From assembly GCA_017526785.1 (NCBI GenBank), contig JAFXQV010000015.1:62001-126000 (forward strand): a DNA stretch of 64,000 bases, read 5' to 3'. Of this stretch, positions 1-64,000 are shown piece after piece. Each line of letters begins with the position of its first letter. Positions within the stretch are counted from its first letter, which is position 1. The position numbers and the translations under genes were made by a program. Below the pieces are notes generated by a model. The model ran no database searches. It saw only the letters and a program-made list of their open reading frames with translations, and was not told where the DNA came from. The DNA is from Oscillibacter sp. (GTDB taxonomy: Bacteria; Bacillota; Clostridia; Oscillospirales; Oscillospiraceae).

Positions 1-279
1 GCGCTCCGGTTCCGGGAGGCGTTCCGGGGGACGATACGGCGGCTCCGCGGCATAGCGCTTGACTTTGCGGCGGTTCCGGTGTAAAATTTCGCGTTCGCCG
101 CGCACCTCCACGGCGGCGCGGCAGAGGTACACGGGACTTTCCCGCGCGTCCAGACTGCGCCGCAGAACCTTGACCGACACAATGTCCGATTCCGGAACGC
201 GCAAACGCCGTGCGGCCTGTCCGCGTAGCGCCGACAACGCCTCACCCGGCGCGAGCCGCAGTCCATCCATGTCCAGCAT
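1..279 (-). CDS. FAD-dependent dehydrogenase, N-terminal part (cut by window edge)
   Basis: The first 93 codons of a minus-strand gene that leaves the window at base 1. The start is ATG at 277-279 behind a clear AAAGGAGG site (about 290-298). The N-terminus reads MLDMDGLRLAPGEALSALR, followed by LRVPESDIVSVKVLRRSLDA. This matches the small N-terminal domain seen ahead of the Rossmann fold in the roughly 530-residue Firmicutes NAD(FAD)-utilizing dehydrogenase family, where a basic 'RRSLDAR' stretch is typical. The FAD-binding GxGxxG motif would lie outside the window, so the family call rests on this domain only. Confidence 0.6.
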   Translation of the reverse strand, partial: MLDMDGLRLAPGEALSALRGQAARRLRVPESDIVSVKVLRRSLDARESPVYLCRAAVEVRGEREILHRNRRKVKRYAAEPPYRPPERLPEPER

Positions 280-589
280 ACGAAAATCCGCCTCCTTTCG
301 CCGGACTATTTTATCACAGTTTCCGCGTTTGGGAAAGATAAAATTGTAAATTTTTCCGGTTTTTTCCGGCTTATGACTGAAAAAATTATGGAGGAATTGT
401 GCGGAAATGATTGCAATTTCCAAAACTGTTTGATATAATGTCACCTGTCCGGAGGGGCGGACAGCGCTGGAAAAATATCCCTGTAACCGTTTTTCCATCT
501 CCGGAACCTCTCCAAAATTCTGGACAGGACTCCCAATGCCGCCCGCGCGGCGGCTGAAACATCACAACGCGGGAAAGGAGGAACATGTA
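280..589. other. Divergent intergenic region, no gene seen
   Basis: Between the partial dehydrogenase gene and the cohesin-SLH gene. It holds a promoter for the plus-strand surface operon (411-439) and a long 5' leader. The leader contains one short hairpin (CTGTCCG/CGGACAG, 445-464) and a second possible stem (GGAAAAA/TTTTTCC, about 469-496). It matches no riboswitch class I know. No convincing promoter for the minus-strand gene was found. Confidence 0.5.
411..439 (+). promoter_or_regulatory. Promoter of the surface-protein operon
   Basis: TTGCAA (411-416), 17-bp spacer, TATAAT (434-439). Transcription would begin near 446, leaving a leader of about 145 nt before the TTG start at 590. Confidence 0.7.
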
Positions 590-1867
590 TTGAAAAAACG
601 ATTCCCCGCGCTGATACTGTCGCTTACGCTTCTGTTCTGCGTGACGGCGTACGCCGCCGAACCGTGTTTCGTGGTACACCTGCCGGAGAAACCCGTTGAG
701 GCCGGGGAGGATTTCACGGTGACCGTCGACTTGACCGGAAACCCGGGCATTCGCGGCATACGCTTTGCCCTCTCGTTCGACCGGAAGCGCATGGAGTGCG
801 CGGGCATGAAAATCGGAACCTTGCTCGCGACACAGGAAACGGTAAATTCCGTCAATCCCGACGCGAAATCCGGCGCGATGTTGGCGGCGGTGGCGACGGA
901 TATCATAGAAGGGGACGGACAGGTAGCCGTGTACCATTTCCGGGCGAAGGAAAAGCTCTCGGACTTTCACTTTTCGCTGGAGAAAATCGACCTCGGAAAC
1001 CAGAGCCGGGAAAACATTGACGTAATTGTGACGGGCGGCGGCACCGATACCGCAAGCCGTGACGACGACAAACCGGACACCGATACCGCAAGCGGCAAAC
1101 CGGACACTGACACCGCAAGCGTCAAATCTGGCACCGACACCGCAAGCGTCAAATCTGGCACCGACACCGCAAGCCGTGACGACGACAAACCGGACACCGA
1201 CGCCGCAAGCGTCAAATCTGGCACCGATACCGCAAGCGCCAAACCGGACACCGACGCCGCAAGTGGAAAATCCGAAACTTCCGCGGCCGTCAGCGGCGGC
1301 GACGCCCAGCCCCTCTTTACCGATATCGCCGGAACGTGGGCGGAAAGCTATATCCGCGCGGCCGCCGAACAGAACCTTTTTCAAGGTTACCCGGACGGCA
1401 CATTTCGCCCCGATAATCACTTGACCCGGGTGCAGTTCATGATGGTGCTTTGGAATCTGGCGGGGCGTCCCGCCGTGCCGGACGAGACCCCGTTCAAGGA
1501 CATGGGTGGGCAGATTCAGAACTTCCGCCACGCCGTCGCGTGGGCGTACGCCAAGGGCTATGTCAACGGCACCTCGCCCGACACCTTCTCCCCCGGCGAA
1601 CCCCTCACCCGGCAGGCCACCGTAAAGATTCTATTCGCCTACAACGGTTCCGCGCGCGGCACGGAAGTCATGATAACCAGCGTCTACGACGACATTTTCT
1701 CCGACAGCGGGCGTATCTCCGCGTGGGCGAAAGACGCCATGTACTGGGCGGTCTATCAGAAAATCATCTCCGGCACCAGCCCTTCCACACTCGAACCCGG
1801 CGGCACCGTCACCAGAGCGCAACTCGCCGCCATGATGGTTCGCTACGTGGAGCGGTTCCCACGATGA
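590..1867 (+). CDS. Cohesin-like domain plus three SLH domains, surface anchor protein
   Basis: Secreted 425-residue protein. I chose the TTG at 590 because GGAGG (577-581) sits 8 nt upstream and the translation then opens with a textbook signal peptide (KKRFPALILSLTLLFCVTAYA). An in-frame ATG at 536 would put untypical sequence before the signal peptide. Residues about 24-147 form a beta-rich domain with the cohesin pattern (VEAGEDFTVTVDLTGNPGIR, then FALSFDRKRM). Residues about 148-235 are a repetitive, charged DTAS linker. Three SLH domains follow (about 241-295, 302-355, 365-424), each with the G-[YT]-x-DGTF-P or NGTSPDTFSP signature and TR-Q motif. SLH domains fix proteins non-covalently to pyruvylated cell wall polymer, so this looks like a cell-wall anchor offering a cohesin. 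First gene of a three-gene operon; 34 nt to the dockerin gene. The cohesin assignment is by pattern and less certain than the SLH one. Confidence 0.8.
   Translation: MKKRFPALILSLTLLFCVTAYAAEPCFVVHLPEKPVEAGEDFTVTVDLTGNPGIRGIRFALSFDRKRMECAGMKIGTLLATQETVNSVNPDAKSGAMLAAVATDIIEGDGQVAVYHFRAKEKLSDFHFSLEKIDLGNQSRENIDVIVTGGGTDTASRDDDKPDTDTASGKPDTDTASVKSGTDTASVKSGTDTASRDDDKPDTDAASVKSGTDTASAKPDTDAASGKSETSAAVSGGDAQPLFTDIAGTWAESYIRAAAEQNLFQGYPDGTFRPDNHLTRVQFMMVLWNLAGRPAVPDETPFKDMGGQIQNFRHAVAWAYAKGYVNGTSPDTFSPGEPLTRQATVKILFAYNGSARGTEVMITSVYDDIFSDSGRISAWAKDAMYWAVYQKIISGTSPSTLEPGGTVTRAQLAAMMVRYVERFPR
1041..1273 (+). repeat. Tandem linker repeats in the cohesin-SLH gene
   Basis: About nine degenerate in-frame units of 24-30 bp encode variants of DTASVKSG, DTASRDDDKP and DTDAASGK. 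The copies 'accgacaccgcaagcgtcaa' near 1133 and 1160 are nearly identical at DNA level, so unit number could change by slippage or recombination. Confidence 0.85.
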
Positions 1868-1901
1868 TTGTCACCTTTACTTTTCATAAGGAGGGATTAC
1901 T

Positions 1902-2630
1902 TTGAAAAAAAGTTTCATGCAACTGGCTTTGATTCTCGGCCTTATGACGCTGGCTTGTGTCACGGCGTGGGCGGCCGAATCAGACCCGGAAGCGGAACCC
2001 ACTTTCGGGTTCATGAATATCAAAGCGGAATCCAGTTTCGTAACATTGACCGCGCTGGACGACAGCGAGCAGTCAGTCACGGCTTCCACTGAGGACGAGG
2101 CCATGTTCCCCGGTGCCGTCAAAATCGGCGTGACCTGCACGAATATGCAGAGCGGAAAAGAATATCTGCTCATTGTCCAGAGCGGCGACAACAACACCCC
2201 CAATGTCGACGATATGGTATTCATCGACCAGAAAGCCCCCACGAGTGACGGCACCCAGACGAATTTCTTCGTCATCTACCCCAAAAAGCCAAGCCCCACG
2301 GCGGAAAGCGTCCAGTATACCGTCTACATGTCCAGCAACGCCGACACCAGCACGGGTATCACGCAATACGAAAAGGTCGGCTCCTTTGAATACTACTCGA
2401 CCGCGCCGGATGTCCTGCTCGGCGACGTGGACGGCAACGGAAGTGTTACGATTGCGGACGTTTCGCTGCTCTTGGACGCACTCAATGAAAAGGAGACACT
2501 CGACGACAAACAGACCGCCGCCGCCGACGTGGACGGGAACGGAGTCCCTGCAATCGCCGACGTTGGGAGCCTTCTGGACTTCCTCAATGGCAAGATTGCG
2601 TCCTTTGAAGAACTGCGCAACCAGTCCTAA
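1902..2630 (+). CDS. Secreted dockerin type I protein
   Basis: 242 residues starting at TTG 1902 behind AAGGAGGG (1888-1895). A signal peptide (KKSFMQLALILGLMTLACVT, cut near AWA-AE) precedes a region of about 150 residues that I do not recognise (about 25-175). The C-terminus carries two dockerin calcium-loop repeats: GDVDGNGSVTIADVSLLLDA and ADVDGNGVPAIADVGSLLDF, each with the D-x-D-x-[NG]-G calcium ligands and the following helix. Type I dockerins bind cohesins, and the gene lies 34 nt behind a cohesin-SLH gene and 29 nt before the giant SLH gene. The obvious inference is that this protein docks onto the neighbouring anchor. No catalytic domain is visible, so its job once docked is unknown. 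Confidence 0.85.
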   Translation: MKKSFMQLALILGLMTLACVTAWAAESDPEAEPTFGFMNIKAESSFVTLTALDDSEQSVTASTEDEAMFPGAVKIGVTCTNMQSGKEYLLIVQSGDNNTPNVDDMVFIDQKAPTSDGTQTNFFVIYPKKPSPTAESVQYTVYMSSNADTSTGITQYEKVGSFEYYSTAPDVLLGDVDGNGSVTIADVSLLLDALNEKETLDDKQTAAADVDGNGVPAIADVGSLLDFLNGKIASFEELRNQS

Positions 2631-2659
2631 GAGACTGTTAAGGAGGTATCAACTTCACA

Positions 2660-5600
2660 ATGCAAAAAGTAAAACGGCTGTTGTCCGTGTTCCTCGTGCT
2701 GGCCATGCTGCTTGGCATGATGTCCCTGCCGGCGGACGCGGCGGACAGCGGCTATAAGCTGGCAATTCTGAAAGTACAGATATTCGAGGGTGACACATTC
2801 GACCCCGATACCGCGACGGAAATTCAGGAGACTGACCATGTAAACGCCGGGGACGTTGTAGTTCTGACGGTTGGCTTTGAAAATACCAGCGGTTCCACGG
2901 TGTCGGTTGGCGGCTTCCAGTCGAAAGTCTTTTATGACACGGATAAAATCAGCGTGTTTACAGGGAAGCGCCCATTTCTAAGAAATCCGTTCCAGAACTC
3001 TCAGGAACTGCTCGACGCTGAAGGACTGTACGCGTGGAATATGGCGGGCGACGGCGACCCCGCTAAGGACTTTGTTTCCACGAACGGCGTCGGCGATGCG
3101 TATAATTTGGCGAATGGCGAGCAACTGATTTTCTCCCGCTACGCCTTTCAGGTCAAGGACGACGCCGGAGACGCGGATGTTTATTTCCGCTTTGACGCCG
3201 ACGCGGGCGACGTGATTGACAACAGCCGAAAATCGCTCCCTTTGGAGGACTACGAACCCCGGAGACTGATTATCGGGAATGGTTCCGGCGACACAGACGA
3301 ATTCACCGTGACCGTATCCCCGGAGAGTGACGAAGTGACCATCCCGGCGGAAGGGGCAGACCCCGCAGAAAAGACCTTTACCGCCGAAGTCAAGGACAAG
3401 GACGGAAACGCCGTCGAAAACCCGGAGGTGAAGTGGAGCATTGCCCCGAAGGAAGACATAGACAATGTCACGGGCATAACGACCAGCGAAACAGACGGTA
3501 CATTGACCGTTAGCGTGGCGTCGGACGCCACCGCCGGGGAGTATACCGTTACGGCGACTGTCGGCGAGAGTACCGGAACCGCGACTTTGACCGTCAAGGA
3601 GAGCGAGACCCCGCCGCCGGGCGACTTCACAGTGACGCTCGACCCGGCCGAATTGGACGTGCCGTCGACAGGCGAAGCCACCGCGACCGCCACGGCCGAG
3701 GGCGTGGACGGCGCGACGTGGAGCATTACGCCGACGGCCACGGGCGTGGACATTGACCCGGAAAGCGGTGTCGTCACCGTGACCTCTGCGGCCTCTGCGG
3801 GTACGTTCACCGTCACGGCGACCGTCGGCGAGGGCGACGACGCCCAGACAGGCTCCGCGACGCTGACCGTCAAGAAGAGCGAGACCCCGCCGGGCGATTT
3901 CACAGTGACGCTCAACCCGTCTGAATTGGACGTGCCGTCGACAGGCGAAGCCACCGCGACCGCCACGGCCGAGGGCGTGTCCGGCGTGACGTGGAGCATT
4001 GCGCCGACGGCCACGGGCGTGAGCATTGACCCGGAAAGCGGTATCGTCACCGTGACCTCTGCGGCCTCTGCGGGTACGTTTACCGTCACGGCGACGGCTT
4101 CCGACGACACGACAGGCTCCGCGACGCTGACCGTCAAGAAGAGCGAGACCCCGCCGGGCGATTTCACAGTGACGCTCAACCCGTCTGAATTGGACGTGCC
4201 GTCGACAGGCGAAGCCACCGCGACCGCCACGGCGAGCGTAGACGGCGTGACATGGAGCATTACGCCGGATAACGCTACAGGCGTGAGTATTGACCCGGCA
4301 AGCGGTATCGTCACCGTGACGCCGGAGGCCGCCGCCGGGAGATTCACCGTCACGGCGACAAGCGCCGACGACAAGACAGGTACCGCGACACTGACCGTCA
4401 AGAAGGAAGTCGACGATTCCGGCATTACGTTCACCCCGCAAAAGACCGCCTATCCGCTTGGAACAGAGACCTACTTCAAGGCGTCCAGCAATGTTCCGAA
4501 CGCGATATGGTACCTTGAAGACAAAGACGGCCATTCGGTCAACCCGGACGAGATATCCATAAACCCCCAGACGGGCGAAGTCAGGATAACGCCGCAGGCG
4601 AAAGCCGGAACGTATTACACGGTGGCGCTCGTCAACGGCCAGCAACTCGGAAAGAAGGCCTTTACGATATCCGCAGACGCGGAGGACGCGCAAATGACCG
4701 TCACCGTGGATAAGTCCAGCATTCAGATTCCCGGCGTCACGGACGACGCGTCCTCCGAAGACTTCAAAGCGTATTTCACAGCCACGGACAAAAATAAAAA
4801 GCCTATCAGCAACGACGACTTAAGATGGAGTGTCGAGGTGCTGAACCCGCCCCCCGAGACGCTGAACTCCAACAGCGTGGAGTGGTTCAAGGACACAGCG
4901 CAGGACGGCAGGCTTATTCTGACGGTGAAGCCGGGCGCCAAGGACGAAATCGCCAACGATATCCTTGCGGGTTCCCCCGTTTACGGTACGACGCTCCTTG
5001 TCACCGCAACAAATTTCAAGGCCGAAGATTCCCCTTCCGCCTCCGCTACCATTGTTATCCGCCGCGCCGACCCCGTGCTGACCACGGTCACGCTGAGTCC
5101 GGATACCGTGACGTTAAGCGGAGAGAACCAGACCGTAACGGCCGCCGCCTTTGACCAGTACGGCGAATTTCTGGCCAGTACCGACACGGAACCCATTACA
5201 TGGTCAATCCAGCCTTCCACCAGTAGCGCCGTCACGATTGACCCGGCCACGGGTACGGTCACAGTGCGCTACAACGCCACCCCCGAAACGTACACCGTGC
5301 AGGCCACGCGCACCGTAAAAGGCACCACGCAGCCCGCCAGCGCGGAATTGAAAATTTCGCAGGAAGCCGAGAGGGCGGAATCCATCGCCCTGCTCAACGG
5401 GCCGACACAAATGGAAGTCCCCGGCAAGGGCGACGACATCAACAACAACGCGGAAAATCCGTTTGTTGCGCAGGTACTCAACCAGCACGGCAGCACCATG
5501 TCCGATTCGGACGTGCAGTGGAGTATCACGGACAGTTCCGGCGCTGAATGCCCCGGTATCACCATTCAGGGCGGCGTGGTTTCCATAACCTACGAGGCCA

Positions 5601-8600
5601 AGAGCGTTGTCCCGGCGGGCGCACACCCGATTTTCCGGGTAACGGCCAAGTCCGGGGACGTGCAGCAGTCCAGAGACCTGTATATTGTCCGCTCCGCGCC
5701 CTACCTCAACGACCTGAGTTTGAGCAAGGAACAAATCGACATCAACGGCGAACACGGCGGAGAGGCGCAGTGTATCGCGCTCGACCAGTACGAGGAGCCG
5801 TTCAGCGGTGACGTAACGTGGTCTGTCGCGCCGTATGGCGGTATCAGCGGCAGCGGCGGCGTGACGGTCGACGCCAGCGGGCTTATCACCGTCTCCAAGG
5901 ACGCCACCCCGGGTCCGTACAACGTGTACGCCAACTCCAGCGTGGGGCCGAAAACGCTGCTGGTCTCCCGGGAATCCTCCTACACCAATGCAATCGTGAT
6001 TTCCACCAAGGAAGACATCGTTGTGACCATTCCGCCCGACGGGCAGGAGACAGCGGAAACCCGGCATTTCAGCGCCACCGTGTATGACCAGTTCGGCGAG
6101 CCCATATCCAATCAGCCCGCCGTCACATGGACGATTACCGACGCCGCAGAGGGCGGCACGACCGTGCAGGGCATCACCATTGACAGCAACGGCGTTGTCA
6201 GCGTGGCCAACGAGGCCAAGGCGCAGGTCGGCTCTTCCCCGAACTTCAAAGAGATGTACGTCCACGCCTCCAGCGGTTCCAGCGCCGCGACTCCCTTCAA
6301 GCTCATCATCATGCGGCAGTCCCCGGAACTCAGCAAGGTGCGTCTGGACAACACCGACTCCCCCGACGCCAACGGACAGCGTTTCTCCGTGGACTACACC
6401 GACGGCGAAACGAAGCGTATCACGGCGAGCGCGCTTGACCAGTACGGCAGCGCATTCTCCGGGGCTTCTTGGGATATCGAGTCGGATACCGACGAAATCG
6501 GCGTCAGCATTGATTCCAGCGGCGTGATTACGATTTCCCGTGGCGCTGTCAGCGCCGCCTATACCGTGGTTGCCTCCGCTGGCGGAAAGAGGGTCTCCGC
6601 GCCGTTCGTCATCAGAAAGACCTCAAGCTCCGCTTCCTCCATCAGCAGAGTTGTCGTCGACCCGGCGAGCGTGACCGTCAGTAACAGCAGTACGGCGCTT
6701 TCGCAGGCCACCGCCTACGACGGCAACGACAACCCCATTACGGTCGGGATTCTCTGGTCTGTCTTCCCGTCCGGCGCGGGCGTCGGCATTGCCAGAGACG
6801 GCAAGATTACCATCTCCTCCAACGCCTCCTCGCGGCCGTACGTCATCACCGCCACACCGGACACCACCTTCGGCATAGTATCCGGCAACCCGCAGTCCGC
6901 CGACCTGATTGTGCAGAACATTTCGGCGGCCGTCGGCGAACTCGACCACGTCGCGCTGACGAAATCCAGCGTCACGGTCGACGGCACCGCGAGTGAAACG
7001 TCCGTCGCGCGCGCTCTCGATAGGGACAATAACGACGTGAGCGGCGTAACGTGGGCGATTTCCCCCGCCAATGGTGGCGTGAGCATTGACAGCAACGGCA
7101 CGATTCACATCTTCAAGAGCGCCACGCCCGGGGACTACACCATCACCGCCACGAAAGGCGCTGTCAGCAAAGAAAGCAAGCTGACCGTTTCCAATGAAAC
7201 TCCCCCTCCCGTCGTGAGCTTCCAAGTCACCCTGACGCCGGACACGGTCATAGCGGACGGCGTAAGCCCCGCTTCCGCGACCGCCAGCGCTGCGGACGCC
7301 TCGAACCAGCCCCTTTCCGGCGTCACATGGAGCCTCTCCCCCCAAGGGCAGGGCGTGAGCATTGACGCCGCCAGCGGCGCTATCACCGTGGCCGCGAGCG
7401 CCGTACTGGGAGAGTACACCGTCACGGCCTCCACGGAAACCGGAACGCAGTCCAAAACTTTGTACGTCATCGAAAAGGGGTCGGAGACGACGCAATCTCT
7501 GACGGGCGTCAGCCTGAACCCGGCGGCGGTCACGCTGGACGGCACGAACGCGCAGACCGTCACGGCCACCGCGCAGGGAACCGCGACAGACGGCGTTACA
7601 TGGACAGTCTCCCCCGTGGGCGCGGGCGTCACACTCAACAGTAACAGCGGCGCGAGTGTCCAGATTACCGTCGCCGCCGACACCAAGCCCGGCACGTACG
7701 GCGTCACGGCCGCACTCGGCGACACTACCAGAAGCGCGACTTTAACGGTCACGGTTCCGGCGGAATCGTTCCTTTCCAGCGTGAAAGTATTCCCCGCGTC
7801 GGTGGAGGTCAACGGCACGGAGAGCAAAACCGCCGACGCGAACGCGTTGACCAGTACGAATGAGAGTATCACCAGCGGCGTAACGTGGAGTGTCTCGCCC
7901 CTCGGGAACGGCGTCACCGTGGACGCGGTTACCGGAAAAGTGACCGTGGACAAAGCCGCCATGAGCGGGGACTACCAAATCATCGCCACGAGGGACACGG
8001 AAACCCGCTCCGATACCCTGAAAGTCACGAACATGGTCACGACCGCGAAATTGACCAGTGTCGCGCTGACCCCGGCCGCCGTCGAACTCAACGGCAGGGA
8101 CGCGGCCTCCTCCACGGCCACGGCCATTGGTTCGGGCAACACGACCCTGACCACGGGCGTCACATGGACGGTCACGCCCACCGATGGCGGCGTCACGATT
8201 GACACCAGCGGCAAAATTACGATTCTGGCAACCGCCGTCAGCGGCGAGTACCTCATCAGCGCCCATTACCAGTCGGCGGTCGCCTCCGCGACGCTGACCG
8301 TGGCCAGTTACGCGGATATCGTCTACGAGGAAAAGGCCGTCGACAAGACCGCCGTCGCCAATACGGCGCTCGCGTCGGTCAACTACGCCGATACCGGCGT
8401 GAAGTCCGTGGAACATCAGGCCAGCATGATGAGCGCCGCGCTTGCCAAGGACGACGTGAAAAAGGCCGTCTCCGAGCAGACCGCCGACACCAAAACGGAA
8501 GTCGTCGTCTCCGTGGACATCCAATTGCAGAGCTACGACCCCGACAAGCCGTCCATGAAACTGTCCGTCACGCCGCGCTACGACATTGTCAAGACGGCCA

Positions 8601-9970
8601 ACGGGCAGACGACCACCACACCCGGCGGCACATTGAGCGAACTGCCCGAGGCGGTCAAGGTCACACTGAACGTCCCCGCCAGTTTTGACGCCACTTTCGC
8701 CAAGCACACGCACAACAACACCACCTATCTGGAACCCATTACCTACACTGGAAGCGGCTCCGAACGCGTCGCGGGCTGGACGCAGAAGTATTTCAGCGAC
8801 GTGGAACTGACCAAGGACGTGGTAACGATTAAGTTTGACGCCCAAGGCGGCATTGCAATCGCTGACAGGTCTATTGCCAAGGGCGGCACGCTCTCGACGC
8901 TTCCCGCGACTTCCCGCAGCGGCTACAATTTCAGCGGCTGGTTCCTGAACAATACGCAAGTCACGACCTCGACCACATTTGACCAAGATTCGACGCTCGT
9001 CGCGCAGTGGACGGTCGCCAGCAATGGCGGCGGAGGCGGCGGCGGAGGAGGCGGTTCTTCCTCCGGCGGCAGTTCGTCCAGCAGTTCCTCTTCCAGCACC
9101 TACAGAGTCACCACGTCCGCCGGAACCGGAGGCACTCTGACCGCCAGCGACAAGAGACCCAAGGCCGAGGACATCGTTACCCTTACCCCCACGCCAAGGA
9201 GCGGCTATGAACTCGACACGATTTCCGTCGTGACGACCTCCGGCAAGAAGGAAGTCGCCCTCACCGAGAACAACGGAACCTATACGTTTGAAATGCCGAA
9301 AGGCAACGTCACGGCCAAGGCGACGTTCAAAAGAGCCACCGCCCAACCCGCCAACACCAACAGCGGCGACACCGGGGACATCAACCCCACGCCGTACGAC
9401 CCCACGCCCGTGAACCCCACGCCGTCCTACACGTCCGTGTCGTTCGTGGACATGCAGCCGGACAACTTCTTCTACACGGCCGTGCAGTGGGCGGTAGAGC
9501 GCGGTATCACCAACGGCACCACGGCGACGACGTTCTCCCCGAATCAGGCCTGCACACGCGCCCAAATGGTCATGTTCCTGTGGCGCTCTCAGGGAATGCC
9601 CATGCCGTCGAACTATAACAGCCCCTTCGTGGACGTTGACCCCAGCGCCAACTACTACACGGCCATGATGTGGGCGGTAGAGCGCGGTATCACAAACGGC
9701 ACCACGCCCACGACCTTTGACCCGTACGCGGCCTGCACGCGCGCCCAAATGGTCATGTTCCTGAACCGCGTCGCGGGACGCCCCCGCCCCACACAATGGT
9801 CTTGCCCGTTCACGGACATCACCGTAGGCGAAAACTACTATGAGCCGATGTTGTGGGCTTTGGAGAAGGGTATCACCAACGGCACGACCGCGACCACGTT
9901 CTCTCCGTATCAGGCCTGCACGCGCGCCCAAATGGTTATGTTCCTCTACCGCTATCTCGGCGGGAACTGA
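2660..9970 (+). CDS. Giant surface protein: Ig-like (BIG2-type) repeats, Flg_new-type repeat, three SLH domains
   Basis: 2436 residues, ATG at 2660 behind AAGGAGGT. The signal peptide ends near PADA-AD (about 27). Residues about 30-205 form a beta-rich N-terminal domain, possibly a divergent cohesin fold (VNAGDVVVLTVGFENTSGS). From about 214 to 1887 run roughly sixteen Ig-like units of 85-110 residues with the recurrent signature V-TWS(I/V)xP...GV(S/T)ID...GxITV...GxYTVTA, typical of BIG2-like adhesins. Next come an uncharacterised region, an InlB B-repeat/Flg_new-like unit (KFDAQGG...GYNFSGWF), a Gly then Ser tract (about 2122-2147), a second small beta repeat, a Pro/Thr linker, and three SLH domains (from about 2257, 2322 and 2383) sharing WAVERGITNGTT and ACTRAQMVMFL. 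It is expected to stand out from the wall as a rod-like adhesin or S-layer-associated protein. Last gene of the operon, closed by a strong terminator. Confidence 0.9.
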   Translation: MQKVKRLLSVFLVLAMLLGMMSLPADAADSGYKLAILKVQIFEGDTFDPDTATEIQETDHVNAGDVVVLTVGFENTSGSTVSVGGFQSKVFYDTDKISVFTGKRPFLRNPFQNSQELLDAEGLYAWNMAGDGDPAKDFVSTNGVGDAYNLANGEQLIFSRYAFQVKDDAGDADVYFRFDADAGDVIDNSRKSLPLEDYEPRRLIIGNGSGDTDEFTVTVSPESDEVTIPAEGADPAEKTFTAEVKDKDGNAVENPEVKWSIAPKEDIDNVTGITTSETDGTLTVSVASDATAGEYTVTATVGESTGTATLTVKESETPPPGDFTVTLDPAELDVPSTGEATATATAEGVDGATWSITPTATGVDIDPESGVVTVTSAASAGTFTVTATVGEGDDAQTGSATLTVKKSETPPGDFTVTLNPSELDVPSTGEATATATAEGVSGVTWSIAPTATGVSIDPESGIVTVTSAASAGTFTVTATASDDTTGSATLTVKKSETPPGDFTVTLNPSELDVPSTGEATATATASVDGVTWSITPDNATGVSIDPASGIVTVTPEAAAGRFTVTATSADDKTGTATLTVKKEVDDSGITFTPQKTAYPLGTETYFKASSNVPNAIWYLEDKDGHSVNPDEISINPQTGEVRITPQAKAGTYYTVALVNGQQLGKKAFTISADAEDAQMTVTVDKSSIQIPGVTDDASSEDFKAYFTATDKNKKPISNDDLRWSVEVLNPPPETLNSNSVEWFKDTAQDGRLILTVKPGAKDEIANDILAGSPVYGTTLLVTATNFKAEDSPSASATIVIRRADPVLTTVTLSPDTVTLSGENQTVTAAAFDQYGEFLASTDTEPITWSIQPSTSSAVTIDPATGTVTVRYNATPETYTVQATRTVKGTTQPASAELKISQEAERAESIALLNGPTQMEVPGKGDDINNNAENPFVAQVLNQHGSTMSDSDVQWSITDSSGAECPGITIQGGVVSITYEAKSVVPAGAHPIFRVTAKSGDVQQSRDLYIVRSAPYLNDLSLSKEQIDINGEHGGEAQCIALDQYEEPFSGDVTWSVAPYGGISGSGGVTVDASGLITVSKDATPGPYNVYANSSVGPKTLLVSRESSYTNAIVISTKEDIVVTIPPDGQETAETRHFSATVYDQFGEPISNQPAVTWTITDAAEGGTTVQGITIDSNGVVSVANEAKAQVGSSPNFKEMYVHASSGSSAATPFKLIIMRQSPELSKVRLDNTDSPDANGQRFSVDYTDGETKRITASALDQYGSAFSGASWDIESDTDEIGVSIDSSGVITISRGAVSAAYTVVASAGGKRVSAPFVIRKTSSSASSISRVVVDPASVTVSNSSTALSQATAYDGNDNPITVGILWSVFPSGAGVGIARDGKITISSNASSRPYVITATPDTTFGIVSGNPQSADLIVQNISAAVGELDHVALTKSSVTVDGTASETSVARALDRDNNDVSGVTWAISPANGGVSIDSNGTIHIFKSATPGDYTITATKGAVSKESKLTVSNETPPPVVSFQVTLTPDTVIADGVSPASATASAADASNQPLSGVTWSLSPQGQGVSIDAASGAITVAASAVLGEYTVTASTETGTQSKTLYVIEKGSETTQSLTGVSLNPAAVTLDGTNAQTVTATAQGTATDGVTWTVSPVGAGVTLNSNSGASVQITVAADTKPGTYGVTAALGDTTRSATLTVTVPAESFLSSVKVFPASVEVNGTESKTADANALTSTNESITSGVTWSVSPLGNGVTVDAVTGKVTVDKAAMSGDYQIIATRDTETRSDTLKVTNMVTTAKLTSVALTPAAVELNGRDAASSTATAIGSGNTTLTTGVTWTVTPTDGGVTIDTSGKITILATAVSGEYLISAHYQSAVASATLTVASYADIVYEEKAVDKTAVANTALASVNYADTGVKSVEHQASMMSAALAKDDVKKAVSEQTADTKTEVVVSVDIQLQSYDPDKPSMKLSVTPRYDIVKTANGQTTTTPGGTLSELPEAVKVTLNVPASFDATFAKHTHNNTTYLEPITYTGSGSERVAGWTQKYFSDVELTKDVVTIKFDAQGGIAIADRSIAKGGTLSTLPATSRSGYNFSGWFLNNTQVTTSTTFDQDSTLVAQWTVASNGGGGGGGGGGSSSGGSSSSSSSSSTYRVTTSAGTGGTLTASDKRPKAEDIVTLTPTPRSGYELDTISVVTTSGKKEVALTENNGTYTFEMPKGNVTAKATFKRATAQPANTNSGDTGDINPTPYDPTPVNPTPSYTSVSFVDMQPDNFFYTAVQWAVERGITNGTTATTFSPNQACTRAQMVMFLWRSQGMPMPSNYNSPFVDVDPSANYYTAMMWAVERGITNGTTPTTFDPYAACTRAQMVMFLNRVAGRPRPTQWSCPFTDITVGENYYEPMLWALEKGITNGTTATTFSPYQACTRAQMVMFLYRYLGGN
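3621..4407 (+). repeat. Three near-identical tandem Ig-domain units at DNA level
   Basis: Three direct repeats of about 250-273 bp (3621-3893, 3894-4157, 4158-4407) share long identical runs, such as 'gacgtgccgtcgacaggcga' in each unit. The later Ig units in the gene are similar only as protein. This points to recent unit amplification and to a locus likely to vary in length. Confidence 0.85.
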
Positions 9971-9986
9971 CACCCAACTAAAAACA

Positions 9987-10014
9987 CTCCCCCGGAAACG
10001 GGGGAGCGTTTTTT
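9987..10014 (+). terminator. Terminator of the surface operon
   Basis: Perfect 7-bp stem CTCCCCC/GGGGGAG with loop GGAAAC, followed within 2 nt by a T6 run. Intrinsic terminator 16 nt after the stop codon. Confidence 0.9.
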
Positions 10015-10258
10015 ACGCCGTCCCTACAGAAAAAGGGCGGCAAAAATATTAAAATCTGTAAAAAGTTGCAATTATATATATTTTTTAACGTTTTCCAAAT
10101 GATTATATATGTCAAAAGTTTAAAATCCCCCCCCCCGAAAATTTTACTTGCTTTCCATTTTTGCCTATGGTATAATGAAAAAACATAAAAATTTCTGTTG
10201 AGGCCTCCCGCTTTCGCCGGATTGATTTCCGTGGAATGTGCAAAGGATGTGATTTCGC
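10015..10258. other. AT-rich intergenic region upstream of the permease-kinase
   Basis: Markedly AT-rich compared with its surroundings, with no gene visible. It contains a run of ten cytosines (10127-10136) eleven bases upstream of a near-consensus promoter (10148-10176) and then a 5' leader of about 77 nt. Confidence 0.6.
10148..10176 (+). promoter_or_regulatory. Promoter of the permease-kinase gene
   Basis: TTGCTT (10148-10153), 17-bp spacer, TATAAT (10171-10176) with the TGG extended -10 triplet directly before it. Confidence 0.85.
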
Positions 10259-13210
10259 GTGGATGCTTCCAATCATACGACCGTCGCAAAAAATGAGGAG
10301 GGGCATCTGCTCCGATGCCTCTCGCCGTTGAACGTCTGGGCGCTGTCGTTCGGGTGCGCGGTCGGCTGGGGCGCGTTCGTCATGCCCGGCACGACCTTTC
10401 TGCCGATTGCCGGCCCCGCCGGAACCGCCCTCGGCATGCTTATCGGCGGCGCGATTATGCTCATCATCGGCGTCAACTACCACTACATGATGAGGCGCTA
10501 CCCCGACGCGGGCGGCACGTTCACATATACCAAAAAGACCTTCGGCTATGACCACGGCTTCCTGAGCGCGTGGTTTCTGGTACTCGTCTACATCGCCATC
10601 ACATGGGCGAACGCGACGGCCTTGCCGCTGGTGTTCCGCAACCTCTTCGGCGGGGTGTTTCAGGTGGGCTTCCACTACCAGATTGCCGGTTACGACGTGT
10701 ACTTTGGGGAGGTCATACTGTCTTTGGCGGCGCTGGAACTGTCCGGCTTGGCCTGCATGCGGGGCGGCAGGTTCGCGGCGCGGATACAGACCATCATGGC
10801 CTGTGTCCTGTTCGGCGGAATCCTGATAGGCGGCGGCGCGGTGGCCGTCCGGCATTTCGGCTGTTTTCTACAAGGCAGTCTCACCCACTTCAAGCCCGCC
10901 TTCGCGCCGGGTCACAATCCGGCGGCGGAGGTGTTCAACATCGTGGCGCTCGCGCCGTGGGCGTTCGTGGGGTTCGAGTCGGTGTCGCACTCGGCGGAGG
11001 AGTTCAATTTCTCGCCGAAAAAGTCCTTTTCGGTTCTGGTGGCGGCGGTCATAACGGGCGTGCTTGCCTACACGGTTCTGTCTGCGCTTGCGGTATCCGT
11101 CCTCCCGGCGGGTTACAGCCACTGGGACGCGTACATCGCCGATATCGGCAAGTTCAGCGGCCTGAAAGGCCTGCCGACGTTCCACGCCGTCCGCGAACTC
11201 ATGGGCGGCACGGGTCTGATGATACTGTTTTTCACGATTCTGGCGGCCGTGATTACGGGTCTGGTCGGCAACTCCATCGCCGCAAGCCGCCTGATTTACT
11301 CCATGGCGCGGGACAACCTGCTCCCGGCGTGGTTCGCCAAGCTCAATAAAAATAAGGCTCCCGAAAACGCGATTCTCTTTGTCATGGCGATTTCCATTCC
11401 GATTCCCTTTTTTGGCCGCACCGCCATTGGCTGGATTGTCGACGTAAACACCATCGGCGCGACTGTCGCCTACGCCTACACCTCCGCCGTCGCCTACAAG
11501 GTCGCCAAGGATAACGGCAATCTCGCCGTGCAGTTCACGGGCATGATTGGCATTGTTACGTCCCTGCTGTTTTTCCTCTACTTCCTCGTGCCGAACTTCT
11601 GGACGGTCAGCGCACTGACCACGGAATCTTATCTGATTCTGGTCGCGTGGAGCGTGGCCGGGTTCGTGTTCTTCCGCTACATCTTCCAGCGCGACACAGA
11701 ACAGCGTTTCGGGAAGTCGACCATTGTCTGGCTTACGCTTCTGTTTTTGATTCTGTTCATTTCCACACTCTGGGTACGCGAGGCCATGCAGGACACTATG
11801 CGTACGGTTCTCAACAATCTGAGCGACTACAACTATCAGGAACTGGGCGAACACGGCATATCCCTGTCGCCGACGGAGCAGAAAGACACCGCTTTCTACA
11901 TCCAAAGCCAGATGAACAGCGTCAGCAACTCCCTCCTGAAAAACAGCGTGGCGCAAATGGCACTCATCGCCGTGTCTCTCTATATCATGTTCCACCTCTA
12001 CACCCTCATGCAGAAGCGGGAAAAGGACATGGAGGTGCAGAAAATTCAGGCCGAACAGAGCAACCGCGCCAAAAGTACCTTCCTATCCAACATGAGCCAC
12101 GATATCCGAACGCCCATGAACGCCATTATCGGCTACACCACGCTGTCACAGAAAGAGCCGGGCATTCCCCCGCGCGTCTCCGACTACCTCAAAAAAATTG
12201 ACGCGTCCAGTCATCACCTGCTGGCGCTCATCAACGACGTGTTGGAGATGAGCCGCATTGAGAGCGGCAAAATGGAACTCGAACCCGTCAAAAATAACAT
12301 CGTGCAGGGCATGGACGATGTGCGCGACCTGTTCGCCACGCAGATGGAGACAAAACGCCTGACCTACACCGTCACGGCGGACAACGTGGAAAATCAATGG
12401 GTTCTGTGCGACATGAACCGCCTGAACCGCGTTCTGCTGAACCTCATCAGCAACGCCTACAAGTTCACGCCCGAGGGCGGGAGCGTCTCCGTCTCGCTGA
12501 CGCAGACGGGCGCGGCCAACGGTATCGCCTCTTACGAAATCCGCGTGCGTGACACCGGAATGGGCATGAGCCCGGAATTCGCCGCGAAAGTATTCGAAGC
12601 CTACGAGCGCGAACGTACGACCGCCGTCGACCACATCCAAGGCACCGGTTTGGGCATGTCCATTACCAAAAGCATCGTTGACCTGATGGGCGGTACGATT
12701 GACGTGGAGACCCAAAAGGGCAAAGGCACCGAATTTATCATTCAGGTCAGCTTCCCGATTGTCGAGGACGCCGGGGAGGACGCCGGGAGCGCGCAGGACG
12801 GCGAAGCGTCCGACGCCGACATTGATTTCAGCAAGGTCAAAGTCCTGCTCGTCGAGGACAACGAAATCAACCGCGAAATTGCTACCATTGTCTTGGAAGA
12901 AGCCGGATTCCAGTTAGACACCGCCGAAAACGGAAAAATTGCTGTGGACAAAATCGCGGCGTCCCGTCCCGGCGATTACCAAGTCATTTTGATGGACGTG
13001 CAAATGCCCGTCATGAACGGCTATGAGGCGACCAAGGCAATCCGCAAGCTCTCCAACCCCGGCCTCTCCGACATCCCCATTGTCGCCATGACCGCCAACG
13101 CGTTTTCGGAAGACATTCAGGCCGCCAAGGACGCCGGAATGGACAGCCATATCTCCAAACCGATTGACGTTCCGCAAATGCTGGCCACGTTAAAAGAAAT
13201 CCTCCGCTGA
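10259..13210 (+). CDS. Amino acid permease fused to hybrid histidine kinase with receiver domain
   Basis: 983 residues; GTG start at 10259 with AAAGGATG upstream. Residues about 15-480 are an APC-superfamily permease: a dozen hydrophobic segments opening with LNVWALSFGCAVGWGAFVMP, and the family's proline/glycine-rich first helix. A further membrane segment follows, then a short loop of about 85 residues that is probably extracytoplasmic, and a last helix (about 566-585). Then come a HisKA domain with phospho-acceptor His near 613 (SNMSHDIRTPMNAIIGY), a HATPase_c domain (LLNLISNAYKFTPEGG; G boxes DTGMGMS and GTGLGMS) and a C-terminal receiver (VLLVEDNEINRE; phospho-acceptor Asp near 912 in LMDVQMPVMNGYEA). 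All catalytic motifs are intact. The layout recalls CbrA, where an SLC5 transporter is fused to a kinase, but here the transporter is APC type. Inferred role: amino acid uptake or sensing coupled to phosphorelay. No separate DNA-binding regulator lies next to it; the next gene is a rhodanese 23 nt on. Confidence 0.9.
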   Translation: MDASNHTTVAKNEEGHLLRCLSPLNVWALSFGCAVGWGAFVMPGTTFLPIAGPAGTALGMLIGGAIMLIIGVNYHYMMRRYPDAGGTFTYTKKTFGYDHGFLSAWFLVLVYIAITWANATALPLVFRNLFGGVFQVGFHYQIAGYDVYFGEVILSLAALELSGLACMRGGRFAARIQTIMACVLFGGILIGGGAVAVRHFGCFLQGSLTHFKPAFAPGHNPAAEVFNIVALAPWAFVGFESVSHSAEEFNFSPKKSFSVLVAAVITGVLAYTVLSALAVSVLPAGYSHWDAYIADIGKFSGLKGLPTFHAVRELMGGTGLMILFFTILAAVITGLVGNSIAASRLIYSMARDNLLPAWFAKLNKNKAPENAILFVMAISIPIPFFGRTAIGWIVDVNTIGATVAYAYTSAVAYKVAKDNGNLAVQFTGMIGIVTSLLFFLYFLVPNFWTVSALTTESYLILVAWSVAGFVFFRYIFQRDTEQRFGKSTIVWLTLLFLILFISTLWVREAMQDTMRTVLNNLSDYNYQELGEHGISLSPTEQKDTAFYIQSQMNSVSNSLLKNSVAQMALIAVSLYIMFHLYTLMQKREKDMEVQKIQAEQSNRAKSTFLSNMSHDIRTPMNAIIGYTTLSQKEPGIPPRVSDYLKKIDASSHHLLALINDVLEMSRIESGKMELEPVKNNIVQGMDDVRDLFATQMETKRLTYTVTADNVENQWVLCDMNRLNRVLLNLISNAYKFTPEGGSVSVSLTQTGAANGIASYEIRVRDTGMGMSPEFAAKVFEAYERERTTAVDHIQGTGLGMSITKSIVDLMGGTIDVETQKGKGTEFIIQVSFPIVEDAGEDAGSAQDGEASDADIDFSKVKVLLVEDNEINREIATIVLEEAGFQLDTAENGKIAVDKIAASRPGDYQVILMDVQMPVMNGYEATKAIRKLSNPGLSDIPIVAMTANAFSEDIQAAKDAGMDSHISKPIDVPQMLATLKEILR

Positions 13211-13233
13211 CGGTGAAAGGGCGTGCGCGAATC

Positions 13234-13641
13234 ATGAAGGGTATCTGGACAAAGGTTATTATGGCGGCCGGCGTGGTTGTGTCGCTTGTGGCGCTCTTTT
13301 TCATGTTCGGCGGCGGGCAGCGCTACAAGTCACTCACGCCGAACGAGGCCGCGAAAATCATGGAAAGCGACCGTGGCTGTGTTGTTCTGGATGTCCGCAC
13401 ACAGACCGAGTACGGAGACGGCCACATCCCCGGCGCGGTCTGCCTCCCCATTGACGATATCCGCGAAAACGCGGCGTCGGTACAGGCCACCTTACCGGAC
13501 AAACATCAGGTCTTGCTCATCTACTGCTACACCGGACGCCGCGCCGTCGAGGCCGCGCAACTCCTCTCCGCCATGGGCTACACGAACGCCTATGAATTCG
13601 GCGGTATCGTGGACTGGACGGGCGAAGTCGTCACAGATTAA
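13234..13641 (+). CDS. Membrane-anchored rhodanese-like protein
   Basis: 135 residues from ATG 13234. A GTG at 13213 is in frame, but the ATG start opens directly into a transmembrane anchor (VIMAAGVVVSLVALFFMF). Residues about 32-132 are a single rhodanese domain: VVLDVRTQTEYGDGHIPGA is the family's D-x-R...GHIPGA signature, and the active loop CYTGRR carries the catalytic cysteine. Rhodaneses carry persulfide sulfur; this one should face outward on the membrane. It follows the permease-kinase by 23 nt and is probably co-transcribed with it, for a reason the sequence does not reveal. Confidence 0.9.
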   Translation: MKGIWTKVIMAAGVVVSLVALFFMFGGGQRYKSLTPNEAAKIMESDRGCVVLDVRTQTEYGDGHIPGAVCLPIDDIRENAASVQATLPDKHQVLLIYCYTGRRAVEAAQLLSAMGYTNAYEFGGIVDWTGEVVTD

Positions 13642-13646
13642 AGGAA

Positions 13647-13676
13647 GCCGCCCCTCTCCCGCGGGAGAAGGGCGGC
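13647..13676. terminator. Shared hairpin between convergent rhodanese and pfp genes
   Basis: Long inverted repeat GCCGCCC...CTCCCGCGGGAG...GGGCGGC located between two convergent stop codons. No strong T-run on either side, so a bidirectional terminator is likely but not certain. Confidence 0.6.
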
Positions 13677-13689
13677 CGTTCTGTGGAGA

Positions 13690-14928
13690 TTATTTCGCCA
13701 GAACCTTTTTCAGGCGGGCGAAGCGCGGCAGGGAATCCTCTTTCGGGAGGTCGGGTTCGCCCTGAATCAGCGGCAGGGCGTAGTCGATGAATCCCTGTTC
13801 AATGCCGTTGTGGTCGGCGTTAATCCACTCCAGCGGCACTTTCTTCTCGGTGTTGGCGACGTCGGTCAGGTTCAGGAGCTTGGGCTTGCAGGTGTACACG
13901 CCGCCGTCACGCGTACACTCGAAGCCCACCATCTTGTCTGTCATGCCCGCGACGGCGTTCTTGACCGCCTCCGCGCCGGACATGTACGACTCTTCAATGT
14001 CGCGCTTGGAGGCCAAATGCGCGCCGCAGCGCTGTAACAGGCTAAGCTCAATGCCGCGCACTTTCGCGCCCGTACGCTCTTTGACGACGTTCGCCAGCAT
14101 GGCGGCCAGTCCGCCCAGTTGCGCGTGGCCGAAGCCGTCGGTTGCGGACGTTTTCGCCTCGGAGACAAAGGAGCCGTCGGCATAGTGTACGCCCTCGGAG
14201 ACAGCCACCATGCAGTTTTTGTTAGCGGCGTAAACGCGGTCAACGTCGGCGAGGAACTTGTCCATGTCGAAGTCGACTTCCGGCAGGTAAATCAGGTCGG
14301 GACCCGCGCCCTTGTACGTGGCCAGCGCGGAGGCGGCGGTCAGCCATCCGGCGTGACGCCCCATGATTTCCACCACGGCGACAAGACCCGTGTCGTACAC
14401 GCGGGCGTCCTTGTAGACTTCCATGCAGGACGTTGCAATATACTTGGCGGCGGAGGCGAAGCCCGGGCAGTGGTCAGTGCCGAACAGGTCATTGTCAATC
14501 GTCTTGGGAACGCCCATCACGCGGCACTCGTAGCCGACTTTCTGCATATACTTGGAAATCTTATTGCAGGTGTCCATGGAGTCGTTGCCGCCGTTGTAGA
14601 AGAAGTAGCGGACATCGTACTTTTTGAAGATTTCCAGAATGCGCTTGTAGTCGGTGTCGTCCTTGTCGGGGTCGGCGATTTTGTAGCGGCAGGAGCCGAG
14701 CGCCGAGGAAGGAGTGTACTTGAGCAGTTCGAGTTCCTTGGGGTCCTCCTCGCCCATGTCAAACAGGCGGTCATTCAGGACGCCCTTAATACCGTGTTCC
14801 GCGCCGAAAACGCGGGTGATGTTGGGGTCCTTGAGCGCCGCGTCAATGACGCCGTACGCGCTGGCGTTAATGACGGACGTGGGGCCGCCGGACTGGCCGA
14901 TGATACAGGCACCTTTCAGTGTACTCAT
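13690..14928 (-). CDS. pfp: Diphosphate-fructose-6-phosphate 1-phosphotransferase (PPi-PFK)
   Basis: 412 residues, ATG 14928 behind GAGGAGGCG. Interconverts fructose 6-phosphate and fructose 1,6-bisphosphate, with pyrophosphate rather than ATP as the likely phosphoryl donor. The substrate-discriminating motif reads GGNDSMDT where ATP-dependent enzymes have GGDGS, and the PKTIDND and GRHAGWLTA motifs are present. These features and the length fit the PPi-dependent clade. The gene is divergent from fba, whose product acts on the next metabolite, with back-to-back promoters between them. Confidence 0.9.
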   Translation of the reverse strand: MSTLKGACIIGQSGGPTSVINASAYGVIDAALKDPNITRVFGAEHGIKGVLNDRLFDMGEEDPKELELLKYTPSSALGSCRYKIADPDKDDTDYKRILEIFKKYDVRYFFYNGGNDSMDTCNKISKYMQKVGYECRVMGVPKTIDNDLFGTDHCPGFASAAKYIATSCMEVYKDARVYDTGLVAVVEIMGRHAGWLTAASALATYKGAGPDLIYLPEVDFDMDKFLADVDRVYAANKNCMVAVSEGVHYADGSFVSEAKTSATDGFGHAQLGGLAAMLANVVKERTGAKVRGIELSLLQRCGAHLASKRDIEESYMSGAEAVKNAVAGMTDKMVGFECTRDGGVYTCKPKLLNLTDVANTEKKVPLEWINADHNGIEQGFIDYALPLIQGEPDLPKEDSLPRFARLKKVLAK

Positions 14929-14960
14929 GGGAACGCCTCCTCTTGAATTGATACGCCCCT

Positions 14961-14989
14961 ATCATAACATCCAAAATTTGAAAAGTAAA
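14961..14989 (-). promoter_or_regulatory. Promoter of pfp
   Basis: On the minus strand TTTACT (14984-14989), 17-bp spacer, TATGAT (14961-14966). It lies 3 bp from the -35 of the fba promoter facing the other way. Confidence 0.65.
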
Positions 14990-14992
14990 TAC

Positions 14993-15021
14993 TTGCTTTT
15001 CATTTTTTTTTGTGGTATAAT
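14993..15021 (+). promoter_or_regulatory. Promoter of fba
   Basis: TTGCTT (14993-14998), 17-bp spacer, TATAAT (15016-15021) with TGG before the -10. The spacer holds a T9 run (15003-15011). Confidence 0.85.
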
Positions 15022-15156
15022 TGCCAAAGATTGTTGCTCCGGGGTATCCTGTCCCTGTCGGAGACGCCCGGACGCGGAACGCCCGCAAGTCCCGCCCCGC
15101 CGCCCCTGTCAGGCGGATTCCCCGAACAGCAAAAATGTGTACAGGAGGAGATTCTT

Positions 15157-16140
15157 ATGCCCAAGTTCACCGCGCCCGTCACTACTACGGAGATGTTCAA
15201 GAAGGCATACAGCGGAGGCTACGCCATCGGCGCTTTCAATGTGAATAACATGGAAATCGTGCAGGGCATTACCGAAGCCGCCAAGGACTTGGAAGCCCCC
15301 CTGATTCTTCAGGTCTCCAAGGGCGCCCGCGCCTATGCCAACCACACCTATCTGGTCAAGCTCGTGGAAGCCGCCATCATCGAGACTGGACTGCCCATCG
15401 TACTCCACCTTGACCACGGCGACAGCTTTGAACTCTGCAAGGACTGCATCGACGGCGGCTTCACCTCTGTCATGATTGACAAGAGCGGCCTCCCGTTCGA
15501 CGAGAACATCAAAATCACGAAGCAGGTCGTAGAGTACGCCCACGACCACGGCGTGGTTGTCGAGGCCGAACTTGGCACGCTCTCCGGCATTGAGGACGAG
15601 GTCAACGTCTCCGCCGAAGCCGCCTCCTACACCCGCCCCGAGGAAGTCGAGGAGTTCGTACAGCGCACCGGCTGCGACTCTCTGGCAATCGCTATCGGCA
15701 CCTCCCACGGCGCTTACAAGTTCACCGCCGCGCAGTGCACCCGCAACGAGAAGGGCGAACTCGTGCCGCCCCCGCTCCGTTTCGACGTGCTGGAAGAGGT
15801 CTCCAAGCGTCTGCCGGGCTTCCCCATTGTCCTCCACGGCTCCTCCTCCGTGCCTCAGCAGTTCGTGAAAATGGTCAACGAGAATGGCGGCAAAATGCCC
15901 GACGCCGTCGGCATTCCCGAAGAACAGCTCCGCAAGGCCGCCAGTATGGCCGTCTGCAAGATTAACATCGACTCTGACCTCCGTCTGGCCATGACCGGAA
16001 CTATTCGGAAGTATTTCGCCGACCATCCCGACCACTTCGACCCGCGCCAGTACCTGAAGCCCGCCCGTCAGGCTATCAAGGAACTTGTCGCCCACAAGCT
16101 GGTTGACGTTCTGGGCTGTGACCACAAGGCCTTTATCTGA
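15157..16140 (+). CDS. fba: Class II fructose-1,6-bisphosphate aldolase
   Basis: 327 residues from ATG 15157, 8 nt after AGGAGG (15143-15148). An earlier in-frame start would add about 49 residues of low-complexity translation. Cleaves fructose 1,6-bisphosphate to glyceraldehyde 3-phosphate and dihydroxyacetone phosphate in glycolysis. Class II (zinc) features: IGAFNVNN near the start, VLHLDHGD with zinc and catalytic residues, VEAELGTLSGIED, AIGTSHGAYKF and VLHGSSSVP. A 130-nt GC-rich leader separates it from its promoter. Confidence 0.95.
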   Translation: MPKFTAPVTTTEMFKKAYSGGYAIGAFNVNNMEIVQGITEAAKDLEAPLILQVSKGARAYANHTYLVKLVEAAIIETGLPIVLHLDHGDSFELCKDCIDGGFTSVMIDKSGLPFDENIKITKQVVEYAHDHGVVVEAELGTLSGIEDEVNVSAEAASYTRPEEVEEFVQRTGCDSLAIAIGTSHGAYKFTAAQCTRNEKGELVPPPLRFDVLEEVSKRLPGFPIVLHGSSSVPQQFVKMVNENGGKMPDAVGIPEEQLRKAASMAVCKINIDSDLRLAMTGTIRKYFADHPDHFDPRQYLKPARQAIKELVAHKLVDVLGCDHKAFI

Positions 16141-16193
16141 ACTTCTCCAACGGCGTGACGGCGCGTCTGACGCCATCCTGAACACGCAAACAG

Positions 16194-16228
16194 GCCGGAA
16201 ACGTGGCAACGCGTTTCCGGCTTATTTT
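16194..16228 (+). terminator. Terminator of fba
   Basis: 9-bp stem GCCGGAAAC/GTTTCCGGC followed by TTATTTT. Confidence 0.75.
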
Positions 16229-16262
16229 GCTTGATATTTGCGTAAATTTGCAAGGAGACCGT

Positions 16263-16658
16263 ATGAAATACGCCTATACAGCGGTTATCACGCCGAACGA
16301 GGACGGCACCAAATACTTTGCCCGTGTTCCCGACCTCCCCGGTTGCGCCACAAGCGGGCGGGACTTGTCCGACGCGCTCGACATGATTGCCGACGCCGCC
16401 AGCGGCTGGCTGACCGTCGCCGAGGACGAGGGCATGCCGATTGCCGCGCCCTCCGACCAAAAAGACATTGTACGCGAACCGAACGCGATTCTCTCCGTAA
16501 TTACCGTGGACACCATGCGCTACCGCGCCGAAACGGATACAAGAGCCGTCCGAAAGAACGTGTCACTGCCCGCATGGATGGCGAATCAGGCGGAGAAACG
16601 AAACATCAATTGTTCACAGGTCTTGCAAGACGCGTTACGCGTTATGCTCGGCGCGTGA
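16263..16658 (+). CDS. hicB: HicB-family antitoxin, no adjacent HicA
   Basis: 131 residues from ATG 16263 behind AAGGAGA. The N-terminal half is the HicB partial RNase H-like fold (YAYTAVITPNED, ARVPDLPGCATSG). The C-terminal part (RKNVSLPAWMANQAEKRNI, then SQVLQDALRVML) looks like a ribbon-helix-helix DNA-binding tail. HicB normally neutralises a HicA mRNA endonuclease encoded beside it. Here the upstream neighbour is fba's terminator and the downstream gene is on the other strand, so no HicA partner is visible. It could be an orphan antitoxin or a regulator, or it could serve the hicA at 23705. Confidence 0.85.
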   Translation: MKYAYTAVITPNEDGTKYFARVPDLPGCATSGRDLSDALDMIADAASGWLTVAEDEGMPIAAPSDQKDIVREPNAILSVITVDTMRYRAETDTRAVRKNVSLPAWMANQAEKRNINCSQVLQDALRVMLGA

Positions 16659-16677
16659 CGGTGACAAACGAATAGGA

Positions 16678-16715
16678 AAGCGTCCTGTCCTCTCACCGGG
16701 GACGGGACGCTTTTT
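16678..16715 (+). terminator. Terminator between hicB and hepT
   Basis: Stem AAAGCGTCC(TG)TCC / GGACGGGACGCTTT followed by T5 on the plus strand; it may also serve the convergent hepT gene. Confidence 0.8.
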
Positions 16716-16717
16716 GT

Positions 16718-17062
16718 TTATGACAGCAAACCCACGCAGAAGTTTTTCAAGGCTGGAATATCGTTTTTGATAGTATCCCACGTTGTTTGAAAGCTGATAT
16801 CCGCGTAAGCGTGGGCAACGACATTCCGCATACCGCGAATCGCTTTCCACGGCATATCGGCGTGGGCGGCGCGAAAGTCCGCGCTCAAATGTCCGGCGAG
16901 TTCCCCGATTTGCAGAATACACATCGCGCAGGCGTTGCGGTATGCCTTGTCGTGTGAAAACGCCTCGTAACTGTCGCCGAAACGTTGAACGGTATCCTCA
17001 ATGTCGACGCAGTAGGATAGCATATGTTCGAGAATGGAATTATCACGTTGACGCTCCGGCAT
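16718..17062 (-). CDS. hepT: HepT-like HEPN ribonuclease toxin (DUF86)
   Basis: 114 residues, all-helical HEPN protein. The family's R-x4-6-H catalytic motif is present in RGMRNVVAHAYADI (R and H spaced as in active toxins) and the helix IGELAGHLS is typical. HepT toxins cleave RNA, including tRNA, and are silenced when the MntA partner adds AMP to a tyrosine next to the motif; the Tyr in AHAY is in the right place. The start overlaps the end of mntA by 20 nt, so the two are translationally linked. Confidence 0.9.
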   Translation of the reverse strand: MPERQRDNSILEHMLSYCVDIEDTVQRFGDSYEAFSHDKAYRNACAMCILQIGELAGHLSADFRAAHADMPWKAIRGMRNVVAHAYADISFQTTWDTIKNDIPALKNFCVGLLS

Positions 17063-17351
17063 ACAGCAGAATTTCCTCCCGGCGGATATGGTTCAGGAAA
17101 CGCTCATCGAGACTGTCCGAAGTCAACAGGTCAACGTCCGCGCCCAACTGCTCCCGCAAGTCCAGACGCAGAGCGGACAGCGCGAAAAACCCCCGCAAGT
17201 TACCCTGTTCAATTCTCAAATCGACATCACTTTCCGGGGTGGCGTCGCCGCGCGCGTAGGAACCGAACAGCCACGCCGAACCAATGCCATATTGTACGCC
17301 TAACGCCGTCACGGCGTCGCGGATTTCGCGCAGTTCCAAAACGCGCTTCAT
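17043..17351 (-). CDS. mntA: MntA-type minimal nucleotidyltransferase antitoxin
   Basis: 102 residues from ATG 17349-17351 behind GAAAGGAGG (17361-17369). The reading frame stays open further upstream, but the ribosome site fits this start. The nucleotidyltransferase signature GS-x10-DxD is complete (GSYARGDATPESDVD), so catalytic AMP-transfer activity is expected. Together with hepT it forms a HEPN-MNT toxin-antitoxin pair. The CRISPR array begins 38 nt upstream on the same strand and no separate promoter is evident in that gap, so mntA may depend on read-through from the array. Confidence 0.9.
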   Translation of the reverse strand: MKRVLELREIRDAVTALGVQYGIGSAWLFGSYARGDATPESDVDLRIEQGNLRGFFALSALRLDLREQLGADVDLLTSDSLDERFLNHIRREEILLYAGAST

Positions 17352-17389
17352 ATGGTTGCGCCTCCTTTCGTGGAAGCGGTCGCGCCTCG

Positions 17390-17842
17390 CGGCAAATCCC
17401 TCATAGGGAAGGTATGACACATACCACTACAGAAGGGCTAATGCCCGCGTGTTTTAGTTTTAATCCCTCATAGGGAAGGCATGACCTCAGCGGATTTGCC
17501 GGGCGTTTGGCTGGAAAACAAGGGTGCAAACTCAGTTTTAATCCCTCATAGGGAAGGTATGACTTTCTGAAGACGGCGAGTATTTCACCACTACGACTTC
17601 CGTTTTAATCCCTCATAGGGAAGGTATGACTTTTTTTTGACATTTGTGGTGTTCTGTTTGGCTATTGCCATCTGTTTTAATCCCTCATAGGGAAGGTATG
17701 ACAGTTACGGACGCCGACGGCAAAGCGGTGGCGACGGTCAAGGAGAATCGTTTTAATCCCTCATAGGGAAGGTATGACCTTAGTCAAGTTGTTGAGTTAG
17801 TTGTGAATAATGAGTTTTAATCCCTCATAGGGAAGGTATGAC
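17390..17842 (-). CRISPR. CRISPR array: 7 repeats of 29 bp, 6 spacers, no cas genes in window
   Basis: In transcription (minus) sense the repeat begins GTCATACCTTCCCTATG and ends AGGGATTAAAAC; it holds a short palindrome TCCCT-ATG-AGGGA. Repeat positions are 17390-17418, 17457-17485, 17535-17563, 17602-17630, 17674-17702, 17750-17778 and 17814-17842. Spacers are 38, 49, 38, 43, 47 and 35 bp. The repeat at 17390 has lost its last five bases (TGCCG for AAAAC), which marks the leader-distal end; the second has one substitution. The ATTAAAAC 3' end and that decay both set the direction as minus strand, with the leader on the right. Repeat length and 3' end fit type I-B or type III systems. No cas gene lies in the 64 kb. 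Confidence 0.97.
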
Positions 17843-17901
17843 AACAGTAGTTATAGTGGGTGTAAAGGCGAAAACTTGCGCGGTCAGCGGCTTTCAGGGT
17901 C

Positions 17902-18133
17902 AAAAAGTCGGTCGGTGCCGGAACGGAAAAACCTCTCAAACCCGCTTGGGGAGGGCATTCCTGTCAATCCCGGAAACTGGAATTGACATCGACCGACTTT
18001 TCCGCCGATTTCCGGCGAAAATCCGTTTACAGCGGTAAAGGCTTCCTGTCGTGTGACGCCATTATAGCCGCTTTCCGGCGGCTTGTCAAGGCTTTTGCCG
18101 AAAAAATGTGTCCCAAAGACCGACCGACTTTTT
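17902..18133. repeat. Inverted and direct copies of CCGACCGACTTTTT around the leader promoter
   Basis: AAAAAGTCGGTCGG at 17902-17915 is the perfect 14-bp inverse of CCGACCGACTTTTT at 18120-18133. A third, 12-bp copy in the latter orientation is at 17990-18001. The outer pair encloses the leader promoter and most of the leader. Confidence 0.85.
18061..18089 (-). promoter_or_regulatory. Perfect-consensus CRISPR leader promoter
   Basis: On the minus strand TTGACA (18084-18089), 17-bp spacer, TATAAT (18061-18066): a full match to the housekeeping sigma consensus. It points at the array. Confidence 0.92.
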
Positions 18134-18135
18134 CC

Positions 18136-18192
18136 GGGGCGTCATAGAACAAACATTCTATGACGCCCCGCCCGGTTCCGCCGGACGGGGCG
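18136..18192. other. Two strong adjacent hairpins downstream of csaB
   Basis: Perfect 14-bp stem GGGGCGTCATAGAA / TTCTATGACGCCCC (18136-18149 and 18156-18169, 6-nt loop), then a GC-rich stem GCCCCG/CGGGGC with an inner CCGG/CCGG (about 18164-18192). Neither is followed by a T-run, so termination of csaB is possible but not shown. Confidence 0.6.
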
Positions 18193-18201
18193 CTTTCGCC
18201 G

Positions 18202-19320
18202 TCAGCGTTCCCAGAGACGCCGGACGGCGTCCATATTGCGGCTCTCGATGTCGCGGAGATGTGCGACGGCACGCGCCTGCGCCTCGGGGTGTCCGGCGCG
18301 GGACACCGCCTTGTCCAGCAGTCCGCACAGTATCGGCTCCGTGAGCGTGTCCAAGTCCGTGAACAAGTCCTCGTCCATGTAGCGCAGAAACGCCGACACT
18401 TTCGGGTCGTAGACCGCCCCGACAAGCGGTATCCCCTGCCCCGCCGCGAAAATCAGCGCGTGCAGGCGCATGGACACTATCACGTCCATACGCGACAACG
18501 CCCCGATAATGGTACCCGTGTCCCCGGCGTCGTCAAGGAAATAATGCGGGATACCGTCGAGCGCCGCCGCGGCCGGACGGTGTGCCGACGGGTCTTGGCG
18601 CTTCTCAATGGCGGTGAAAACGGGCGTGAGGCCGTACTTCTCCCACGCGTAGCGCGCCGCCGCGCCGAACACGGGGGCTTTTTTGTCGTAGCCCTTCCAG
18701 TTCCGCAGAGCCAGACACAGATATTTCCCGTGCGGCGGGATTCCGGCGCGTTCCAGCACGGCGTCAACTTCCGCTTCCGGCGCGGGGGTCAGCGTCAAGG
18801 CCGGGTCGGCGGACAGGATGATTTCCGGTTTCTTGACGCGCAAGGCTTCCAGTTCGCGCAAAGAATCGGATTCGCGTAACGTAATCATGTCGGCGCAACG
18901 GTTCAGGACGCGCCGTGTCATGGCGCGGTCGCCCGGATACGTCACGGGGCCGATTCCACAGCCGTACATCAGCACCCGGCAGCCGTGGCGTTTGGCGGCG
19001 TGGAGTGTATAGAGGTAGTACCACAAACTCCGGCGGCTGGTGGCGTCCTGTATCAGGCTTCCGCCGCCGTTGATATAGAGGCGCGTCTGGCTGAGTACCC
19101 GGTGCATGCCGGGCAGGTCGAAGAAGTACAGCGCCTTGACGCCGTTCCGGGCGGCGGTCTCGGCGGGGTCACGCGACAAGACCGTAATATCGGCGTCGGG
19201 CGCGGCGGTGCGCACCTCCCGCAGAATCGCGCTCAAAATGGCCTCGTCCCCGGCGTTGCCGAGTCCGTAGGCTCCACAGATTAAAATTCCGTTCCTAACC
19301 TTCTTAGCCGTACGAGACAC
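18202..19320 (-). CDS. csaB: Polysaccharide pyruvyl transferase CsaB
   Basis: 372 residues. The N-terminus ILICGAYGLGNAGDEAILSA and the C-terminal region SMRLHALIFAAGQGIPLVG are characteristic of the CsaB/pyruvyl transferase family, along with INGGGSLIQD and a GIGPV segment. CsaB adds ketal-linked pyruvate to secondary cell wall polymer, which creates the binding site for SLH domains. That matches the two SLH proteins at 590-1867 and 2660-9970. The gene follows a glycosyltransferase by 9 nt and is almost surely co-transcribed with it. Confidence 0.93.
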   Translation of the reverse strand: MSRTAKKVRNGILICGAYGLGNAGDEAILSAILREVRTAAPDADITVLSRDPAETAARNGVKALYFFDLPGMHRVLSQTRLYINGGGSLIQDATSRRSLWYYLYTLHAAKRHGCRVLMYGCGIGPVTYPGDRAMTRRVLNRCADMITLRESDSLRELEALRVKKPEIILSADPALTLTPAPEAEVDAVLERAGIPPHGKYLCLALRNWKGYDKKAPVFGAAARYAWEKYGLTPVFTAIEKRQDPSAHRPAAAALDGIPHYFLDDAGDTGTIIGALSRMDVIVSMRLHALIFAAGQGIPLVGAVYDPKVSAFLRYMDEDLFTDLDTLTEPILCGLLDKAVSRAGHPEAQARAVAHLRDIESRNMDAVRRLWER

Positions 19321-19329
19321 CCCCCGTCG

Positions 19330-20391
19330 TCAGGAAAGCCCTAAAAGGCGTTTCAGGTCACGCGTAATCGCCGCGTTGTAGTCCGCCAAGTCGTTGTAGC
19401 GCTTTTGGGCGGGCTTTTGGGCGTTCGACAGCGCCTCCACCATGTCGGCGTAGCCCTGAATGCCGGGGTTGTAGGGTTCCAGATTTTTCGAGATGTAGAG
19501 CGGCAGTCCGAGCGCCTGCGCCTCGCGAATGACCATGCCCTGTCCCTCGTAGCGGGACGTGAGTGTGAACGCGTCCATTTTGTCCATGTAACAAAACGGG
19601 TTTTGCTGGTTGCCCAAGAGCGTCACGAAGTCGCGGAGGCCAAGGGCGGAAATCTGGCGTTCGAGCGCGGCGCGGCCGGGGCCGTCGCCAATCAGATAGA
19701 AGTGGAAGTCGTCGCGGCGCTTCCGGACTTCCGCCAGATAGCCCATGAGCAGGTCATACCCCTTTTGATGACAGATTCGCCCCACGGAACACAAATTTAG
19801 TTTGTGCGGGTTCGGGCGGAAATCCACGGGCAAGTCCTTTTTACGGAAAATTTCCCCGGTGTCGATGTGGTTTGGGATGGGGGTAATGGCCTTGTCGCGA
19901 ATGCCGGAGGCGCGGCGGAACCCGTCGACAATGCCGGGCGACACGGCCGCAAATTCGTCATAGCGGCGCAGTTTGCCCTTGAAGAAGTGCCAGAGTACGC
20001 GGTATTTCGGCTCGTTGCGGAGCTTAATTTCCATGTCGTTGTGAATCCACATAATTTTCTTGCGGGCGCGGGATTTCAGCGCGCCTACGGCGCACTCGTT
20101 CTGGTAGCTGTTAAAGTCAATGGCCACATCGTACTCCCGCCCGCGGGTAATGTCGCCGGAGAGCGCGTAGAGCAAATCGAAGTAGATAAAGCGTTTGACG
20201 GCGGCGGCGCGGGGGTTCAGGCGGATAATCCGTAGATGTTCGTGGGAGGGCATGTCGAAGAAACTGCCCTCGTCGTACAAATACAAGTCCACTTGACACT
20301 CGTTGTAGTCGATTTCCCGCAGGATGTTGATTAGCGCCTTTTGGATTCCGCCGACGCGCAAATCCGATTGAAAGATAGCAATTTGTTTCAT
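19330..20391 (-). CDS. GT4-type glycosyltransferase
   Basis: 353 residues from ATG 20389-20391 behind GAGGGGG. The reading frame stays open far upstream, but only this start has a ribosome site and the usual N-terminus (QIAIFQSDLRVGGIQKALIN, a GT-B first strand and glycine loop). The C-terminal donor site contains LCSVGRICHQKGYDLL, LIGDGPGR and the E-x7-E motif EGQGMVIRE of retaining GT4 enzymes. Its acceptor is unknown; pairing with csaB suggests cell wall polymer assembly at the membrane. Its promoter overlaps that of the divergent DUF4330 gene. Confidence 0.88.
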   Translation of the reverse strand: MKQIAIFQSDLRVGGIQKALINILREIDYNECQVDLYLYDEGSFFDMPSHEHLRIIRLNPRAAAVKRFIYFDLLYALSGDITRGREYDVAIDFNSYQNECAVGALKSRARKKIMWIHNDMEIKLRNEPKYRVLWHFFKGKLRRYDEFAAVSPGIVDGFRRASGIRDKAITPIPNHIDTGEIFRKKDLPVDFRPNPHKLNLCSVGRICHQKGYDLLMGYLAEVRKRRDDFHFYLIGDGPGRAALERQISALGLRDFVTLLGNQQNPFCYMDKMDAFTLTSRYEGQGMVIREAQALGLPLYISKNLEPYNPGIQGYADMVEALSNAQKPAQKRYNDLADYNAAITRDLKRLLGLS

Positions 20392-20439
20392 ATAGAACCC
20401 CCTCAAAGCCGAAACATCTGTGGGACGGCAAGAAAACAC

Positions 20440-20468
20440 TTGTGAAACGCCGCGAATTATTATACAAT
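20440..20468 (+). promoter_or_regulatory. Promoter of the DUF4330 gene
   Basis: TTGTGA (20440-20445), 17-bp spacer, TACAAT (20463-20468). Confidence 0.65.
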
Positions 20469-20487
20469 AGGGGGCGTCCTTTGTCCA
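20459..20487 (-). promoter_or_regulatory. Promoter of the glycosyltransferase-csaB pair
   Basis: Minus strand TGGACA (20482-20487), 17-bp spacer, TATAAT (20459-20464). Its -10 overlaps the -10 of the divergent promoter by two bases. Confidence 0.7.
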
Positions 20488-20556
20488 TAGGTTCCGTACA
20501 GACAAAGGCTCGCCGCGCGACGGCGGCGAACCCATTTGATATTGGAGGCATGAATC

Positions 20557-21048
20557 ATGAAAGAAAAGGCGGCGAAACTCGGAAAGTTCAACGTCGTGGA
20601 CATTGCCGCGGTCGTGCTGATTGCGGTCGCGATGGTCTTTGTGGTCTGGAAGGTTGTCCTGTCCGACAGAGGCGGAGAGGACAGGGACGTGACCATGACC
20701 TACCGCGTACTGGCCGAGGGCGTGTCCAGTGACCTTTACGAGAGCGTGCAGAAGCACATTCCGTCCCAGCTCATGGCGTCGGGGAAACTGCTGGACGGCG
20801 AAATTGTGTCCGTGGAGCAGGGGCCGTACTACGTGCTTGGCTCCGACGGGGAGTGGTCGCCCGACCCGCAACACGTCAACCTGTACTTCACCGTCCGGCA
20901 CCACACGACCGCCGGGGACGTACTGCTCAGCAAGGTCGACGAGCAGGAAATCCGCATCGGGCGCAAGGACTACACGCTCAAAACGGAGTATATCGAGTTC
21001 CACAACGCGATACTTCTCGACATTGACTGGGAGTTTGCGGAAAACTGA
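20557..21048 (+). CDS. DUF4330 membrane protein
   Basis: 163 residues, ATG 20557 behind GGAGG (20544-20548). LGKFNVVDIAAVVLIAVAMV is the conserved opening of DUF4330 proteins: a short cytoplasmic segment with 'GKFN(I/V)(I/V)D', then one transmembrane helix. The remaining 120 residues should lie outside the membrane and are beta-rich. Function is not established. DUF4330 genes are often found next to polysaccharide genes, and here it is divergent from a glycosyltransferase-csaB pair with an overlapping promoter, which argues for a role in envelope polymer export or assembly. Confidence 0.8.
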   Translation: MKEKAAKLGKFNVVDIAAVVLIAVAMVFVVWKVVLSDRGGEDRDVTMTYRVLAEGVSSDLYESVQKHIPSQLMASGKLLDGEIVSVEQGPYYVLGSDGEWSPDPQHVNLYFTVRHHTTAGDVLLSKVDEQEIRIGRKDYTLKTEYIEFHNAILLDIDWEFAEN

Positions 21049-21059
21049 ACCCCGCGCCG

Positions 21060-21902
21060 TCACTCCGCCTCCGGGCGGAGTGATTCGATTAAGTCGGGGA
21101 GCGTCTTTTCAAAGTCGACGCCGTACCACGGTTTATCGGGGTTTTCGAGGGTGACGCGGATGGTGTGGGCGGTGTAGTCGGCGGCGATTTTGACGGCCTC
21201 TTGGAGCGTTTTCCCGCGCAGGACAGCGCCCACGCAGGCACTCGAAAACAAGTCCCCGGTGCCGTGATAGGCGGCGTCCACGCGGTCGTTCTGGTACTCG
21301 AAAAAGGTTCCGTCGCGGCGGTCGTAGCCCATGACGCCCGTTTTCCCCGGCGACAGCGAAACCCCCGTGAGTATCGACACCCCCGCGCCCAGCCCGGACA
21401 GCCTGCCCAGCAGGGACACGATATAGTCCCGGCCGTACGCCTCCCGGTACTCCGTCCCGGTCATGAAGCAGGCCTCCGTGATGTTCGGCACGATGATGTC
21501 GACGCCGTTGCACAGTCCGGCGTTGAGTGCGGCGTAGTCCATATCGAAGGCGGGGTACAGCCTGCCGTTGTCGCCCATGACGGGGTCGACGAACAGAAGC
21601 GTATCGTCGGCGCGGAACATGTCGAAAACGCGCTTTGCGATTTCGATTTCCTCCGCGCTTCCCAGATAGCCCGTGTAAATGGCGTCGAAGTGTACGTTTT
21701 CGCTTTTCCAGTGCCGGGCAATGGGGATGAGCTGGTCTGTCAAGTCCTTGACGGTGAAGTTCTTGAACATGGTGTGCGTGGACAGTACCGCCGTCGGGAG
21801 AATGACCGTTTCCACGCCCATGGCCGACAGCACGGGCAGGGCAATCGTAATCGAACACTTGCCGAGGCAGGAAATGTCCTGCATGGTCAAAATACGCTTC
21901 AT
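21060..21902 (-). CDS. Pyridoxal/pyridoxamine kinase
   Basis: 280 residues, ATG 21902 behind GAGGAGGGA. Ribokinase-like fold of the PdxK/PdxY type: TMQDISCLGKCSITIALPVL at the start, DPVMGDNGRLY for the phosphate region, and AAYHGTGDLFSSACVGA carrying the GTGD anion hole and catalytic aspartate. It phosphorylates B6 vitamers with ATP for PLP salvage. The length fits the Firmicutes pyridoxamine kinase group. It could act on hydroxymethylpyrimidine instead, but the TMQDIS start favours pyridoxal. Confidence 0.88.
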   Translation of the reverse strand: MKRILTMQDISCLGKCSITIALPVLSAMGVETVILPTAVLSTHTMFKNFTVKDLTDQLIPIARHWKSENVHFDAIYTGYLGSAEEIEIAKRVFDMFRADDTLLFVDPVMGDNGRLYPAFDMDYAALNAGLCNGVDIIVPNITEACFMTGTEYREAYGRDYIVSLLGRLSGLGAGVSILTGVSLSPGKTGVMGYDRRDGTFFEYQNDRVDAAYHGTGDLFSSACVGAVLRGKTLQEAVKIAADYTAHTIRVTLENPDKPWYGVDFEKTLPDLIESLRPEAE

Positions 21903-21931
21903 GTTGATTCCCTCCTCTCGAATTGCGAAAG

Positions 21932-21960
21932 AGTATACGCTTTCCGGGGGGACTTTACAA
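21932..21960 (-). promoter_or_regulatory. Promoter of the pyridoxal kinase gene
   Basis: Minus strand TTGTAA (21955-21960), 17-bp spacer, TATACT (21932-21937), about 30 nt from the start codon. Confidence 0.7.
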
Positions 21961-22023
21961 TAGACACTTTGTGACGAATTCGCGAAAACATGTGTGGAAA
22001 AATCGTGGGAAAAGGCAAGGATT

Positions 22024-22066
22024 CAAAAAAAAGCGCCCTCCCGGTTATCGGGAGAGGCGAAGGGCG
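22024..22066 (-). terminator. Terminator of the SpoIID-like gene
   Basis: On the minus strand the stem CTCCCG-ATAAC-CGGGAG, enclosed by GCGCCCT/AGGGCGC, leads into T8. Confidence 0.85.
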
Positions 22067-22068
22067 CG

Positions 22069-23367
22069 TCAGGGGTTATAGCCGCCGATTTGGACGCCGG
22101 TATAGTAATGGGTCAAAATTTCGCGGTAATCCGCGCCGTCGCGCGCCATTTGGTTCGCGCCGTACTGGCTGAGTCCGACGCCGTGTCCGTACCCGGTGAC
22201 GTAGAACGACACCTTGCCGTCGGCCATTTCCCACGTAAAGCAGGCCGAACGCAAGCCCAACGCCGAACGGATACGGCTTCCCTGCGTCTTGATTCCGCCG
22301 ACATACGCCGTAATAATACTTCCGGCGCTGTCGCGTTCCGCGCCGGAGAGCCAGTCGTAGGGGTCGCCGGAGAGATTCGCTTTCGGGAAGGCGGACTGTA
22401 GCTTGTCGCGGTATTCGTTGATGGTGAAGGTGACGCTGCTGTAATAGTTTGGTGTGTTGTCGGCGTTCTCGGGGGACGTGACGGGCTGTAAGTAGGGCTT
22501 GTCGCCCGACCAGACATCGCCGGATGTGCGGGTCAGCCCCGCAGACGACGCGTGGAAGACCGCTAAAATGGGTTCGCCGTCATAGAGCATGGTTTCGCCG
22601 TTGGTGTCCTCGACGGCGGAGCGTAATTTCTGTTCCTCGTCCTCGGGGAGATAGCCCCACTTCTTCTTGGCGGCGGCGGCGCTCAAATACGCCTGACAGC
22701 AGGCGGGACTTGTACAGATATCGGCCTTGTCGCCGTGCTTGCTTCCGGAGTGTAGCATGTAACGGGTATAGGTACGGGCGGCGACGGCCTGCGCTTTGAG
22801 GGCTTCCAACTGGAAGTAGCCGGGCATTTCCCCGCGCAGTACGCAGACCAAATACTCCTGCATGGACATGACCGACACTTCGCCGCTTTTCTTGTCAAGG
22901 ACTTTCAGCATACAGTCCTCGTCCGGCTGTCCGGCGAACGCCTCCGGGACGGGTTGGGGTTCGGGTTGCGCTTCCGGGGCGGCTTCGGGCTGGGCTTCCG
23001 TAACGGGTTCGGCTTCGGGGTCACGCGGTATTTCCACGCCCGTCCGGACGACTTCGGCTCCGTTGAGCAGGTCGGAGACGGTCACGGCGTTGGTACGGCC
23101 GTCACCCGTGAGCAGAAACGGCATGAGAAAGAGCGCCACGACCAGTCCGGCGGAGGCGGTCATAATCGTATGGAATGGGCGCGGGAGCGTACGCGCGCGG
23201 CGGCGTACGCGGCGGGACGTGTCACGGCGCGGGGTATCGGCGCGGGGTAGCGTGTCGGTATCGGTGGCAGGGCGCGGCGGGGTGTCCGCCACGGCGCGGC
23301 GGCGCGGCGGATTGGCCGGGATGTTCCGTACACGCTGGGTCGGAACCTGATTTGGATACTCTTTCAC
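22069..23367 (-). CDS. spoIID: SpoIID/LytB-domain protein
   Basis: 432 residues from GTG 23365-23367, 6 nt after AAGGAGGGG. The first 75 residues are proline- and arginine-rich and should be cytoplasmic. A membrane anchor follows (ASAGLVVALFLMPFLL), then a Pro/Glu linker and the SpoIID domain. The conserved catalytic-glutamate region is CVLRGEMPGYFQLEALKAQA, followed by AARTYTRY, CTSPACCQAY and, near the end, GYGHGVGLSQYGANQMA. SpoIID is a lytic transglycosylase that acts on denuded glycan strands during forespore engulfment. No spoIIM or spoIIP is adjacent, and the long Arg/Pro tail is unlike B. subtilis SpoIID, so a vegetative LytB-like role cannot be excluded. Confidence 0.85.
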   Translation of the reverse strand: MKEYPNQVPTQRVRNIPANPPRRRAVADTPPRPATDTDTLPRADTPRRDTSRRVRRRARTLPRPFHTIMTASAGLVVALFLMPFLLTGDGRTNAVTVSDLLNGAEVVRTGVEIPRDPEAEPVTEAQPEAAPEAQPEPQPVPEAFAGQPDEDCMLKVLDKKSGEVSVMSMQEYLVCVLRGEMPGYFQLEALKAQAVAARTYTRYMLHSGSKHGDKADICTSPACCQAYLSAAAAKKKWGYLPEDEEQKLRSAVEDTNGETMLYDGEPILAVFHASSAGLTRTSGDVWSGDKPYLQPVTSPENADNTPNYYSSVTFTINEYRDKLQSAFPKANLSGDPYDWLSGAERDSAGSIITAYVGGIKTQGSRIRSALGLRSACFTWEMADGKVSFYVTGYGHGVGLSQYGANQMARDGADYREILTHYYTGVQIGGYNP

Positions 23368-23438
23368 TGAAAACCCCTCCTTGTCCGACAGGCCGGACGT
23401 TTTCAACAGTGTATGCGCCCGGCTTGACCGACACGCGT

Positions 23439-23467
23439 ATTTTACCACATTTTCCGCCGCCGCGCAA
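23439..23467 (-). promoter_or_regulatory. Promoter of the SpoIID-like gene
   Basis: Minus strand TTGCGC (23462-23467), 17-bp spacer, TAAAAT (23439-23444) preceded by TGG. It resembles the housekeeping promoters of this window rather than a sigma-E site. Confidence 0.55.
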
Positions 23468-23644
23468 CAGATGATTTTCAGGAATCCGTGCCGGAATGTG
23501 TAAAAAGGCCGTTGTCAAGGGGTTTCCATTGCCAGAAATGCCCCTTTTGGGCGCGTTTTTCCGGCGCTTTCCATAGAAAGCACCGCCGTTTTCGTGGACT
23601 GTGCCGAATTTTGCCAGTGAGCGGGATAACCGCTTCAAAAGCCG

Positions 23645-23673
23645 TTGACACGTATTATAATACGTGTTATAAT
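23645..23673 (+). promoter_or_regulatory. Perfect-consensus hicAB promoter with built-in palindromic operator
   Basis: TTGACA (23645-23650), 17-bp spacer, TATAAT (23668-23673): a full consensus match. The spacer and the end of the -35 form a perfect 20-bp palindrome, ACACGTATTATAATACGTGT (23648-23667), the expected place for HicB to bind and block RNA polymerase. Confidence 0.93.
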
Positions 23674-23704
23674 GTGCGTACTTTTACAGAGAGGGGCAGA
23701 ACCA

Positions 23705-23902
23705 TTGAAATCTTACTCCTCAAGAGAGGTCATCCGGAAACTCTATGACGATGGATGGTATGAAGTAGCCGGAGACGGAGACCACCGCAATTTTAAACAT
23801 CCCACAAAACCCGGTAAAGTGACAGTGCCACACCCCCGGAAAGATATCCCGCGACGAACACTCAACAGTATCGCCAAACAGGCGAGTATAACATTTGATT
23901 AA
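23705..23902 (+). CDS. hicA: HicA-family mRNA interferase toxin
   Basis: 65 residues from TTG 23705, with GAGAGGGG upstream. The double-stranded-RNA-binding-like HicA fold is recognisable: SREVIRKLYDDGWYEV, then GDGDHRNFKHPTKPGKVTVP with the catalytic histidine (GDHRNF), then HPRKDIPRRTLNSIAKQA. HicA cleaves mRNA and is neutralised by HicB, whose start lies 17 nt downstream. The weak TTG start may keep the toxin below the antitoxin. Confidence 0.93.
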   Translation: MKSYSSREVIRKLYDDGWYEVAGDGDHRNFKHPTKPGKVTVPHPRKDIPRRTLNSIAKQASITFD

Positions 23903-23918
23903 TTTCGAGGAAATGACA

Positions 23919-24335
23919 ATGAATCAATCAAATTTGAAAAAAACATACTGTTTCCCGGCCTTTTTCTATTTTGACGCGGACGGAATTTCCATTGAGTTTC
24001 CCGATTTACCGGGCTGTCTGTCCTGCGCCGACACCGAAGAGGAGGCTTTCCGCAACGCCAAAGAGGCTCTCGGACTGCACCTCTACAGCATGGAACTTGA
24101 CGGGGATTCCATTCCCGCGCCAACGCCCGTACGCGACCTGCGCCCGGAGGAAGGCGGCGTCGTGAGTATGATAGAGGTTTTCATGCCCACGGTGCGGGAC
24201 AGAATCAACCGGAAGGCCGTCAAGAAAACTGTGACAATCCCGGCGTGGCTGAACCGGGAGGCGGAAGCGGCGGGGGCGAATTTTTCGCTGATTCTACAAA
24301 ACGGTCTGAAAGCCTATCTCGGAAAAGGCGTCTGA
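23919..24335 (+). CDS. hicB: HicB-family antitoxin
   Basis: 138 residues; ATG 23919 chosen over ATG 23913 because it lies 8 nt from CGAGG. The N-terminal HicB domain (FPAFFYFDADGISIEFPDLP, then GCLSCADTEEEA) is followed by a C-terminal DNA-binding tail (KKTVTIPAWLNREAEAAGAN, then FSLILQNGLKAYL). It should neutralise the HicA encoded just upstream and repress the operon by binding the palindrome at 23648-23667. Confidence 0.92.
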   Translation: MNQSNLKKTYCFPAFFYFDADGISIEFPDLPGCLSCADTEEEAFRNAKEALGLHLYSMELDGDSIPAPTPVRDLRPEEGGVVSMIEVFMPTVRDRINRKAVKKTVTIPAWLNREAEAAGANFSLILQNGLKAYLGKGV

Positions 24336-24340
24336 TACGG

Positions 24341-24381
24341 GCGGGAGAGTTTGGAAGCAGGCTCTCCCGCTAAAATTTTTT
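24341..24381 (+). terminator. Terminator of hicAB
   Basis: 9-bp stem GCGGGAGAG (24341-24349) / CTCTCCCGC (24362-24370), then TAAAATTTTTT. Confidence 0.85.
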
Positions 24382-24399
24382 CCGTGCGGCGGATTTTCT

Positions 24400-24428
24400 T
24401 TGCAATCGGGGCGGGAATGTGGTATGCT
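24400..24428 (+). promoter_or_regulatory. Promoter of secA
   Basis: TTGCAA (24400-24405), 17-bp spacer, TATGCT (24423-24428) with TGG before it. Confidence 0.6.
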
Positions 24429-24475
24429 ATACGGGCATACAACCGCCGGGGGCGGATGACTAAGGAGTTTTTTAC

Positions 24476-27232
24476 ATGGGACTTTTCAAAAAGCTGTTCG
24501 GGGACTACAGCACCCGCGAATTGCGGAGCATTAACCCCATTGTGGACAAAATCGAGGCAATGGCCGACGAGTACAAGGCCATGCCCGACAGCGCCTTACA
24601 GGCCAAGACCGCCGAGTTCAAGCGGCGTCTGGCCGAGGGCGAGACGCTCGACGACATTCTCCCGGAGGCGTTCGCCACCGTCCGGGAGGCCGCCGACCGC
24701 GTGCTGGGACTGCGCCCCTACCGGGTACAGCTCATCGGCGGCGTGGTGCTTCATCAGGGGCGTATCGCCGAGATGAAGACGGGCGAGGGCAAAACGCTTG
24801 TCGCCACGCTTCCCTCTTATCTGAACGCGCTGACCGGGAACGGCGTCCACATCGTGACCGTCAACGACTACCTTGCCACGCGTGACAGCGAGTGGATGGG
24901 CAAAGTACACCGCTTTCTGGGACTGCGCGTCGGCTTGATTGTCCACGGCCTCACGACCGCGCAGCGGCAGGACGCCTACAACGCCGACATTACCTACGGC
25001 ACCAACAACGAAATGGGCTTTGACTACCTCCGGGACAACATGTGCATTTACGAAACGGAGTTGGTACAGCGCGGCCACGCGTTCGCAATCGTGGACGAAG
25101 TGGACTCGATTCTGATTGACGAAGCGCGTACGCCGCTGATAATCTCCGGGCAGGGCGAGAACTCCACGCAGTTATACGACATGGCGGAGAGGTTCGTCGC
25201 CGGACTGCGGAAACGCGTGGTCGTGCAGGTCGACAACAAGGAGGAAGAAGAGGAGTTAGGCATTGACGCGGATTACGTCGTGGACGAGAAGGCCAAGACC
25301 GCGACCTTGACCGCCGACGGCATTGCCAAGGCCGAGGAGTTCTTCCATTTGGAGAATCTGGCCGACCCGTCGAACGCGACGATATCCCACCACATTAATC
25401 AGGCGTTGCGCGCCCACGGCACCATGAAACGCGATGTCGATTACGTCGTCAAGGACGGGGAAATCATCATTGTGGACGAGTTCACGGGGCGGCTGATGTT
25501 CGGGCGGCGCTACTCCAACGGGCTTCATCAGGCGATTGAGGCCAAGGAGCATGTCAAAGTCCAGAAGGAGAACAAGACGCTGGCTACCATTACGTTCCAG
25601 AACTATTTCCGGCTCTACAAGAAGCTCTCCGGCATGACCGGAACGGCCATGACCGAGCAGGAGGAATTCGGCACAATCTACAATCTGGACATCATCGAGA
25701 TTCCGACGAACCGCCCCAACGCCCGGAAAGACCATCACGACGTGGTCTACAAGACCGAGGCCGGGAAATTCCGCGCCGTCATTGAGCAGATTCGCGCGTG
25801 TCACGACCGGGGTCAGCCCGTACTCGTGGGTACGGTCTCGATTGAGAAGAACGAACTCCTCTCGAAACTGCTTGCCAAAGAGGGAATCAAGCATAATCTC
25901 CTGAACGCCAAGAACCACGAGAAGGAAGCGGAAATCGTGGCGCAGGCGGGCAAGTACGGCGCGGTCACGGTCTCCACGAACATGGCCGGACGCGGTACCG
26001 ACATCATGTTAGGCGGCAACGCGGAGTATCTGGCGCGGGCGGACTTGGTGCGCGCCGGGTACGACGAGGAAATTATTGTCGACGCCACGGGCTACGCCGA
26101 CACCGACAACGAGCAGATTTTAGAGGCGCGGAAACTCTTTGCCGAGCGCATGGCGTACCATAAGAGTATCATTTCCGCGGAGGCCGACAAAGTGCGGGAG
26201 GCGGGCGGCCTGTTCATCATCGGCACGGAGCGCCACGAGTCCCGCCGCATTGACAACCAGTTACGCGGACGCGCGGGGCGGCAGGGCGACCCCGGCGAGA
26301 CACGGTTTTACATTTCGCTGGAAGACGATTTAATGCGCCTCTTCGGCGGCGACCGTATCACGAATCTGATGGACAGACTTGACCTCGACGAGGACACCCC
26401 CATTGAAAACCGCATGCTGACAAAGGCCATTGAGAACGCGCAGACCACCGTCGAATCCAGAAACTTCCAGTCCCGGAAGTCGGTACTCGAATACGACGAC
26501 GTGATGAACAAACAGCGCGAAATCATCTACGACCAGCGGCGGCAGGTTCTCGACGGCCGCGACCTGAAAGATACCGTCCTGAATATGATGAGAACGTCCA
26601 TTGAAAATCACCTGTCGCTTGCGTTCGGCGGGAAGACCGTACTCAGCGAGGACGACATCAAAGAGGCCTTAAAGGGTCTGGAAGGCATGTACTTCTTGCC
26701 GGGGGCGGTACAGGTATCGGAGGACATGGACGAGGCCGCGCTGACGGACGCTTGCGAGGCGGCGGCGCTTGCGACCTACCAGCGCAAGGAACAGGAAATC
26801 ACGCCGCCGATGATGCGCGAAATCGAGCGCGTTATCATGCTGCGCGTCGTCGACGAATACTGGATGGACCATATCGACGCGATGGACGACCTGAAGCAGG
26901 GTATCCGTCTGCAGGCCTACGGCAACAATGACCCCGTGGACGCCTACAAGCGCGAGTCGCTGCAGATGTTCGAGGAGATGATATCGGCGATTCAGGATGA
27001 AACCGTCCGGCGTCTGTACTCCGTGCAGGTGCGGCAGAATCAGGAGGTACGCCGGGAGCGCGTGGCCAAGGCGACGTCCGAGAATGTCGGCGGGGACGGT
27101 TCCGCGCCCAAGAAACAGCCCAAGAAAGTTGTGAAAATCGGCCGCAATGACCCCTGTCCCTGCGGGAGCGGCAAGAAGTGGAAGAAGTGTACCTGTCCGG
27201 AGTACCACCCCGATTTGAAATCGTCCGTTTGA
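24476..27232 (+). CDS. secA: Preprotein translocase ATPase SecA
   Basis: 918 residues, ATG 24476 after TAAGGAG. Motor of the Sec export pathway at the inner face of the membrane. Walker [12 protein letters not shown] near residue 103, DEAD-like box [19 protein letters not shown], the [20 protein letters not shown] segment, [33 protein letters not shown] and a C-terminal zinc motif [14 protein letters not shown] are all intact. Length is standard for the housekeeping SecA1. Followed after 16 nt by pgeF, probably in one transcript. Confidence 0.98.
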
Positions 27233-27248
27233 AAGGAGCAACTCCGCC

Positions 27249-28058
27249 GTGTCGTTTGTCACCCACTGTGAAAGTGAAATTGTCTGGTACACGTCCTCCC
27301 TGTTCGGGGGCGTGCCGCACGGATTTTCCACGCGGCTGGGGGGCGTGTCCGGTTCGCCGTGGGACACACTCAACCTCGGCACCGGGCGCGGGGACGTTCA
27401 CGCGCATGTCGCGGAGAATTACCGCCGCTTCTGCGCGGTCGTTGGCGCGAACCCGGAGCGCGTCGTGCTGGCGAAACAGGTTCACGAAACCACCGTCCGC
27501 GCCGTCACCGCCGCCGACGCCGGAAAGGGGCTTCACGTCCCCCGCGACTACACCGCCGACGCGCTGATTACCATGGAGCCGGATTTGCCGCTTGTGGTGT
27601 TCTCCGCCGACTGCGGAATTTTGCTGTTGCGCGACCCCGTGACGGGCGCTGTCGGCGCGGTACACGCCGGGTGGCGCGGGTGTGCGGCGGGTATCGTGGA
27701 AAAGGCCGTCGTGGCGTTATGCAAACTTTCGGGCGCGGAGGCGTCGCGGCTGTGCGCGGCCGTCGGACCCTGTATCGGGCAGTGCTGTTTCGAGACGGAC
27801 AGCGACGTACCCGACGCCATGCGCGAGGCGCTCGGGCGCGACGCCAAACCCTATTTTGTCTACAATGACGCCCGGAACAAATGGCAGGTCGACCTTGCCG
27901 GACTGAACCGGGAATGGCTCTTACGCGCCGGGCTTCCGGCGGCGAACATTGACGCCTTGCGTCTTTGCACGGCCTGTCACCCGGAGCTGTTCTGGTCTCA
28001 CCGGAAAATGGGCGACAAACGCGGCGCTCAGGTCGCCATGATTATGAAAGCCGCATAG
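27249..28058 (+). CDS. pgeF: Peptidoglycan editing factor / multicopper-type purine nucleosidase-like (PgeF, YfiH)
   Basis: 269 residues from GTG 27249 behind AAAGGAG. The family motifs are all there: FGGVPHGFSTRLGGVS, LAKQVHETTV, FSADCGILLL with the metal-binding Cys, VHAGWRGCAAGIVEKAV and VGPCIGQCCFE. Members were first called laccase-like polyphenol oxidases. E. coli YfiH was later linked to removing mis-built muropeptides, and some homologues cleave purine nucleosides, so the substrate is left open. It sits between secA and a D,D-carboxypeptidase gene, which favours an envelope role. Confidence 0.9.
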   Translation: MSFVTHCESEIVWYTSSLFGGVPHGFSTRLGGVSGSPWDTLNLGTGRGDVHAHVAENYRRFCAVVGANPERVVLAKQVHETTVRAVTAADAGKGLHVPRDYTADALITMEPDLPLVVFSADCGILLLRDPVTGAVGAVHAGWRGCAAGIVEKAVVALCKLSGAEASRLCAAVGPCIGQCCFETDSDVPDAMREALGRDAKPYFVYNDARNKWQVDLAGLNREWLLRAGLPAANIDALRLCTACHPELFWSHRKMGDKRGAQVAMIMKAA

Positions 28059-28064
28059 CAAAAC

Positions 28065-28094
28065 CGCCCTCTCCCGTGTCACGCGGGAGGGGCG
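28065..28094. terminator. Hairpin downstream of pgeF
   Basis: Stem CGCCCTCTCCCG/CGGGAGGGGCG without a T-run on the plus strand; weak terminator at best. Confidence 0.4.
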
Positions 28095-28173
28095 AAACTT
28101 TCCACAATCCCGCGCATAATGTGGACAATTTTTCACAAACTGTCCCAGAATGTTAAATGCGGGGGGAATCACC

Positions 28174-29301
28174 ATGAAGAAAGCGCTTGCCGTATTTGTG
28201 ATAACGCTGACGCTCTGCGGCGTGGCGCGCGCCGCACAACTGGATATTAACGCGCCGTCGGTCGTGCTGATGGAGAAGGAGACCGGAACCGTACTCTTTG
28301 CGCGGGACGAACACACCCAACGCGAACCCGCCAGCGTCACCAAAATTATGACAATCCTGCTGACCATGGAGGCCATTGACAGCGGCACACTCTCCTATGA
28401 CAGCATGGTAACGGCGTCGGCGCACGCCAGTTCGATGGGCGGGAGCCAAATCTGGTTGCGCGAACACGAACAAATGACCGTCGAGGAAATGCTGAAAGCG
28501 GTGTGTGTGGTGTCGGCGAACGACTGCGCGGTAGCGCTGGGCGAACACTTGGCGGGCAGTGAGGAGGCGTTCGTCGAGCGCATGAACCGCCGCGCAAAGG
28601 AACTTGGCATGAACGACACGGTTTTCCGGAACGCCACCGGGCTTCCGGCCGTCGGACACGTCACTTCCGCCTACGATATCGCGCTGATGAGCCGGGAACT
28701 GATTTTGAAGCACCCCGACATCCGGCGCTTTACGACAATCTGGATGGACAGTCTCCGGGGCGGGACTTCCGTACTCGTCAACACAAATAAACTGTTGCGC
28801 ACGTTCGACGGCGCGACGGGCTTAAAAACGGGTTCGACGGGCGCGGCGCGGTACTGTCTCTCGGCGACTGCGGAGCGCGACGGCATGGAGCTTATCGCCG
28901 TTATCCTGAAGGGCGAAACGTCCGCCAAGCGCTTTCAGGACGCGAAAACCCTGTTGAGTTACGGCTTCTCCAATTACGCCTTACGTTCCGTGGAACCGGA
29001 GACGCCGCTACCGGGTATCCCCGTGGAGATGGGTACCGTCGAGAGCGTGGAAGTCGAGGCGGACGGGAGCAGTTTACTCCTACTGGACAAAAACAAGGCG
29101 GCGTCACTGCGGCAGGAAGTCGAACTGGAAGAAAGTCTGAAAGCCCCCGTCGAAAAGGGTACGCGTGTCGGCACGCTGACGGCGTACGCCGGGGACGAAC
29201 TCTTAGCCGAAATTCCGTTGCTAACGGCGTACGACGTGCCGCGCGTGACTTTCGGTCAGATGTTTTTCCGCGTCCTTCGTATGGCGTTTCTGGACGAATA
29301 A
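28174..29301 (+). CDS. D-alanyl-D-alanine carboxypeptidase (DacF-like, peptidase S11)
   Basis: 375 residues from ATG 28174 behind GGGGGGAA, 24 nt into a slightly longer frame. Signal peptide KKALAVFVITLTLCGVARA. The penicillin-binding motifs are intact: SxxK in ASVTKIM, SxN in VVSANDCAVALGE, and KTG in GLKTGSTGAARY. A C-terminal beta domain (about 280-355) and an amphipathic final helix (RVTFGQMFFRVLRMAFLDE) fit membrane-attached DacF/PBP5-type enzymes that trim terminal D-Ala from peptidoglycan stems. DacF is sporulation-linked in B. subtilis, but the sequence alone cannot tell vegetative from sporulation use. Confidence 0.92.
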   Translation: MKKALAVFVITLTLCGVARAAQLDINAPSVVLMEKETGTVLFARDEHTQREPASVTKIMTILLTMEAIDSGTLSYDSMVTASAHASSMGGSQIWLREHEQMTVEEMLKAVCVVSANDCAVALGEHLAGSEEAFVERMNRRAKELGMNDTVFRNATGLPAVGHVTSAYDIALMSRELILKHPDIRRFTTIWMDSLRGGTSVLVNTNKLLRTFDGATGLKTGSTGAARYCLSATAERDGMELIAVILKGETSAKRFQDAKTLLSYGFSNYALRSVEPETPLPGIPVEMGTVESVEVEADGSSLLLLDKNKAASLRQEVELEESLKAPVEKGTRVGTLTAYAGDELLAEIPLLTAYDVPRVTFGQMFFRVLRMAFLDE

Positions 29302-29304
29302 TAC

Positions 29305-29338
29305 GACGCCCTCTCCCGTATCGGCGGGGGAGGGCGTC
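29305..29338. terminator. Hairpin between convergent dac and htpG genes
   Basis: Stem GACGCCCTC(T)CCC / GGGGGAGGGCGTC placed between the two stop codons; no T-run. Confidence 0.5.
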
Positions 29339-29346
29339 ACAGCGGA

Positions 29347-31227
29347 TTATTTCATCAGTTCACAGACAAGGTCTGTGTATGCGGAGGGGTCGTCGAGGGG
29401 CAGTCCGGCGATTAACAGGGCTTGCGCGTAGAGCAGGGAAGCGTACTTTTTGGCCTTGTCGGGGTCGGCGGAGACGGCCGCTTCCAGCGCCGTGAAAGCG
29501 GGGTGTTCCACGTTGAGTTCCAGCACGCGCCCGGCCTGCATGCCGATATCGGGCTGTATCGCGTGGAAATACTTCTCCATTTCAAAACTCATGCCCTCCG
29601 CCGCGAGGCAGACGGGGTGAGACTTCAGGCGCGTGGACGCCCGAACCTCTTTCACCTTGTCGCCGAGGGCGTCCTTGATGAAGTCGAACGCGGCCTTGTG
29701 GGCTTCGGCGGATTCCTTGGCCTTGTCGGCGTCGCCTTCCTCTAACTCTTGGTCGAGAACCGAACGGAACTCTTTTTCACGGTAACTCCGGAGCGTCTGC
29801 GCACAAAATTCGTCGACTTCCTCTGTGAAGTACAGAATTTCGGTGCCTTTGTCTTTGAGCAGTTCCGTTTGGGGCAGGCGGTCGACTTTCTCGGGGGTCT
29901 CCCCGGCGGCGTAGTAGATATACTTCTGCTCTCCGGGCATGCGGTCGGCGTACTCGGCCAGCGTCACGGGCTTTTTCTCCGTCGACGAGTAGAACATCAA
30001 GAGGTCTTGCAAGGCCTCCTTATGCGCGCCGTAGTCGCTGACAAGGCCGTACTTGATTTGACGCCCAAACTGTTTCCAGAACGTCTCGTACTTTTCGCGG
30101 TCGTCCTCGCGGAGTTTCAGGAGGTCACTCTTGACCTTCTTTTCGAGATTGCCGCCGATGACCTTTAACTGTCTGTCGTGCTGTAGGAGTTCGCGGGAGA
30201 TGTTGAGGGAGAGGTCGGGGGAGTCGACGACGCCGCGCACAAAGCGGAAGTATTCCGGCAGTAAGTCCGCGCACTTGTCCATAATGAGTACGCCGCTGGA
30301 GTAGAGCTGTAACCCGGCCTGATAGTCCTTGGTATAGAAGTCGTAGGGCGCGGCGGACGGGATAAACAACAGCGCCTTGTACGTGACGGCACCCTCCACG
30401 GACACGGTAATCACGCGCAACGGGTCGCCGTAGTCGTGGAACTTGTCGCGGTAGAATTTGTTGTAGTCGTCGTCGGTGACTTCGCTTTTGTTGCGCTGCC
30501 AGAGCGGAACCATGGAGTTCAGGGTGTCCTCCTCCTGATAGGTTTCGTACTCCGGGTTATCGTCGGGGGAACCCTCTTTCTTGCGGGTCTTGCTGACCTC
30601 CATGCGAATCGGGAAGCGGATATAGTCCGAGTATTTCCGCACCAGAGACTGTACTTTCCAGCTTTGCAGGAACTCGCCGTACTGTTCTTCGTCGGTATCG
30701 GGCTTGATATGCAGGATGATATCGGTACCGGCGGCGTCACGGGCGGCCTCGTCGATGGTGTAGCCGTCGGAGCCGTCGGATTCCCAGCGCCACGCGGTGT
30801 CGTCGCCGTACTTGCGGGTCACGACCGTGATGTGGTCGGCGACCATGAACGCCGAGTAGAAGCCCACGCCGAACTGTCCGATAACGTCCGTGTCCTTGGC
30901 GTCGTCGCCGAGTTCCTGCTTGAACTTGAACGAGCCGGACGAGGCAATCATGCCCAGATTGTCCTCCAAGTCGGCGCGGTTCATGCCGATTCCGTTGTCA
31001 GAGACGGTCAGGAGGCGCTTGTCGGCGTCGATGGAGAGGCGGATTTGAAAGTCTTTTCTGTCCATGCCGATACTGCTGTCCGTGAGGGCGCGGTAACAGA
31101 GCTTGTCGCAAGCGTCGCTGGCGTTGGAAATCAACTCGCGGAGGAAAATTTCCTTGTGGGTGTAGATGGAATGAATCATCAGGTCGAGCAGGCGTTTGGA
31201 TTCGGCCTTGAATTCTTTCTTTTCCAT
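29347..31227 (-). CDS. htpG: Chaperone HtpG (Hsp90 family)
   Basis: 626 residues from ATG 31225-31227. The frame is open 60 nt further, but KEFKAESKRLLDLMIHSIY is the standard N-terminus. ATP-binding (GHKL) motifs: LISNASDACDK, VSDNGIGM and IGQFGVGFYSAFMVAD. Middle and C-terminal dimerisation domains are complete and length is normal. It is preceded by an inverted repeat (31286-31304) that might be an operator. It lacks the CIRCE box of class I heat-shock genes. Confidence 0.97.
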   Translation of the reverse strand: MEKKEFKAESKRLLDLMIHSIYTHKEIFLRELISNASDACDKLCYRALTDSSIGMDRKDFQIRLSIDADKRLLTVSDNGIGMNRADLEDNLGMIASSGSFKFKQELGDDAKDTDVIGQFGVGFYSAFMVADHITVVTRKYGDDTAWRWESDGSDGYTIDEAARDAAGTDIILHIKPDTDEEQYGEFLQSWKVQSLVRKYSDYIRFPIRMEVSKTRKKEGSPDDNPEYETYQEEDTLNSMVPLWQRNKSEVTDDDYNKFYRDKFHDYGDPLRVITVSVEGAVTYKALLFIPSAAPYDFYTKDYQAGLQLYSSGVLIMDKCADLLPEYFRFVRGVVDSPDLSLNISRELLQHDRQLKVIGGNLEKKVKSDLLKLREDDREKYETFWKQFGRQIKYGLVSDYGAHKEALQDLLMFYSSTEKKPVTLAEYADRMPGEQKYIYYAAGETPEKVDRLPQTELLKDKGTEILYFTEEVDEFCAQTLRSYREKEFRSVLDQELEEGDADKAKESAEAHKAAFDFIKDALGDKVKEVRASTRLKSHPVCLAAEGMSFEMEKYFHAIQPDIGMQAGRVLELNVEHPAFTALEAAVSADPDKAKKYASLLYAQALLIAGLPLDDPSAYTDLVCELMK

Positions 31228-31285
31228 GACGGGAAAACACACTTCCTTTTTTATGATTGCGGGGCGGTTCGCGCCCCGTGATAAC

Positions 31286-31304
31286 AAACTTGTCTAACAA
31301 GTTT
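31286..31304. promoter_or_regulatory. Inverted repeat upstream of htpG
   Basis: AAACTTG-TCTAA-CAAGTTT, a perfect 7-5-7 palindrome, followed toward htpG by a GC hairpin CGGGGCG/CGCCCCG (31260-31278). Function unknown; a repressor site is possible. Confidence 0.5.
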
Positions 31305-31365
31305 CTTGCTTATGGAGTGGCGCGTCAGCGGGTAGGGGCGATTTGAGGTGGCGAACACGGCATTT

Positions 31366-33174
31366 TCAGTCGGCCGCCTTGGCCTTGCCGACATCCAGAC
31401 GGCGGTTCGATACGGTATCCCGGAGCAGTTCCGCGAACTGGTCAAACGACATCGCGCCCAAGTCGCCGTCTGCGCGGTGGCGCGGGGAGACGGTACTGTT
31501 TTCCATGTCGCGGTCTCCGACGATGAGCATATAGGGGACTTTCTCCATTTGGGCGTCACGGATTTTCCGGCCGATTTTCTCATTGCGGCCGTCGACCTCG
31601 GCGCGGAATCCCAGCGCTTCCAGACGATTCCGAACGTCCTCGGCGTACGTCTGCGCCCGGTCGGTGACGGGCAGAATCTTCGCCTGTACAGGAGCAAGCC
31701 ACGTCGGGAACGCCCCCATGGTCTCCTCAATCAGATAGGCCATGAACCGGTCGAGAGAGCCCAGAATCGCCCGGTGGAGTACAACAGGGGTCTTTTCGGT
31801 GCCGTCGCTGTCGACGTAGGTGAGGTGGAACTTCATCGGCAGGCAGAAATCAAGCTGGCAGGTAGAGAGGGTGTACTCCGCGCCGACGGCGGGTCGGACG
31901 TTCACATCGAGTTTGGGGCCATAGAAAGCCGCCTCCCCGATTTCCTCCGTGAACGTAATGCCCAAATCCGTCAGCACTTCCCGCAGGGCGTTCTCGGCCT
32001 GATTCCACATCGCGTCGTCGTCGTGGTACTTGACCTTGTCAGCGGGGTCGCGCAGGGACAGCACACAGCGGTAGTCCGTGATTCCGAAATCGCGGTAGGT
32101 GTCGAAAATCAGGTCACAGACCTTGGAAAACTCCTCCTTAATCTGTTCCGGGCGCACAAAAAGATGTGCGTCGTTCTGGCAGAAGTGGCGACCCCGCTCG
32201 ATACCCTTCAGCACGCCGGAGGCCTCAAAGCGGAAGTCGTGCGCAATCTCGCCGATACGGACGGGCAAATCCCGGTAGGAATGCGGGCGGTTGGCGTAAA
32301 TGCGCATATGGTGGGGGCAGTTCATGGGGCGCAGGACATAGGCCTCGTCCTCGACTTCCATCGCCGGGAACATGTTCTCCTTGTAGTGGTCCCAGTGTCC
32401 GGACGTGCGGTAGAGGTTCACGGTGCCGACGCAGGGTGTGAGGACGTGCTGATAGCCCGATTTGAGCTCCTTGTCGCGGATGTAGTTTTCCAGAATCCGC
32501 CAGAGCGTGTAGCCCTTCGGGAGGAACATGGGCAGGCCGCGTCCTACCAGTTCGTCCGTCATGAAAAGTTCCAGTTCGCGTCCCAGTTTCCGGTGGTCGC
32601 GGCGCTTGGCCTCTTCCAGACGCTCCAAATAGGCGTCCAGCTCGTCCTTCTTCGGAAACGCGACGCCGTAAATACGCTGTAACGTGGCCTTGCTGGAGTC
32701 CCCGCGCCAGTAGGCCGCGTTGCACGCCGTCAGCTTGATGGCGTTGCCCTTAATGCGCCCCGTCGAATCAAGGTGCGGCCCCGCGCACAAGTCCGTAAAC
32801 TCCCCCTGACGGTAAAAGCTGATGGCCACGTCCTCGGGCAAGTCCTGAATCAGTTCCACTTTATACGGCTCGTTCCGCTCCGACATGAACTTCAGCGCTT
32901 CCTCGCGGGGGAGTTCAAAGCGTTCGAGTTTGAGTTTCTCCTTGCAGATTTTCCGCATTTCGGCCTCGATTTTCTCCATAATCTCCGGCGTGAACGCAAA
33001 CGGGGAATCAAGGTCGTAGTAGAAACCGTTCTCAATGGCGGGGCCGATGGCCAGTTTCACTTCCGGATACAGCCGCTTGACGGCCTGCGCCAGCACATGG
33101 GAGCAGGTGTGCCAGTACATGCGGCGGTAGTCGGGGTTCTCGAACGAAAACGCGTCTTTGTTTACTTCACTCAT
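31366..33174 (-). CDS. thrS: Threonyl-tRNA synthetase lacking the TGS domain
   Basis: 602 residues. The protein starts straight at the editing domain (MYWHTCSHVLAQAVKRLYPE with the HxxxH zinc/editing motif), so the roughly 60-residue N-terminal TGS domain of most bacterial ThrRS is absent. Catalytic class II motifs follow: the motif 2 loop (RPMNCPHHMRIYANRPHSYR, then FRFEASGVLKG) with zinc-binding Cys and His, and motif 3 (VVLHRAILGSLDRFMAYLIE). The C-terminal anticodon-binding domain (LPVTDRAQTYAEDVRNRLEA) is complete. The T-box leader lies immediately upstream, leaving no room for a separate TGS exon or a frameshifted one. Activity is expected. Confidence 0.95.
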   Translation of the reverse strand: MSEVNKDAFSFENPDYRRMYWHTCSHVLAQAVKRLYPEVKLAIGPAIENGFYYDLDSPFAFTPEIMEKIEAEMRKICKEKLKLERFELPREEALKFMSERNEPYKVELIQDLPEDVAISFYRQGEFTDLCAGPHLDSTGRIKGNAIKLTACNAAYWRGDSSKATLQRIYGVAFPKKDELDAYLERLEEAKRRDHRKLGRELELFMTDELVGRGLPMFLPKGYTLWRILENYIRDKELKSGYQHVLTPCVGTVNLYRTSGHWDHYKENMFPAMEVEDEAYVLRPMNCPHHMRIYANRPHSYRDLPVRIGEIAHDFRFEASGVLKGIERGRHFCQNDAHLFVRPEQIKEEFSKVCDLIFDTYRDFGITDYRCVLSLRDPADKVKYHDDDAMWNQAENALREVLTDLGITFTEEIGEAAFYGPKLDVNVRPAVGAEYTLSTCQLDFCLPMKFHLTYVDSDGTEKTPVVLHRAILGSLDRFMAYLIEETMGAFPTWLAPVQAKILPVTDRAQTYAEDVRNRLEALGFRAEVDGRNEKIGRKIRDAQMEKVPYMLIVGDRDMENSTVSPRHRADGDLGAMSFDQFAELLRDTVSNRRLDVGKAKAAD

Positions 33175-33189
33175 AAAGAAAGCCTCCCC

Positions 33190-33432
33190 GGGGCGGCAAA
33201 AATCCCACCCCCGAATTGTTCAGGGGTGAGATGTTATTCCCACGGTTCCACCCTGCTTGCGGAAAGTCCGCCGCTTGTGTCCCCTGTAACGGGAGGACCC
33301 GTCCCGTTTGGATTCGCGGGCGGCTCGGGAGTGGTACTGCCGCCGCGTACCGTTGGAACACTCACAGCAATCTGTGTCCCTCTCTGGAAACGTCGCGTCT
33401 GCGGTTTCTTCTCCGTCTGTGCCATTTTACGT
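33190..33432 (-). ncRNA. T-box riboswitch controlling thrS
   Basis: Minus-strand leader of about 240 nt. The conserved T-box AGGGTGGAACCGTGGG lies at 33239-33254, and the distal stem I signature CAGAGAGGGACACAG...GCTGTGAG is readable upstream. A competing intrinsic terminator CTCACCCCTG...CGGGGGTGGG with a T5 run (33196-33230) lies between the T-box and the gene. T-boxes sense uncharged tRNA and permit read-through; here the ligand should be tRNA-Thr. An ACC triplet in 'gtACCact' on the 3' side of stem I is a plausible specifier, but I could not fold the RNA to prove it. Confidence 0.92.
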
Positions 33433-33437
33433 GAGAC

Positions 33438-33466
33438 AGTGTAACACGCTCCAAAGCCTTTGTCAA
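33438..33466 (-). promoter_or_regulatory. Promoter of the T-box-thrS unit
   Basis: Minus strand TTGACA (33461-33466), 17-bp spacer, TACACT (33438-33443). It lies just beyond the sigK stop codon. Confidence 0.85.
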
Positions 33467-33474
33467 GCGGCAAA

Positions 33475-34167
33475 TCACGACGCCGCGTTTTTGCCTTCCA
33501 GTCCGGCGCGGAGACTTTTTAACGCTCTTGTCTCAATTCTGGAAACGTACGAGCGGGAAATCCCGAATTTCGCCGCCACTTCCCGCTGGGTCAAGGGTAT
33601 GGTGCCGTCCAAGCCGTACCGCAGCCGGATAACCTCCGCTTCCCGCTCCGACAGACATTCCCGCACCAGTTGCCGCACACGAAACGCGTTGTCACGGTCG
33701 TGCAAGTCCTCTAACATGGTGTCCTCCACGCCCACCACGTCCAGTAACTGTAAACTGTCCTCCTGCCCGTCGGCGTCGATGGTCTCCGACAGCGACACTT
33801 CATTTTGTAGCTTCCGCTGTCCCCGAAAGTACATCAGTATTTCGTTCTCAATACAGCGGGCGGCGTACGTGGCGAGGCGTACGCCCTTGTCCGGGTTAAA
33901 CGTCGAAATGGCCTTTATCAGTCCGATAGTGCCGATGGAGATTAAATCCTCCTGTTCGCCGCTCTGCGTGTAATACTTCTTGACGATGTGGGCGACAAGG
34001 CGCAAATTCCGCTCAATGAGCACGTTCCGGGCTTCGGGTACGCCGTCGCGCAGACGTTCCAGCCACAGGCGTTCCTCGGACGCGGAAAGCGGCTTCGGGA
34101 ACGAACCGCCGTTGGAGAGCCGCAAAGACAGCAACAGCGTATTAGCAAACAGTAACAGTGACAGCAT
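33475..34167 (-). CDS. sigK: Sporulation sigma factor SigK (pro-sigma-K)
   Basis: 230 residues from ATG 34165-34167, 7 nt after GGGAGGG; an in-frame ATG at 34188 has no ribosome site. The first 20 residues (LSLLLFANTLLLSLRLSN) are hydrophobic like the pro-peptide that SpoIVFB removes. Then come region 2 (ARNVLIERNLRLVAHIVKKY; EDLISIGTIGLIKAI; DKGVRLATYAARCIENEILM) and region 4 (LSEREAEVIRLRYGL; TQREVAAKFGISRSYVSRIE). This is the mother-cell late sporulation sigma factor. The gene is continuous, with no skin-type insertion. Sigma-E would be longer, and the LIERNLRLVAHIVKKY plus hydrophobic leader favour K. Confidence 0.93.
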   Translation of the reverse strand: MLSLLLFANTLLLSLRLSNGGSFPKPLSASEERLWLERLRDGVPEARNVLIERNLRLVAHIVKKYYTQSGEQEDLISIGTIGLIKAISTFNPDKGVRLATYAARCIENEILMYFRGQRKLQNEVSLSETIDADGQEDSLQLLDVVGVEDTMLEDLHDRDNAFRVRQLVRECLSEREAEVIRLRYGLDGTIPLTQREVAAKFGISRSYVSRIETRALKSLRAGLEGKNAAS

Positions 34168-34334
34168 ACAAACATCCCTCCCGCCCAAAACTCTATGGCG
34201 GTGAGGGATGTCCCTATGTCACGCCGCCTTGCGCCGACGCCATAAACATGGTATCATATGTCGCCTGACAAGCGACCGCACGGAACGGAAAATCTTCTAT
34301 ACTGTGGCCATCACAGAAAAAGGAGGCCGTTCCC

Positions 34335-34991
34335 ATGAAAAACAACGTCACGGAACTGGTATTCATTCTTGACCGCAGCGGCTCCATGAACGGGCTGGAG
34401 GCCGACACTATCGGCGGCTTCAACGCGCTGATTGAGAAGCAACGCAAACAGGACGGACAGGTTTTCGTCTCCACCGTGCTTTTCGACACCGAAAGCGAAG
34501 TCCTGCACGACCGGATTCCGCTGGAGCGCGTCGCGCCCATGACGGAAGCGGACTACACCGTCGGGGGCTGTACCGCCCTGCTGGACGCGCTGGGCGGTGC
34601 CATCCGCCATATCGGGAATATCCACAAGTACGCCCGCCCGGAGGACGTGCCGGAACATACGCTTTTCGTCGTCACAACGGACGGCATGGAGAACGCGAGC
34701 CGCCGTTACGACGCCGGACGGGTCAAGGCGATGATTGAGCGTCAGAAGGAGCGCTACGGTTGGGAATTTCTGTTCCTTGCCGCGAATATTGACGCCGTGG
34801 AGACGGCGGCGCGGTACGGAATCGCGCCGGACAGGGCGGTGGACTACCACGCCGACGCGGAAGGCACGGCGGTCGTATATGGAGCGGTCGCGGAGGCTGT
34901 GCGCTGTATCCGGGGTGCCGCGCCGCTGGATGAAAGTTGGAGCAAATCCGTCCGGGAGGACTTCAAAAAGCGCAAGCGTTCGCGCCGCTGA
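34335..34991 (+). CDS. vWA-domain protein
   Basis: 218 residues, ATG 34335 behind AAAGGAGG. A single von Willebrand A domain fills the protein. The MIDAS metal site is complete: DRSGS (FILDRSGSMNGLEADT), the threonine in GGCTALLDALGG, and the aspartate in VVTTDGMENAS. No signal peptide or membrane segment is seen, so it should be cytoplasmic; the C-terminus is lysine/arginine-rich (REDFKKRKRSRR). It is followed after 53 nt by a macro-domain gene on the same strand. Cytoplasmic vWA proteins usually act as protein-binding scaffolds; the partner here is unknown. Confidence 0.9.
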   Translation: MKNNVTELVFILDRSGSMNGLEADTIGGFNALIEKQRKQDGQVFVSTVLFDTESEVLHDRIPLERVAPMTEADYTVGGCTALLDALGGAIRHIGNIHKYARPEDVPEHTLFVVTTDGMENASRRYDAGRVKAMIERQKERYGWEFLFLAANIDAVETAARYGIAPDRAVDYHADAEGTAVVYGAVAEAVRCIRGAAPLDESWSKSVREDFKKRKRSRR

Positions 34992-35044
34992 GGCGTTTCC
35001 CGCAACGGCGTTGACGGCTTGCGTGATACGTGGGAGGGCTGGCT

Positions 35045-36106
35045 ATGCCGTTACAAATCATCCGTCAGGACATCACGAAATTTCACTGCGACGCGATTGT
35101 CAACGCCGCCAAGGAGACGCTTTTGGGCGGGGGAGGCGTTGACGGAGCGATTCACCGCGCCGCCGGTTCGGGACTGCTCAAAGAGTGCCGGACGCTCGGC
35201 GGCTGTCCCACGGGACAGGCCAAAATTACGAAGGGCTACCGCCTGCCGTGCAAGTACGTCATTCACACGGTCGGCCCCGTCTGGCGCGGCGGCGGCTATG
35301 GGGAAAAGGAACTGCTGGAAAGCTGTTACCGTAGCGCGCTATGTCTGGCGGCGGAGTACCAGTGCGAAAGCGTGGCGTTTCCGCTGATTTCGTCGGGGAT
35401 TTTCGGCTATCCCAAGGCGGAGGCGCTGCGGGTGGCCGCAGACACCATCGCCGCGTTCCTGCAAGAGCATGATATGAGCGTCTATCTGACGATTTTTGAC
35501 AAGTCCGGCTACCAAATCAGCAAAAAGCTCTACGCCGACGTGCAAAGCTACATCGACGACCATTACGTTGAAACGCATACGGATACGGAACGCGCCCGCC
35601 GCGAGGCTAAAATGTTCGGCGTTTTCCAGTCCGGCACCGCGTCCGCTCCTAAAGAGCGGCGTTCCCTGTCCGGAAGCGTTCCCCTTACGGAAGCCGTTCC
35701 CATGGAGGACAGGGCGGAGAGCGCGCCGCCGTCCTTGGCGGAAATGCTGGAACGGATGGACGAGAGCTTTTCCCAAATGCTGCTGCGCAAGATTGACGAG
35801 CGCGGCATGACCGACGCGCAGTGCTACAAAAAGGCCAATATTGACCGGAAGCTGTTCTCCAAAATTCGTTCCGATGTCCGCTACCGCCCCAGCAAGCCGA
35901 CCGCCGTCGCCTTTGCCGTCGCGCTGGAACTGCCGCTGGACGAGGCGAAGGATATGCTGATGAAAGCGGGATACGCCCTTTCACACAGCAACAAGTTCGA
36001 CATTATCATTGAGTATTTCCTTGTCTCCGGGAATTACAACATCTTTGAGATTAACGAAACGCTGTTTGCGTTTGACCAAAGTCTGTTGGGCGGGACGGCG
36101 AAGTAA
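35045..36106 (+). CDS. Macro-domain protein with C-terminal helical (HTH-like) domain
   Basis: 353 residues from ATG 35045, 6-7 nt after GGGAGGG. Residues 1-160 are a macro domain: DAIVNAAKETLLGGGGVDGA, IHRAAGSGLLKECRTL, GCPTGQAKITKGY, HTVGP and SSGIFGYPKAEALRVA, the ADP-ribose binding loops. After a linker (about 200-245), residues 245-350 form a helical domain (FSQMLLRKIDERGMTDAQCY, KKANIDRKLFSKIRSDVRYR, AFAVALELPLDEAKDMLMKA) that reads like a Cro/C1-type helix-turn-helix. I know this pairing from other Firmicutes, but its function is not established. Inferred: an ADP-ribose-responsive regulator or hydrolase working with the vWA protein upstream. Confidence 0.85.
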   Translation: MPLQIIRQDITKFHCDAIVNAAKETLLGGGGVDGAIHRAAGSGLLKECRTLGGCPTGQAKITKGYRLPCKYVIHTVGPVWRGGGYGEKELLESCYRSALCLAAEYQCESVAFPLISSGIFGYPKAEALRVAADTIAAFLQEHDMSVYLTIFDKSGYQISKKLYADVQSYIDDHYVETHTDTERARREAKMFGVFQSGTASAPKERRSLSGSVPLTEAVPMEDRAESAPPSLAEMLERMDESFSQMLLRKIDERGMTDAQCYKKANIDRKLFSKIRSDVRYRPSKPTAVAFAVALELPLDEAKDMLMKAGYALSHSNKFDIIIEYFLVSGNYNIFEINETLFAFDQSLLGGTAK

Positions 36107-36129
36107 AAGGCGGCGCGTTAGCCTCATAA

Positions 36130-36981
36130 CTATAATCCCAATATCTGCGCGGCGTTGCCGCCGAATATCGCGGCTTGTTCGGCGTCTGTCAACGGCAACC
36201 GTTGGAACCGTTCCACGGCGTCGGGCTGTGCGCCCCACGGCGAATCCGTCCCGAACAGGATACGCGCCGCGCCGAATGTCCGCACCAGCCGCAAAAATTG
36301 CGCTTCTCCCATGAGTGACAGCCCCGTTTCCGTCCACGGGTAGCCGTCGCCGTTCGGCGTGACGCGTCCGAGCGAAAAGGACGTGTCCAGATACACGCCC
36401 GTGTCGGGCAACAGTTCCGCCACGGCGTCCCACTGCCGCCAGCCGCCCATGTGGGCGCAAATCAGCGGCGCGAAGCCCGTCGCGTCAATCGCCCGGCGTA
36501 TCATGCGGGGCGTGGCGCGGTCGGCGTCCGGGAGGCCGATGTCAAGCCCGGCGTGGGTCAGCACGACGAGGCCGAGTTCCCCGGCGCGGTTCAGAATACG
36601 CAAATAGCGGATGTCGTCGAAGTCCGCGCCCTGATACGGCGGATGTAGCTTGATACCGCGTATGCCCAGCGCGGCGACGCGTGCTAATTCGTCGTGCCAG
36701 CCGTCGAAATCGGGGTGCATGGCTCCGAAGGACAGTACCCCGGTCTCGTGGGTGTGCGCGTTGATACGCGCGGCGGTGTCGTTGATTTGCGTCACCTGCC
36801 GCGGGGACGTGGCCACGGGCAGATTGACCGCGTACGCGATACCCGCCGCGCGCATGGACGCGCTCAAAGCGGAAATCGTGCCGTCTGTGAACGGGCGGAT
36901 GTGCGCGGCGGCCTGTAGCTTGTCCACGGTCGCCGCCGCGATAGCGTCCGGAAAAGTGTGGGCGTGGATGTCGACTATCAT
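36130..36981 (-). CDS. Amidohydrolase-family (metal-dependent TIM barrel) protein
   Basis: 283 residues, ATG 36981. Amidohydrolase_2-type signatures: MIVDIHAHTFPD with the HxH metal pair, RGIKLHPPYQG, VVLTHAGLD, ICAHMGGW and FGTDSPWG with the catalytic aspartate. Closest in style to ACMSD/uronate-related hydrolases and decarboxylases. The substrate cannot be read from the sequence. The start overlaps the end of the symporter gene by 4 nt, so the pair probably imports and processes one compound. Confidence 0.85.
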   Translation of the reverse strand: MIVDIHAHTFPDAIAAATVDKLQAAAHIRPFTDGTISALSASMRAAGIAYAVNLPVATSPRQVTQINDTAARINAHTHETGVLSFGAMHPDFDGWHDELARVAALGIRGIKLHPPYQGADFDDIRYLRILNRAGELGLVVLTHAGLDIGLPDADRATPRMIRRAIDATGFAPLICAHMGGWRQWDAVAELLPDTGVYLDTSFSLGRVTPNGDGYPWTETGLSLMGEAQFLRLVRTFGAARILFGTDSPWGAQPDAVERFQRLPLTDAEQAAIFGGNAAQILGL

Positions 36982-38537
36982 TCCGGGTCTCCGAGGGCTT
37001 CGCTCTGGCGCACGGTCACTTTGCGGTCATAGCAGGAGAAAGCGCCGTCTACAAGGTTCTTGTCCGGCGCGGACGTGAACGCGCTGACGACGGGGACAAT
37101 GACCAGTCCGGCGAGCATGCAGAACGCGCCCGCGTTAATCGGGGACTGAATCAGCGCCGGGAAACTCGAACGGACAAAGATGTTAGCCAGCATGACCACG
37201 GTCGAGAATACGAAACTTGCCCAGCAGGCGATTTTGGTCGTACCGCGCCAGTAGAGGCCGTACAGGAACGGCGCGAGGAACGCCCCCGCGAGCGCGCCCC
37301 AACTGACGCCCATCAGTTGCGCGATAAAGGTCACGCTGGAACGGTACTGGATAATCGCCAGTATGACGGAAATCGTGATGAACACGACAATCAGCGCGCG
37401 CATAATCGAGACTTGGCGCTTCTGGTTCATGTCGGGGAAAAACAGGTCTTTGATAAAGTCGAGCGTCAGCGTGGAGGACGACGCCAGCACCAGAGAGGAG
37501 AGCGTCGACATGGACGCGGACAGCACGAGTATGACGACCACGGCAATGAGGATATCGGGCAGGCCGGAGAGCATGGAGGGAATGACGGCGTCATAGCCGC
37601 CGACGGGGACGCCGCTTTCGGACACGGGAATCACGTCCGAGAACAGCCGCCCGAAGCCGCCCAAGAAGTAGCACCCGCCCGCGACGACGAACGCGAACAG
37701 CGTGGAAATAACGGTACCTTTATTGACGGCCTCTTCACTTTTGATGGCGTAGAATTTCTGAACCATTTGGGGCAGTCCCCAAGTGCCAAGGGACGTGAGG
37801 ATGACGACGCCCAGCAGGTTCACGGGGTCGGGGCCGAAGAAGGAGTTGAACACGCCGGGGGCGTCGGACACCAACGGGTCACTGACACGCGACAGGCCGT
37901 CGAGCGCGGCGAGGAAGCCGCCCCGGCTCTGGAGTACCGCCGCAATCACGGCGCAAATGCCGAACAGCATGATAATACCCTGTATGAAGTCGTTAATAGC
38001 CGTCGCCATGTACCCGCCCGCGATGACATAGATACCGGTCAGCACGGCCATGACGACCACGCACACGGAATAATCAATATGAAAGGCCATGCCGAAGAGC
38101 CGGGAGAGGCCGTTATAAAGGCTTGCGGTGTAGGGAATCAGGAAAATGAAGATAATCACGGACGCGGCGATTTTGAGGGAGTGACTGCCGAAGCGCTTCC
38201 CGAAAAATTCGGGCATGGTGGCGCTTGACAGGTGCTGTGTCATGATACGGGTACGGCGTCCGAGGACAGCCCACGCCAGCAGGGAGCCGATGAGCGCATT
38301 CCCGATACCCGCCCATGTGGCGGCGATACCGTAGCGCCAGCCGAACTGCCCGGCGTAGCCGACGAATACGACGGCGGAGAAGTAGGACGTACCGTAGGCG
38401 AAGGCGGTCAGCCACGGTCCGACGGAGCGCCCGCCGAGTACAAAACCGTCCACGTCGGTGGCGTTGCGGCGGCAGTAGAGGCCAATTCCAATCATCAGCC
38501 CGAAGAACACCACCAGCATGAGCGCCTTTAAAACCAT
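36978..38537 (-). CDS. Sodium:solute symporter (SSS family)
   Basis: 519 residues with about 13 transmembrane segments. FVLGGRSVGPWLTAFAYGTS near the start and YVIAGGYMATAINDFIQGII in the middle are the sodium-solute symporter fingerprints; VVVILVLSASMSTLSSLVLA carries the Ser residues of the sodium site (PutP-like). ATG 38537 has GGAAAGGAA upstream. The substrate is unknown; proline, pantothenate or another carboxylate are possible from family resemblance. First gene of a two-gene operon with the amidohydrolase. Confidence 0.92.
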   Translation of the reverse strand: MVLKALMLVVFFGLMIGIGLYCRRNATDVDGFVLGGRSVGPWLTAFAYGTSYFSAVVFVGYAGQFGWRYGIAATWAGIGNALIGSLLAWAVLGRRTRIMTQHLSSATMPEFFGKRFGSHSLKIAASVIIFIFLIPYTASLYNGLSRLFGMAFHIDYSVCVVVMAVLTGIYVIAGGYMATAINDFIQGIIMLFGICAVIAAVLQSRGGFLAALDGLSRVSDPLVSDAPGVFNSFFGPDPVNLLGVVILTSLGTWGLPQMVQKFYAIKSEEAVNKGTVISTLFAFVVAGGCYFLGGFGRLFSDVIPVSESGVPVGGYDAVIPSMLSGLPDILIAVVVILVLSASMSTLSSLVLASSSTLTLDFIKDLFFPDMNQKRQVSIMRALIVVFITISVILAIIQYRSSVTFIAQLMGVSWGALAGAFLAPFLYGLYWRGTTKIACWASFVFSTVVMLANIFVRSSFPALIQSPINAGAFCMLAGLVIVPVVSAFTSAPDKNLVDGAFSCYDRKVTVRQSEALGDPE

Positions 38538-38579
38538 AAGAAACCATTCCTTTCCGTTGACTGGGATTGTTGCTTTGTT

Positions 38580-38608
38580 ACTATAAACCTTTACATGGAT
38601 AAAGTCAA
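38580..38608 (-). promoter_or_regulatory. Promoter of the symporter-amidohydrolase operon
   Basis: Minus strand TTGACT (38603-38608), 17-bp spacer, TATAGT (38580-38585). Confidence 0.8.
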
Positions 38609-38664
38609 GAGGAAATTTTGTGCCGTGGCACTGTTTTTTTAGAAATTGTCTGTGCCGCCGCGTG

Positions 38665-38701
38665 AAAAATCCCGGAGAGCCGTACCGCTCTCCGGGAAAA
38701 A
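38665..38701 (-). terminator. Terminator of the chemotaxis receptor gene
   Basis: 9-bp stem CCCGGAGAG/CTCTCCGGG (38671-38679, 38688-38696), then ATTTTT on the minus strand. Confidence 0.85.
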
Positions 38702-38714
38702 CCTGTGACGGGAA

Positions 38715-40628
38715 TCAATACTTGCCGCCGTAGGCGAAGCTGTCGTAGTTGCTGTTAAAGTCAGCGTTGGCGGAAGCGGAGGCGCGGCGGTCGTCGCCGC
38801 TTCTGGTCTCGCGCCGCAGAGTGAAGCGGGACACCAGCTCTTTCAGGGAGTTGGCCTGCCGGGAGAGTTGCACGGACGCGGCGGCGGATTCCTCGGCGTT
38901 GGCGGAGTTCGTCTGCACCACGCTGGAAATCTGGTCGATACCGCTGGACACTTGATTTACGTCATGTGCCTGCGCGTCGGTGGCGGCGGAAATCCGGGTC
39001 ACGGAGTCCATGACCTTCTGGGCGCGGACGACGACTTCTTTCAGCGCCTCGTCGGTCTCGACGGACAGCCGCGTACCCTCGTTGACGGCCTTGACAGTAT
39101 CCGCAATCAGGGCGGCCGTGGAGGCGGAGGCCTCCTGCGACTTGGTGGCAAGGTTGCGCACCTCGTCGGCGACGACGGCGAAGCCCTTTCCGGCGGAACC
39201 CGCCCGGGCGGCTTCCACGGCGGCGTTCAGGGCGAGAATGTTGGTCTGGAAAGCGATATCTTCAATGGTTTTAATGACTTTGCTGATTTCGACGGACTTC
39301 TCCTCAATGGCTTTCATGGCCTTCATCAGGTCGGTCATGTGGGTGGAGCAGACGGTAATCTGGTCGTGAGACTGCAAGTTATCCTCTTTGGCGCTCAGGG
39401 CATGTCCGGCGGTGTCCTCCACGGCGTGGGAGATTTCGCCGATGGCGTTGGCCAGTTCCTCCACGGAGGCGGCCTGCTGTGTGGCACCCTGCGCCATAGC
39501 CTGCGCGTTGGATGAAATCTGTTCGCCGCCGGAATTCACCTCTTCCGCGGCCACGTCGATTTGTGCCATGGTCTCGCTCAGGGCAGTGGAAAGGTTGGTC
39601 GTGGCGGCGGAAATCCGGGAGAATGCGCCGACGTACATGGAGGTATCGCGTGAACGGACGTTCAGATTACCCGCGCCCATTTCGGAAAGCTGGTATTCGA
39701 TGTCCTCAATGATACCCTTGAAGGTGTTGGACAGGGTGGTCATGGCGTCGGAAATCCGGGAGAAGGAGCCGACGTACATGGACACGTCACGGGAACGGAC
39801 GTTTAAGTTACCCTTGCCCAACTCGGAAAGCTGATACTCGATATCCTCAATGATATCCTTGAAAGTCTGTGTCATGCGGCGCATGTTGTCGGCGAGCTGT
39901 CCGATGTCGTCCTTGGATTCGTATCTGATGTTGGACGTAAAGTCGCCGTGGGAGACGGCAAGGGTAACCTCCTGCATTTCGCTGGCGGGTTCCGTAATGC
40001 CGCGAGAAAGGGTAATGGCGAGGATGATGGACAGTCCGGCGCTGACGATAAACAGAATCACCACGACGATGTAGGCGGTAGAGGCCAGTTTGTTGGCGGC
40101 GTCGACCTTGTCCTGCGCGGCTTGGTCGGCGTCCAGTCCCATGGAGTCGAACAAATTCTGCATATTGTCGGACAGAGGCAGATAATTATCCCGCATGTAG
40201 GCGTAGCTCTGCGCCGCGTCGCCCTGATGTGCATAGGTATAGAGTTGCTCAATCATGGGCATGGCGTCGGCTGCGTAATTGTTCAGGGTCTTGATGTTGG
40301 ACTTTTCGCCTACATAGGTATTTGCCAAGTCCTCAATGGCATCGTTCAGGGTGTCAAACTCCGTACGAGCCTGATTGACATACGAGCTGGTTTTGGTCTC
40401 GTCCGTGTCGAGGGCGGCTTGGAGCAAATCGGCGCGCAGAACGGCCAGAGAACGCTTTCCCTTCCACGAGTTCTGGACAGTCAGATAGGAAGTGGTGGAG
40501 AACTCCTGCAGAGCGTCGCCCACCTTGGAGAGCATCGCGAGGGAGACGATTAACGGAATGGCCATGAATGCCGTTACCACCATGTAGGATAAAATCATAC
40601 GCCGACTGATTTTCATGTTTTTCAACAT
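38715..40628 (-). CDS. Methyl-accepting chemotaxis protein with duplicated HAMP-proximal segment
   Basis: 637 residues, ATG 40628. Transmembrane helix 1 (about 12-34), an extracytoplasmic four-helix-bundle sensor (about 35-188), transmembrane helix 2 (about 190-213) and a HAMP domain. Residues about 256-303 and 304-352 are a near-perfect tandem duplication ([29 protein letters not shown]). The signalling domain is complete, with the hairpin tip [20 protein letters not shown], followed by [20 protein letters not shown]. No C-terminal CheR-binding pentapeptide. No other chemotaxis or flagellar gene lies in the window. Confidence 0.95.
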
Positions 40629-40730
40629 TTGAGAGTTCCCCTTTTCTAAACGTTCGTTGTGTCTGTCCCCGCGAGGCGGCGGGCTTTATTCCGGGCGTTG
40701 GCTTTCGTCCAATCCCAATAATGTTGTCGT

Positions 40731-40759
40731 ATTTTATAATAAATATCCTTTTGTGTCAA
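40731..40759 (-). promoter_or_regulatory. Promoter of the chemotaxis receptor gene
   Basis: Minus strand TTGACA (40754-40759), 17-bp spacer, TAAAAT (40731-40736), about 100 nt upstream of the start. Confidence 0.75.
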
Positions 40760-40855
40760 CCTTTTCCACGGCGTTCCGTGAACGTGAATTTGCATAAAAA
40801 GAGCATGGAATATTCGTGGAATTGACCATAATTCGGGCAAGAACAATTTCAGGAT

Positions 40856-43657
40856 TTATGTCAGCGCCTTTTTCCACTCATACAGCAGGTTCATGGCCTC
40901 CATGGGCGTCAGGGAATCGGGCTGACAGCGCCGTAACGCGTCTATCACGGACTGTTCCGCCATCGACGCCATAGAAACCTGTGCGTCCTCCTTGGCGGAA
41001 GCGTCCGACGCCGGACGCGGCTTCCCGGCCTCGTCCTCCAGCTCTTTCAGAATCACGCGGGCGCGGCTCAGCACTTGCGCCGGAAGCCCGGCCAGTTTGG
41101 CGACCTCAATGCCGTAGCTTCTGTCCGCGCCGCCGGGGATGATTTTCCGCAGAAATACGATATCCTCCCCCTTGGCCTTGACCGCTATCGTGTAATTCGC
41201 CGCGCCGGGTAAAGTGCGTTCCAGTTCGGTCAACTCGTGATAGTGCGTGGCGAACAGGGTCTTTGCCTTAATCTTTTTCGCGCAGTGTTCGAGAACGGCG
41301 CGGGCAATGCTCATGCCGTCGTAGGTGGACGTGCCGCGCCCGATTTCGTCCAGTATCAGCAGGGAACGGGAGGTGGCACAGCGCAGAATTTCCGCGACTT
41401 CGGTCATCTCTACCATAAACGTGGACTGCCCCGCCGACAGGTCGTCACTCGCGCCGACACGGGTAAAGATACGGTCAACAATGCCGATACGCGCCGACGA
41501 CGCCGGGATAAAGCTCCCGATTTGCGCCATTAACACGATTAACGCCACCTGCCGCATATAGGTGGACTTGCCCGCCATATTCGGCCCCGTGATGATGTCC
41601 ACGCGCTGTTCGGTCTCGCCCATGAAGGTGTCGTTGGGGACGAAAAGCGCGTCTTTCAACATCTGTTCGACGACGGGGTGACGCCCGTCGTGAATCTCAA
41701 TCACGCTGGATTCGTCGACTTCGGGGCAACAGTAACGATTTGCCACGGCGACGGCCGCCAGTGACGCTAACGCGTCCGCGCCCGCGATTGCCTGCGCGGT
41801 CTGCGTGATACGCGCCACGCCCGACACCAGCTCCTTGCGGAGTTCCTCGAAGAGTTCGTATTCCAGCGACGACACCCGCTCCGACGCCGTTAAAATGGAT
41901 TCTTCCAGCTCTTTCAACTCCGAAGTAATGAAGCGCTCCCCGGTGGTGACCGTCTGTTTGCGTACATAGTGTTCCGGCACTTGGTCTTTGAAGGCGTTGG
42001 AGACCTCGATATAGTAGCCGAACACTTTATTGTAGCGGATTTTCAAAGAGCGGATTCCGGTTGCCTCGCGTTCTCTGGCCTCCATTTCGGCGATAATGTC
42101 CTTGCCGCCCGTGAGGATGTGCCGCAGTCGGTCTACTTCGGGGTGGTAGCCGTCGCGGATAATGCCGCCCTCCCGCACGGACACGGGCGGCTCATCGTCG
42201 AGTGTCGCCGCGATTCGGGTCGACAAGTCCTCTAACGTGTCCATGGCCTCCATGACCTCTTGCAGTAAGCGGTTCCGGAACGCCGACAGACAGCGGCGGA
42301 TTTCCGGCACTTTCTCCATGGCGGCGCGGAGTTGCACGATTTCCCGCGCCCCCGCCGTGCCGTACACGATGCGCCCCGTCAGGCGCTCCATGTCGCCCAG
42401 CCCGGACAGCGCCGAAACGAGTTCCTCGCGGGCTATCGTGTCCGAGACCAGCGCCGACACGGCCTCGTTGCGGCGGCGGATATCCGTCACGCGCAAGAGC
42501 GGGCGTTCCAGCCAGCCGCGCAACAGCCGCGCCCCCATCGGCGTACGCGTCCGGTCGAGTACCCAAAGCAGGCTTCCGCGCCGTTCGCGTTCGCGGTACG
42601 TCCGGGTCAACTCCAAGTGACGCCGGGCGTTGAGGTCAAGTTCCATGAAACGGCTTTGCTCATCGTACGAAATGCGGTTGATGTGGGACAGGTCTGTTTT
42701 CTGCGTGTCGTAGAGGTAACTTAACAGCGCGCCGAGCGCTAACGCGGCGGCGTCCTTGCCTGTCAGCACTGCCGCGCCGTTCTCGCCGAACTGGCGCTGA
42801 ATCAAGGCTTTCGCGGCGGCGGGGTCGAAGCGCTGGAAAGCGTTCTCCATGTGGCAGTTGTAGCGGTCGCGGAGCGTCACGACCAGCGGCAGGCACGAGG
42901 ACGCGCCCGCGCTCAAAATCGCCTCCACGGGGGAATAGCGGCCTAATTCGTTTGTCAGGTGCTGTACGCGGTCGGTGCCGTGGAAGGACGCGACGTGTAC
43001 CTCTCCGGTGGACAGGTCGCAGAACGCCGCGCCCGCTGACGCCGGAATCGGTGCCAGTACGCCGACTTTCGGCGCGGTATCGGCGTCGGAATCGGTATCG
43101 GCGTCGGGCGCGGGAACCGGGGCGGACGCCTTCGGGAAGAACTCCGGGTACAGTCCGGCGTCCTCCTTTCCCATGACCGGATTTTCGGCTAACTTCCGTC
43201 CGGCCTTGACGTGCCGCGACAGCTTTTCGTCGGAAATCGGGTTGTCCAGATACAGCGCGCAAATATAGTTACTGTGGCGTTCGTCGAGTGAGGCGGCGTC
43301 CATGACCGTCCCCGGCGTCACGACGCGCAGAATGTCGCGCTTGACTAAGCCTTTTGCCGTGGCGGGGTTCTCCATCTGTTCGCAGATTGCGACCTTGTAG
43401 CCCTTGGCAATCAGGCGGGCGATGTAGGCGTCACAGGCGTGGTAGGGTACGCCGCACATGGGGATAGTTTCCTCCGCCGACTTTTTATACTTGCCGTGGT
43501 TGCGGCTTGTCAGGGTGAGGTCGAGTTCCCGTGAGGCGATTTTCGCGTCATCGTTGAACATCTCGTAGAAGTCGCCCAGACGGAAAAATAACAGGCAGTC
43601 CGGGTTGGCCTTCTTGATTTCCAGATACTGTTTCATCATGGGGGTTAAGTCCGCCAT
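40856..43657 (-). CDS. mutS: DNA mismatch repair protein MutS
   Basis: 933 residues, ATG 43657 with GGAGGGA upstream. Mismatch-reading motif in LLFFRLGDFYEMFND (about residues 20-34), Walker A near 690 (IITGPNMAGKSTYMRQ), and ATPase motifs SAGQSTFMVEMTEVAEIL, LLILDEIGRGTSTYDG and TLFATHYHELTELE are intact. It is 60-80 residues longer than typical MutS because of a Pro/Asp-rich insert around residues 150-210 (FFPKASAPVPAPDADTDSDA) between the mismatch-binding and connector domains. It lies 15 nt downstream of miaB, the common Firmicutes order being miaB-mutS-mutL; mutL is not here. Confidence 0.97.
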   Translation of the reverse strand: MADLTPMMKQYLEIKKANPDCLLFFRLGDFYEMFNDDAKIASRELDLTLTSRNHGKYKKSAEETIPMCGVPYHACDAYIARLIAKGYKVAICEQMENPATAKGLVKRDILRVVTPGTVMDAASLDERHSNYICALYLDNPISDEKLSRHVKAGRKLAENPVMGKEDAGLYPEFFPKASAPVPAPDADTDSDADTAPKVGVLAPIPASAGAAFCDLSTGEVHVASFHGTDRVQHLTNELGRYSPVEAILSAGASSCLPLVVTLRDRYNCHMENAFQRFDPAAAKALIQRQFGENGAAVLTGKDAAALALGALLSYLYDTQKTDLSHINRISYDEQSRFMELDLNARRHLELTRTYRERERRGSLLWVLDRTRTPMGARLLRGWLERPLLRVTDIRRRNEAVSALVSDTIAREELVSALSGLGDMERLTGRIVYGTAGAREIVQLRAAMEKVPEIRRCLSAFRNRLLQEVMEAMDTLEDLSTRIAATLDDEPPVSVREGGIIRDGYHPEVDRLRHILTGGKDIIAEMEAREREATGIRSLKIRYNKVFGYYIEVSNAFKDQVPEHYVRKQTVTTGERFITSELKELEESILTASERVSSLEYELFEELRKELVSGVARITQTAQAIAGADALASLAAVAVANRYCCPEVDESSVIEIHDGRHPVVEQMLKDALFVPNDTFMGETEQRVDIITGPNMAGKSTYMRQVALIVLMAQIGSFIPASSARIGIVDRIFTRVGASDDLSAGQSTFMVEMTEVAEILRCATSRSLLILDEIGRGTSTYDGMSIARAVLEHCAKKIKAKTLFATHYHELTELERTLPGAANYTIAVKAKGEDIVFLRKIIPGGADRSYGIEVAKLAGLPAQVLSRARVILKELEDEAGKPRPASDASAKEDAQVSMASMAEQSVIDALRRCQPDSLTPMEAMNLLYEWKKALT

Positions 43658-43672
43658 GCGTTCCCTCCGATT

Positions 43673-45091
43673 CTATTTTGTCTCCGGCGCGGCGGCTTGG
43701 CCGTACAGAGACCATGTGGTGTTTCCGGTAATCGTAACATTTGTGAAGCCGCCAACCAGCGCCGGGCTTCCGGTGAAGCGGACGAGACGGTTTCCCTCTG
43801 TACGCCCGGTCAACGTGTAGGCGGGGTCGTCGCTGAGGCCGTCCACGAGTACGCGGAACGTTTTCCCGATACAGGCCGCGTGTAACGCCGTGGAACGCGC
43901 ATTTTGTACGGCAAGGAGTTTATCAAACCAGCGCTGTTTCTCGTCGCGCGGCACGGGGTCGGGCATGGACGCCGCTTTCGTACCCGGGCGCGGGGAGTAC
44001 AGGAACGTAAAGAGCGCGTGGAAGCCCACTTCGTCCACTAACGATATGGTGTCGTCGGCCTCGGCCTCGGTCTCGCCGGGGAAGCCGATTATCACGTCAG
44101 ACGTTAAAACCAGTCCGGGCATGGCCTCCCGCGCCGACGCTATCAGGGACAGGTAGCGCTCCCGGGTGTAGCGGCGGTTCATCGCCTGTAACACGCGGTC
44201 ATTGCCCGACTGAAACGGCAGGTGCAGTTGTCGGGCGACGTGTTCGCTGTCGGCCATTGCGCGAAAGAGCCTCTCCGACGCGTCGCGGGGGTGGCTCGAC
44301 ATGAAGCGTATCCAGTATTGCCCGGGGATTCTGTTCAGACGCGCCAAGAGCGCCGCAAAGTCGCAGTCCGTGCCGCGCCCGTACGAGTTGACGTTCTGCC
44401 CCAACAGCGTAATGTCCCTGTATCCGGCCTCGACGAGTTCGCGGACTTCGGCCTCGACGGCCTCCGGCGTCCGGGAACGCTCCCGCCCCCGCACATACGG
44501 CACGATGCAGTAGGAACAGAAATTGTCACAGCCGTACATAATCGACACCCACGCCCGGACGCCCGCGCCGCGTTCGACGGGCATGCCCTCCGCGATGACC
44601 CCCGCCTCCTGCTCCACGGCAAAGACGCGCTTCCGGCGCGCGCAGACCTCCCACAGCAGTTCCGGGAACCGCCAGAGCGCGTGGGGGCCAAACACAAGGT
44701 CTACGTGGGAATACGACCGCTTCACGCGTTCGCTGACACGCGGCTCCTGCGCCATACAGCCGCACAGCGCGATAATTTGCGCGGGGTTCTCGCGCTTCGT
44801 ATGCGTCAGCGCGCCCAAGTTCCCGAACACGCGTTGCTCGGCGTGTTCGCGTACCGCGCAAGTGTTGAGTACCACAAGGTCGGCCTCGCGGGGGTCGTCC
44901 GTGAACGAGAAGCCCATATTTTTCAGCATGCCCGCCAGCCGTTCGCCGTCGGCGACGTTCTGCTGACAGCCGAACGTGTCCACCAGCGCCACGGGGTGCG
45001 CCTCCCACTCCGCGAACAGCCGCCGGACGGCGTCTTCGTATTCCCTCTGACGGGATAACTCCGCTTGCGTGATTTGTCTTGTTCCGTTCAT
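43673..45091 (-). CDS. miaB: tRNA-2-methylthio-N6-dimethylallyladenosine synthase MiaB
   Basis: 472 residues from ATG 45089-45091. The frame is open a further 54 codons upstream, but that part lies in the right flank of the tnpB element and does not look like MiaB. N-terminal cluster domain with cysteines in VDTFGCQQNVADGERLAGML, LNTCAVREHAE and ALCGCMAQE; radical SAM motif CDNFCSYCIVPYVRGRE; GQNVNSYG; C-terminal TRAM domain. Adds a methylthio group to i6A37 of tRNAs. The ribosome site (AGGCTGGA) is weak. A transposon end 170 bp upstream may have replaced the original promoter region. Confidence 0.95.
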   Translation of the reverse strand: MNGTRQITQAELSRQREYEDAVRRLFAEWEAHPVALVDTFGCQQNVADGERLAGMLKNMGFSFTDDPREADLVVLNTCAVREHAEQRVFGNLGALTHTKRENPAQIIALCGCMAQEPRVSERVKRSYSHVDLVFGPHALWRFPELLWEVCARRKRVFAVEQEAGVIAEGMPVERGAGVRAWVSIMYGCDNFCSYCIVPYVRGRERSRTPEAVEAEVRELVEAGYRDITLLGQNVNSYGRGTDCDFAALLARLNRIPGQYWIRFMSSHPRDASERLFRAMADSEHVARQLHLPFQSGNDRVLQAMNRRYTRERYLSLIASAREAMPGLVLTSDVIIGFPGETEAEADDTISLVDEVGFHALFTFLYSPRPGTKAASMPDPVPRDEKQRWFDKLLAVQNARSTALHAACIGKTFRVLVDGLSDDPAYTLTGRTEGNRLVRFTGSPALVGGFTNVTITGNTTWSLYGQAAAPETK

Positions 45092-45258
45092 GTTCCAGCC
45101 TGATTCAAAAAACGTAGTCAAACGATATAAAACATATCCAATGAATACGTTTTTGCTTTTTCTCGTTTCAAACCTGTCCCGTTTCCTGAAAGTCGCCTTT
45201 ACAGTAATCCGGTTTGCGTAACAGTCCACGAGCGTAAATTCCCGACAATCCATCGGTA
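45092..45258 (-). other. Right flank of the tnpB element, candidate guide-RNA (reRNA) region
   Basis: 167 bp between the tnpB stop codon and miaB, in tnpB's direction. The first 35-40 nt (GGATTGTCGGGAATTTACG, then CTCGTGGACTG) resemble the right-end sequence that often follows tnpB in IS200/IS605-type elements. In such elements a guide RNA overlaps the 3' end of tnpB and runs into flanking DNA. The exact element boundary cannot be fixed without a comparison sequence. AT content is higher than in the neighbours. Confidence 0.5.
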
Positions 45259-46500
45259 CTAAGCCAAAACGTACTCCGTCGTATCGCGTATGTTCAAAGC
45301 CGCGTTTAAGTCCCTGTCAATCCGCTTTCCGCAACCTTCGCAGACATAGGAACGGTCAGAGAGCTTCAAGTCCGCTTTCAGCGTTCCGCAAAAATGACAG
45401 GTTTTCGAGCTTGGATACCATCTGTCAACCATGTGGAGCGGAATCCCGTGGATTTTGCATTTCCATGTGAGAAAATCGCGGAATCCATAGAAATTCTGTT
45501 GCGCCACGGCTTTTGACAAATGGCGGTTTTTCATCATACCCGATACGTTCAAATTCTCAATCGCCACGAACTCCGGCTTGGCTTTCACCAGAGAAGCGAC
45601 CGTTTGCCGCAAATAATCCTTGCGGATACAGTCAAGGCGATAGTGAAGTTTTTGAACTTTCAGACGTTGTTTTTGATACCGTTTGCTTGAATCTTTTCCT
45701 TTCTTTGAATTTTTCTTCTGACTTTCGCGTTTTCTCGAAAGCCGCCGCTGTTCCCGTTTTAGCTTCTTTTCCAGTTTTCGGACTTTGCGTGTGTGATTGA
45801 TGTTGGGAAACTCGCGCCCGTCGCTGACAACCGCGAAAGACTTGATTCCCAAATCCACGCCGATTCCCTCTGTTTCAGGTTTCACGGGTTCCGGGTCGGG
45901 GATTTCCGCCAGCACGGAACAGAAAAACCGTCCGGCATGATAAGAGATACTGCCGGAATGAATGACATTCGCTTCCGTTGGAAAGTATCCGTACTCTTTC
46001 AGCGCGACCCATCCAAGACCGGGTACTTTGATTCTGTGCCGTTCGCAGACAACCGACTGTTTCGCGCTGTTTCGTACAAAGTAATAAGACGGCTCATTGA
46101 CGCCTTTTTTCTTGAAGTTCGGATGAGCGGCAAGCCCCTTAAAGAAGCGCTGATATGCTGAATTTGCGTTAATTATCGCCTGTTTTACCGCTTTGGCGTA
46201 CGTTTCCTTAATCCAAATCTTATCCGGGTTTTCGGACAGATAATCATGGTTCAGCCATACGGAGAAGTCGTAGGCCGACATATACCGCTGTCCGTCCCGA
46301 TACCGCTTATCCGCTTCCGCTAAAAACAGGTTGTAAACAAACCTGCAAGTCCCGATTGCCTTTAACAGAGTAACGCGCTGTTCCGGCGTGGGCTTCATCT
46401 CCGTTTTCAGACTCTTTAACAAGGCTTTCACCTCTTTCATTCGTGAGTACGCCTGAATAGTTATGCCTGCATTTGTTCCTATTTTTGATTGCTTAACATC
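45180..46500 (-). mobile_element. TnpB-only IS200/IS605-type element (approximate ends)
   Basis: An isolated tnpB with no tnpA within several kb, i.e. an IS1341-like arrangement that would need transposase in trans. Base composition is clearly more AT-rich than the flanks. Ends are estimates only: the right end lies between the tnpB stop and miaB, the left end upstream of 46440. Confidence 0.55.
45259..46440 (-). CDS. tnpB: TnpB RNA-guided nuclease (IS200/IS605 family OrfB)
   Basis: 393 residues. N-terminal helical domain (TPEQRVTLLKAIGTCRFVYN), then a RuvC-like nuclease with its three acidic residues placed as expected: Asp in GIGVDLGIKSFAVVS, Glu in FVAIENLNVSGMMKN and Asp in RIDRDLNAALNI. 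A zinc ribbon sits between the last two (CHFCGTLK...CEGCGKR). All catalytic residues are intact and the length is typical, so the protein is probably active as an RNA-guided DNA nuclease, ancestral to Cas12. It lacks an evident strong ribosome site. Base composition and codon use differ from the neighbours, consistent with transfer. Confidence 0.95.
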   Translation of the reverse strand: MKEVKALLKSLKTEMKPTPEQRVTLLKAIGTCRFVYNLFLAEADKRYRDGQRYMSAYDFSVWLNHDYLSENPDKIWIKETYAKAVKQAIINANSAYQRFFKGLAAHPNFKKKGVNEPSYYFVRNSAKQSVVCERHRIKVPGLGWVALKEYGYFPTEANVIHSGSISYHAGRFFCSVLAEIPDPEPVKPETEGIGVDLGIKSFAVVSDGREFPNINHTRKVRKLEKKLKREQRRLSRKRESQKKNSKKGKDSSKRYQKQRLKVQKLHYRLDCIRKDYLRQTVASLVKAKPEFVAIENLNVSGMMKNRHLSKAVAQQNFYGFRDFLTWKCKIHGIPLHMVDRWYPSSKTCHFCGTLKADLKLSDRSYVCEGCGKRIDRDLNAALNIRDTTEYVLA

Positions 46501-46649
46501 GCCTCCCGCCGTGACGTAAAAGTGCCGCTATCATACCACACCGCCGACAAAAAAACAAGCGACGTTATTCGGCGGGGTTTCGAGACGCGGGGTAATTTTG
46601 CGCCGTGTCGCTCCCTTGAAGATTTTCGCACAAAAATTCAAAAATCCCC

Positions 46650-46680
46650 TTGACTCTCCCCTTGGGGCAGGGCTTATACT
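46650..46680 (+). promoter_or_regulatory. MerR-type promoter with 19-bp spacer and palindrome
   Basis: TTGACT (46650-46655), 19-bp spacer, TATACT (46675-46680). The over-long spacer carries CTCCCCTTGGGGCAG with a perfect CCCCTTGGGG core, the hallmark of promoters that MerR proteins untwist. Confidence 0.85.
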
Positions 46681-46720
46681 GTACGCGTAATCCGGATTGC
46701 ACAAGGACAGGAGGCGGAAA

Positions 46721-47539
46721 ATGTACCAAATCGGCGAATTTTCAAAAATTTGTCAAGTCAGCGTCAAGACACTGCGCTACTATGACAAAATCGGCGTCCT
46801 GCGGCCGTCGGAAGTCGACCGCTTCACGGGATACCGTTACTACGACCGCGCCCAGCTCGAAAAAATGCTCCTGATTCAGAAGTTAAAACGGTACGGCTTC
46901 TCGCTGGATGAGATTCAACCGCTCCTGTCCTGCGGACACGACGCCTTCTATAGCGAACTGCGCCGACAGCGCGACAAACTCCAAGACCGACTGACGGAAT
47001 TAGAGGCGGTTTTGCGGGAATTGACGCTGCATTTGGGCGGTCTGGAAAGGACGGATGACAAAATGAACATTCCCAACGGATACGAAATCAAGCTGACGGA
47101 ACGACCGTCTATGGCTGTGTTCTCGTGCCGCCAGCGCATGGGCGTTGACGAGTTCGGCAAATACTTCGGCACCCTCTATGAGCGCATTTCCAAGGAGGGT
47201 CTGACGCCCGGCGGCGTTGTCGGCGCGATGTACCACGATGAGGAGTTCCACCATGAATCATCGGACATTGAGCTTTTCGTCAGCGTACGGGAGCGCGACT
47301 GCGCCGAAAAGGTCATGGACGCCTGTCCGTGCGCCATGACCGTCCACAGAGGCGGCTATTCCACGCTGAACGAGGCCTACGCCGCGCTCGTGTCGTGGAT
47401 TGAGGAGAACGGATACCAGTGGGACGGCACGCCCTGCGACATCTATACCCGCGGCGCGTGGCACAATCTCAAACCGGAGGACTGGGAGACGGAAGTATAT
47501 TTCCCCGTGCGCAAGCGCGAAAAGGCGACTGTTGATTGA
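46721..47539 (+). CDS. MerR-family regulator with GyrI-like effector domain
   Basis: 272 residues from ATG 46721 behind CAGGAGGCGG. N-terminal winged helix (YQIGEFSKICQVSVKTLRYY, then DKIGVLRPSEVDRFTGYRYY), a dimerisation coiled coil (about 75-115, ELRRQRDKLQDRLTELEAVL) and a C-terminal GyrI-like small-molecule domain (about 120-270; RPSMAVFSCRQRMGVDEF; GGYSTLNEAYAALVSWIEEN). This is the BmrR/TipA-like multidrug-sensing layout. It probably regulates itself through the 19-bp-spacer promoter in front of it. No transporter lies beside it; the only downstream same-strand sequence is a hydrolase remnant. Confidence 0.93.
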   Translation: MYQIGEFSKICQVSVKTLRYYDKIGVLRPSEVDRFTGYRYYDRAQLEKMLLIQKLKRYGFSLDEIQPLLSCGHDAFYSELRRQRDKLQDRLTELEAVLRELTLHLGGLERTDDKMNIPNGYEIKLTERPSMAVFSCRQRMGVDEFGKYFGTLYERISKEGLTPGGVVGAMYHDEEFHHESSDIELFVSVRERDCAEKVMDACPCAMTVHRGGYSTLNEAYAALVSWIEENGYQWDGTPCDIYTRGAWHNLKPEDWETEVYFPVRKREKATVD

Positions 47540-47863
47540 GACTGGACAGTGGAAAGTCGGCCTGTGCGGCGAAGTATGCTTAAGGATTTGTGGGCAAAGT
47601 CTGTTTTGCCCCCTCCGTCCGCCGCGCGGGAGAGGCGGAAAGCCCGACATTTCACGTTTTCTCTGTCGGCAGTCCCGCGAAGCCCTCCCCGCCGCGCGGG
47701 GAGGGTGGCGCAACGCGCCGGGTGGGGCGATTTCGGATAATCTTCCGCTCAACTTAACGCCTATGCGCCGCGCGGGAGAGGCGGAAAGTCCGGCATTTCC
47801 AGTAGAATTGTCGCGTGTTGCGTTTTCCCTGTCGGCAGTCCCGCGCCCTCTCTGTCGCCGTAG
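47540..47863. repeat. Intergenic region with GC-rich direct repeats
   Basis: No gene. Contains an imperfect direct repeat (47621-47679 and 47767-47845) sharing GCCGCGCGGGAGAGGCGGAA at the start and TGTCGGCAGTCCCGCG at the end, plus a third GCCGCGCGGGGAGGGTGGCG unit at 47691-47710. It looks like a dispersed, palindrome-rich intergenic repeat family. Confidence 0.7.
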
Positions 47864-47977
47864 ATGACAAAGGAACTGATGATTATTCCCGGCGCGGTTC
47901 ATACCGACCTGTACGACCGGACGGATATTGTTCCGTTTGATAAGATTGAGACGTTTTTCAAGGACGCTTTAGGCTGA
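47864..47977 (+). pseudogene. C-terminal remnant of an alpha/beta hydrolase
   Basis: A 37-codon frame (MTKELMIIPGAVHTDLYDR, then ending FDKIETFFKDALG) preceded directly by an in-frame TAG. It matches the last segment of alpha/beta hydrolases: 'KEL-IIPGA-H-DLYD' with the catalytic histidine and the final helix. The nucleophile elbow and the rest are missing, so this is a decayed gene end rather than a functional enzyme. A terminator follows directly, probably that of the original gene. Confidence 0.75.
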
Positions 47978-47989
47978 CAAAGCATACGC

Positions 47990-48025
47990 GCCGCCTCCCG
48001 CCGGATTCGCGGGAGGCGGCTTTTT
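47990..48025 (+). terminator. Terminator after the hydrolase remnant
   Basis: 11-bp perfect stem GCCGCCTCCCG/CGGGAGGCGGC, then T5. Confidence 0.9.
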
Positions 48026-48178
48026 GAAAGGACGGCGCGGAATCATGAAATGATGTCGGCTTCCATTCGCCGCCGCGCTTGCTTACGTTCCGCGCCGGGA
48101 GGCGGCGTAGCGATGGATGGAGAAACATTTTCCGAAACGGGCGCGGTTCGTTTGACGGAAACGCTTCAACAGGCGGCG

Positions 48179-49021
48179 TTAGGGATGTTCCAGCAGGCCG
48201 AGTTTGTCGAACGCCTGATAAAGCCCGTCGCGCTCCACGTCCCCGGTCACGTAGTCCGCGACGGCTTTGATTTCCGCGCCGCCGTTGCCCATGGCGACCC
48301 CGAACGCGCAACATTGCAACATGGGAATGTCCACTTTCGCGTCACCGAACGCGATGGTATCCCGCATGTCGGCGCGGAGATAGTCCACAAGCGCGTGAAT
48401 GGCCACGCCCTTGTCAACGTCCCCGACGCCCAAATCGCCGAAGAGGGCTTCTTCCCCCTTGCCGCCCCACGTCCCGGCCTTCAAGTCCGGAAAGGCCGCT
48501 TTCGCGTCCAGATAGTCTTGATAGCCGGACAACAGAAAACTGACTTTATTAAGGTCGTCGCGGTAGAGTTCGCCGCCGAAAATCATGTCCGGGAACGCGT
48601 CGCGGACGGTCATTTGTTCCGCGCCGGGGGCTTCCTTGCGCTTGCAGTAAAGGCGTATGGCGTCGAGCGCCGCCGAGGCGAAGTGTTCGCTGGCGAAAAG
48701 CCCGTTGTTGCTCTCCAGATAGAATTCCAGCCCGCGCCCGTGCAGCCAGTCCACGATGTCCCGGCACCGCTCCGCCGTAATCAGGCGGTGCATGACGACC
48801 GCGCCGTGGTCTTCGACATAACTGCCGTTGCCGCCAATCATGCCGTCAAGGCCGATGTCCCAGAGGGGCGGGTAGACCTCCGCGCGGCTCCGCCCCGTGC
48901 AGATATAGACCCTGTGTCCGTTCTCCCGCGCCCGGCGTATGGCGCGGGCGGCGGATTCCGGTATCCGGTTTTCGTAGTCCACCAGTGTCCCGTCCACGTC
49001 CAGAAAGATGATTCTGCCCAT
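48179..49021 (-). CDS. Cof-type HAD-superfamily sugar-phosphatase-like hydrolase
   Basis: 280 residues, ATG 49021 behind GAAAGGGGCG. HAD motif I IIFLDVDGTLVDYENRIPES, motif II YICTGRS, a C2 cap domain (about 80-190) and motif IV IAFGDAKVDIPMLQCC, all intact. Cof-type (IIB) enzymes dephosphorylate sugar phosphates, FMN or PLP; the substrate is not deducible. It stands alone between a non-coding stretch and the FeoB-associated peptide gene. Confidence 0.9.
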   Translation of the reverse strand: MGRIIFLDVDGTLVDYENRIPESAARAIRRARENGHRVYICTGRSRAEVYPPLWDIGLDGMIGGNGSYVEDHGAVVMHRLITAERCRDIVDWLHGRGLEFYLESNNGLFASEHFASAALDAIRLYCKRKEAPGAEQMTVRDAFPDMIFGGELYRDDLNKVSFLLSGYQDYLDAKAAFPDLKAGTWGGKGEEALFGDLGVGDVDKGVAIHALVDYLRADMRDTIAFGDAKVDIPMLQCCAFGVAMGNGGAEIKAVADYVTGDVERDGLYQAFDKLGLLEHP

Positions 49022-49098
49022 ATCGCGCCGCCCCTTTCCTGATATTCACGGTCACAGTATAGCATGCTTTCCGGCGCGGCGCAAGCGGAAAAGTCCGC

Positions 49099-49260
49099 TC
49101 ACGCGTCGCGTCTGGCGGCACAGCCGGGGCAGTGGCCGCACTGCCCGTTACAGCCGCCACAGCCGCCGCGTCTGGCGTCCCTCCAAAGCGTCCGGACACA
49201 TCCCGCCACCAGTAACGCCACGGCGAGCAGGGCTATCGCGCTTCCCAAAATCGGAGACAT
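49099..49260 (-). CDS. FeoB-associated Cys-rich membrane protein
   Basis: 53 residues from ATG 49258-49260 behind AGGAGG (49266-49273 region). One transmembrane helix (GSAIALLAVALLVAGCVRTL) is followed by a cysteine-rich tail (GGCGGCNGQCGHCPGC), the exact layout of the small FeoB-associated family. Members usually sit right after feoB, the ferrous iron transporter. No feoB or feoA lies in this window, so the gene is displaced. Confidence 0.85.
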   Translation of the reverse strand: MSPILGSAIALLAVALLVAGCVRTLWRDARRGGCGGCNGQCGHCPGCAARRDA

Positions 49261-49409
49261 TGTCACTCCTCCTTTCAACGGGGGAAGTTTAACACAGCTA
49301 ACCGCCGCTGTCAAGACGAGAGCGGTATGCGTACGAGATTCGCCCCGCAAGGCGGCGGGGCAAAACGATTCCTTGGCACATATTCACCGCACAGCCGAAA
49401 GTTCCCGCT

Positions 49410-50366
49410 TCATTGCGCCGCCTCTTTCGTGATTTCCAAATGTACGGACTTCTGAAACACAGGCTCGACCAGTCCGGGAATCGCTACGGCGTCCGTGAAG
49501 CGTATGTCGTCTGTGAACTCCCGCAGTAGCCCGACAATGTACGGGTGGGGGCGTTCGTCGGGACGCCCCCCCGCCACCGATACGATTACGGTTTTCGGCC
49601 GAATCTGTGACAGAAATTTCCGGTTCACCGACGACAAAGAGCCGTGGTGCGGCAATTTGAGAACGTCACAGGGCGCGGTCGTATCCCTGTCCCAGAGCGC
49701 GCCGTACAGGTCTCCGCCGAGGACGACCTGCTTTCCGTGGTAATAGAGCCGCTGCCGCAGGCTGCTGGCGTTCATGAACTTTCCCCAGCGCATGAGCGTA
49801 TAGCGGTCGCGGACGCCCCGGAAAGCGTCGTCGAAAATCCGCTTCTGGTGCTGGTACAGTCCGGCCTCCGAACAGTAGATTTCCATGGACAGTTCGTCCG
49901 TCAGTTGCAGGAACTCCGTACGCGTCCCGGGCAGTTCCACGAGTTCCCGGACGCGTCCGGGGTGTGTACGGAGTGCCGACGCGTAAATGTTCATACATCG
50001 AAGCACGTTCCGGGCGGTCGGGTTCAGGCCGTTGTCGGCGTCGGGTTCCAAGTCGCCGAAGCCCTCCGGCGGTACGTACGTCGTGACAAGTTTCCCGACG
50101 CTCGCCGCGTCCAGTACGCGCCCCAAGCCGCCGACGTGGTCGCGGTGGAAGTGCGTCAATAGAAGTATGTCCAAGTGCGTGACGCCCGCCTCCCGCAGGA
50201 AGTCGCCCGCGAAAATGCGCCGTGACCGGGGGTCGAGTTCGCCCGGGTGGTCGTCGCGCTGTAAGGCGTAGTGGCCGCAGTCGACCAGAATCGCAAACTC
50301 GGCGTCGGTGTCCCGAACCAGTGTCGCGTCCCCGTTGCCCACGTTGATGAAGTCCAGTGTCAGCAT
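49410..50366 (-). CDS. ComEC/Rec2-like metallo-beta-lactamase-fold hydrolase
   Basis: 318 residues, ATG 50364-50366 behind GAGAGGGGCG. Metal-binding motif LLLTHFHRDHVGGLGRVLDA (HxHxDH), DFINVGNGDATLV and ILVDCGHY at the start, and LKLPHHGSLSSVNRKFLSQI near the end follow the soluble beta-lactamase domain of ComEC. No transmembrane competence domain is attached and no signal peptide is seen, so this is a stand-alone cytoplasmic nuclease or phosphodiesterase of unknown substrate. Confidence 0.87.
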   Translation of the reverse strand: MLTLDFINVGNGDATLVRDTDAEFAILVDCGHYALQRDDHPGELDPRSRRIFAGDFLREAGVTHLDILLLTHFHRDHVGGLGRVLDAASVGKLVTTYVPPEGFGDLEPDADNGLNPTARNVLRCMNIYASALRTHPGRVRELVELPGTRTEFLQLTDELSMEIYCSEAGLYQHQKRIFDDAFRGVRDRYTLMRWGKFMNASSLRQRLYYHGKQVVLGGDLYGALWDRDTTAPCDVLKLPHHGSLSSVNRKFLSQIRPKTVIVSVAGGRPDERPHPYIVGLLREFTDDIRFTDAVAIPGLVEPVFQKSVHLEITKEAAQ

Positions 50367-50528
50367 ACGCGCCCCTCTCTATTCTGTCCGTAGTTGTCGT
50401 CAAGCGCTGTCCGTGCGGTACGCCCCGAAAGCCCGCGTCATCCCCCATTGCTTCCGGCGTCTCTTGGTTGGGAAGCGTTCCGTAATCCCTGCCCTCTGCC
50501 ATACGCTTCCCCGTGATTGATTATCTAC

Positions 50529-50556
50529 ATTATACGTTATTGACACGGAAAGTCAA
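50529..50556 (-). promoter_or_regulatory. Promoter of the ComEC-like gene
   Basis: Minus strand TTGACT (50551-50556), 16-bp spacer, TATAAT (50529-50534); leader of about 155 nt. Confidence 0.7.
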
Positions 50557-50768
50557 TCCGTTTCCCCGGCGGTCGGTGTAAAATAATGGCAGGACTTTCA
50601 TCTTCCGTATCATGGAATTTCTGAGCGGACGCGAAACGGGCGTTTGCACCCGAAAACACGCCTTGCATCCGCGCCGAAAATTGCGCGGCGTCGTTGTCAA
50701 AACAGGAGCCTTACGGCGGTTCCGAAAAGCCCTGCAAAAACTTGACGCCGACCGCCAGCGTTAGCGGC

Positions 50769-50797
50769 TTGACAGGACGCCGGAAATTGTGTAAACT
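50769..50797 (+). promoter_or_regulatory. Promoter of the nitroreductase-deoD pair
   Basis: TTGACA (50769-50774), 17-bp spacer, TAAACT (50792-50797). Confidence 0.8.
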
Positions 50798-50829
50798 GAT
50801 ACCATGATTCAGAGAAAGGGGCGGTTCTC

Positions 50830-51360
50830 ATGGAGAACGAAAACGCGGTTCTGCGGGCGATTCGGGAGCGCCGGAGTATCCGGAACTTCCGCCCGGAACG
50901 CTTGAAGCGGCAGGACATGGAAGCGATTCTGGAAGCGGGCAAGTGGGCGGCGTCCGCGAAAGGCTTGCAGAGCGCGTTAATGGTCGTGGTGGACAACCCC
51001 GGCGACGTGGAGGCACTCCGCAAGGCCAACGCCGCAATCTGGGGGCGGCCGGACGTTGACCCGTTCTACGCCGCGCCGGACATTGTGGTGGTTCTGGCCG
51101 ACGGCGATACCCCGAACTGGTTACAGGACGGTTCCCTTGTCATGGGGAATCTCATGCTGGCGGCGCACGCCGTCGGGGCGGGTTCCTGCTGGATTAACCG
51201 GGCTATGGAATACTTTGACAGCCCCGAGGGGAAGGCCATGCTCGAAAAGTGGAACGTTCCGGCGAAGTATCGCGGCGTGGGTATCTGCGCGTTAGGCTAT
51301 CCGGCCGTCGAGCCTCCCGCGCCCAAGGCGCGCAAGGCTGACTATATCGTACGCGTTTGA
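50830..51360 (+). CDS. Nitroreductase-family FMN protein
   Basis: 176 residues, ATG 50830 after AAAGGGGCGG. VLRAIRERRSIRNFRPERLK is the FMN-phosphate-binding start of nitroreductases, AAGKWAASAKGLQS the second helix, and GIGVCALGYP-like VGICALGYPAVEP the C-terminal FMN contact. Members reduce nitro, quinone or related substrates with NAD(P)H. Sixty bp before deoD and probably co-transcribed with it. Confidence 0.9.
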   Translation: MENENAVLRAIRERRSIRNFRPERLKRQDMEAILEAGKWAASAKGLQSALMVVVDNPGDVEALRKANAAIWGRPDVDPFYAAPDIVVVLADGDTPNWLQDGSLVMGNLMLAAHAVGAGSCWINRAMEYFDSPEGKAMLEKWNVPAKYRGVGICALGYPAVEPPAPKARKADYIVRV

Positions 51361-51402
51361 CACGGCGCTACAGAAAAGTTGCTGTATCGTACGCGTTTGA
51401 CA
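51345..51402 (+). repeat. 18-bp direct repeat spanning the nitroreductase stop codon
   Basis: TATCGTACGCGTTTGACA occurs at 51345-51362, where it encodes the last residues and stop of the nitroreductase, and again at 51385-51402 directly before the deoD ribosome site. The copies start exactly 40 bp apart. Confidence 0.9.
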
Positions 51403-51420
51403 AGAAAGGAGTGTTTTTCA

Positions 51421-52140
51421 ATGGCGGTACCGACTCCCCATAACGAGGCCAAATCAGGCGACATCGCAAAAGTCGTACTCATGCCCGGCGACCCCCTCCG
51501 GGCGAAGTACATCGCGGAAACGTATCTGGAAAGCCCGGTCTGTTTCAACCATGTGCGGAACATGCTGGGCTTTACGGGAACCTACGAGGGCAAGCGGGTG
51601 TCCATCATGGGACACGGCATGGGCGTGCCGTCCGTGGGGCTGTACGCCTACGAACTGTATGCCTTTTACGGCGTGGAATCTATCATCCGGATTGGTTCGG
51701 CGGGCGGCGTCGGCGAAAATACGCATTTGCGCGACGTAATTCTTGCGCTGGCGGCGTCGACAAACTCCAACTATGCCAGCCAGTACCACTTCCCCGGACA
51801 GCTCACGCCGTCGGCGTCGTGGCCGCTGCTCCGCAAGGCCGCCGAGAGCGCCGAGAAGCTGGGCATTCCGGTGCAGGTGGGGCAGGTCTACACCTCCGAC
51901 GCCTTCTACGGCGAGGGCGACGACGTGAAAAACGCCTGCCGGGCGTTCGATATCGCGGGCGTCGAAATGGAGACGGCCGGACTGTACTGGACGGCGCAAT
52001 CTCTCCATAAGCAGGCGCTGGGCATTCTGACGGTATCCGACCACGTCTTCACCGGGGAATCGCTCTCGGCGGAGGAGCGGCAACTGTCTTTCAACGACAT
52101 GATGAAAATCGCGCTCGAAACCGCGAAAGCCTTCGCGTGA
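51421..52140 (+). CDS. deoD: Purine-nucleoside phosphorylase, DeoD type
   Basis: 239 residues, ATG 51421 behind AAGGAG. Hexameric PNP signatures: VLMPGDPLRAKYIAETYL, VSIMGHGMGVPSVGLYAYEL, RIGSAGGVGE and AGVEMETAGLYWTAQ, with the catalytic Asp in VSDHVFTGE. Splits purine (deoxy)nucleosides with phosphate for salvage. It complements the uridine phosphorylase at 54445. Confidence 0.97.
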   Translation: MAVPTPHNEAKSGDIAKVVLMPGDPLRAKYIAETYLESPVCFNHVRNMLGFTGTYEGKRVSIMGHGMGVPSVGLYAYELYAFYGVESIIRIGSAGGVGENTHLRDVILALAASTNSNYASQYHFPGQLTPSASWPLLRKAAESAEKLGIPVQVGQVYTSDAFYGEGDDVKNACRAFDIAGVEMETAGLYWTAQSLHKQALGILTVSDHVFTGESLSAEERQLSFNDMMKIALETAKAFA

Positions 52141-52150
52141 AACACAAAGC

Positions 52151-52184
52151 GCCGGAACCGTTACGGGCGGTTCCGGCACTTGCT
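52151..52184 (+). terminator. Terminator between convergent deoD and crotonase genes
   Basis: 10-bp perfect stem GCCGGAACCG/CGGTTCCGGC followed by ACTTGCTTTT. Confidence 0.65.
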
Positions 52185-52185
52185 T

Positions 52186-52986
52186 TTAGCGGTTCTGGAA
52201 GTGCTTTTCTTTGCGCTTCTCGAGGAACGCGCCCATTCCCTCTTTCTGGTCCTCCGTGGCAAAGCACATGGCGAACAGCTCATTTTCAAGGGCGATACCG
52301 TCGTCAATGTCCATCTGCATGCCGCGGTCGATACATGCCTTGCTGTACTTGACGGCAATGGGGGCGTTGGCCGCGAACGACTTCGCCATATCCATGGCGC
52401 CGTCCATGAGGGATTCCGGGGCGCAGACCGCGTTCACAAGGCCAATCCGCATGGCCTCCTCGGGGCCAATCATCCTGCCGGAGAAAATCAGCTCCTTGGC
52501 CTTGGACGCGCCCACGCGGCGCGGGAGGCGCTGTGTGCCGGAGAAACCCGGCGTGATGCCCAAGCCGACTTCGGGCTGTCCGAACTTCGCGCCGCCCTTG
52601 CCTTCGGCGTTCGGGAGCGCCGCAAGGATGATGTCGCACGACATGGCCAGCTCACACCCGCCGCCGAGCGCGAATCCGTTCACGGCCGCGATAGTGGGGA
52701 TTTCGAGTTTTTCGATACGGCGCATAACGGCGCTTCCGCGCTGACCCCATTTCCGACCCTGCGCGATGTCCATGGGACACTGTTCCGCGATATCCGCCCC
52801 GGCGACGAACGCGCGGCCTTCCCCTGTGATAATCAGCGCCCGGAGTTCGGTATCCCGCTCGATTTCCGTCAGCGCGGCTTCCAGTTCGCCGACGACGGCG
52901 GCGTTCAGGGCGTTTAAGGCCTTCGGGCGGCTGATGGTCAACACGCCGATTCCCTCTTGCTTCTCATAACGGATTGTCTCGTACAT
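52186..52986 (-). CDS. crt: Enoyl-CoA hydratase / crotonase
   Basis: 266 residues, ATG 52986 behind GGGAGGAAA. Crotonase fold: ISRPKALNALNAAVVGELEA, GRAFVAGADIAEQ for the oxyanion hole, GFALGGGCELAMSCDI with one catalytic glutamate and FGQPEVGLGITPGFSGTQRL with the second. Interconverts 3-hydroxybutyryl-CoA and crotonyl-CoA in butyrate-producing Clostridia. It stands alone here, without thl, hbd or bcd, so specificity is inferred. Confidence 0.9.
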   Translation of the reverse strand: MYETIRYEKQEGIGVLTISRPKALNALNAAVVGELEAALTEIERDTELRALIITGEGRAFVAGADIAEQCPMDIAQGRKWGQRGSAVMRRIEKLEIPTIAAVNGFALGGGCELAMSCDIILAALPNAEGKGGAKFGQPEVGLGITPGFSGTQRLPRRVGASKAKELIFSGRMIGPEEAMRIGLVNAVCAPESLMDGAMDMAKSFAANAPIAVKYSKACIDRGMQMDIDDGIALENELFAMCFATEDQKEGMGAFLEKRKEKHFQNR

Positions 52987-53106
52987 CGTGATTTCCTCCC
53001 AGAAGTAATTGCTTCCATTATAGCAAATCCGGCCGCGAATTGACAGACAATCCGGCCTGTCAATATCACTGTTTTCAGGCGGCGTTTTTGTGACTTTCGC
53101 CGGATT

Positions 53107-54426
53107 TCAGAACCCGCTCCGAATGGCTTCGGGTTCTTCTTCCTCCGGGGCGGACGGTTTCTGCTGTGTTTGGGCTTCGGCCTCCTTGGCGGCGACTTGC
53201 GCGAGCGTCAGCCCGGTTCCGCTGAGATTAAGCGTTTTGAAGATGTCCACCGGGACGGCCAGATACATACTGTTGCCGACGCGGTACGCGCCCGAGGTCA
53301 CGGCCACCACGCGCCCGAACGCGTTAAGCAGCGCCCCGCCCGAACTGCCCTGCGAGATGTCGGCCGTACTCATCACGCACGGGAGTTCGTAGCGTTCGAC
53401 TTTGCGCGCCGTGGCGCTGATGACGCCCTCACTGACGGCCAGCCCCAGCCCCAGCGGGTTACTCAACGTGTAGGCGATATCGCCGGGGCGCAAGTCGGCT
53501 GTCCCGACGAGTTCCAGCGTGGCGAAGCGCGAAATCTGGCGGTTGTCGAGCGTTGTCCGGGATACGCGGATTACGGCAAGGTCCTTGCCCACGTCGTACC
53601 ACACGACCCGCTCCACGGGGAACGATTCCCCGGTGACAAGCGTCGCCACGGCCTGTATGGAGCCGTCGATAGAGTGGTAATTCGTGACGGCAAGCCCGTC
53701 GGCCGAGATGAAGAACCCGCTTGCGTCGGCCGAAATTTCGTCGGCGAGAATGGCGTCCTCCGTGTCGTAGAGCGCCAGACTGAACACGGCGGACATATAG
53801 CGGTCGGCGATTTCCCGGGCGGTCAGGCTCTGACGGTTCAGGCCTAACGCGTTGACGGCCGAGGCCTTGCAGAGTTCGCGCTTGACCAGACGCTCTACCA
53901 CGGCGTCGCCGTCGGGGTAGCGGAAGCGCAGAACGTCAAGCGCCGACTCGCAGAGGTCGCCGAACGTGACCAGCCCCGTGTAGGCGCGGGAAATCAGCCC
54001 GACGCGCCGGGCGTACGTCGCGGCCTCCGAGGCCGTGAAGTCCTTGTAGCCCAGCATGCTCAGGAGCATGGAAAACCAGTCGTTGGCCATGACGTTTTGC
54101 CCCGCGCCGAAAGCGGCGTCCGAGGCGGCCTTGACCCAGCCCTGACGCACCGCGTAGGACACCGCGTCGCTGGACGCCTGCGGCACGTCGCGCAGACGTT
54201 CGCTCTTGCCGCCGTTCGTCACGCCCCCGGACAGGAGTACAAGCATGGTCGTGGCGGTCACTTTGTCCACGGGCGCGGAGAGGTCGTACTTGGTATCGTC
54301 CAGCAGTCCAAGCGTGATGAGGGTGTCTGCGGCGCGTTGGGCTTCGCCTTCCAGCGCGGGGGCGGACGGGGCGCACGCGAGCAGTAAGCACAACGCGCAG
54401 AGTAGAGACAAAATCCGTTTTTTCAT
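53107..54426 (-). CDS. Exported trypsin-like (HtrA-type) serine protease with SLH-like N-terminus
   Basis: 439 residues from ATG 54424-54426, 7 nt after GGAGGAA. Signal sequence KRILSLLCALCLLLACAPSA; LLAC could be a lipobox, which would make it a lipoprotein. Residues about 30-195 resemble degenerate SLH or stalk repeats (RLRDVPQASSDAVSYAVRQG; ANDWFSMLLSMLGYKDFT). Residues about 205-410 are a chymotrypsin-like protease with the triad visible: His in VTNYHSIDG, Asp in DVGKDLAVIRV and Ser in ISQGSSGGALLN. No PDZ domain. It is last in the recO-mutS2-udp operon, with 18 nt to udp. Confidence 0.88.
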   Translation of the reverse strand: MKKRILSLLCALCLLLACAPSAPALEGEAQRAADTLITLGLLDDTKYDLSAPVDKVTATTMLVLLSGGVTNGGKSERLRDVPQASSDAVSYAVRQGWVKAASDAAFGAGQNVMANDWFSMLLSMLGYKDFTASEAATYARRVGLISRAYTGLVTFGDLCESALDVLRFRYPDGDAVVERLVKRELCKASAVNALGLNRQSLTAREIADRYMSAVFSLALYDTEDAILADEISADASGFFISADGLAVTNYHSIDGSIQAVATLVTGESFPVERVVWYDVGKDLAVIRVSRTTLDNRQISRFATLELVGTADLRPGDIAYTLSNPLGLGLAVSEGVISATARKVERYELPCVMSTADISQGSSGGALLNAFGRVVAVTSGAYRVGNSMYLAVPVDIFKTLNLSGTGLTLAQVAAKEAEAQTQQKPSAPEEEEPEAIRSGF

Positions 54427-54444
54427 ACGCGATTCCTCCATATT

Positions 54445-55212
54445 TTATCCGTCGCGGTCGGCGGAAATCATGGCTTTGAGCGCCTCCACGGCGACGCGTA
54501 CGGCGGCGGACGTGTCGGTACTCATTTTCTGGTCAAGCCCGGCCTTTTCGCGCTCCTGATTCCAGATGACGTGAAAACAGGCTCCGCAACGTACGCCCAG
54601 CGCGGCGGCGACGACGTAAAGCGCGGCGGTCTCCATCTCGCTGGCCTTGACGCCCAGACGCTTCCACGCCTCCCACTTTGCGCGGAGTTCGTAGCCGACA
54701 GGCGACGCGTCGGGGCTGTGCTGTCCGTAGAAGCTGTCCTTGCTCTGCACGACCCCGGCGTGTACGGGCAGGCCGAGCGATTTCGCGGCGTCCACAAGCG
54801 CGTTGACGGCGTCCAGATTCCCCACGGCCGGGAACTCCGGCGGCGCGTACTCCAAACTGGTGTGCTCAAAGCGTACCGCGCCCGTGGCTACCACGATGTC
54901 GCCCGACTGGACGCTTAAATCAATGCCGCCACAGGTTCCGGTTCTCAAAAAGGTGTCCGCGCCGCACTTGTGGAGTTCCTCCATGGCGATAGCGGCCGAG
55001 GGACCCCCGATACCCGTGGAACAGGCGGTCACTTTTTCGCCGAGCAGATACCCCGTCCAGACGCGAAACTCACGGTTGCAGGCGACTTCCTTCGCGTCGT
55101 CGAACAACGCCGCGATAGCGGGTACGCGTCCGGGGTCTCCGGGCAGAATGCAGTAGCGCCCCACGTCCTCCGGGGTGCAGTGAATGTGAAACTGCTTTTC
55201 AAGTTCTTGCAT
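54445..55212 (-). CDS. udp: Uridine phosphorylase
   Basis: 255 residues, ATG 55212. Family signatures: [53 protein letters not shown] and [18 protein letters not shown]. Cleaves uridine with phosphate to uracil and ribose 1-phosphate. It lies 31 nt behind mutS2. Uracil salvage complements the de novo pyr genes at the right end of the window. Confidence 0.93.
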
Positions 55213-55243
55213 AATAATCTCCTGTTTCGTTACAGACTTCCGG

Positions 55244-57676
55244 TTACTTTTTGAGTGTGACGACGGTCACGCCGTCCTCGCCCTCGCCGTAGACGCCCAA
55301 GCGGTAACTCTTCACGGCCTTATGGCGTTTCAGGATAGCGTGTACGGCTTTCCGCAAGGCTCCGGTACCCTTGCCGTGGATGATGACCACGGTTTCCAGA
55401 TGTCCCATGACCGCGCCGGACAGGAAGTTTTCCACGACGCTTTCGGCCTCTATGGTCTCCATGCCGCGTATGTCGAGTTCCCGCTGCGCGGCGGAACGCA
55501 GTGGAAGCGACACGCCGCCTTTCGGCGCGGCGTGGGCGGACATGCCGCGCTTTTTCTTCGTGGCGGGCTGTTCCAGCGCGACACGCTCCGCGCCTTCGAT
55601 GAGGCGCACCTCCGCCGCGTTGACCTTCATGTTAATGGCACCGGCTTTCAGGCGCAACGTCTGCCCGTCCACGCCGATGACCTCCGCCGGGGTGCGTACG
55701 CCGGGAATCTCCACAAGGTCTCCGGCGCGGATAGGGCGGCTTGGCTTCGGAATCGGTTCCTGTCTCATGTCGGGATGTGAAAGCGCGTCCTCCGCCTCGT
55801 TGAGTTTCCGGCGCAGAGCGGCGCGGGCTTCGTTGGAATCCTCCACGGTGCCACGTTCCAGAATGGCCTTTTCGTACGCTTTCCGTAACGCGTCGAGTTC
55901 GGAGAAAACGCCGTCGGCGGCGCTCCGGGCGTCTTTGAGAATGCGCTTCGCTTCGGCCTCCCCACGGCTCCGGGCGTGTTCCTTGGCTCGCTCCATCTGT
56001 TCGCGGAACTCACGGGCTTTCTTTGCGTCCTCCTCCCGCTGGCGGAACAGGCGTTCCGATTCCGTGTCGCGGCGTTCGAGCGCCTGCCGCTTTTCTTCCA
56101 GACGCGTCAGAATGTCCTCAAAGCGCACACTGTCGCCGCTCATCTGCGACTGGGCGTCGGCTATGATTTCCTCCGGCAGTCCGAGACGCCGCGAGATTGC
56201 GAACGCGTTCGACTTCCCCGGAATGCCGATAATTAAGCGGTACGTCGGCGCGAGCGTCTCCACGTCAAATTCGCAAGACGCGTTTTCCACGCCCGCCGTT
56301 GTCATGGCGAACGTTTTCAGCTCCGCGTAGTGGGTCGTGGCGGCGGACTTCGCCCCGAGGGCGCGTACGTGCTGGATAACCGCTATCGCAAGCGCGGCAC
56401 CCTCCACGGGGTCGGTACCCGCGCCGAGTTCGTCGAACAGTAACAGGCTTTGTGAATCGGCCTCTTTCAGGATAGCGACAATATTTGTCATGTGCGCGGA
56501 GAACGTGGAAAGGCTTTGCTCTATACTTTGTTCGTCGCCGATGTCGGCAAGGACGCGCTCATAGACCGAAAGCGTACTCCCGTCCCCGGCGGGGATGTGC
56601 AGGCCGCATTGTGCCATAAGCGTTAAGAGGCCTAACGTTTTCAGGCTGACGGTTTTGCCGCCGGTATTGGGACCCGTAATCACAAGCGTGTCGAAATCCT
56701 CTCCGAGGGAAAGGTCAATCGGGACGGCGTTTTTGGGGTCGAGCAGGGGGTGGCGCGCCTTGCGCAAGTGGATTGCCCCGTCACGCCGCAGGGCTGGCCG
56801 CACGGCGTCCATTTTATACGAAAGCTGGCCGCGCGCGAAAATCAGGTCAAGCCGGACAAGGGTATTGTAATCGTCCTCCAAGTCGCGCTTGTGGGCGGCG
56901 GCGTCGTTGGAGAGTTCCGCCAAAATGCGGTCAATCTCCTTTTGCTCTTTGGCCTGTAGTTCGATAAGTTCATTGTTGGCCTGTACGACGCCCATTGGCT
57001 CTACGAACACCGTCGCGCCGGACGACGAAATGTCGTGGACAAGTCCGGGGAGCGCCGAGCGCTGTTCGGCCTTGACGGGTACGACAAAGCGCCCGTCGCG
57101 CTGGGTGATGATGGATTCCTGTAAAATCTTCGCGTAACTGGGCGACGAGATGATTTTCTGCAGAATCTGGCGGCTTTTGGACTGCGCCGCCCGCATGTGA
57201 CGCCGGATGTCGGCTAATTCGGGGCTTGCGGCGTCGGAGACGGTATCTTCGTCGGGGATACAGCGGCGTATTTTCTCTTCCAGAAAGCGGTTCCCGCGCA
57301 GCGACAAAAAGAACTGGTCAAGCGCCGTCCGTTCCTGTTGCTGTTCGGGGAAATACTCCCGCGTACGCCGCGCGGCGGTCAGCACGCCCGCGACGGTCAG
57401 GAGTTCGTGGAGATTGAGCGCCCCGCCGCGTTCGGCGCGGTCGAGCGCTTCGGCGATGGGCTTCACGCCCGAAAAGGACGGGCTTCCGTGCAGTCCAATC
57501 ATGGCGCGGGCGGCGTCGGTCTCGTTCAGGAGGCGCTCCACGTCCTCGCGTTCGGTTTCGGGGCGCAGACGGAGAGAGCGTGCCTTGGCCTCCGCGCTTA
57601 CGGCCTGTTCCGAAAGCAGTTCCAGCACGCGGGGGAGTTCCAGAGTGCGGACGGATTTTTCGGTTAGTTCACTCAT
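55244..57676 (-). CDS. mutS2: MutS2 family protein (RqcU-like) with Smr nuclease domain
   Basis: 810 residues, ATG 57676. It lacks the MutS mismatch domains and starts with the core domain. Walker [21 protein letters not shown] and Walker [21 protein letters not shown], a long coiled coil (about 510-640), a KOW-like segment ([20 protein letters not shown]) and a C-terminal Smr domain with [19 protein letters not shown] and [20 protein letters not shown]. Homologues split collided ribosomes (RqcU) or suppress recombination. Length is standard. Confidence 0.96.
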
Positions 57677-57688
57677 AACATCACCTGT

Positions 57689-58129
57689 TCAATACGGGTT
57701 CGGCTCGTCGAGTACCCACGGCAGACGGTCAAACCAGAATTCGACCTGAAAGCAGGGGCGCGGGAAGTCGTCGGGCAGCAAATCGCAGTCGGCCTTACAG
57801 GACACGGAAACGCCGTCCGTGAGTTCCCGGGGCAAACAGCCGGGTTCCGGCTCGCCGCCGACAAATTCGCCGTGGACATGGTACCAAGCGCTTGAAAACA
57901 CGCTGTCGGGGGTGGGGGCGTAATAATGGCAGGCTTCGGCGGGTTTCAGCGGGTCAAGGCCGAGGGTGCGGAACGCGTCCGCGACGGCTTCCGGCAGGTT
58001 GGCGGCGGCCTTGACAAAGTTCCGGCACCCGGCGCAGTCGCACATTTCCCACGGGTGCGCGTCGTAATAGGCGCGTGTCCGTTCGGGGTTCACGCGCGCC
58101 CGGCACGCCCCCAAAACAAAGTCCGTCAT
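57689..58129 (-). CDS. Hypothetical Cys-motif protein between recO and mutS2
   Basis: 146 residues from ATG 58127-58129, behind GAGGGGAT and overlapping the recO stop codon by 4 nt. I do not recognise the family with certainty. A conserved-looking core YYDAHPWEMCDCAGCRNFVK has three cysteines (CDC-x2-C), and further cysteines lie at GCLPREL and SCKADCDLLPDD. No signal peptide or membrane segment. The C-terminal half is acidic and aromatic (QVEFWFDRLPWVLDEPNPY). Its tight place in a DNA-repair/ribosome-rescue operon argues that it is a real gene. The frame remains open upstream through recO, which is coincidental. Confidence 0.7.
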   Translation of the reverse strand: MTDFVLGACRARVNPERTRAYYDAHPWEMCDCAGCRNFVKAAANLPEAVADAFRTLGLDPLKPAEACHYYAPTPDSVFSSAWYHVHGEFVGGEPEPGCLPRELTDGVSVSCKADCDLLPDDFPRPCFQVEFWFDRLPWVLDEPNPY

Positions 58130-58881
58130 GACATCCCCTCCGGCGAAAGGCTCTTGTAAAATTCCAGCGTCCTGAAACGGCGCTCCATCTGCACGCACAG
58201 GAACCGCTCCGCCGCGTCGGACAGGCGTTTCAGCGCGTCCGCGCCGAGGCGGAACGAGTACAGGCGCTTGTCGTCGCCGTAGACGACGTGGCGCAGTGCC
58301 GCCAGCGACGCCGCGCACAGCGGCACGGAGTTTCCGGCGTTGCCGGGGGCGCAGTCGCGGCAGTGCAGGACGCCTTGGACGGTGTCCAGCATGGGCGGGG
58401 ACGGGTCGGCGCGGCCGCAGTACGCGCAGGAATCCGCCAGCGGCGCGAAGCCCGCCACGCACAGAAATTTCAGCTCGAAGGCGGCCTTGACGAGTGCCGG
58501 AGGCCGCGCCAGCGCCGACAGGGCGTGCAGGCCGTTCAGCAGGTGCCGAAGCAGAGCCTCCGCCGGGACTTCCTCCACGGCCACGGCCTCCGCCAGTTCC
58601 GCGAAGTAGAACCCAAGCGCGAGCGTTTCCAGATTGCCCCGCAGGCCGGGGAACAGTTCCAGCGCGTCGGCCTCTTTGGCGAAGTACCAGTCTCCGCGAC
58701 GGTACAACGTCCACTCCGAGTACGCGAGGGCTTGCGCCGAGGCCGCGAAGCGGCTGTTTTTCCGTCTGGCTCCCCGGACGATGACGGGAGTTTTCCCGTG
58801 GCGCTCCGTCAAGAGTGTCAAAATTTTGTCGGTCTCCCGCGTGACGGTCTCCCGCAGGACGACACCCCGCGTCACAAGCAT
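58126..58881 (-). CDS. recO: DNA repair protein RecO
   Basis: 251 residues from ATG 58879-58881; an ATG at 58914 lies inside the promoter -10 and can be excluded. N-terminal OB fold (VTRGVVLRETVTRETDKILT; GARRKNSRFAASAQALAYSE), a helical domain and a zinc motif CAYCGR...LHCRDC (four cysteines). RecO loads RecA onto SSB-coated DNA with RecR. First gene of a five-gene run: recO, unknown, mutS2, udp, protease. Confidence 0.93.
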   Translation of the reverse strand: MLVTRGVVLRETVTRETDKILTLLTERHGKTPVIVRGARRKNSRFAASAQALAYSEWTLYRRGDWYFAKEADALELFPGLRGNLETLALGFYFAELAEAVAVEEVPAEALLRHLLNGLHALSALARPPALVKAAFELKFLCVAGFAPLADSCAYCGRADPSPPMLDTVQGVLHCRDCAPGNAGNSVPLCAASLAALRHVVYGDDKRLYSFRLGADALKRLSDAAERFLCVQMERRFRTLEFYKSLSPEGMS

Positions 58882-58913
58882 GTCCACGCCCCCGCCGCTC
58901 TCAAAGTGTGCCA

Positions 58914-58942
58914 ATTATACCACGTCACGCGCAAATCCGCAA
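58914..58942 (-). promoter_or_regulatory. Promoter of the recO operon
   Basis: Minus strand TTGCGG (58937-58942), 17-bp spacer, TATAAT (58914-58919) preceded by TGG. Confidence 0.75.
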
Positions 58943-58986
58943 CCGAAAAATAGATTTGTAACAGAATCGTTAGCAAACGCCGTATA

Positions 58987-59016
58987 TTGACAACAGGCAA
59001 ATAACGGGTGTATACT
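58987..59016 (+). promoter_or_regulatory. Promoter of dinJ-yafQ
   Basis: TTGACA (58987-58992), 18-bp spacer, TATACT (59011-59016), 22 nt from the antitoxin start. Confidence 0.85.
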
Positions 59017-59038
59017 GTGGGGGAAAGGAAGTGGGCGT

Positions 59039-59317
59039 ATGGCACCCGTAAGCACCAATATCAAAATTGACCCGGAACTCAAACGGGACGCGCAGGAACT
59101 GTTTGACAACCTGGGACTGAGTTTAAGCGCGGCGGTCAATATGTTTCTGCGTCAGGCGGTGCGGGAACAGGCAATGCCGTTCCGCGTACGCATTCCCGTT
59201 TACAACGAGGAGACACTGAAAGTCATTGAGGACGCCCGGCGCGGTGTGAACGTCAGTAAGGGCTACACCTCTATGGAGGAACTTTTGGAGGCGCTCAATG
59301 CTGACGACGAAGTTTAG
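59039..59317 (+). CDS. dinJ: RelB/DinJ-family antitoxin
   Basis: 92 residues, ATG 59039 behind GGAAAGGAAG. Ribbon-helix-helix N-terminus STNIKIDPELKRDAQELFDN, then LGLSLSAAVNMFLRQAV, followed by a toxin-binding tail (MPFRVRIPVYNEETLKVIED; KGYTSMEELLEALNADDEV). Binds and neutralises the YafQ toxin encoded next and should repress the promoter just upstream. Overlaps yafQ by 20 nt. Confidence 0.93.
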   Translation: MAPVSTNIKIDPELKRDAQELFDNLGLSLSAAVNMFLRQAVREQAMPFRVRIPVYNEETLKVIEDARRGVNVSKGYTSMEELLEALNADDEV

Positions 59318-59576
59318 TAACATGTTCAAAAAGGACTACAAGCGCCTGCAAAAGCGCAAATATGACATGACAGCGTTAGATGATACGATTCACCTGCTGT
59401 CGTGCGGCTATCCGTTGCCGGAATCCTACCATGACCATCCCTTGATTGGGAAGGGCTTTGTCGGCTGTCGGGAATGCCATATCACCCCGGACTGGCTTTT
59501 GGTGTACCAAATCCGCGAACTGGAATTGATATTGTATTTGACCCGTACCGGAACACACAGTGACATATTTTCGTGA
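59298..59576 (+). CDS. yafQ: YafQ-family mRNA interferase toxin
   Basis: 92 residues. RelE-like fold: KFSNMFKKDYKRLQKRKYDM at the start, GYPLPESYHDHPLIG, CRECHITPDWLLVYQIRELE and the C-terminal LTRTGTHSDIFS with the catalytic histidine. YafQ cuts mRNA on the ribosome. Translationally coupled to the antitoxin by a 20-nt overlap. Confidence 0.94.
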   Translation: MLTTKFSNMFKKDYKRLQKRKYDMTALDDTIHLLSCGYPLPESYHDHPLIGKGFVGCRECHITPDWLLVYQIRELELILYLTRTGTHSDIFS

Positions 59577-59582
59577 CAAGTT

Positions 59583-59612
59583 CCCCTCTCCCGGAACCGG
59601 GGGAGGGCTTTT
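59583..59612 (+). terminator. Terminator of dinJ-yafQ
   Basis: Stem CCCTCTCCCGG/CCGGGGGAGGG with a short loop, then CTTTTC. Confidence 0.75.
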
Positions 59613-59617
59613 CGCGC

Positions 59618-59646
59618 TTGCGTATCGGGACGCGCTGTGGTAAGAT
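59618..59646 (+). promoter_or_regulatory. Promoter of the pyrimidine operon
   Basis: TTGCGT (59618-59623), 17-bp spacer, TAAGAT (59641-59646) with TGG before it. The leader is only about 25 nt, too short for a PyrR attenuator. Confidence 0.7.
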
Positions 59647-59677
59647 AGGCGAAAACGGACGGGAGGGAACTTTTATC

Positions 59678-60958
59678 ATGCTTCTGTTTACGGGCGGAAC
59701 CGTGTACCGTGGCGGACAGTTCCGGGAAGAACCGCTGGCCGTGTCCGGCGCGAACATCGTGCCGTGTCCGGCAAATACGGACGGCGCGTCGGTGATACGG
59801 GTGCCGGGCTGTTTGATAGTGCCGGGCTTCACGGACGTGCATGTGCATTTCCGCCAGCCGGGTTTCGCGTACAAGGAAACCATCTATTCCGGCACGTTCG
59901 CCGCCGCCGCCGGAGGCTATACGACCGTCTGTGCCATGCCGAACCTGAACCCCGTCCCGGACACGCTGGAACACCTGCAAACGCAACTGGACTTGATAAA
60001 GCGTGACGCGCTTATCCGTGTTCGCCCTTACGGTTCCATCACGCGGGGGGAACGGGGTGCGGAGTTGTCGGATTTCGCGGCGCTCGCGCCGTACGTGGCG
60101 GGCTTCTCCGACGACGGAAAGGGCGTACAGTCGCGGGAGGTCATGCGGGAGGCCATGGAACACGCGAAAGCCGTCAAAAAGCCGATTGTCGCGCACTGCG
60201 AGGACGAATCGCTGTTGCGCAAGGATTGGGCGATTCACGACGGCGCGTTTGCGCGGCGCAACGGCTTTCCGGGCAACGCGTCCGAGAGCGAGTGGCGGCA
60301 GGTCGAACGCGATTTGGAACTTGTCCGGGAAACGGGCTGTCAGTACCATGTCTGCCACGTCTCGACAAAGGAGAGTGTGGCGCTGATTCGCGACGCCAAG
60401 CGGGAGGGGCTTCCGGTCAGTTGCGAGACCGCCCCGCACTACTTAGCGCTCACGGACGAGGAACTTTCCGACGACGGGCGCTTCAAGATGAATCCGCCCA
60501 TCCGGAGCGCCGACGACCGCGACGCGCTCTTAGCGGGACTTTTGGACGGAACTGTAGACTGTATCGCAACCGACCACGCGCCGCACAGCGCCGAGGAGAA
60601 GTCGCGGGGACTGCGCGGCAGTCTCAACGGCGTTGTGGGACTCGAAACGGCCTTCCCGGTACTCTACACGACCCTTGTCGAAACGGGGCTTATGGCGCTT
60701 GAAACGCTGTTACGCGCCCTATGTGCGCGTCCGCGGGAGATATTCGGCTTCGCGTCGTGTACGCTGTCGCCGGGGGAGGCGGCGGACTTCGCGATTTTGG
60801 ACTTGAACCGCCCGCACACTGTCAACAGTACGCGCTTCCACTCACTGGGACGGGCGACGCCGTTTGACGGCTGGGGCGTGTCGGCGGCTATTGCTATGAC
60901 GGTATGCGGCGGGAAAATCGTGTACCACAATCTGCCGTACCGGGAGGGGATTTCGTGA
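59678..60958 (+). CDS. pyrC: Dihydroorotase
   Basis: 426 residues from ATG 59678 behind GGGAGGGAA. Type I dihydroorotase signatures: PGFTDVHVHFRQPGFAYKET with the HxH zinc ligands and substrate residues, VCAMPNLNPVPDT, VAHCEDESL, VCHVSTKES and CIATDHAPHSAEEK with the catalytic aspartate. Cyclises carbamoyl aspartate to dihydroorotate, the third step of UMP synthesis. The TGA stop overlaps the GTG start of pyrK. Confidence 0.96.
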   Translation: MLLFTGGTVYRGGQFREEPLAVSGANIVPCPANTDGASVIRVPGCLIVPGFTDVHVHFRQPGFAYKETIYSGTFAAAAGGYTTVCAMPNLNPVPDTLEHLQTQLDLIKRDALIRVRPYGSITRGERGAELSDFAALAPYVAGFSDDGKGVQSREVMREAMEHAKAVKKPIVAHCEDESLLRKDWAIHDGAFARRNGFPGNASESEWRQVERDLELVRETGCQYHVCHVSTKESVALIRDAKREGLPVSCETAPHYLALTDEELSDDGRFKMNPPIRSADDRDALLAGLLDGTVDCIATDHAPHSAEEKSRGLRGSLNGVVGLETAFPVLYTTLVETGLMALETLLRALCARPREIFGFASCTLSPGEAADFAILDLNRPHTVNSTRFHSLGRATPFDGWGVSAAIAMTVCGGKIVYHNLPYREGIS

Positions 60959-61689
60959 AACAGTCCGTCTTTACGCTCCGACGCGTCCGGCGTCTGACCG
61001 CCGACACCGTGGAGTTGACGCTTTCCGGCGACACGTCCGCGATTACCGCGCCGGGGCAGTTCGTGAATGTCGCCCTGCCCGGACACTTTCTCCGGCGTCC
61101 GGTGTCGGTCTGCGACCGGGACGGCGACACCTTGACGCTTCTGCTTCGCGTTGTCGGCGCGGGGACGCGGGAACTTGCCGACGCCGCGCCGGGTACCGCG
61201 TTCGACGTATTAACCGGACTGGGCAACGGCTTCACGCTGTCGGGCGTTGACCCGGAAAGCGTCGTCTTGGCGGGAGGCGGAATCGGCGTCGCGCCGCTGT
61301 TCGGACTGGCGAAAGCGTTGCGGCGTCGAGGCGTGGCGCCCGTCGCGGCGCTGGGCTTCCGCAACCGCGCCGACGTGTTCTATCTGGACGAGTTCCGCGC
61401 CGTCTGCGACACGGTGCTTGTCGCCACGGAGGACGAAAGCGGGCTTGTCACGGATATTCTGCGGCAACAGGCGTCCCGGCGCTACGTGTACTGTTGCGGA
61501 CCGTTGCCGATGTTGCGGGCGGTGTACGCGTTGCCGCACCTGACCGGGGGACAGTACAGCTTTGAGGCGCGCATGGGTTGCGGCTTCGGGGCGTGTATGG
61601 GCTGTTCCATGCCGTTCAAAGGCGGCTGGAAGCGCGTCTGCAAGGAGGGACCCATTTTCACGCGGGAGGAAATCGCATGGGAGACGTGA
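60955..61689 (+). CDS. pyrK: Dihydroorotate dehydrogenase electron transfer subunit
   Basis: 244 residues from GTG 60955, behind GGGAGGGGA and overlapping pyrC. Ferredoxin-reductase-like FAD domain (APGQFVNVALPGHFLRRPVS), NAD domain (VVLAGGGIGVAPLFGLAKAL; YVYCCGPLPMLRAV) and a C-terminal [2Fe-2S] site with four cysteines in MGCGFGACMGCSMPFKGGWK and RVCKEG. Passes electrons from PyrD to NAD+. Overlaps pyrD by 13 nt. Confidence 0.96.
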   Translation: MKQSVFTLRRVRRLTADTVELTLSGDTSAITAPGQFVNVALPGHFLRRPVSVCDRDGDTLTLLLRVVGAGTRELADAAPGTAFDVLTGLGNGFTLSGVDPESVVLAGGGIGVAPLFGLAKALRRRGVAPVAALGFRNRADVFYLDEFRAVCDTVLVATEDESGLVTDILRQQASRRYVYCCGPLPMLRAVYALPHLTGGQYSFEARMGCGFGACMGCSMPFKGGWKRVCKEGPIFTREEIAWET

Positions 61690-62597
61690 ATCTGTCCGTG
61701 ACGCTGGCGGGGGTGACGCTCAAAAACCCGGTGATTCCGGCGTCCGGCACATTTGGCTATGGGCGCGAGGCCGCCGAACTCTACGACTTAAACGTATTGG
61801 GCGCGTTCGCGTGGAAAGGCACGACCGCGCAAGCGCGTGACGGCAACCCGCCGCCGCGTATCGCCGAGACCCCCGGCGGCATGCTCAACGCCATTGGGCT
61901 ACAGAATCCGGGTATTGACGCCGTAATCAAAGAGGAAGTCCCGAACATTGCGCGTATCTTTCAAGGCGTCGTCGTTGCGAACGTGGGCGGGTTCAGCGTC
62001 GACGAGTACGCCGAGAACTGCCGCAAGCTGGACGACGTGGAACAGTGCCGGATACTGGAAATTAACATTTCGTGTCCGAACGTCCACGCGGGCGGGCGGA
62101 ACTTCGGCACAGACCCGAAAGCCGCCGCCGAGGTCACGAAAGCCGTACGGCGCGCGACGCGGAAACCCGTTTTCATGAAGCTGACGCCGAACGTCTCCGA
62201 CATTACGGAGATTGCGCGTGCCTGCGCCGACGCGGGCGCGGACGGGCTGTGTCTGATAAATACGCTGTTAGGCATGCGCATTGACCTGAGAACGCGCCGC
62301 CCGGTGCTGGCGAACCGTACGGGCGGGCTGTCCGGCGCGGCGGTGTTCCCGGTGGCGCTGCGCATGGTCTGGGACGTTTACGAGGCTGTCCGACTGCCGA
62401 TAATCGGCTGTGGGGGCGTGTCGTCGGCGGAGGACGTGGCCGAGATGATGTTAGCGGGGGCGTCGGCCGTGGAAATCGGCGCGGCGAACTTGCGGAACCC
62501 GTACCTGTGCAAAGAGGTCGTCGAGGCCTTGCCGGACGTATGTAAGCGCTTGGGCGTGGCGAACGTCGCGGAACTGACAGGCGCGGCGCATAACTAA
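61677..62597 (+). CDS. pyrD: Dihydroorotate dehydrogenase, class 1B catalytic subunit
   Basis: 306 residues from ATG 61677 behind GGGAGGAAA. LKNPVIPASGTFGYGREAAE, LQNPG, EINISCPNVHAGGRNFGTDP (the Cys is the class 1 catalytic base region), FMKLTPNVSDI and IIGCGGVSSAEDVAEMMLAG are diagnostic. With PyrK it forms the NAD-linked heterotetramer that oxidises dihydroorotate to orotate. Confidence 0.97.
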   Translation: MGDVNLSVTLAGVTLKNPVIPASGTFGYGREAAELYDLNVLGAFAWKGTTAQARDGNPPPRIAETPGGMLNAIGLQNPGIDAVIKEEVPNIARIFQGVVVANVGGFSVDEYAENCRKLDDVEQCRILEINISCPNVHAGGRNFGTDPKAAAEVTKAVRRATRKPVFMKLTPNVSDITEIARACADAGADGLCLINTLLGMRIDLRTRRPVLANRTGGLSGAAVFPVALRMVWDVYEAVRLPIIGCGGVSSAEDVAEMMLAGASAVEIGAANLRNPYLCKEVVEALPDVCKRLGVANVAELTGAAHN

Positions 62598-62609
62598 GGA
62601 GGCGGAGAC

Positions 62610-63317
62610 GTGAACAAAAAAGAGGTCATTGTAGCGCTGGACTTCCCCGACCGTCAAACGACGCTGGACTTTCTGGACTGCTTCCCGGACGGCGAAAAGC
62701 CGTTTGTGAAAATCGGCATGGAGCTGTATTATTCCGAGGGGGCGTCGATGGTACGCGAAATCCGGCGGCGCGGACACCCGATTTTCCTTGACCTGAAACT
62801 GCACGACATTCCGAACACGGTTAGGCGTACGATGTCGGTACTCTCGCGGCTGGACGTGGACATGGTGAACTTGCACGCGTCCGGGGGTTCGGCGATGATG
62901 AGGGCGGCGCTGGAAGGTCTCACGCGCCCGGACGGTTCCCGGCCTCTGCTGATTGCCGTCACGCAGTTGACCAGCACCGACGCCAGAACCTTGAAAGAGG
63001 AACTGCTGATTGACGCGCCCATGGACTACACGGTATTATGGTACGCGGAAAACGCGGCGCGTTGCGGTCTGGACGGGGTAGTGTGTTCGCCGCTGGAGGC
63101 CGCCGCCGTGAAGCGGCGCTGTGGCGGCACGTTTCTGACCGTGACGCCCGGCATACGTTTCGCGGACGGCGACACGGGCGACCAAAAGCGCGTCATGACG
63201 CCGGAGAAGGCCGCGCAGGCGGGTTGTGACTGTATCGTGGTGGGGCGTCCCGTGACGCAAGCGAAAAACCCCGTGGAGGCGTACCGCCGCTGTGTGCGGG
63301 AGTTCCTCAATGGATAA
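62610..63317 (+). CDS. pyrF: Orotidine 5'-phosphate decarboxylase
   Basis: 235 residues from GTG 62610 behind AAGGAGGCGG. VIVALDFPDRQTTLDFLDCF, VKIGMELYYSEG, and the catalytic FLDLKLHDIPNTVRRTMSVL (D-x-K-x-x-D) are present, with TPGIRFADGDTGDQKRVMTP and CIVVGRPVTQAKNP near the end. Last step of UMP synthesis. The next small gene starts 8 nt before its stop. Confidence 0.97.
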   Translation: MNKKEVIVALDFPDRQTTLDFLDCFPDGEKPFVKIGMELYYSEGASMVREIRRRGHPIFLDLKLHDIPNTVRRTMSVLSRLDVDMVNLHASGGSAMMRAALEGLTRPDGSRPLLIAVTQLTSTDARTLKEELLIDAPMDYTVLWYAENAARCGLDGVVCSPLEAAAVKRRCGGTFLTVTPGIRFADGDTGDQKRVMTPEKAAQAGCDCIVVGRPVTQAKNPVEAYRRCVREFLNG

Positions 63318-63663
63318 TGTGATAGCGTTTTCCCCGCTTCAAGTGGTGCTGATAATGCTGGGCGTGTTCGGGGCGGCCTTTGTCGCGACGCTCATTGTAA
63401 TTCTGCTCATTCGGGGGCTTGGACAGCGGAACGGCGGCAACGCGCCGCGACTGACGCTCGACGCCGTTGTGACGGGCAAGCGTCGGGAGACGTACCAGCG
63501 GAAAGGCAACGTCTCGGAAACGTACTATGTCACGTTCGAGGTCGACGGCGGCGAACGGGCGGAACTTGTCGTGGACGCCGCGACGTACGGACTGTTAGCG
63601 ACGGGCGACAGCGGACAGTTGACACTTCGCGGGTCACAGTATCTGGCATTTGTGCGGAATTGA
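63310..63663 (+). CDS. DUF2500 small membrane protein
   Basis: 117 residues from ATG 63310, overlapping pyrF by 8 nt. One N-terminal transmembrane helix (LQVVLIMLGVFGAAFVATLI) is followed by a small beta domain, VVTGKRRETYQRKGNVSETY, then YVTFEVDGGERAELVVDAAT, then GDSGQLTLRGSQYLAFVRN, matching DUF2500. Function unknown. Its placement between pyrF and pyrE is unexpected for a membrane protein; translational coupling shows it is made with the Pyr enzymes. Confidence 0.85.
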   Translation: MDNVIAFSPLQVVLIMLGVFGAAFVATLIVILLIRGLGQRNGGNAPRLTLDAVVTGKRRETYQRKGNVSETYYVTFEVDGGERAELVVDAATYGLLATGDSGQLTLRGSQYLAFVRN

Positions 63664-63675
63664 CAGGAGGAGCGT

Positions 63676-64000
63676 ATGACCGAAAGCAAACGGGCGATTG
63701 CCCACGACTTATTGTCTATCGGGGCGGTATTTCTGCGCCCGGAAAATCCGTTCGTCTGGGCGTCGGGAATCAAAAGCCCGATTTACTGCGACAACCGTCT
63801 GACGCTGACCGCGCCGGACGTGCGGACGCGCATTGAGAACGGGCTTGCGGCACTCGTGCGGGAACAGTACCCGGCGGCGGAAGTCCTCATGGGAACGTCC
63901 ACGGCGGGCATTGCCCACGCGGCGATTGTCGGACACCTGACCGGACTGCCCATGGGCTACGTGCGTTCCGGGAACAAAGACCACGGGCGCGGAAACCGTA
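63676..64000 (+). CDS. pyrE: Orotate phosphoribosyltransferase (cut by window edge)
   Basis: The first 108 codons from ATG 63676, 5 nt after AGGAGG (63665-63670). [34 protein letters not shown] and [20 protein letters not shown] are the N-terminal OPRT motifs; the PRPP-binding loop lies beyond the window. Transfers phosphoribose from PRPP to orotate. Final visible gene of the pyr operon. Confidence 0.93.

Follow-up and report, generated by a model that had tools for sequence, protein, structure and literature searches.

A conserved cohesin–dockerin operon of Oscillospirales that may display a small domain on a wall-anchored rod

What might a bacterium do with cohesins, a dockerin and wall anchors that are encoded side by side with no enzyme among them? 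The question is raised by three secreted-protein genes that lie in a row on the plus strand at 590–9970 of the window, by which we mean the whole stretch of 64,000 nt that was analysed and on which all coordinates of parts are given. Open reading frames and Pfam matches gave the following layout:

411 to 439, plus strand: sigma-70-like promoter candidate upstream of P1 (TTGCAA, 17 nt, TATAAT, extended TG; 10 of 12 matches, consensus only)
590 to 1867, plus strand: P1, 425 aa, TTG start; secreted cohesin, repetitive D-T-A-S linker and three SLH domains
1902 to 2630, plus strand: P2, 242 aa, TTG start; secreted X-dockerin protein
2660 to 9970, plus strand: P3, 2436 aa, ATG start; giant secreted rod
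9987 to 10006, plus strand: terminator-like hairpin with a T-run just after P3 (consensus match only)

The genes are separated by 34 bp (P1–P2) and 29 bp (P2–P3), and each is preceded by an AGGAGG-type ribosome site; these sites and the signal peptides of the three proteins were judged by eye. The layout bears out the preliminary description of this DNA, which had placed three secreted proteins in one tight operon. The promoter and terminator candidates are suggestive by position only, because the consensus scan found such sites in shuffled sequence as well (6 promoter-like sites in the region against 2.6 in shuffles, and 11 terminator-like sites against 13.5). Directly after the terminator-like hairpin, 10259–13210 on the plus strand encodes a protein of 983 aa in which an amino-acid permease (PF13520) is fused to a hybrid histidine kinase (HisKA, HATPase, receiver). 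About 4.6 kb before the window begins, the same contig encodes a 923-aa LRR-Roc-COR (ROCO-type) GTPase protein (L011, 140–2911, minus strand).

Within the three proteins, the domains are arranged as follows:

680 to 964, plus strand: cohesin domain of P1 (Pfam PF00963, 33.4 bits, 35.7 bits in the genome search; cut-off 24.1)
1316 to 1828 (1316–1438, 1529–1615, 1697–1828), plus strand: SLH triplet of P1, wall anchor (Pfam, converted from contig C28 coordinates)
1977 to 2411, plus strand: X domain of P2 (no Pfam, NCBIfam, PHROG or convincing PDB match)
2418 to 2600, plus strand: type I dockerin of P2 with two calcium-loop repeats, DVDGNGSVTIAD and DVDGNGVPAIAD (Dockerin_1, Pfam)
2738 to 3304, plus strand: N-terminal cohesin-like domain of P3, at the end away from the C-terminal SLH anchor (weak alone, clear for the family profile)
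3332 to 8230, limits approximate, plus strand: Ig-like repeats of P3 (Pfam Big_1; ad hoc repeat-signature pattern)
8825 to 9337, plus strand: InlB-type B-repeat domains of P3 (Pfam PF09479 and PF18998)
9467 to 9934, plus strand: SLH triplet of P3, wall anchor (Pfam, converted from contig C28 coordinates)

The preliminary description had read P1 as a cohesin joined to SLH domains and P2 as a two-repeat dockerin protein without a catalytic domain, and both readings stand. P1 carries its cohesin above the Pfam cut-off and three SLH stretches scoring 113.5 bits, so that cohesin and SLH occur on a single secreted protein, as in an SLH-anchoring scaffoldin. The Pfam cohesin is retained in 28 of 36 P1 family members, and P1 too must therefore matter. 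In P2, the dockerin (PF00404) scored 30.9 bits against a cut-off of 22.9; its second repeat lies beyond the Pfam match and both calcium loops were read by eye, while Pfam assigned nothing to the N-terminal part.

P3 had been described as a 2436-residue rod with its own SLH anchor. Big_1 matches, the InlB-type repeats and three SLH stretches (96.6 bits) agree with this, and an ad hoc pattern recognised a repeat signature 10 times in residues 453–1856. What had been missed is the cohesin-like domain at its N-terminus. In the window protein alone the match is weak: residues ~27–215 reached 19.0 bits with Pfam Cohesin PF00963, below the 24.1 cut-off, and at E ≤ 5 the six-member clade profile of this P3 matched a single PDB entry, a cohesin (E 0.019). 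For the family the assignment appears clear. Half of the N-terminal family members (15/30) matched the Pfam cohesin at E ≤ 0.1, and the first 27 PDB matches of the 30-member profile were entries for scaffoldins or cohesins, of which two carry the label endoglucanase, with a best E of 3.3e-10. A 16-member profile from which the more canonical members, chosen by eye, had been left out still found PDB cohesins (best E 3.1e-5).

The cohesins of P1 and P3 are not close to each other in the window. BLAST of the window P1 against the window P3 showed no similarity, and the clade profile of the window P3 matched the P1 cohesins with an hhalign probability of only 4.6% once signal peptides were removed; a value of 99.0% for P3 N-termini against P1 cohesins was discounted as inflated by the signal peptides. 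At one other locus, L110, the N-terminal domains of P1 and P3 are 65% identical over 186 aa.

The genome that holds the window was then read for further cohesins and dockerins (assembly of 2.34 Mb in 38 contigs, 94.6% complete). Pfam gave six cohesin matches at E ≤ 0.001. At E ≤ 0.01 there were eight, with the P3 N-terminus and its counterpart in locus C as the additional two. They fall in three loci, the operon of the window being locus A. At locus B (C27, L009) the SLH protein lacks a cohesin; the locus also encodes an X-dockerin protein and a protein, cut by the contig end, that combines two cohesins with InlB repeats. At locus C (C5, L010) the dockerin of the X protein is degenerate, and the other products are a cohesin-like protein of 738 aa that ends in a CFI box, and subtilases. 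These subtilases form a row (L010, 9266–12745, minus strand, and neighbours), one of which ends in DUF285 and three cohesins and is thus an enzyme bearing cohesins instead of a dockerin.

Pfam found two dockerins at E ≤ 1 in this genome, in loci A and B. Both are on small X-dockerin proteins, which does not look like a cellulosome; the third, degenerate dockerin, in locus C, is likewise on an X protein. Neither dockerin-bearing carbohydrate-active enzymes, as a cellulosome would have, nor any other enzyme with a detectable dockerin was found at this threshold in the 94.6% complete assembly, and the proteins with two (locus B, cut by the contig end) or three cohesins (the locus C subtilase) have no enzyme dockerin to fill them. 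This supports the earlier proposal of a non-cellulosomal device without glycoside hydrolases.

The arrangement recurs in other Oscillospirales, where a search for the three-gene order had been suggested. Three X-dockerin queries from the same genome had matches in 32 of 150 genomes of the family, mostly to dockerins of other proteins; a P2-like gene was present at five loci, and P1 lay upstream in all five. Among 394 genomes of the order, a P1 query found nine orthologs at E < 1e-90, and a query with X alone matched nine genomes strongly and four more weakly (E 1e-7 to 1e-5); the nine with strong X matches are the nine with P1 orthologs. A P1 scan of a named genome collection returned 63 loci, 32 of them P1 orthologs and 31 other SLH loci. 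A separate X gene adjoins 30 of the 32 orthologs (in L109 X is fused, and L114 ends at a contig end) and none of the 31 other SLH loci. The genome titles are mostly those of goat, sheep and other ruminant MAGs, with one isolate, Oscillibacter sp. MSJ-31 (L101), in which P1 lies at 6919–8028, P2 at 8064–8738 and P3 at 8751–14285 of the locus.

After removal of duplicate contigs, 34 P2-family loci remained, some cut by contig ends. In 32 of them P2 directly follows P1 and is itself directly followed by a gene for a further secreted protein; L010, without P1, and L112, without P3, depart from this order. Between P2 and P3, an LRR_5-dockerin gene is inserted in L106 and L115 and a cohesin-dockerin gene in L044. 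The LRR_5 proteins, which lie inside or beside the operon, are of the BspA type, and their dockerins have a recognition motif in common with P2.

The dockerins of the P2 family show a pronounced internal symmetry. We took as recognition motif the three residues before the last calcium ligand in each repeat of 33 P2 dockerins, eight of the motifs being assigned by eye. The motif is identical in both repeats of 21 of the 33, as against 6 of 1056 cross-pairs, and in 20000 shuffles the number 21 was never reached, the highest being 6. At the same time the motifs vary widely between species (28 distinct in 33 dockerins). Across 32 P2 proteins the excess symmetry between repeats is high at positions -3 to -1, +2, +6 and +8 to +11, and low at +3, +4, +7 and most calcium ligands; the high positions are presumably those that contact the cohesin. 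Three pairs of motifs occur in the genome of the window, TIA/AIA, KSW/KSW and TGN/TGN, and the first, that of the window P2, is not fully symmetric, being equal at two of three positions. A two-fold internal symmetry of recognition residues is associated with the dual-binding mode of dockerins (PMC8063739), and the pattern in the P2 family fits what a dual-binding dockerin should show when a changing cohesin keeps it under selection. The P2 dockerin looks functional, because a variable recognition motif is identical in both repeats of so many P2 proteins.

Which cohesin would take this dockerin? The preliminary description had suggested pairing it with the cohesin of P1, perhaps alongside P3 as an adhesin rod. 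We compared distances by partial Mantel tests controlled for the distances of the P1 SLH part, with alignments of 10–50% identity from related MAGs. Distances among dockerins followed those among P3 N-terminal domains (partial r 0.34 for 32 loci and 0.33 for 30 loci, p 0.0002), and further runs gave 0.32, 0.37 and, without five relatives of the window, 0.43. A second alignment mode returned identical numbers and is no independent check. Against the P1 cohesin the values in the larger sets were -0.14, -0.09 and -0.09, the last with p 0.82 (30–32 loci), and as a control the dockerin against the SLH part of P3 gave -0.10 (p 0.82, 16 loci). The nearest neighbour of a dockerin has a median rank of 2 of 31 in the P3 domain and of 6 in the P1 SLH part. 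These correlations are modest. Two loci, B and L081, have a P1 that lacks a cohesin and a P2 that still bears its dockerin, and the cohesin of their P3 is at Pfam level. Because of the co-divergence and of these two loci, P3 is more likely the receptor of the dockerin than an adhesin rod alongside, and the P1–P2 pairing as first put is not supported.

We therefore do not favour, and consider unlikely, the reading in which a P2 docked on the P1 cohesin displays X near the wall, while P3 is an independent adhesin of the same operon. It has several points to its credit: the P1 cohesin is the better-scoring one (33.4 bits) and widely kept, the P1 gene directly adjoins P2, two genomes (G526 and G532) have a Pfam-level cohesin on P1 only, and a 16-locus subset gave 0.21 (p 0.034) for dockerin against P1 cohesin. 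At L110, where P1 carries the domain of P3, the same dockerin could bind both. Against it weigh the larger sets, in which the dockerin tracks the cohesin of P3 and not that of P1, and the dockerins that are kept beside cohesin-free P1 proteins.

We propose that P2 docks on the tip of P3, where it presents X, and that P1 is a second receptor, the whole forming a conserved enzyme-free cohesin–dockerin surface assembly in gut bacteria of the Oscillospiraceae type; we give this reading a probability of about 0.45. P3 would be a long rod with its C-terminal SLH domains in the cell wall and its cohesin at the N-terminal, outer tip. P2, secreted separately, would plug its dockerin with calcium into the tip cohesin, possibly in two orientations, the dockerin being nearly two-fold symmetric, and X would then be displayed at the outer tip. 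P1 would be a short SLH-anchored cohesin and a second, wall-proximal receptor, which would take either P2 or a different dockerin protein. Domains, their order and conservation, repeat symmetry, co-divergence, fusions and joint absence are read from the sequences; from them we infer binding, its calcium dependence, the occupied cohesin, the geometry of the tip and the target of X.

The nature of X was approached through its relatives. The best PDB match was a stretch of CmeB (E 0.011), with no PHROG and no NCBIfam family, so that X was not assigned to a known fold. A relation to cohesin found no support (hhalign probability 0.8%). The best PDB match of the whole P2 profile, the serine protease entry 8x39, covers the dockerin part only, and a literature search found no publication tying 8x39 to “dockerin”. 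The Kre9/KNH Ig-like family was touched by 4 of 35 X members (best E 0.00073), which gives a hint of an Ig-like fold. We propose that X is a payload rather than an enzyme.

In two lineages X is fused directly to SLH domains, in the order SLH then X in L109 and L094 and in the opposite order in L232 (genome G500). SLH is the only Pfam match in these three fusions, with no Pfam dockerin or cohesin (in L094 this refers to the first gene); it is also the only Pfam family in P1 of L112 and in L114, and P2 of L112 has none. X thus appears to be what stays at the wall whether a cohesin–dockerin link is present or not, and for this reason it is probably not merely a stabiliser of the dockerin. The display of the N-terminal domain of the dockerin protein, which had been suggested earlier, becomes plausible because X also occurs fused directly to SLH anchors. 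In genomes of family f19 (L227–L230), distant X-like domains are followed by dockerin-like repeats, and in L229 and L230 a cohesin-like gene, recognised by eye, comes next.

The distances of X were also compared with those of the two cohesins. Controlled for P1 SLH, X against the P1 cohesin gave 0.27, 0.29 and 0.21 (p 0.0014, 0.001 and 0.014), the last in the run with corrected trimming of the window sequences, and X against the P3 cohesin gave 0.20 (p 0.0017). X correlates equally with both, and therefore no partner is singled out; a specific pairing of X with the P1 cohesin was weakened by the corrected value and the equal P3 correlation, and was kept as a rival. In that rival P2 would be a bridge, with its dockerin on the P3 cohesin and X on P1 or on P1-like anchors of a neighbouring cell, giving a calcium-dependent cross-linked layer. 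The correlation with the P1 cohesin, the fusion of X to cohesin-free SLH anchors and the presence of X and P1 in the same nine genomes would fit such a bridge. The equal correlation with P3 speaks against it, as does the retention of X in locus B and L081, where P1 is cohesin-free, and we consider it improbable. A broader version, which we put forward as a speculation and regard as rather unlikely, is a private, calcium-dependent, enzyme-free net: P2 would connect anchored proteins of one cell or of two neighbours, its dockerin holding the P3 tip and its X domain holding P1 or some other anchored partner, as an S-layer cross-link or a cell–cell linker with one insulated specificity per locus.

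Returning to the docking of P2 on the P3 tip, we asked which dockerins and cohesins accompany the operon in other genomes. At Pfam E ≤ 0.01, 29 of 32 genomes had a dockerin and 30 a cohesin. The two cohesin-free genomes, G528 and G531, are two of the three that are dockerin-free; in G522, the remaining one, the P2 dockerin is degenerate. G528 has X fused to an SLH anchor (L109), whereas in G531 P1 has SLH only and P2 has X only (L112). By gene neighbourhood these two are related to each other and to G520, and their joint absence counts as about one event because they are related MAGs that may be incomplete.

A sample of the dockerin matches in these genomes, 33 proteins outside the operon, was scanned for other domains. 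GH43 occurred on five and GH3 on one, all from G526 and G532, where the sole Pfam-level cohesin is that of P1; others had LRR_5 (4), subtilase (4), M14 peptidase (2), cohesin (5) or SLH (4). By eye, the recognition residues of these dockerins differ from those of P2, but the LRR and adaptor dockerins encoded within the operon have the P2 residues, and the cohesin–dockerin pair of the operon thus looks private. Secreted single chains with both cohesin and dockerin occur in L179 and L183 (G131, G523), and one of them has two dockerins and an M14 peptidase. The dockerins of these chains finish with a sequence of the YLA-H/G-W type, unlike that of P2, and the chains perhaps self-assemble. Dockerin matches in open frames of ~9000 aa were seen in G080:C42 and G500:C12.

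A small cellulosome-like device, with P1 and P3 serving as scaffoldins to which dockerin enzymes attach and P2 as an adaptor or plug, could draw on the GH43 and GH3 dockerin proteins of two operon genomes with a P1-only cohesin, and on the LRR_5-dockerin genes and the cohesin-dockerin adaptor inside operons. Neither Pfam dockerin of the window's own genome is on an enzyme, though, the glycoside hydrolase dockerins come from those two genomes alone among the 33 sampled proteins, and their recognition residues are unlike those of P2, which makes this reading quite improbable. Very improbable is a dockerin that is a relic or a calcium-stabilised tail, with X only a dockerin-stabilising X module: X modules of that kind are known (PMC4266597), and P2 dockerins are degenerate and without a Pfam match in L100 and L010 and missing in L112, but the strong repeat symmetry at variable recognition positions, the tracking of the P3 cohesin and the dockerin-free X fused to SLH argue against it.

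To our knowledge, cohesin–dockerin pairs have been studied almost wholly as holders of enzymes. This operon apparently mounts a small X domain on a wall-anchored rod instead. Its parts are of known kinds; new to us are their enzyme-free combination, its conservation and the cohesin at the tip of a rod. A conserved enzyme-free set in common ruminant-gut bacteria and in the isolate MSJ-31 makes other uses of cohesin and dockerin directly testable. The P2 family is also a ready set of dockerins, with 28 motifs, many of them perfectly symmetric, that would be useful for asking how specificity changes while a dual interface stays.

The literature searches showed no account of the operon; the survey of Peer et al. 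2009, reportedly of non-cellulosomal cohesin and dockerin modules, lay outside that search. Like the modules reportedly covered there, the operon has cohesins and dockerins outside cellulosomes, and single members of its family may already be listed in that survey. P2 recalls the X module–dockerin dyads, one of which is borne by C. thermocellum CipA. Another is that of R. flavefaciens CttA, with X modules known to stabilise dockerins (PMC4266597). P2 shares with the dyads secretion and a domain directly N-terminal to the dockerin; it differs in that X and dockerin are the entire protein, in that X has no sequence match to solved structures, and in that the X of this family is also found dockerin-free and fused to SLH anchors. 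P1 resembles the SLH-anchoring scaffoldins of cellulosomes of the Acetivibrio type, secreted proteins in which cohesin is joined to SLH domains (PMC11557425). P1 differs from them: it has a single cohesin, its genome has no primary scaffoldin, carbohydrate-binding module or enzyme dockerin, and the gene adjoins those for a free X-dockerin protein and a cohesin-tipped rod. Similar in setting are the secreted glycoside hydrolases with cohesin (X82) and dockerin of Clostridium perfringens and the Limousia mucinolysome (PMC12997984), which, like the operon, are cohesin–dockerin systems of gut bacteria beyond cellulose degradation. Their partners are glycoside hydrolases and peptidases, whereas the operon is enzyme-free and has another anchoring architecture.
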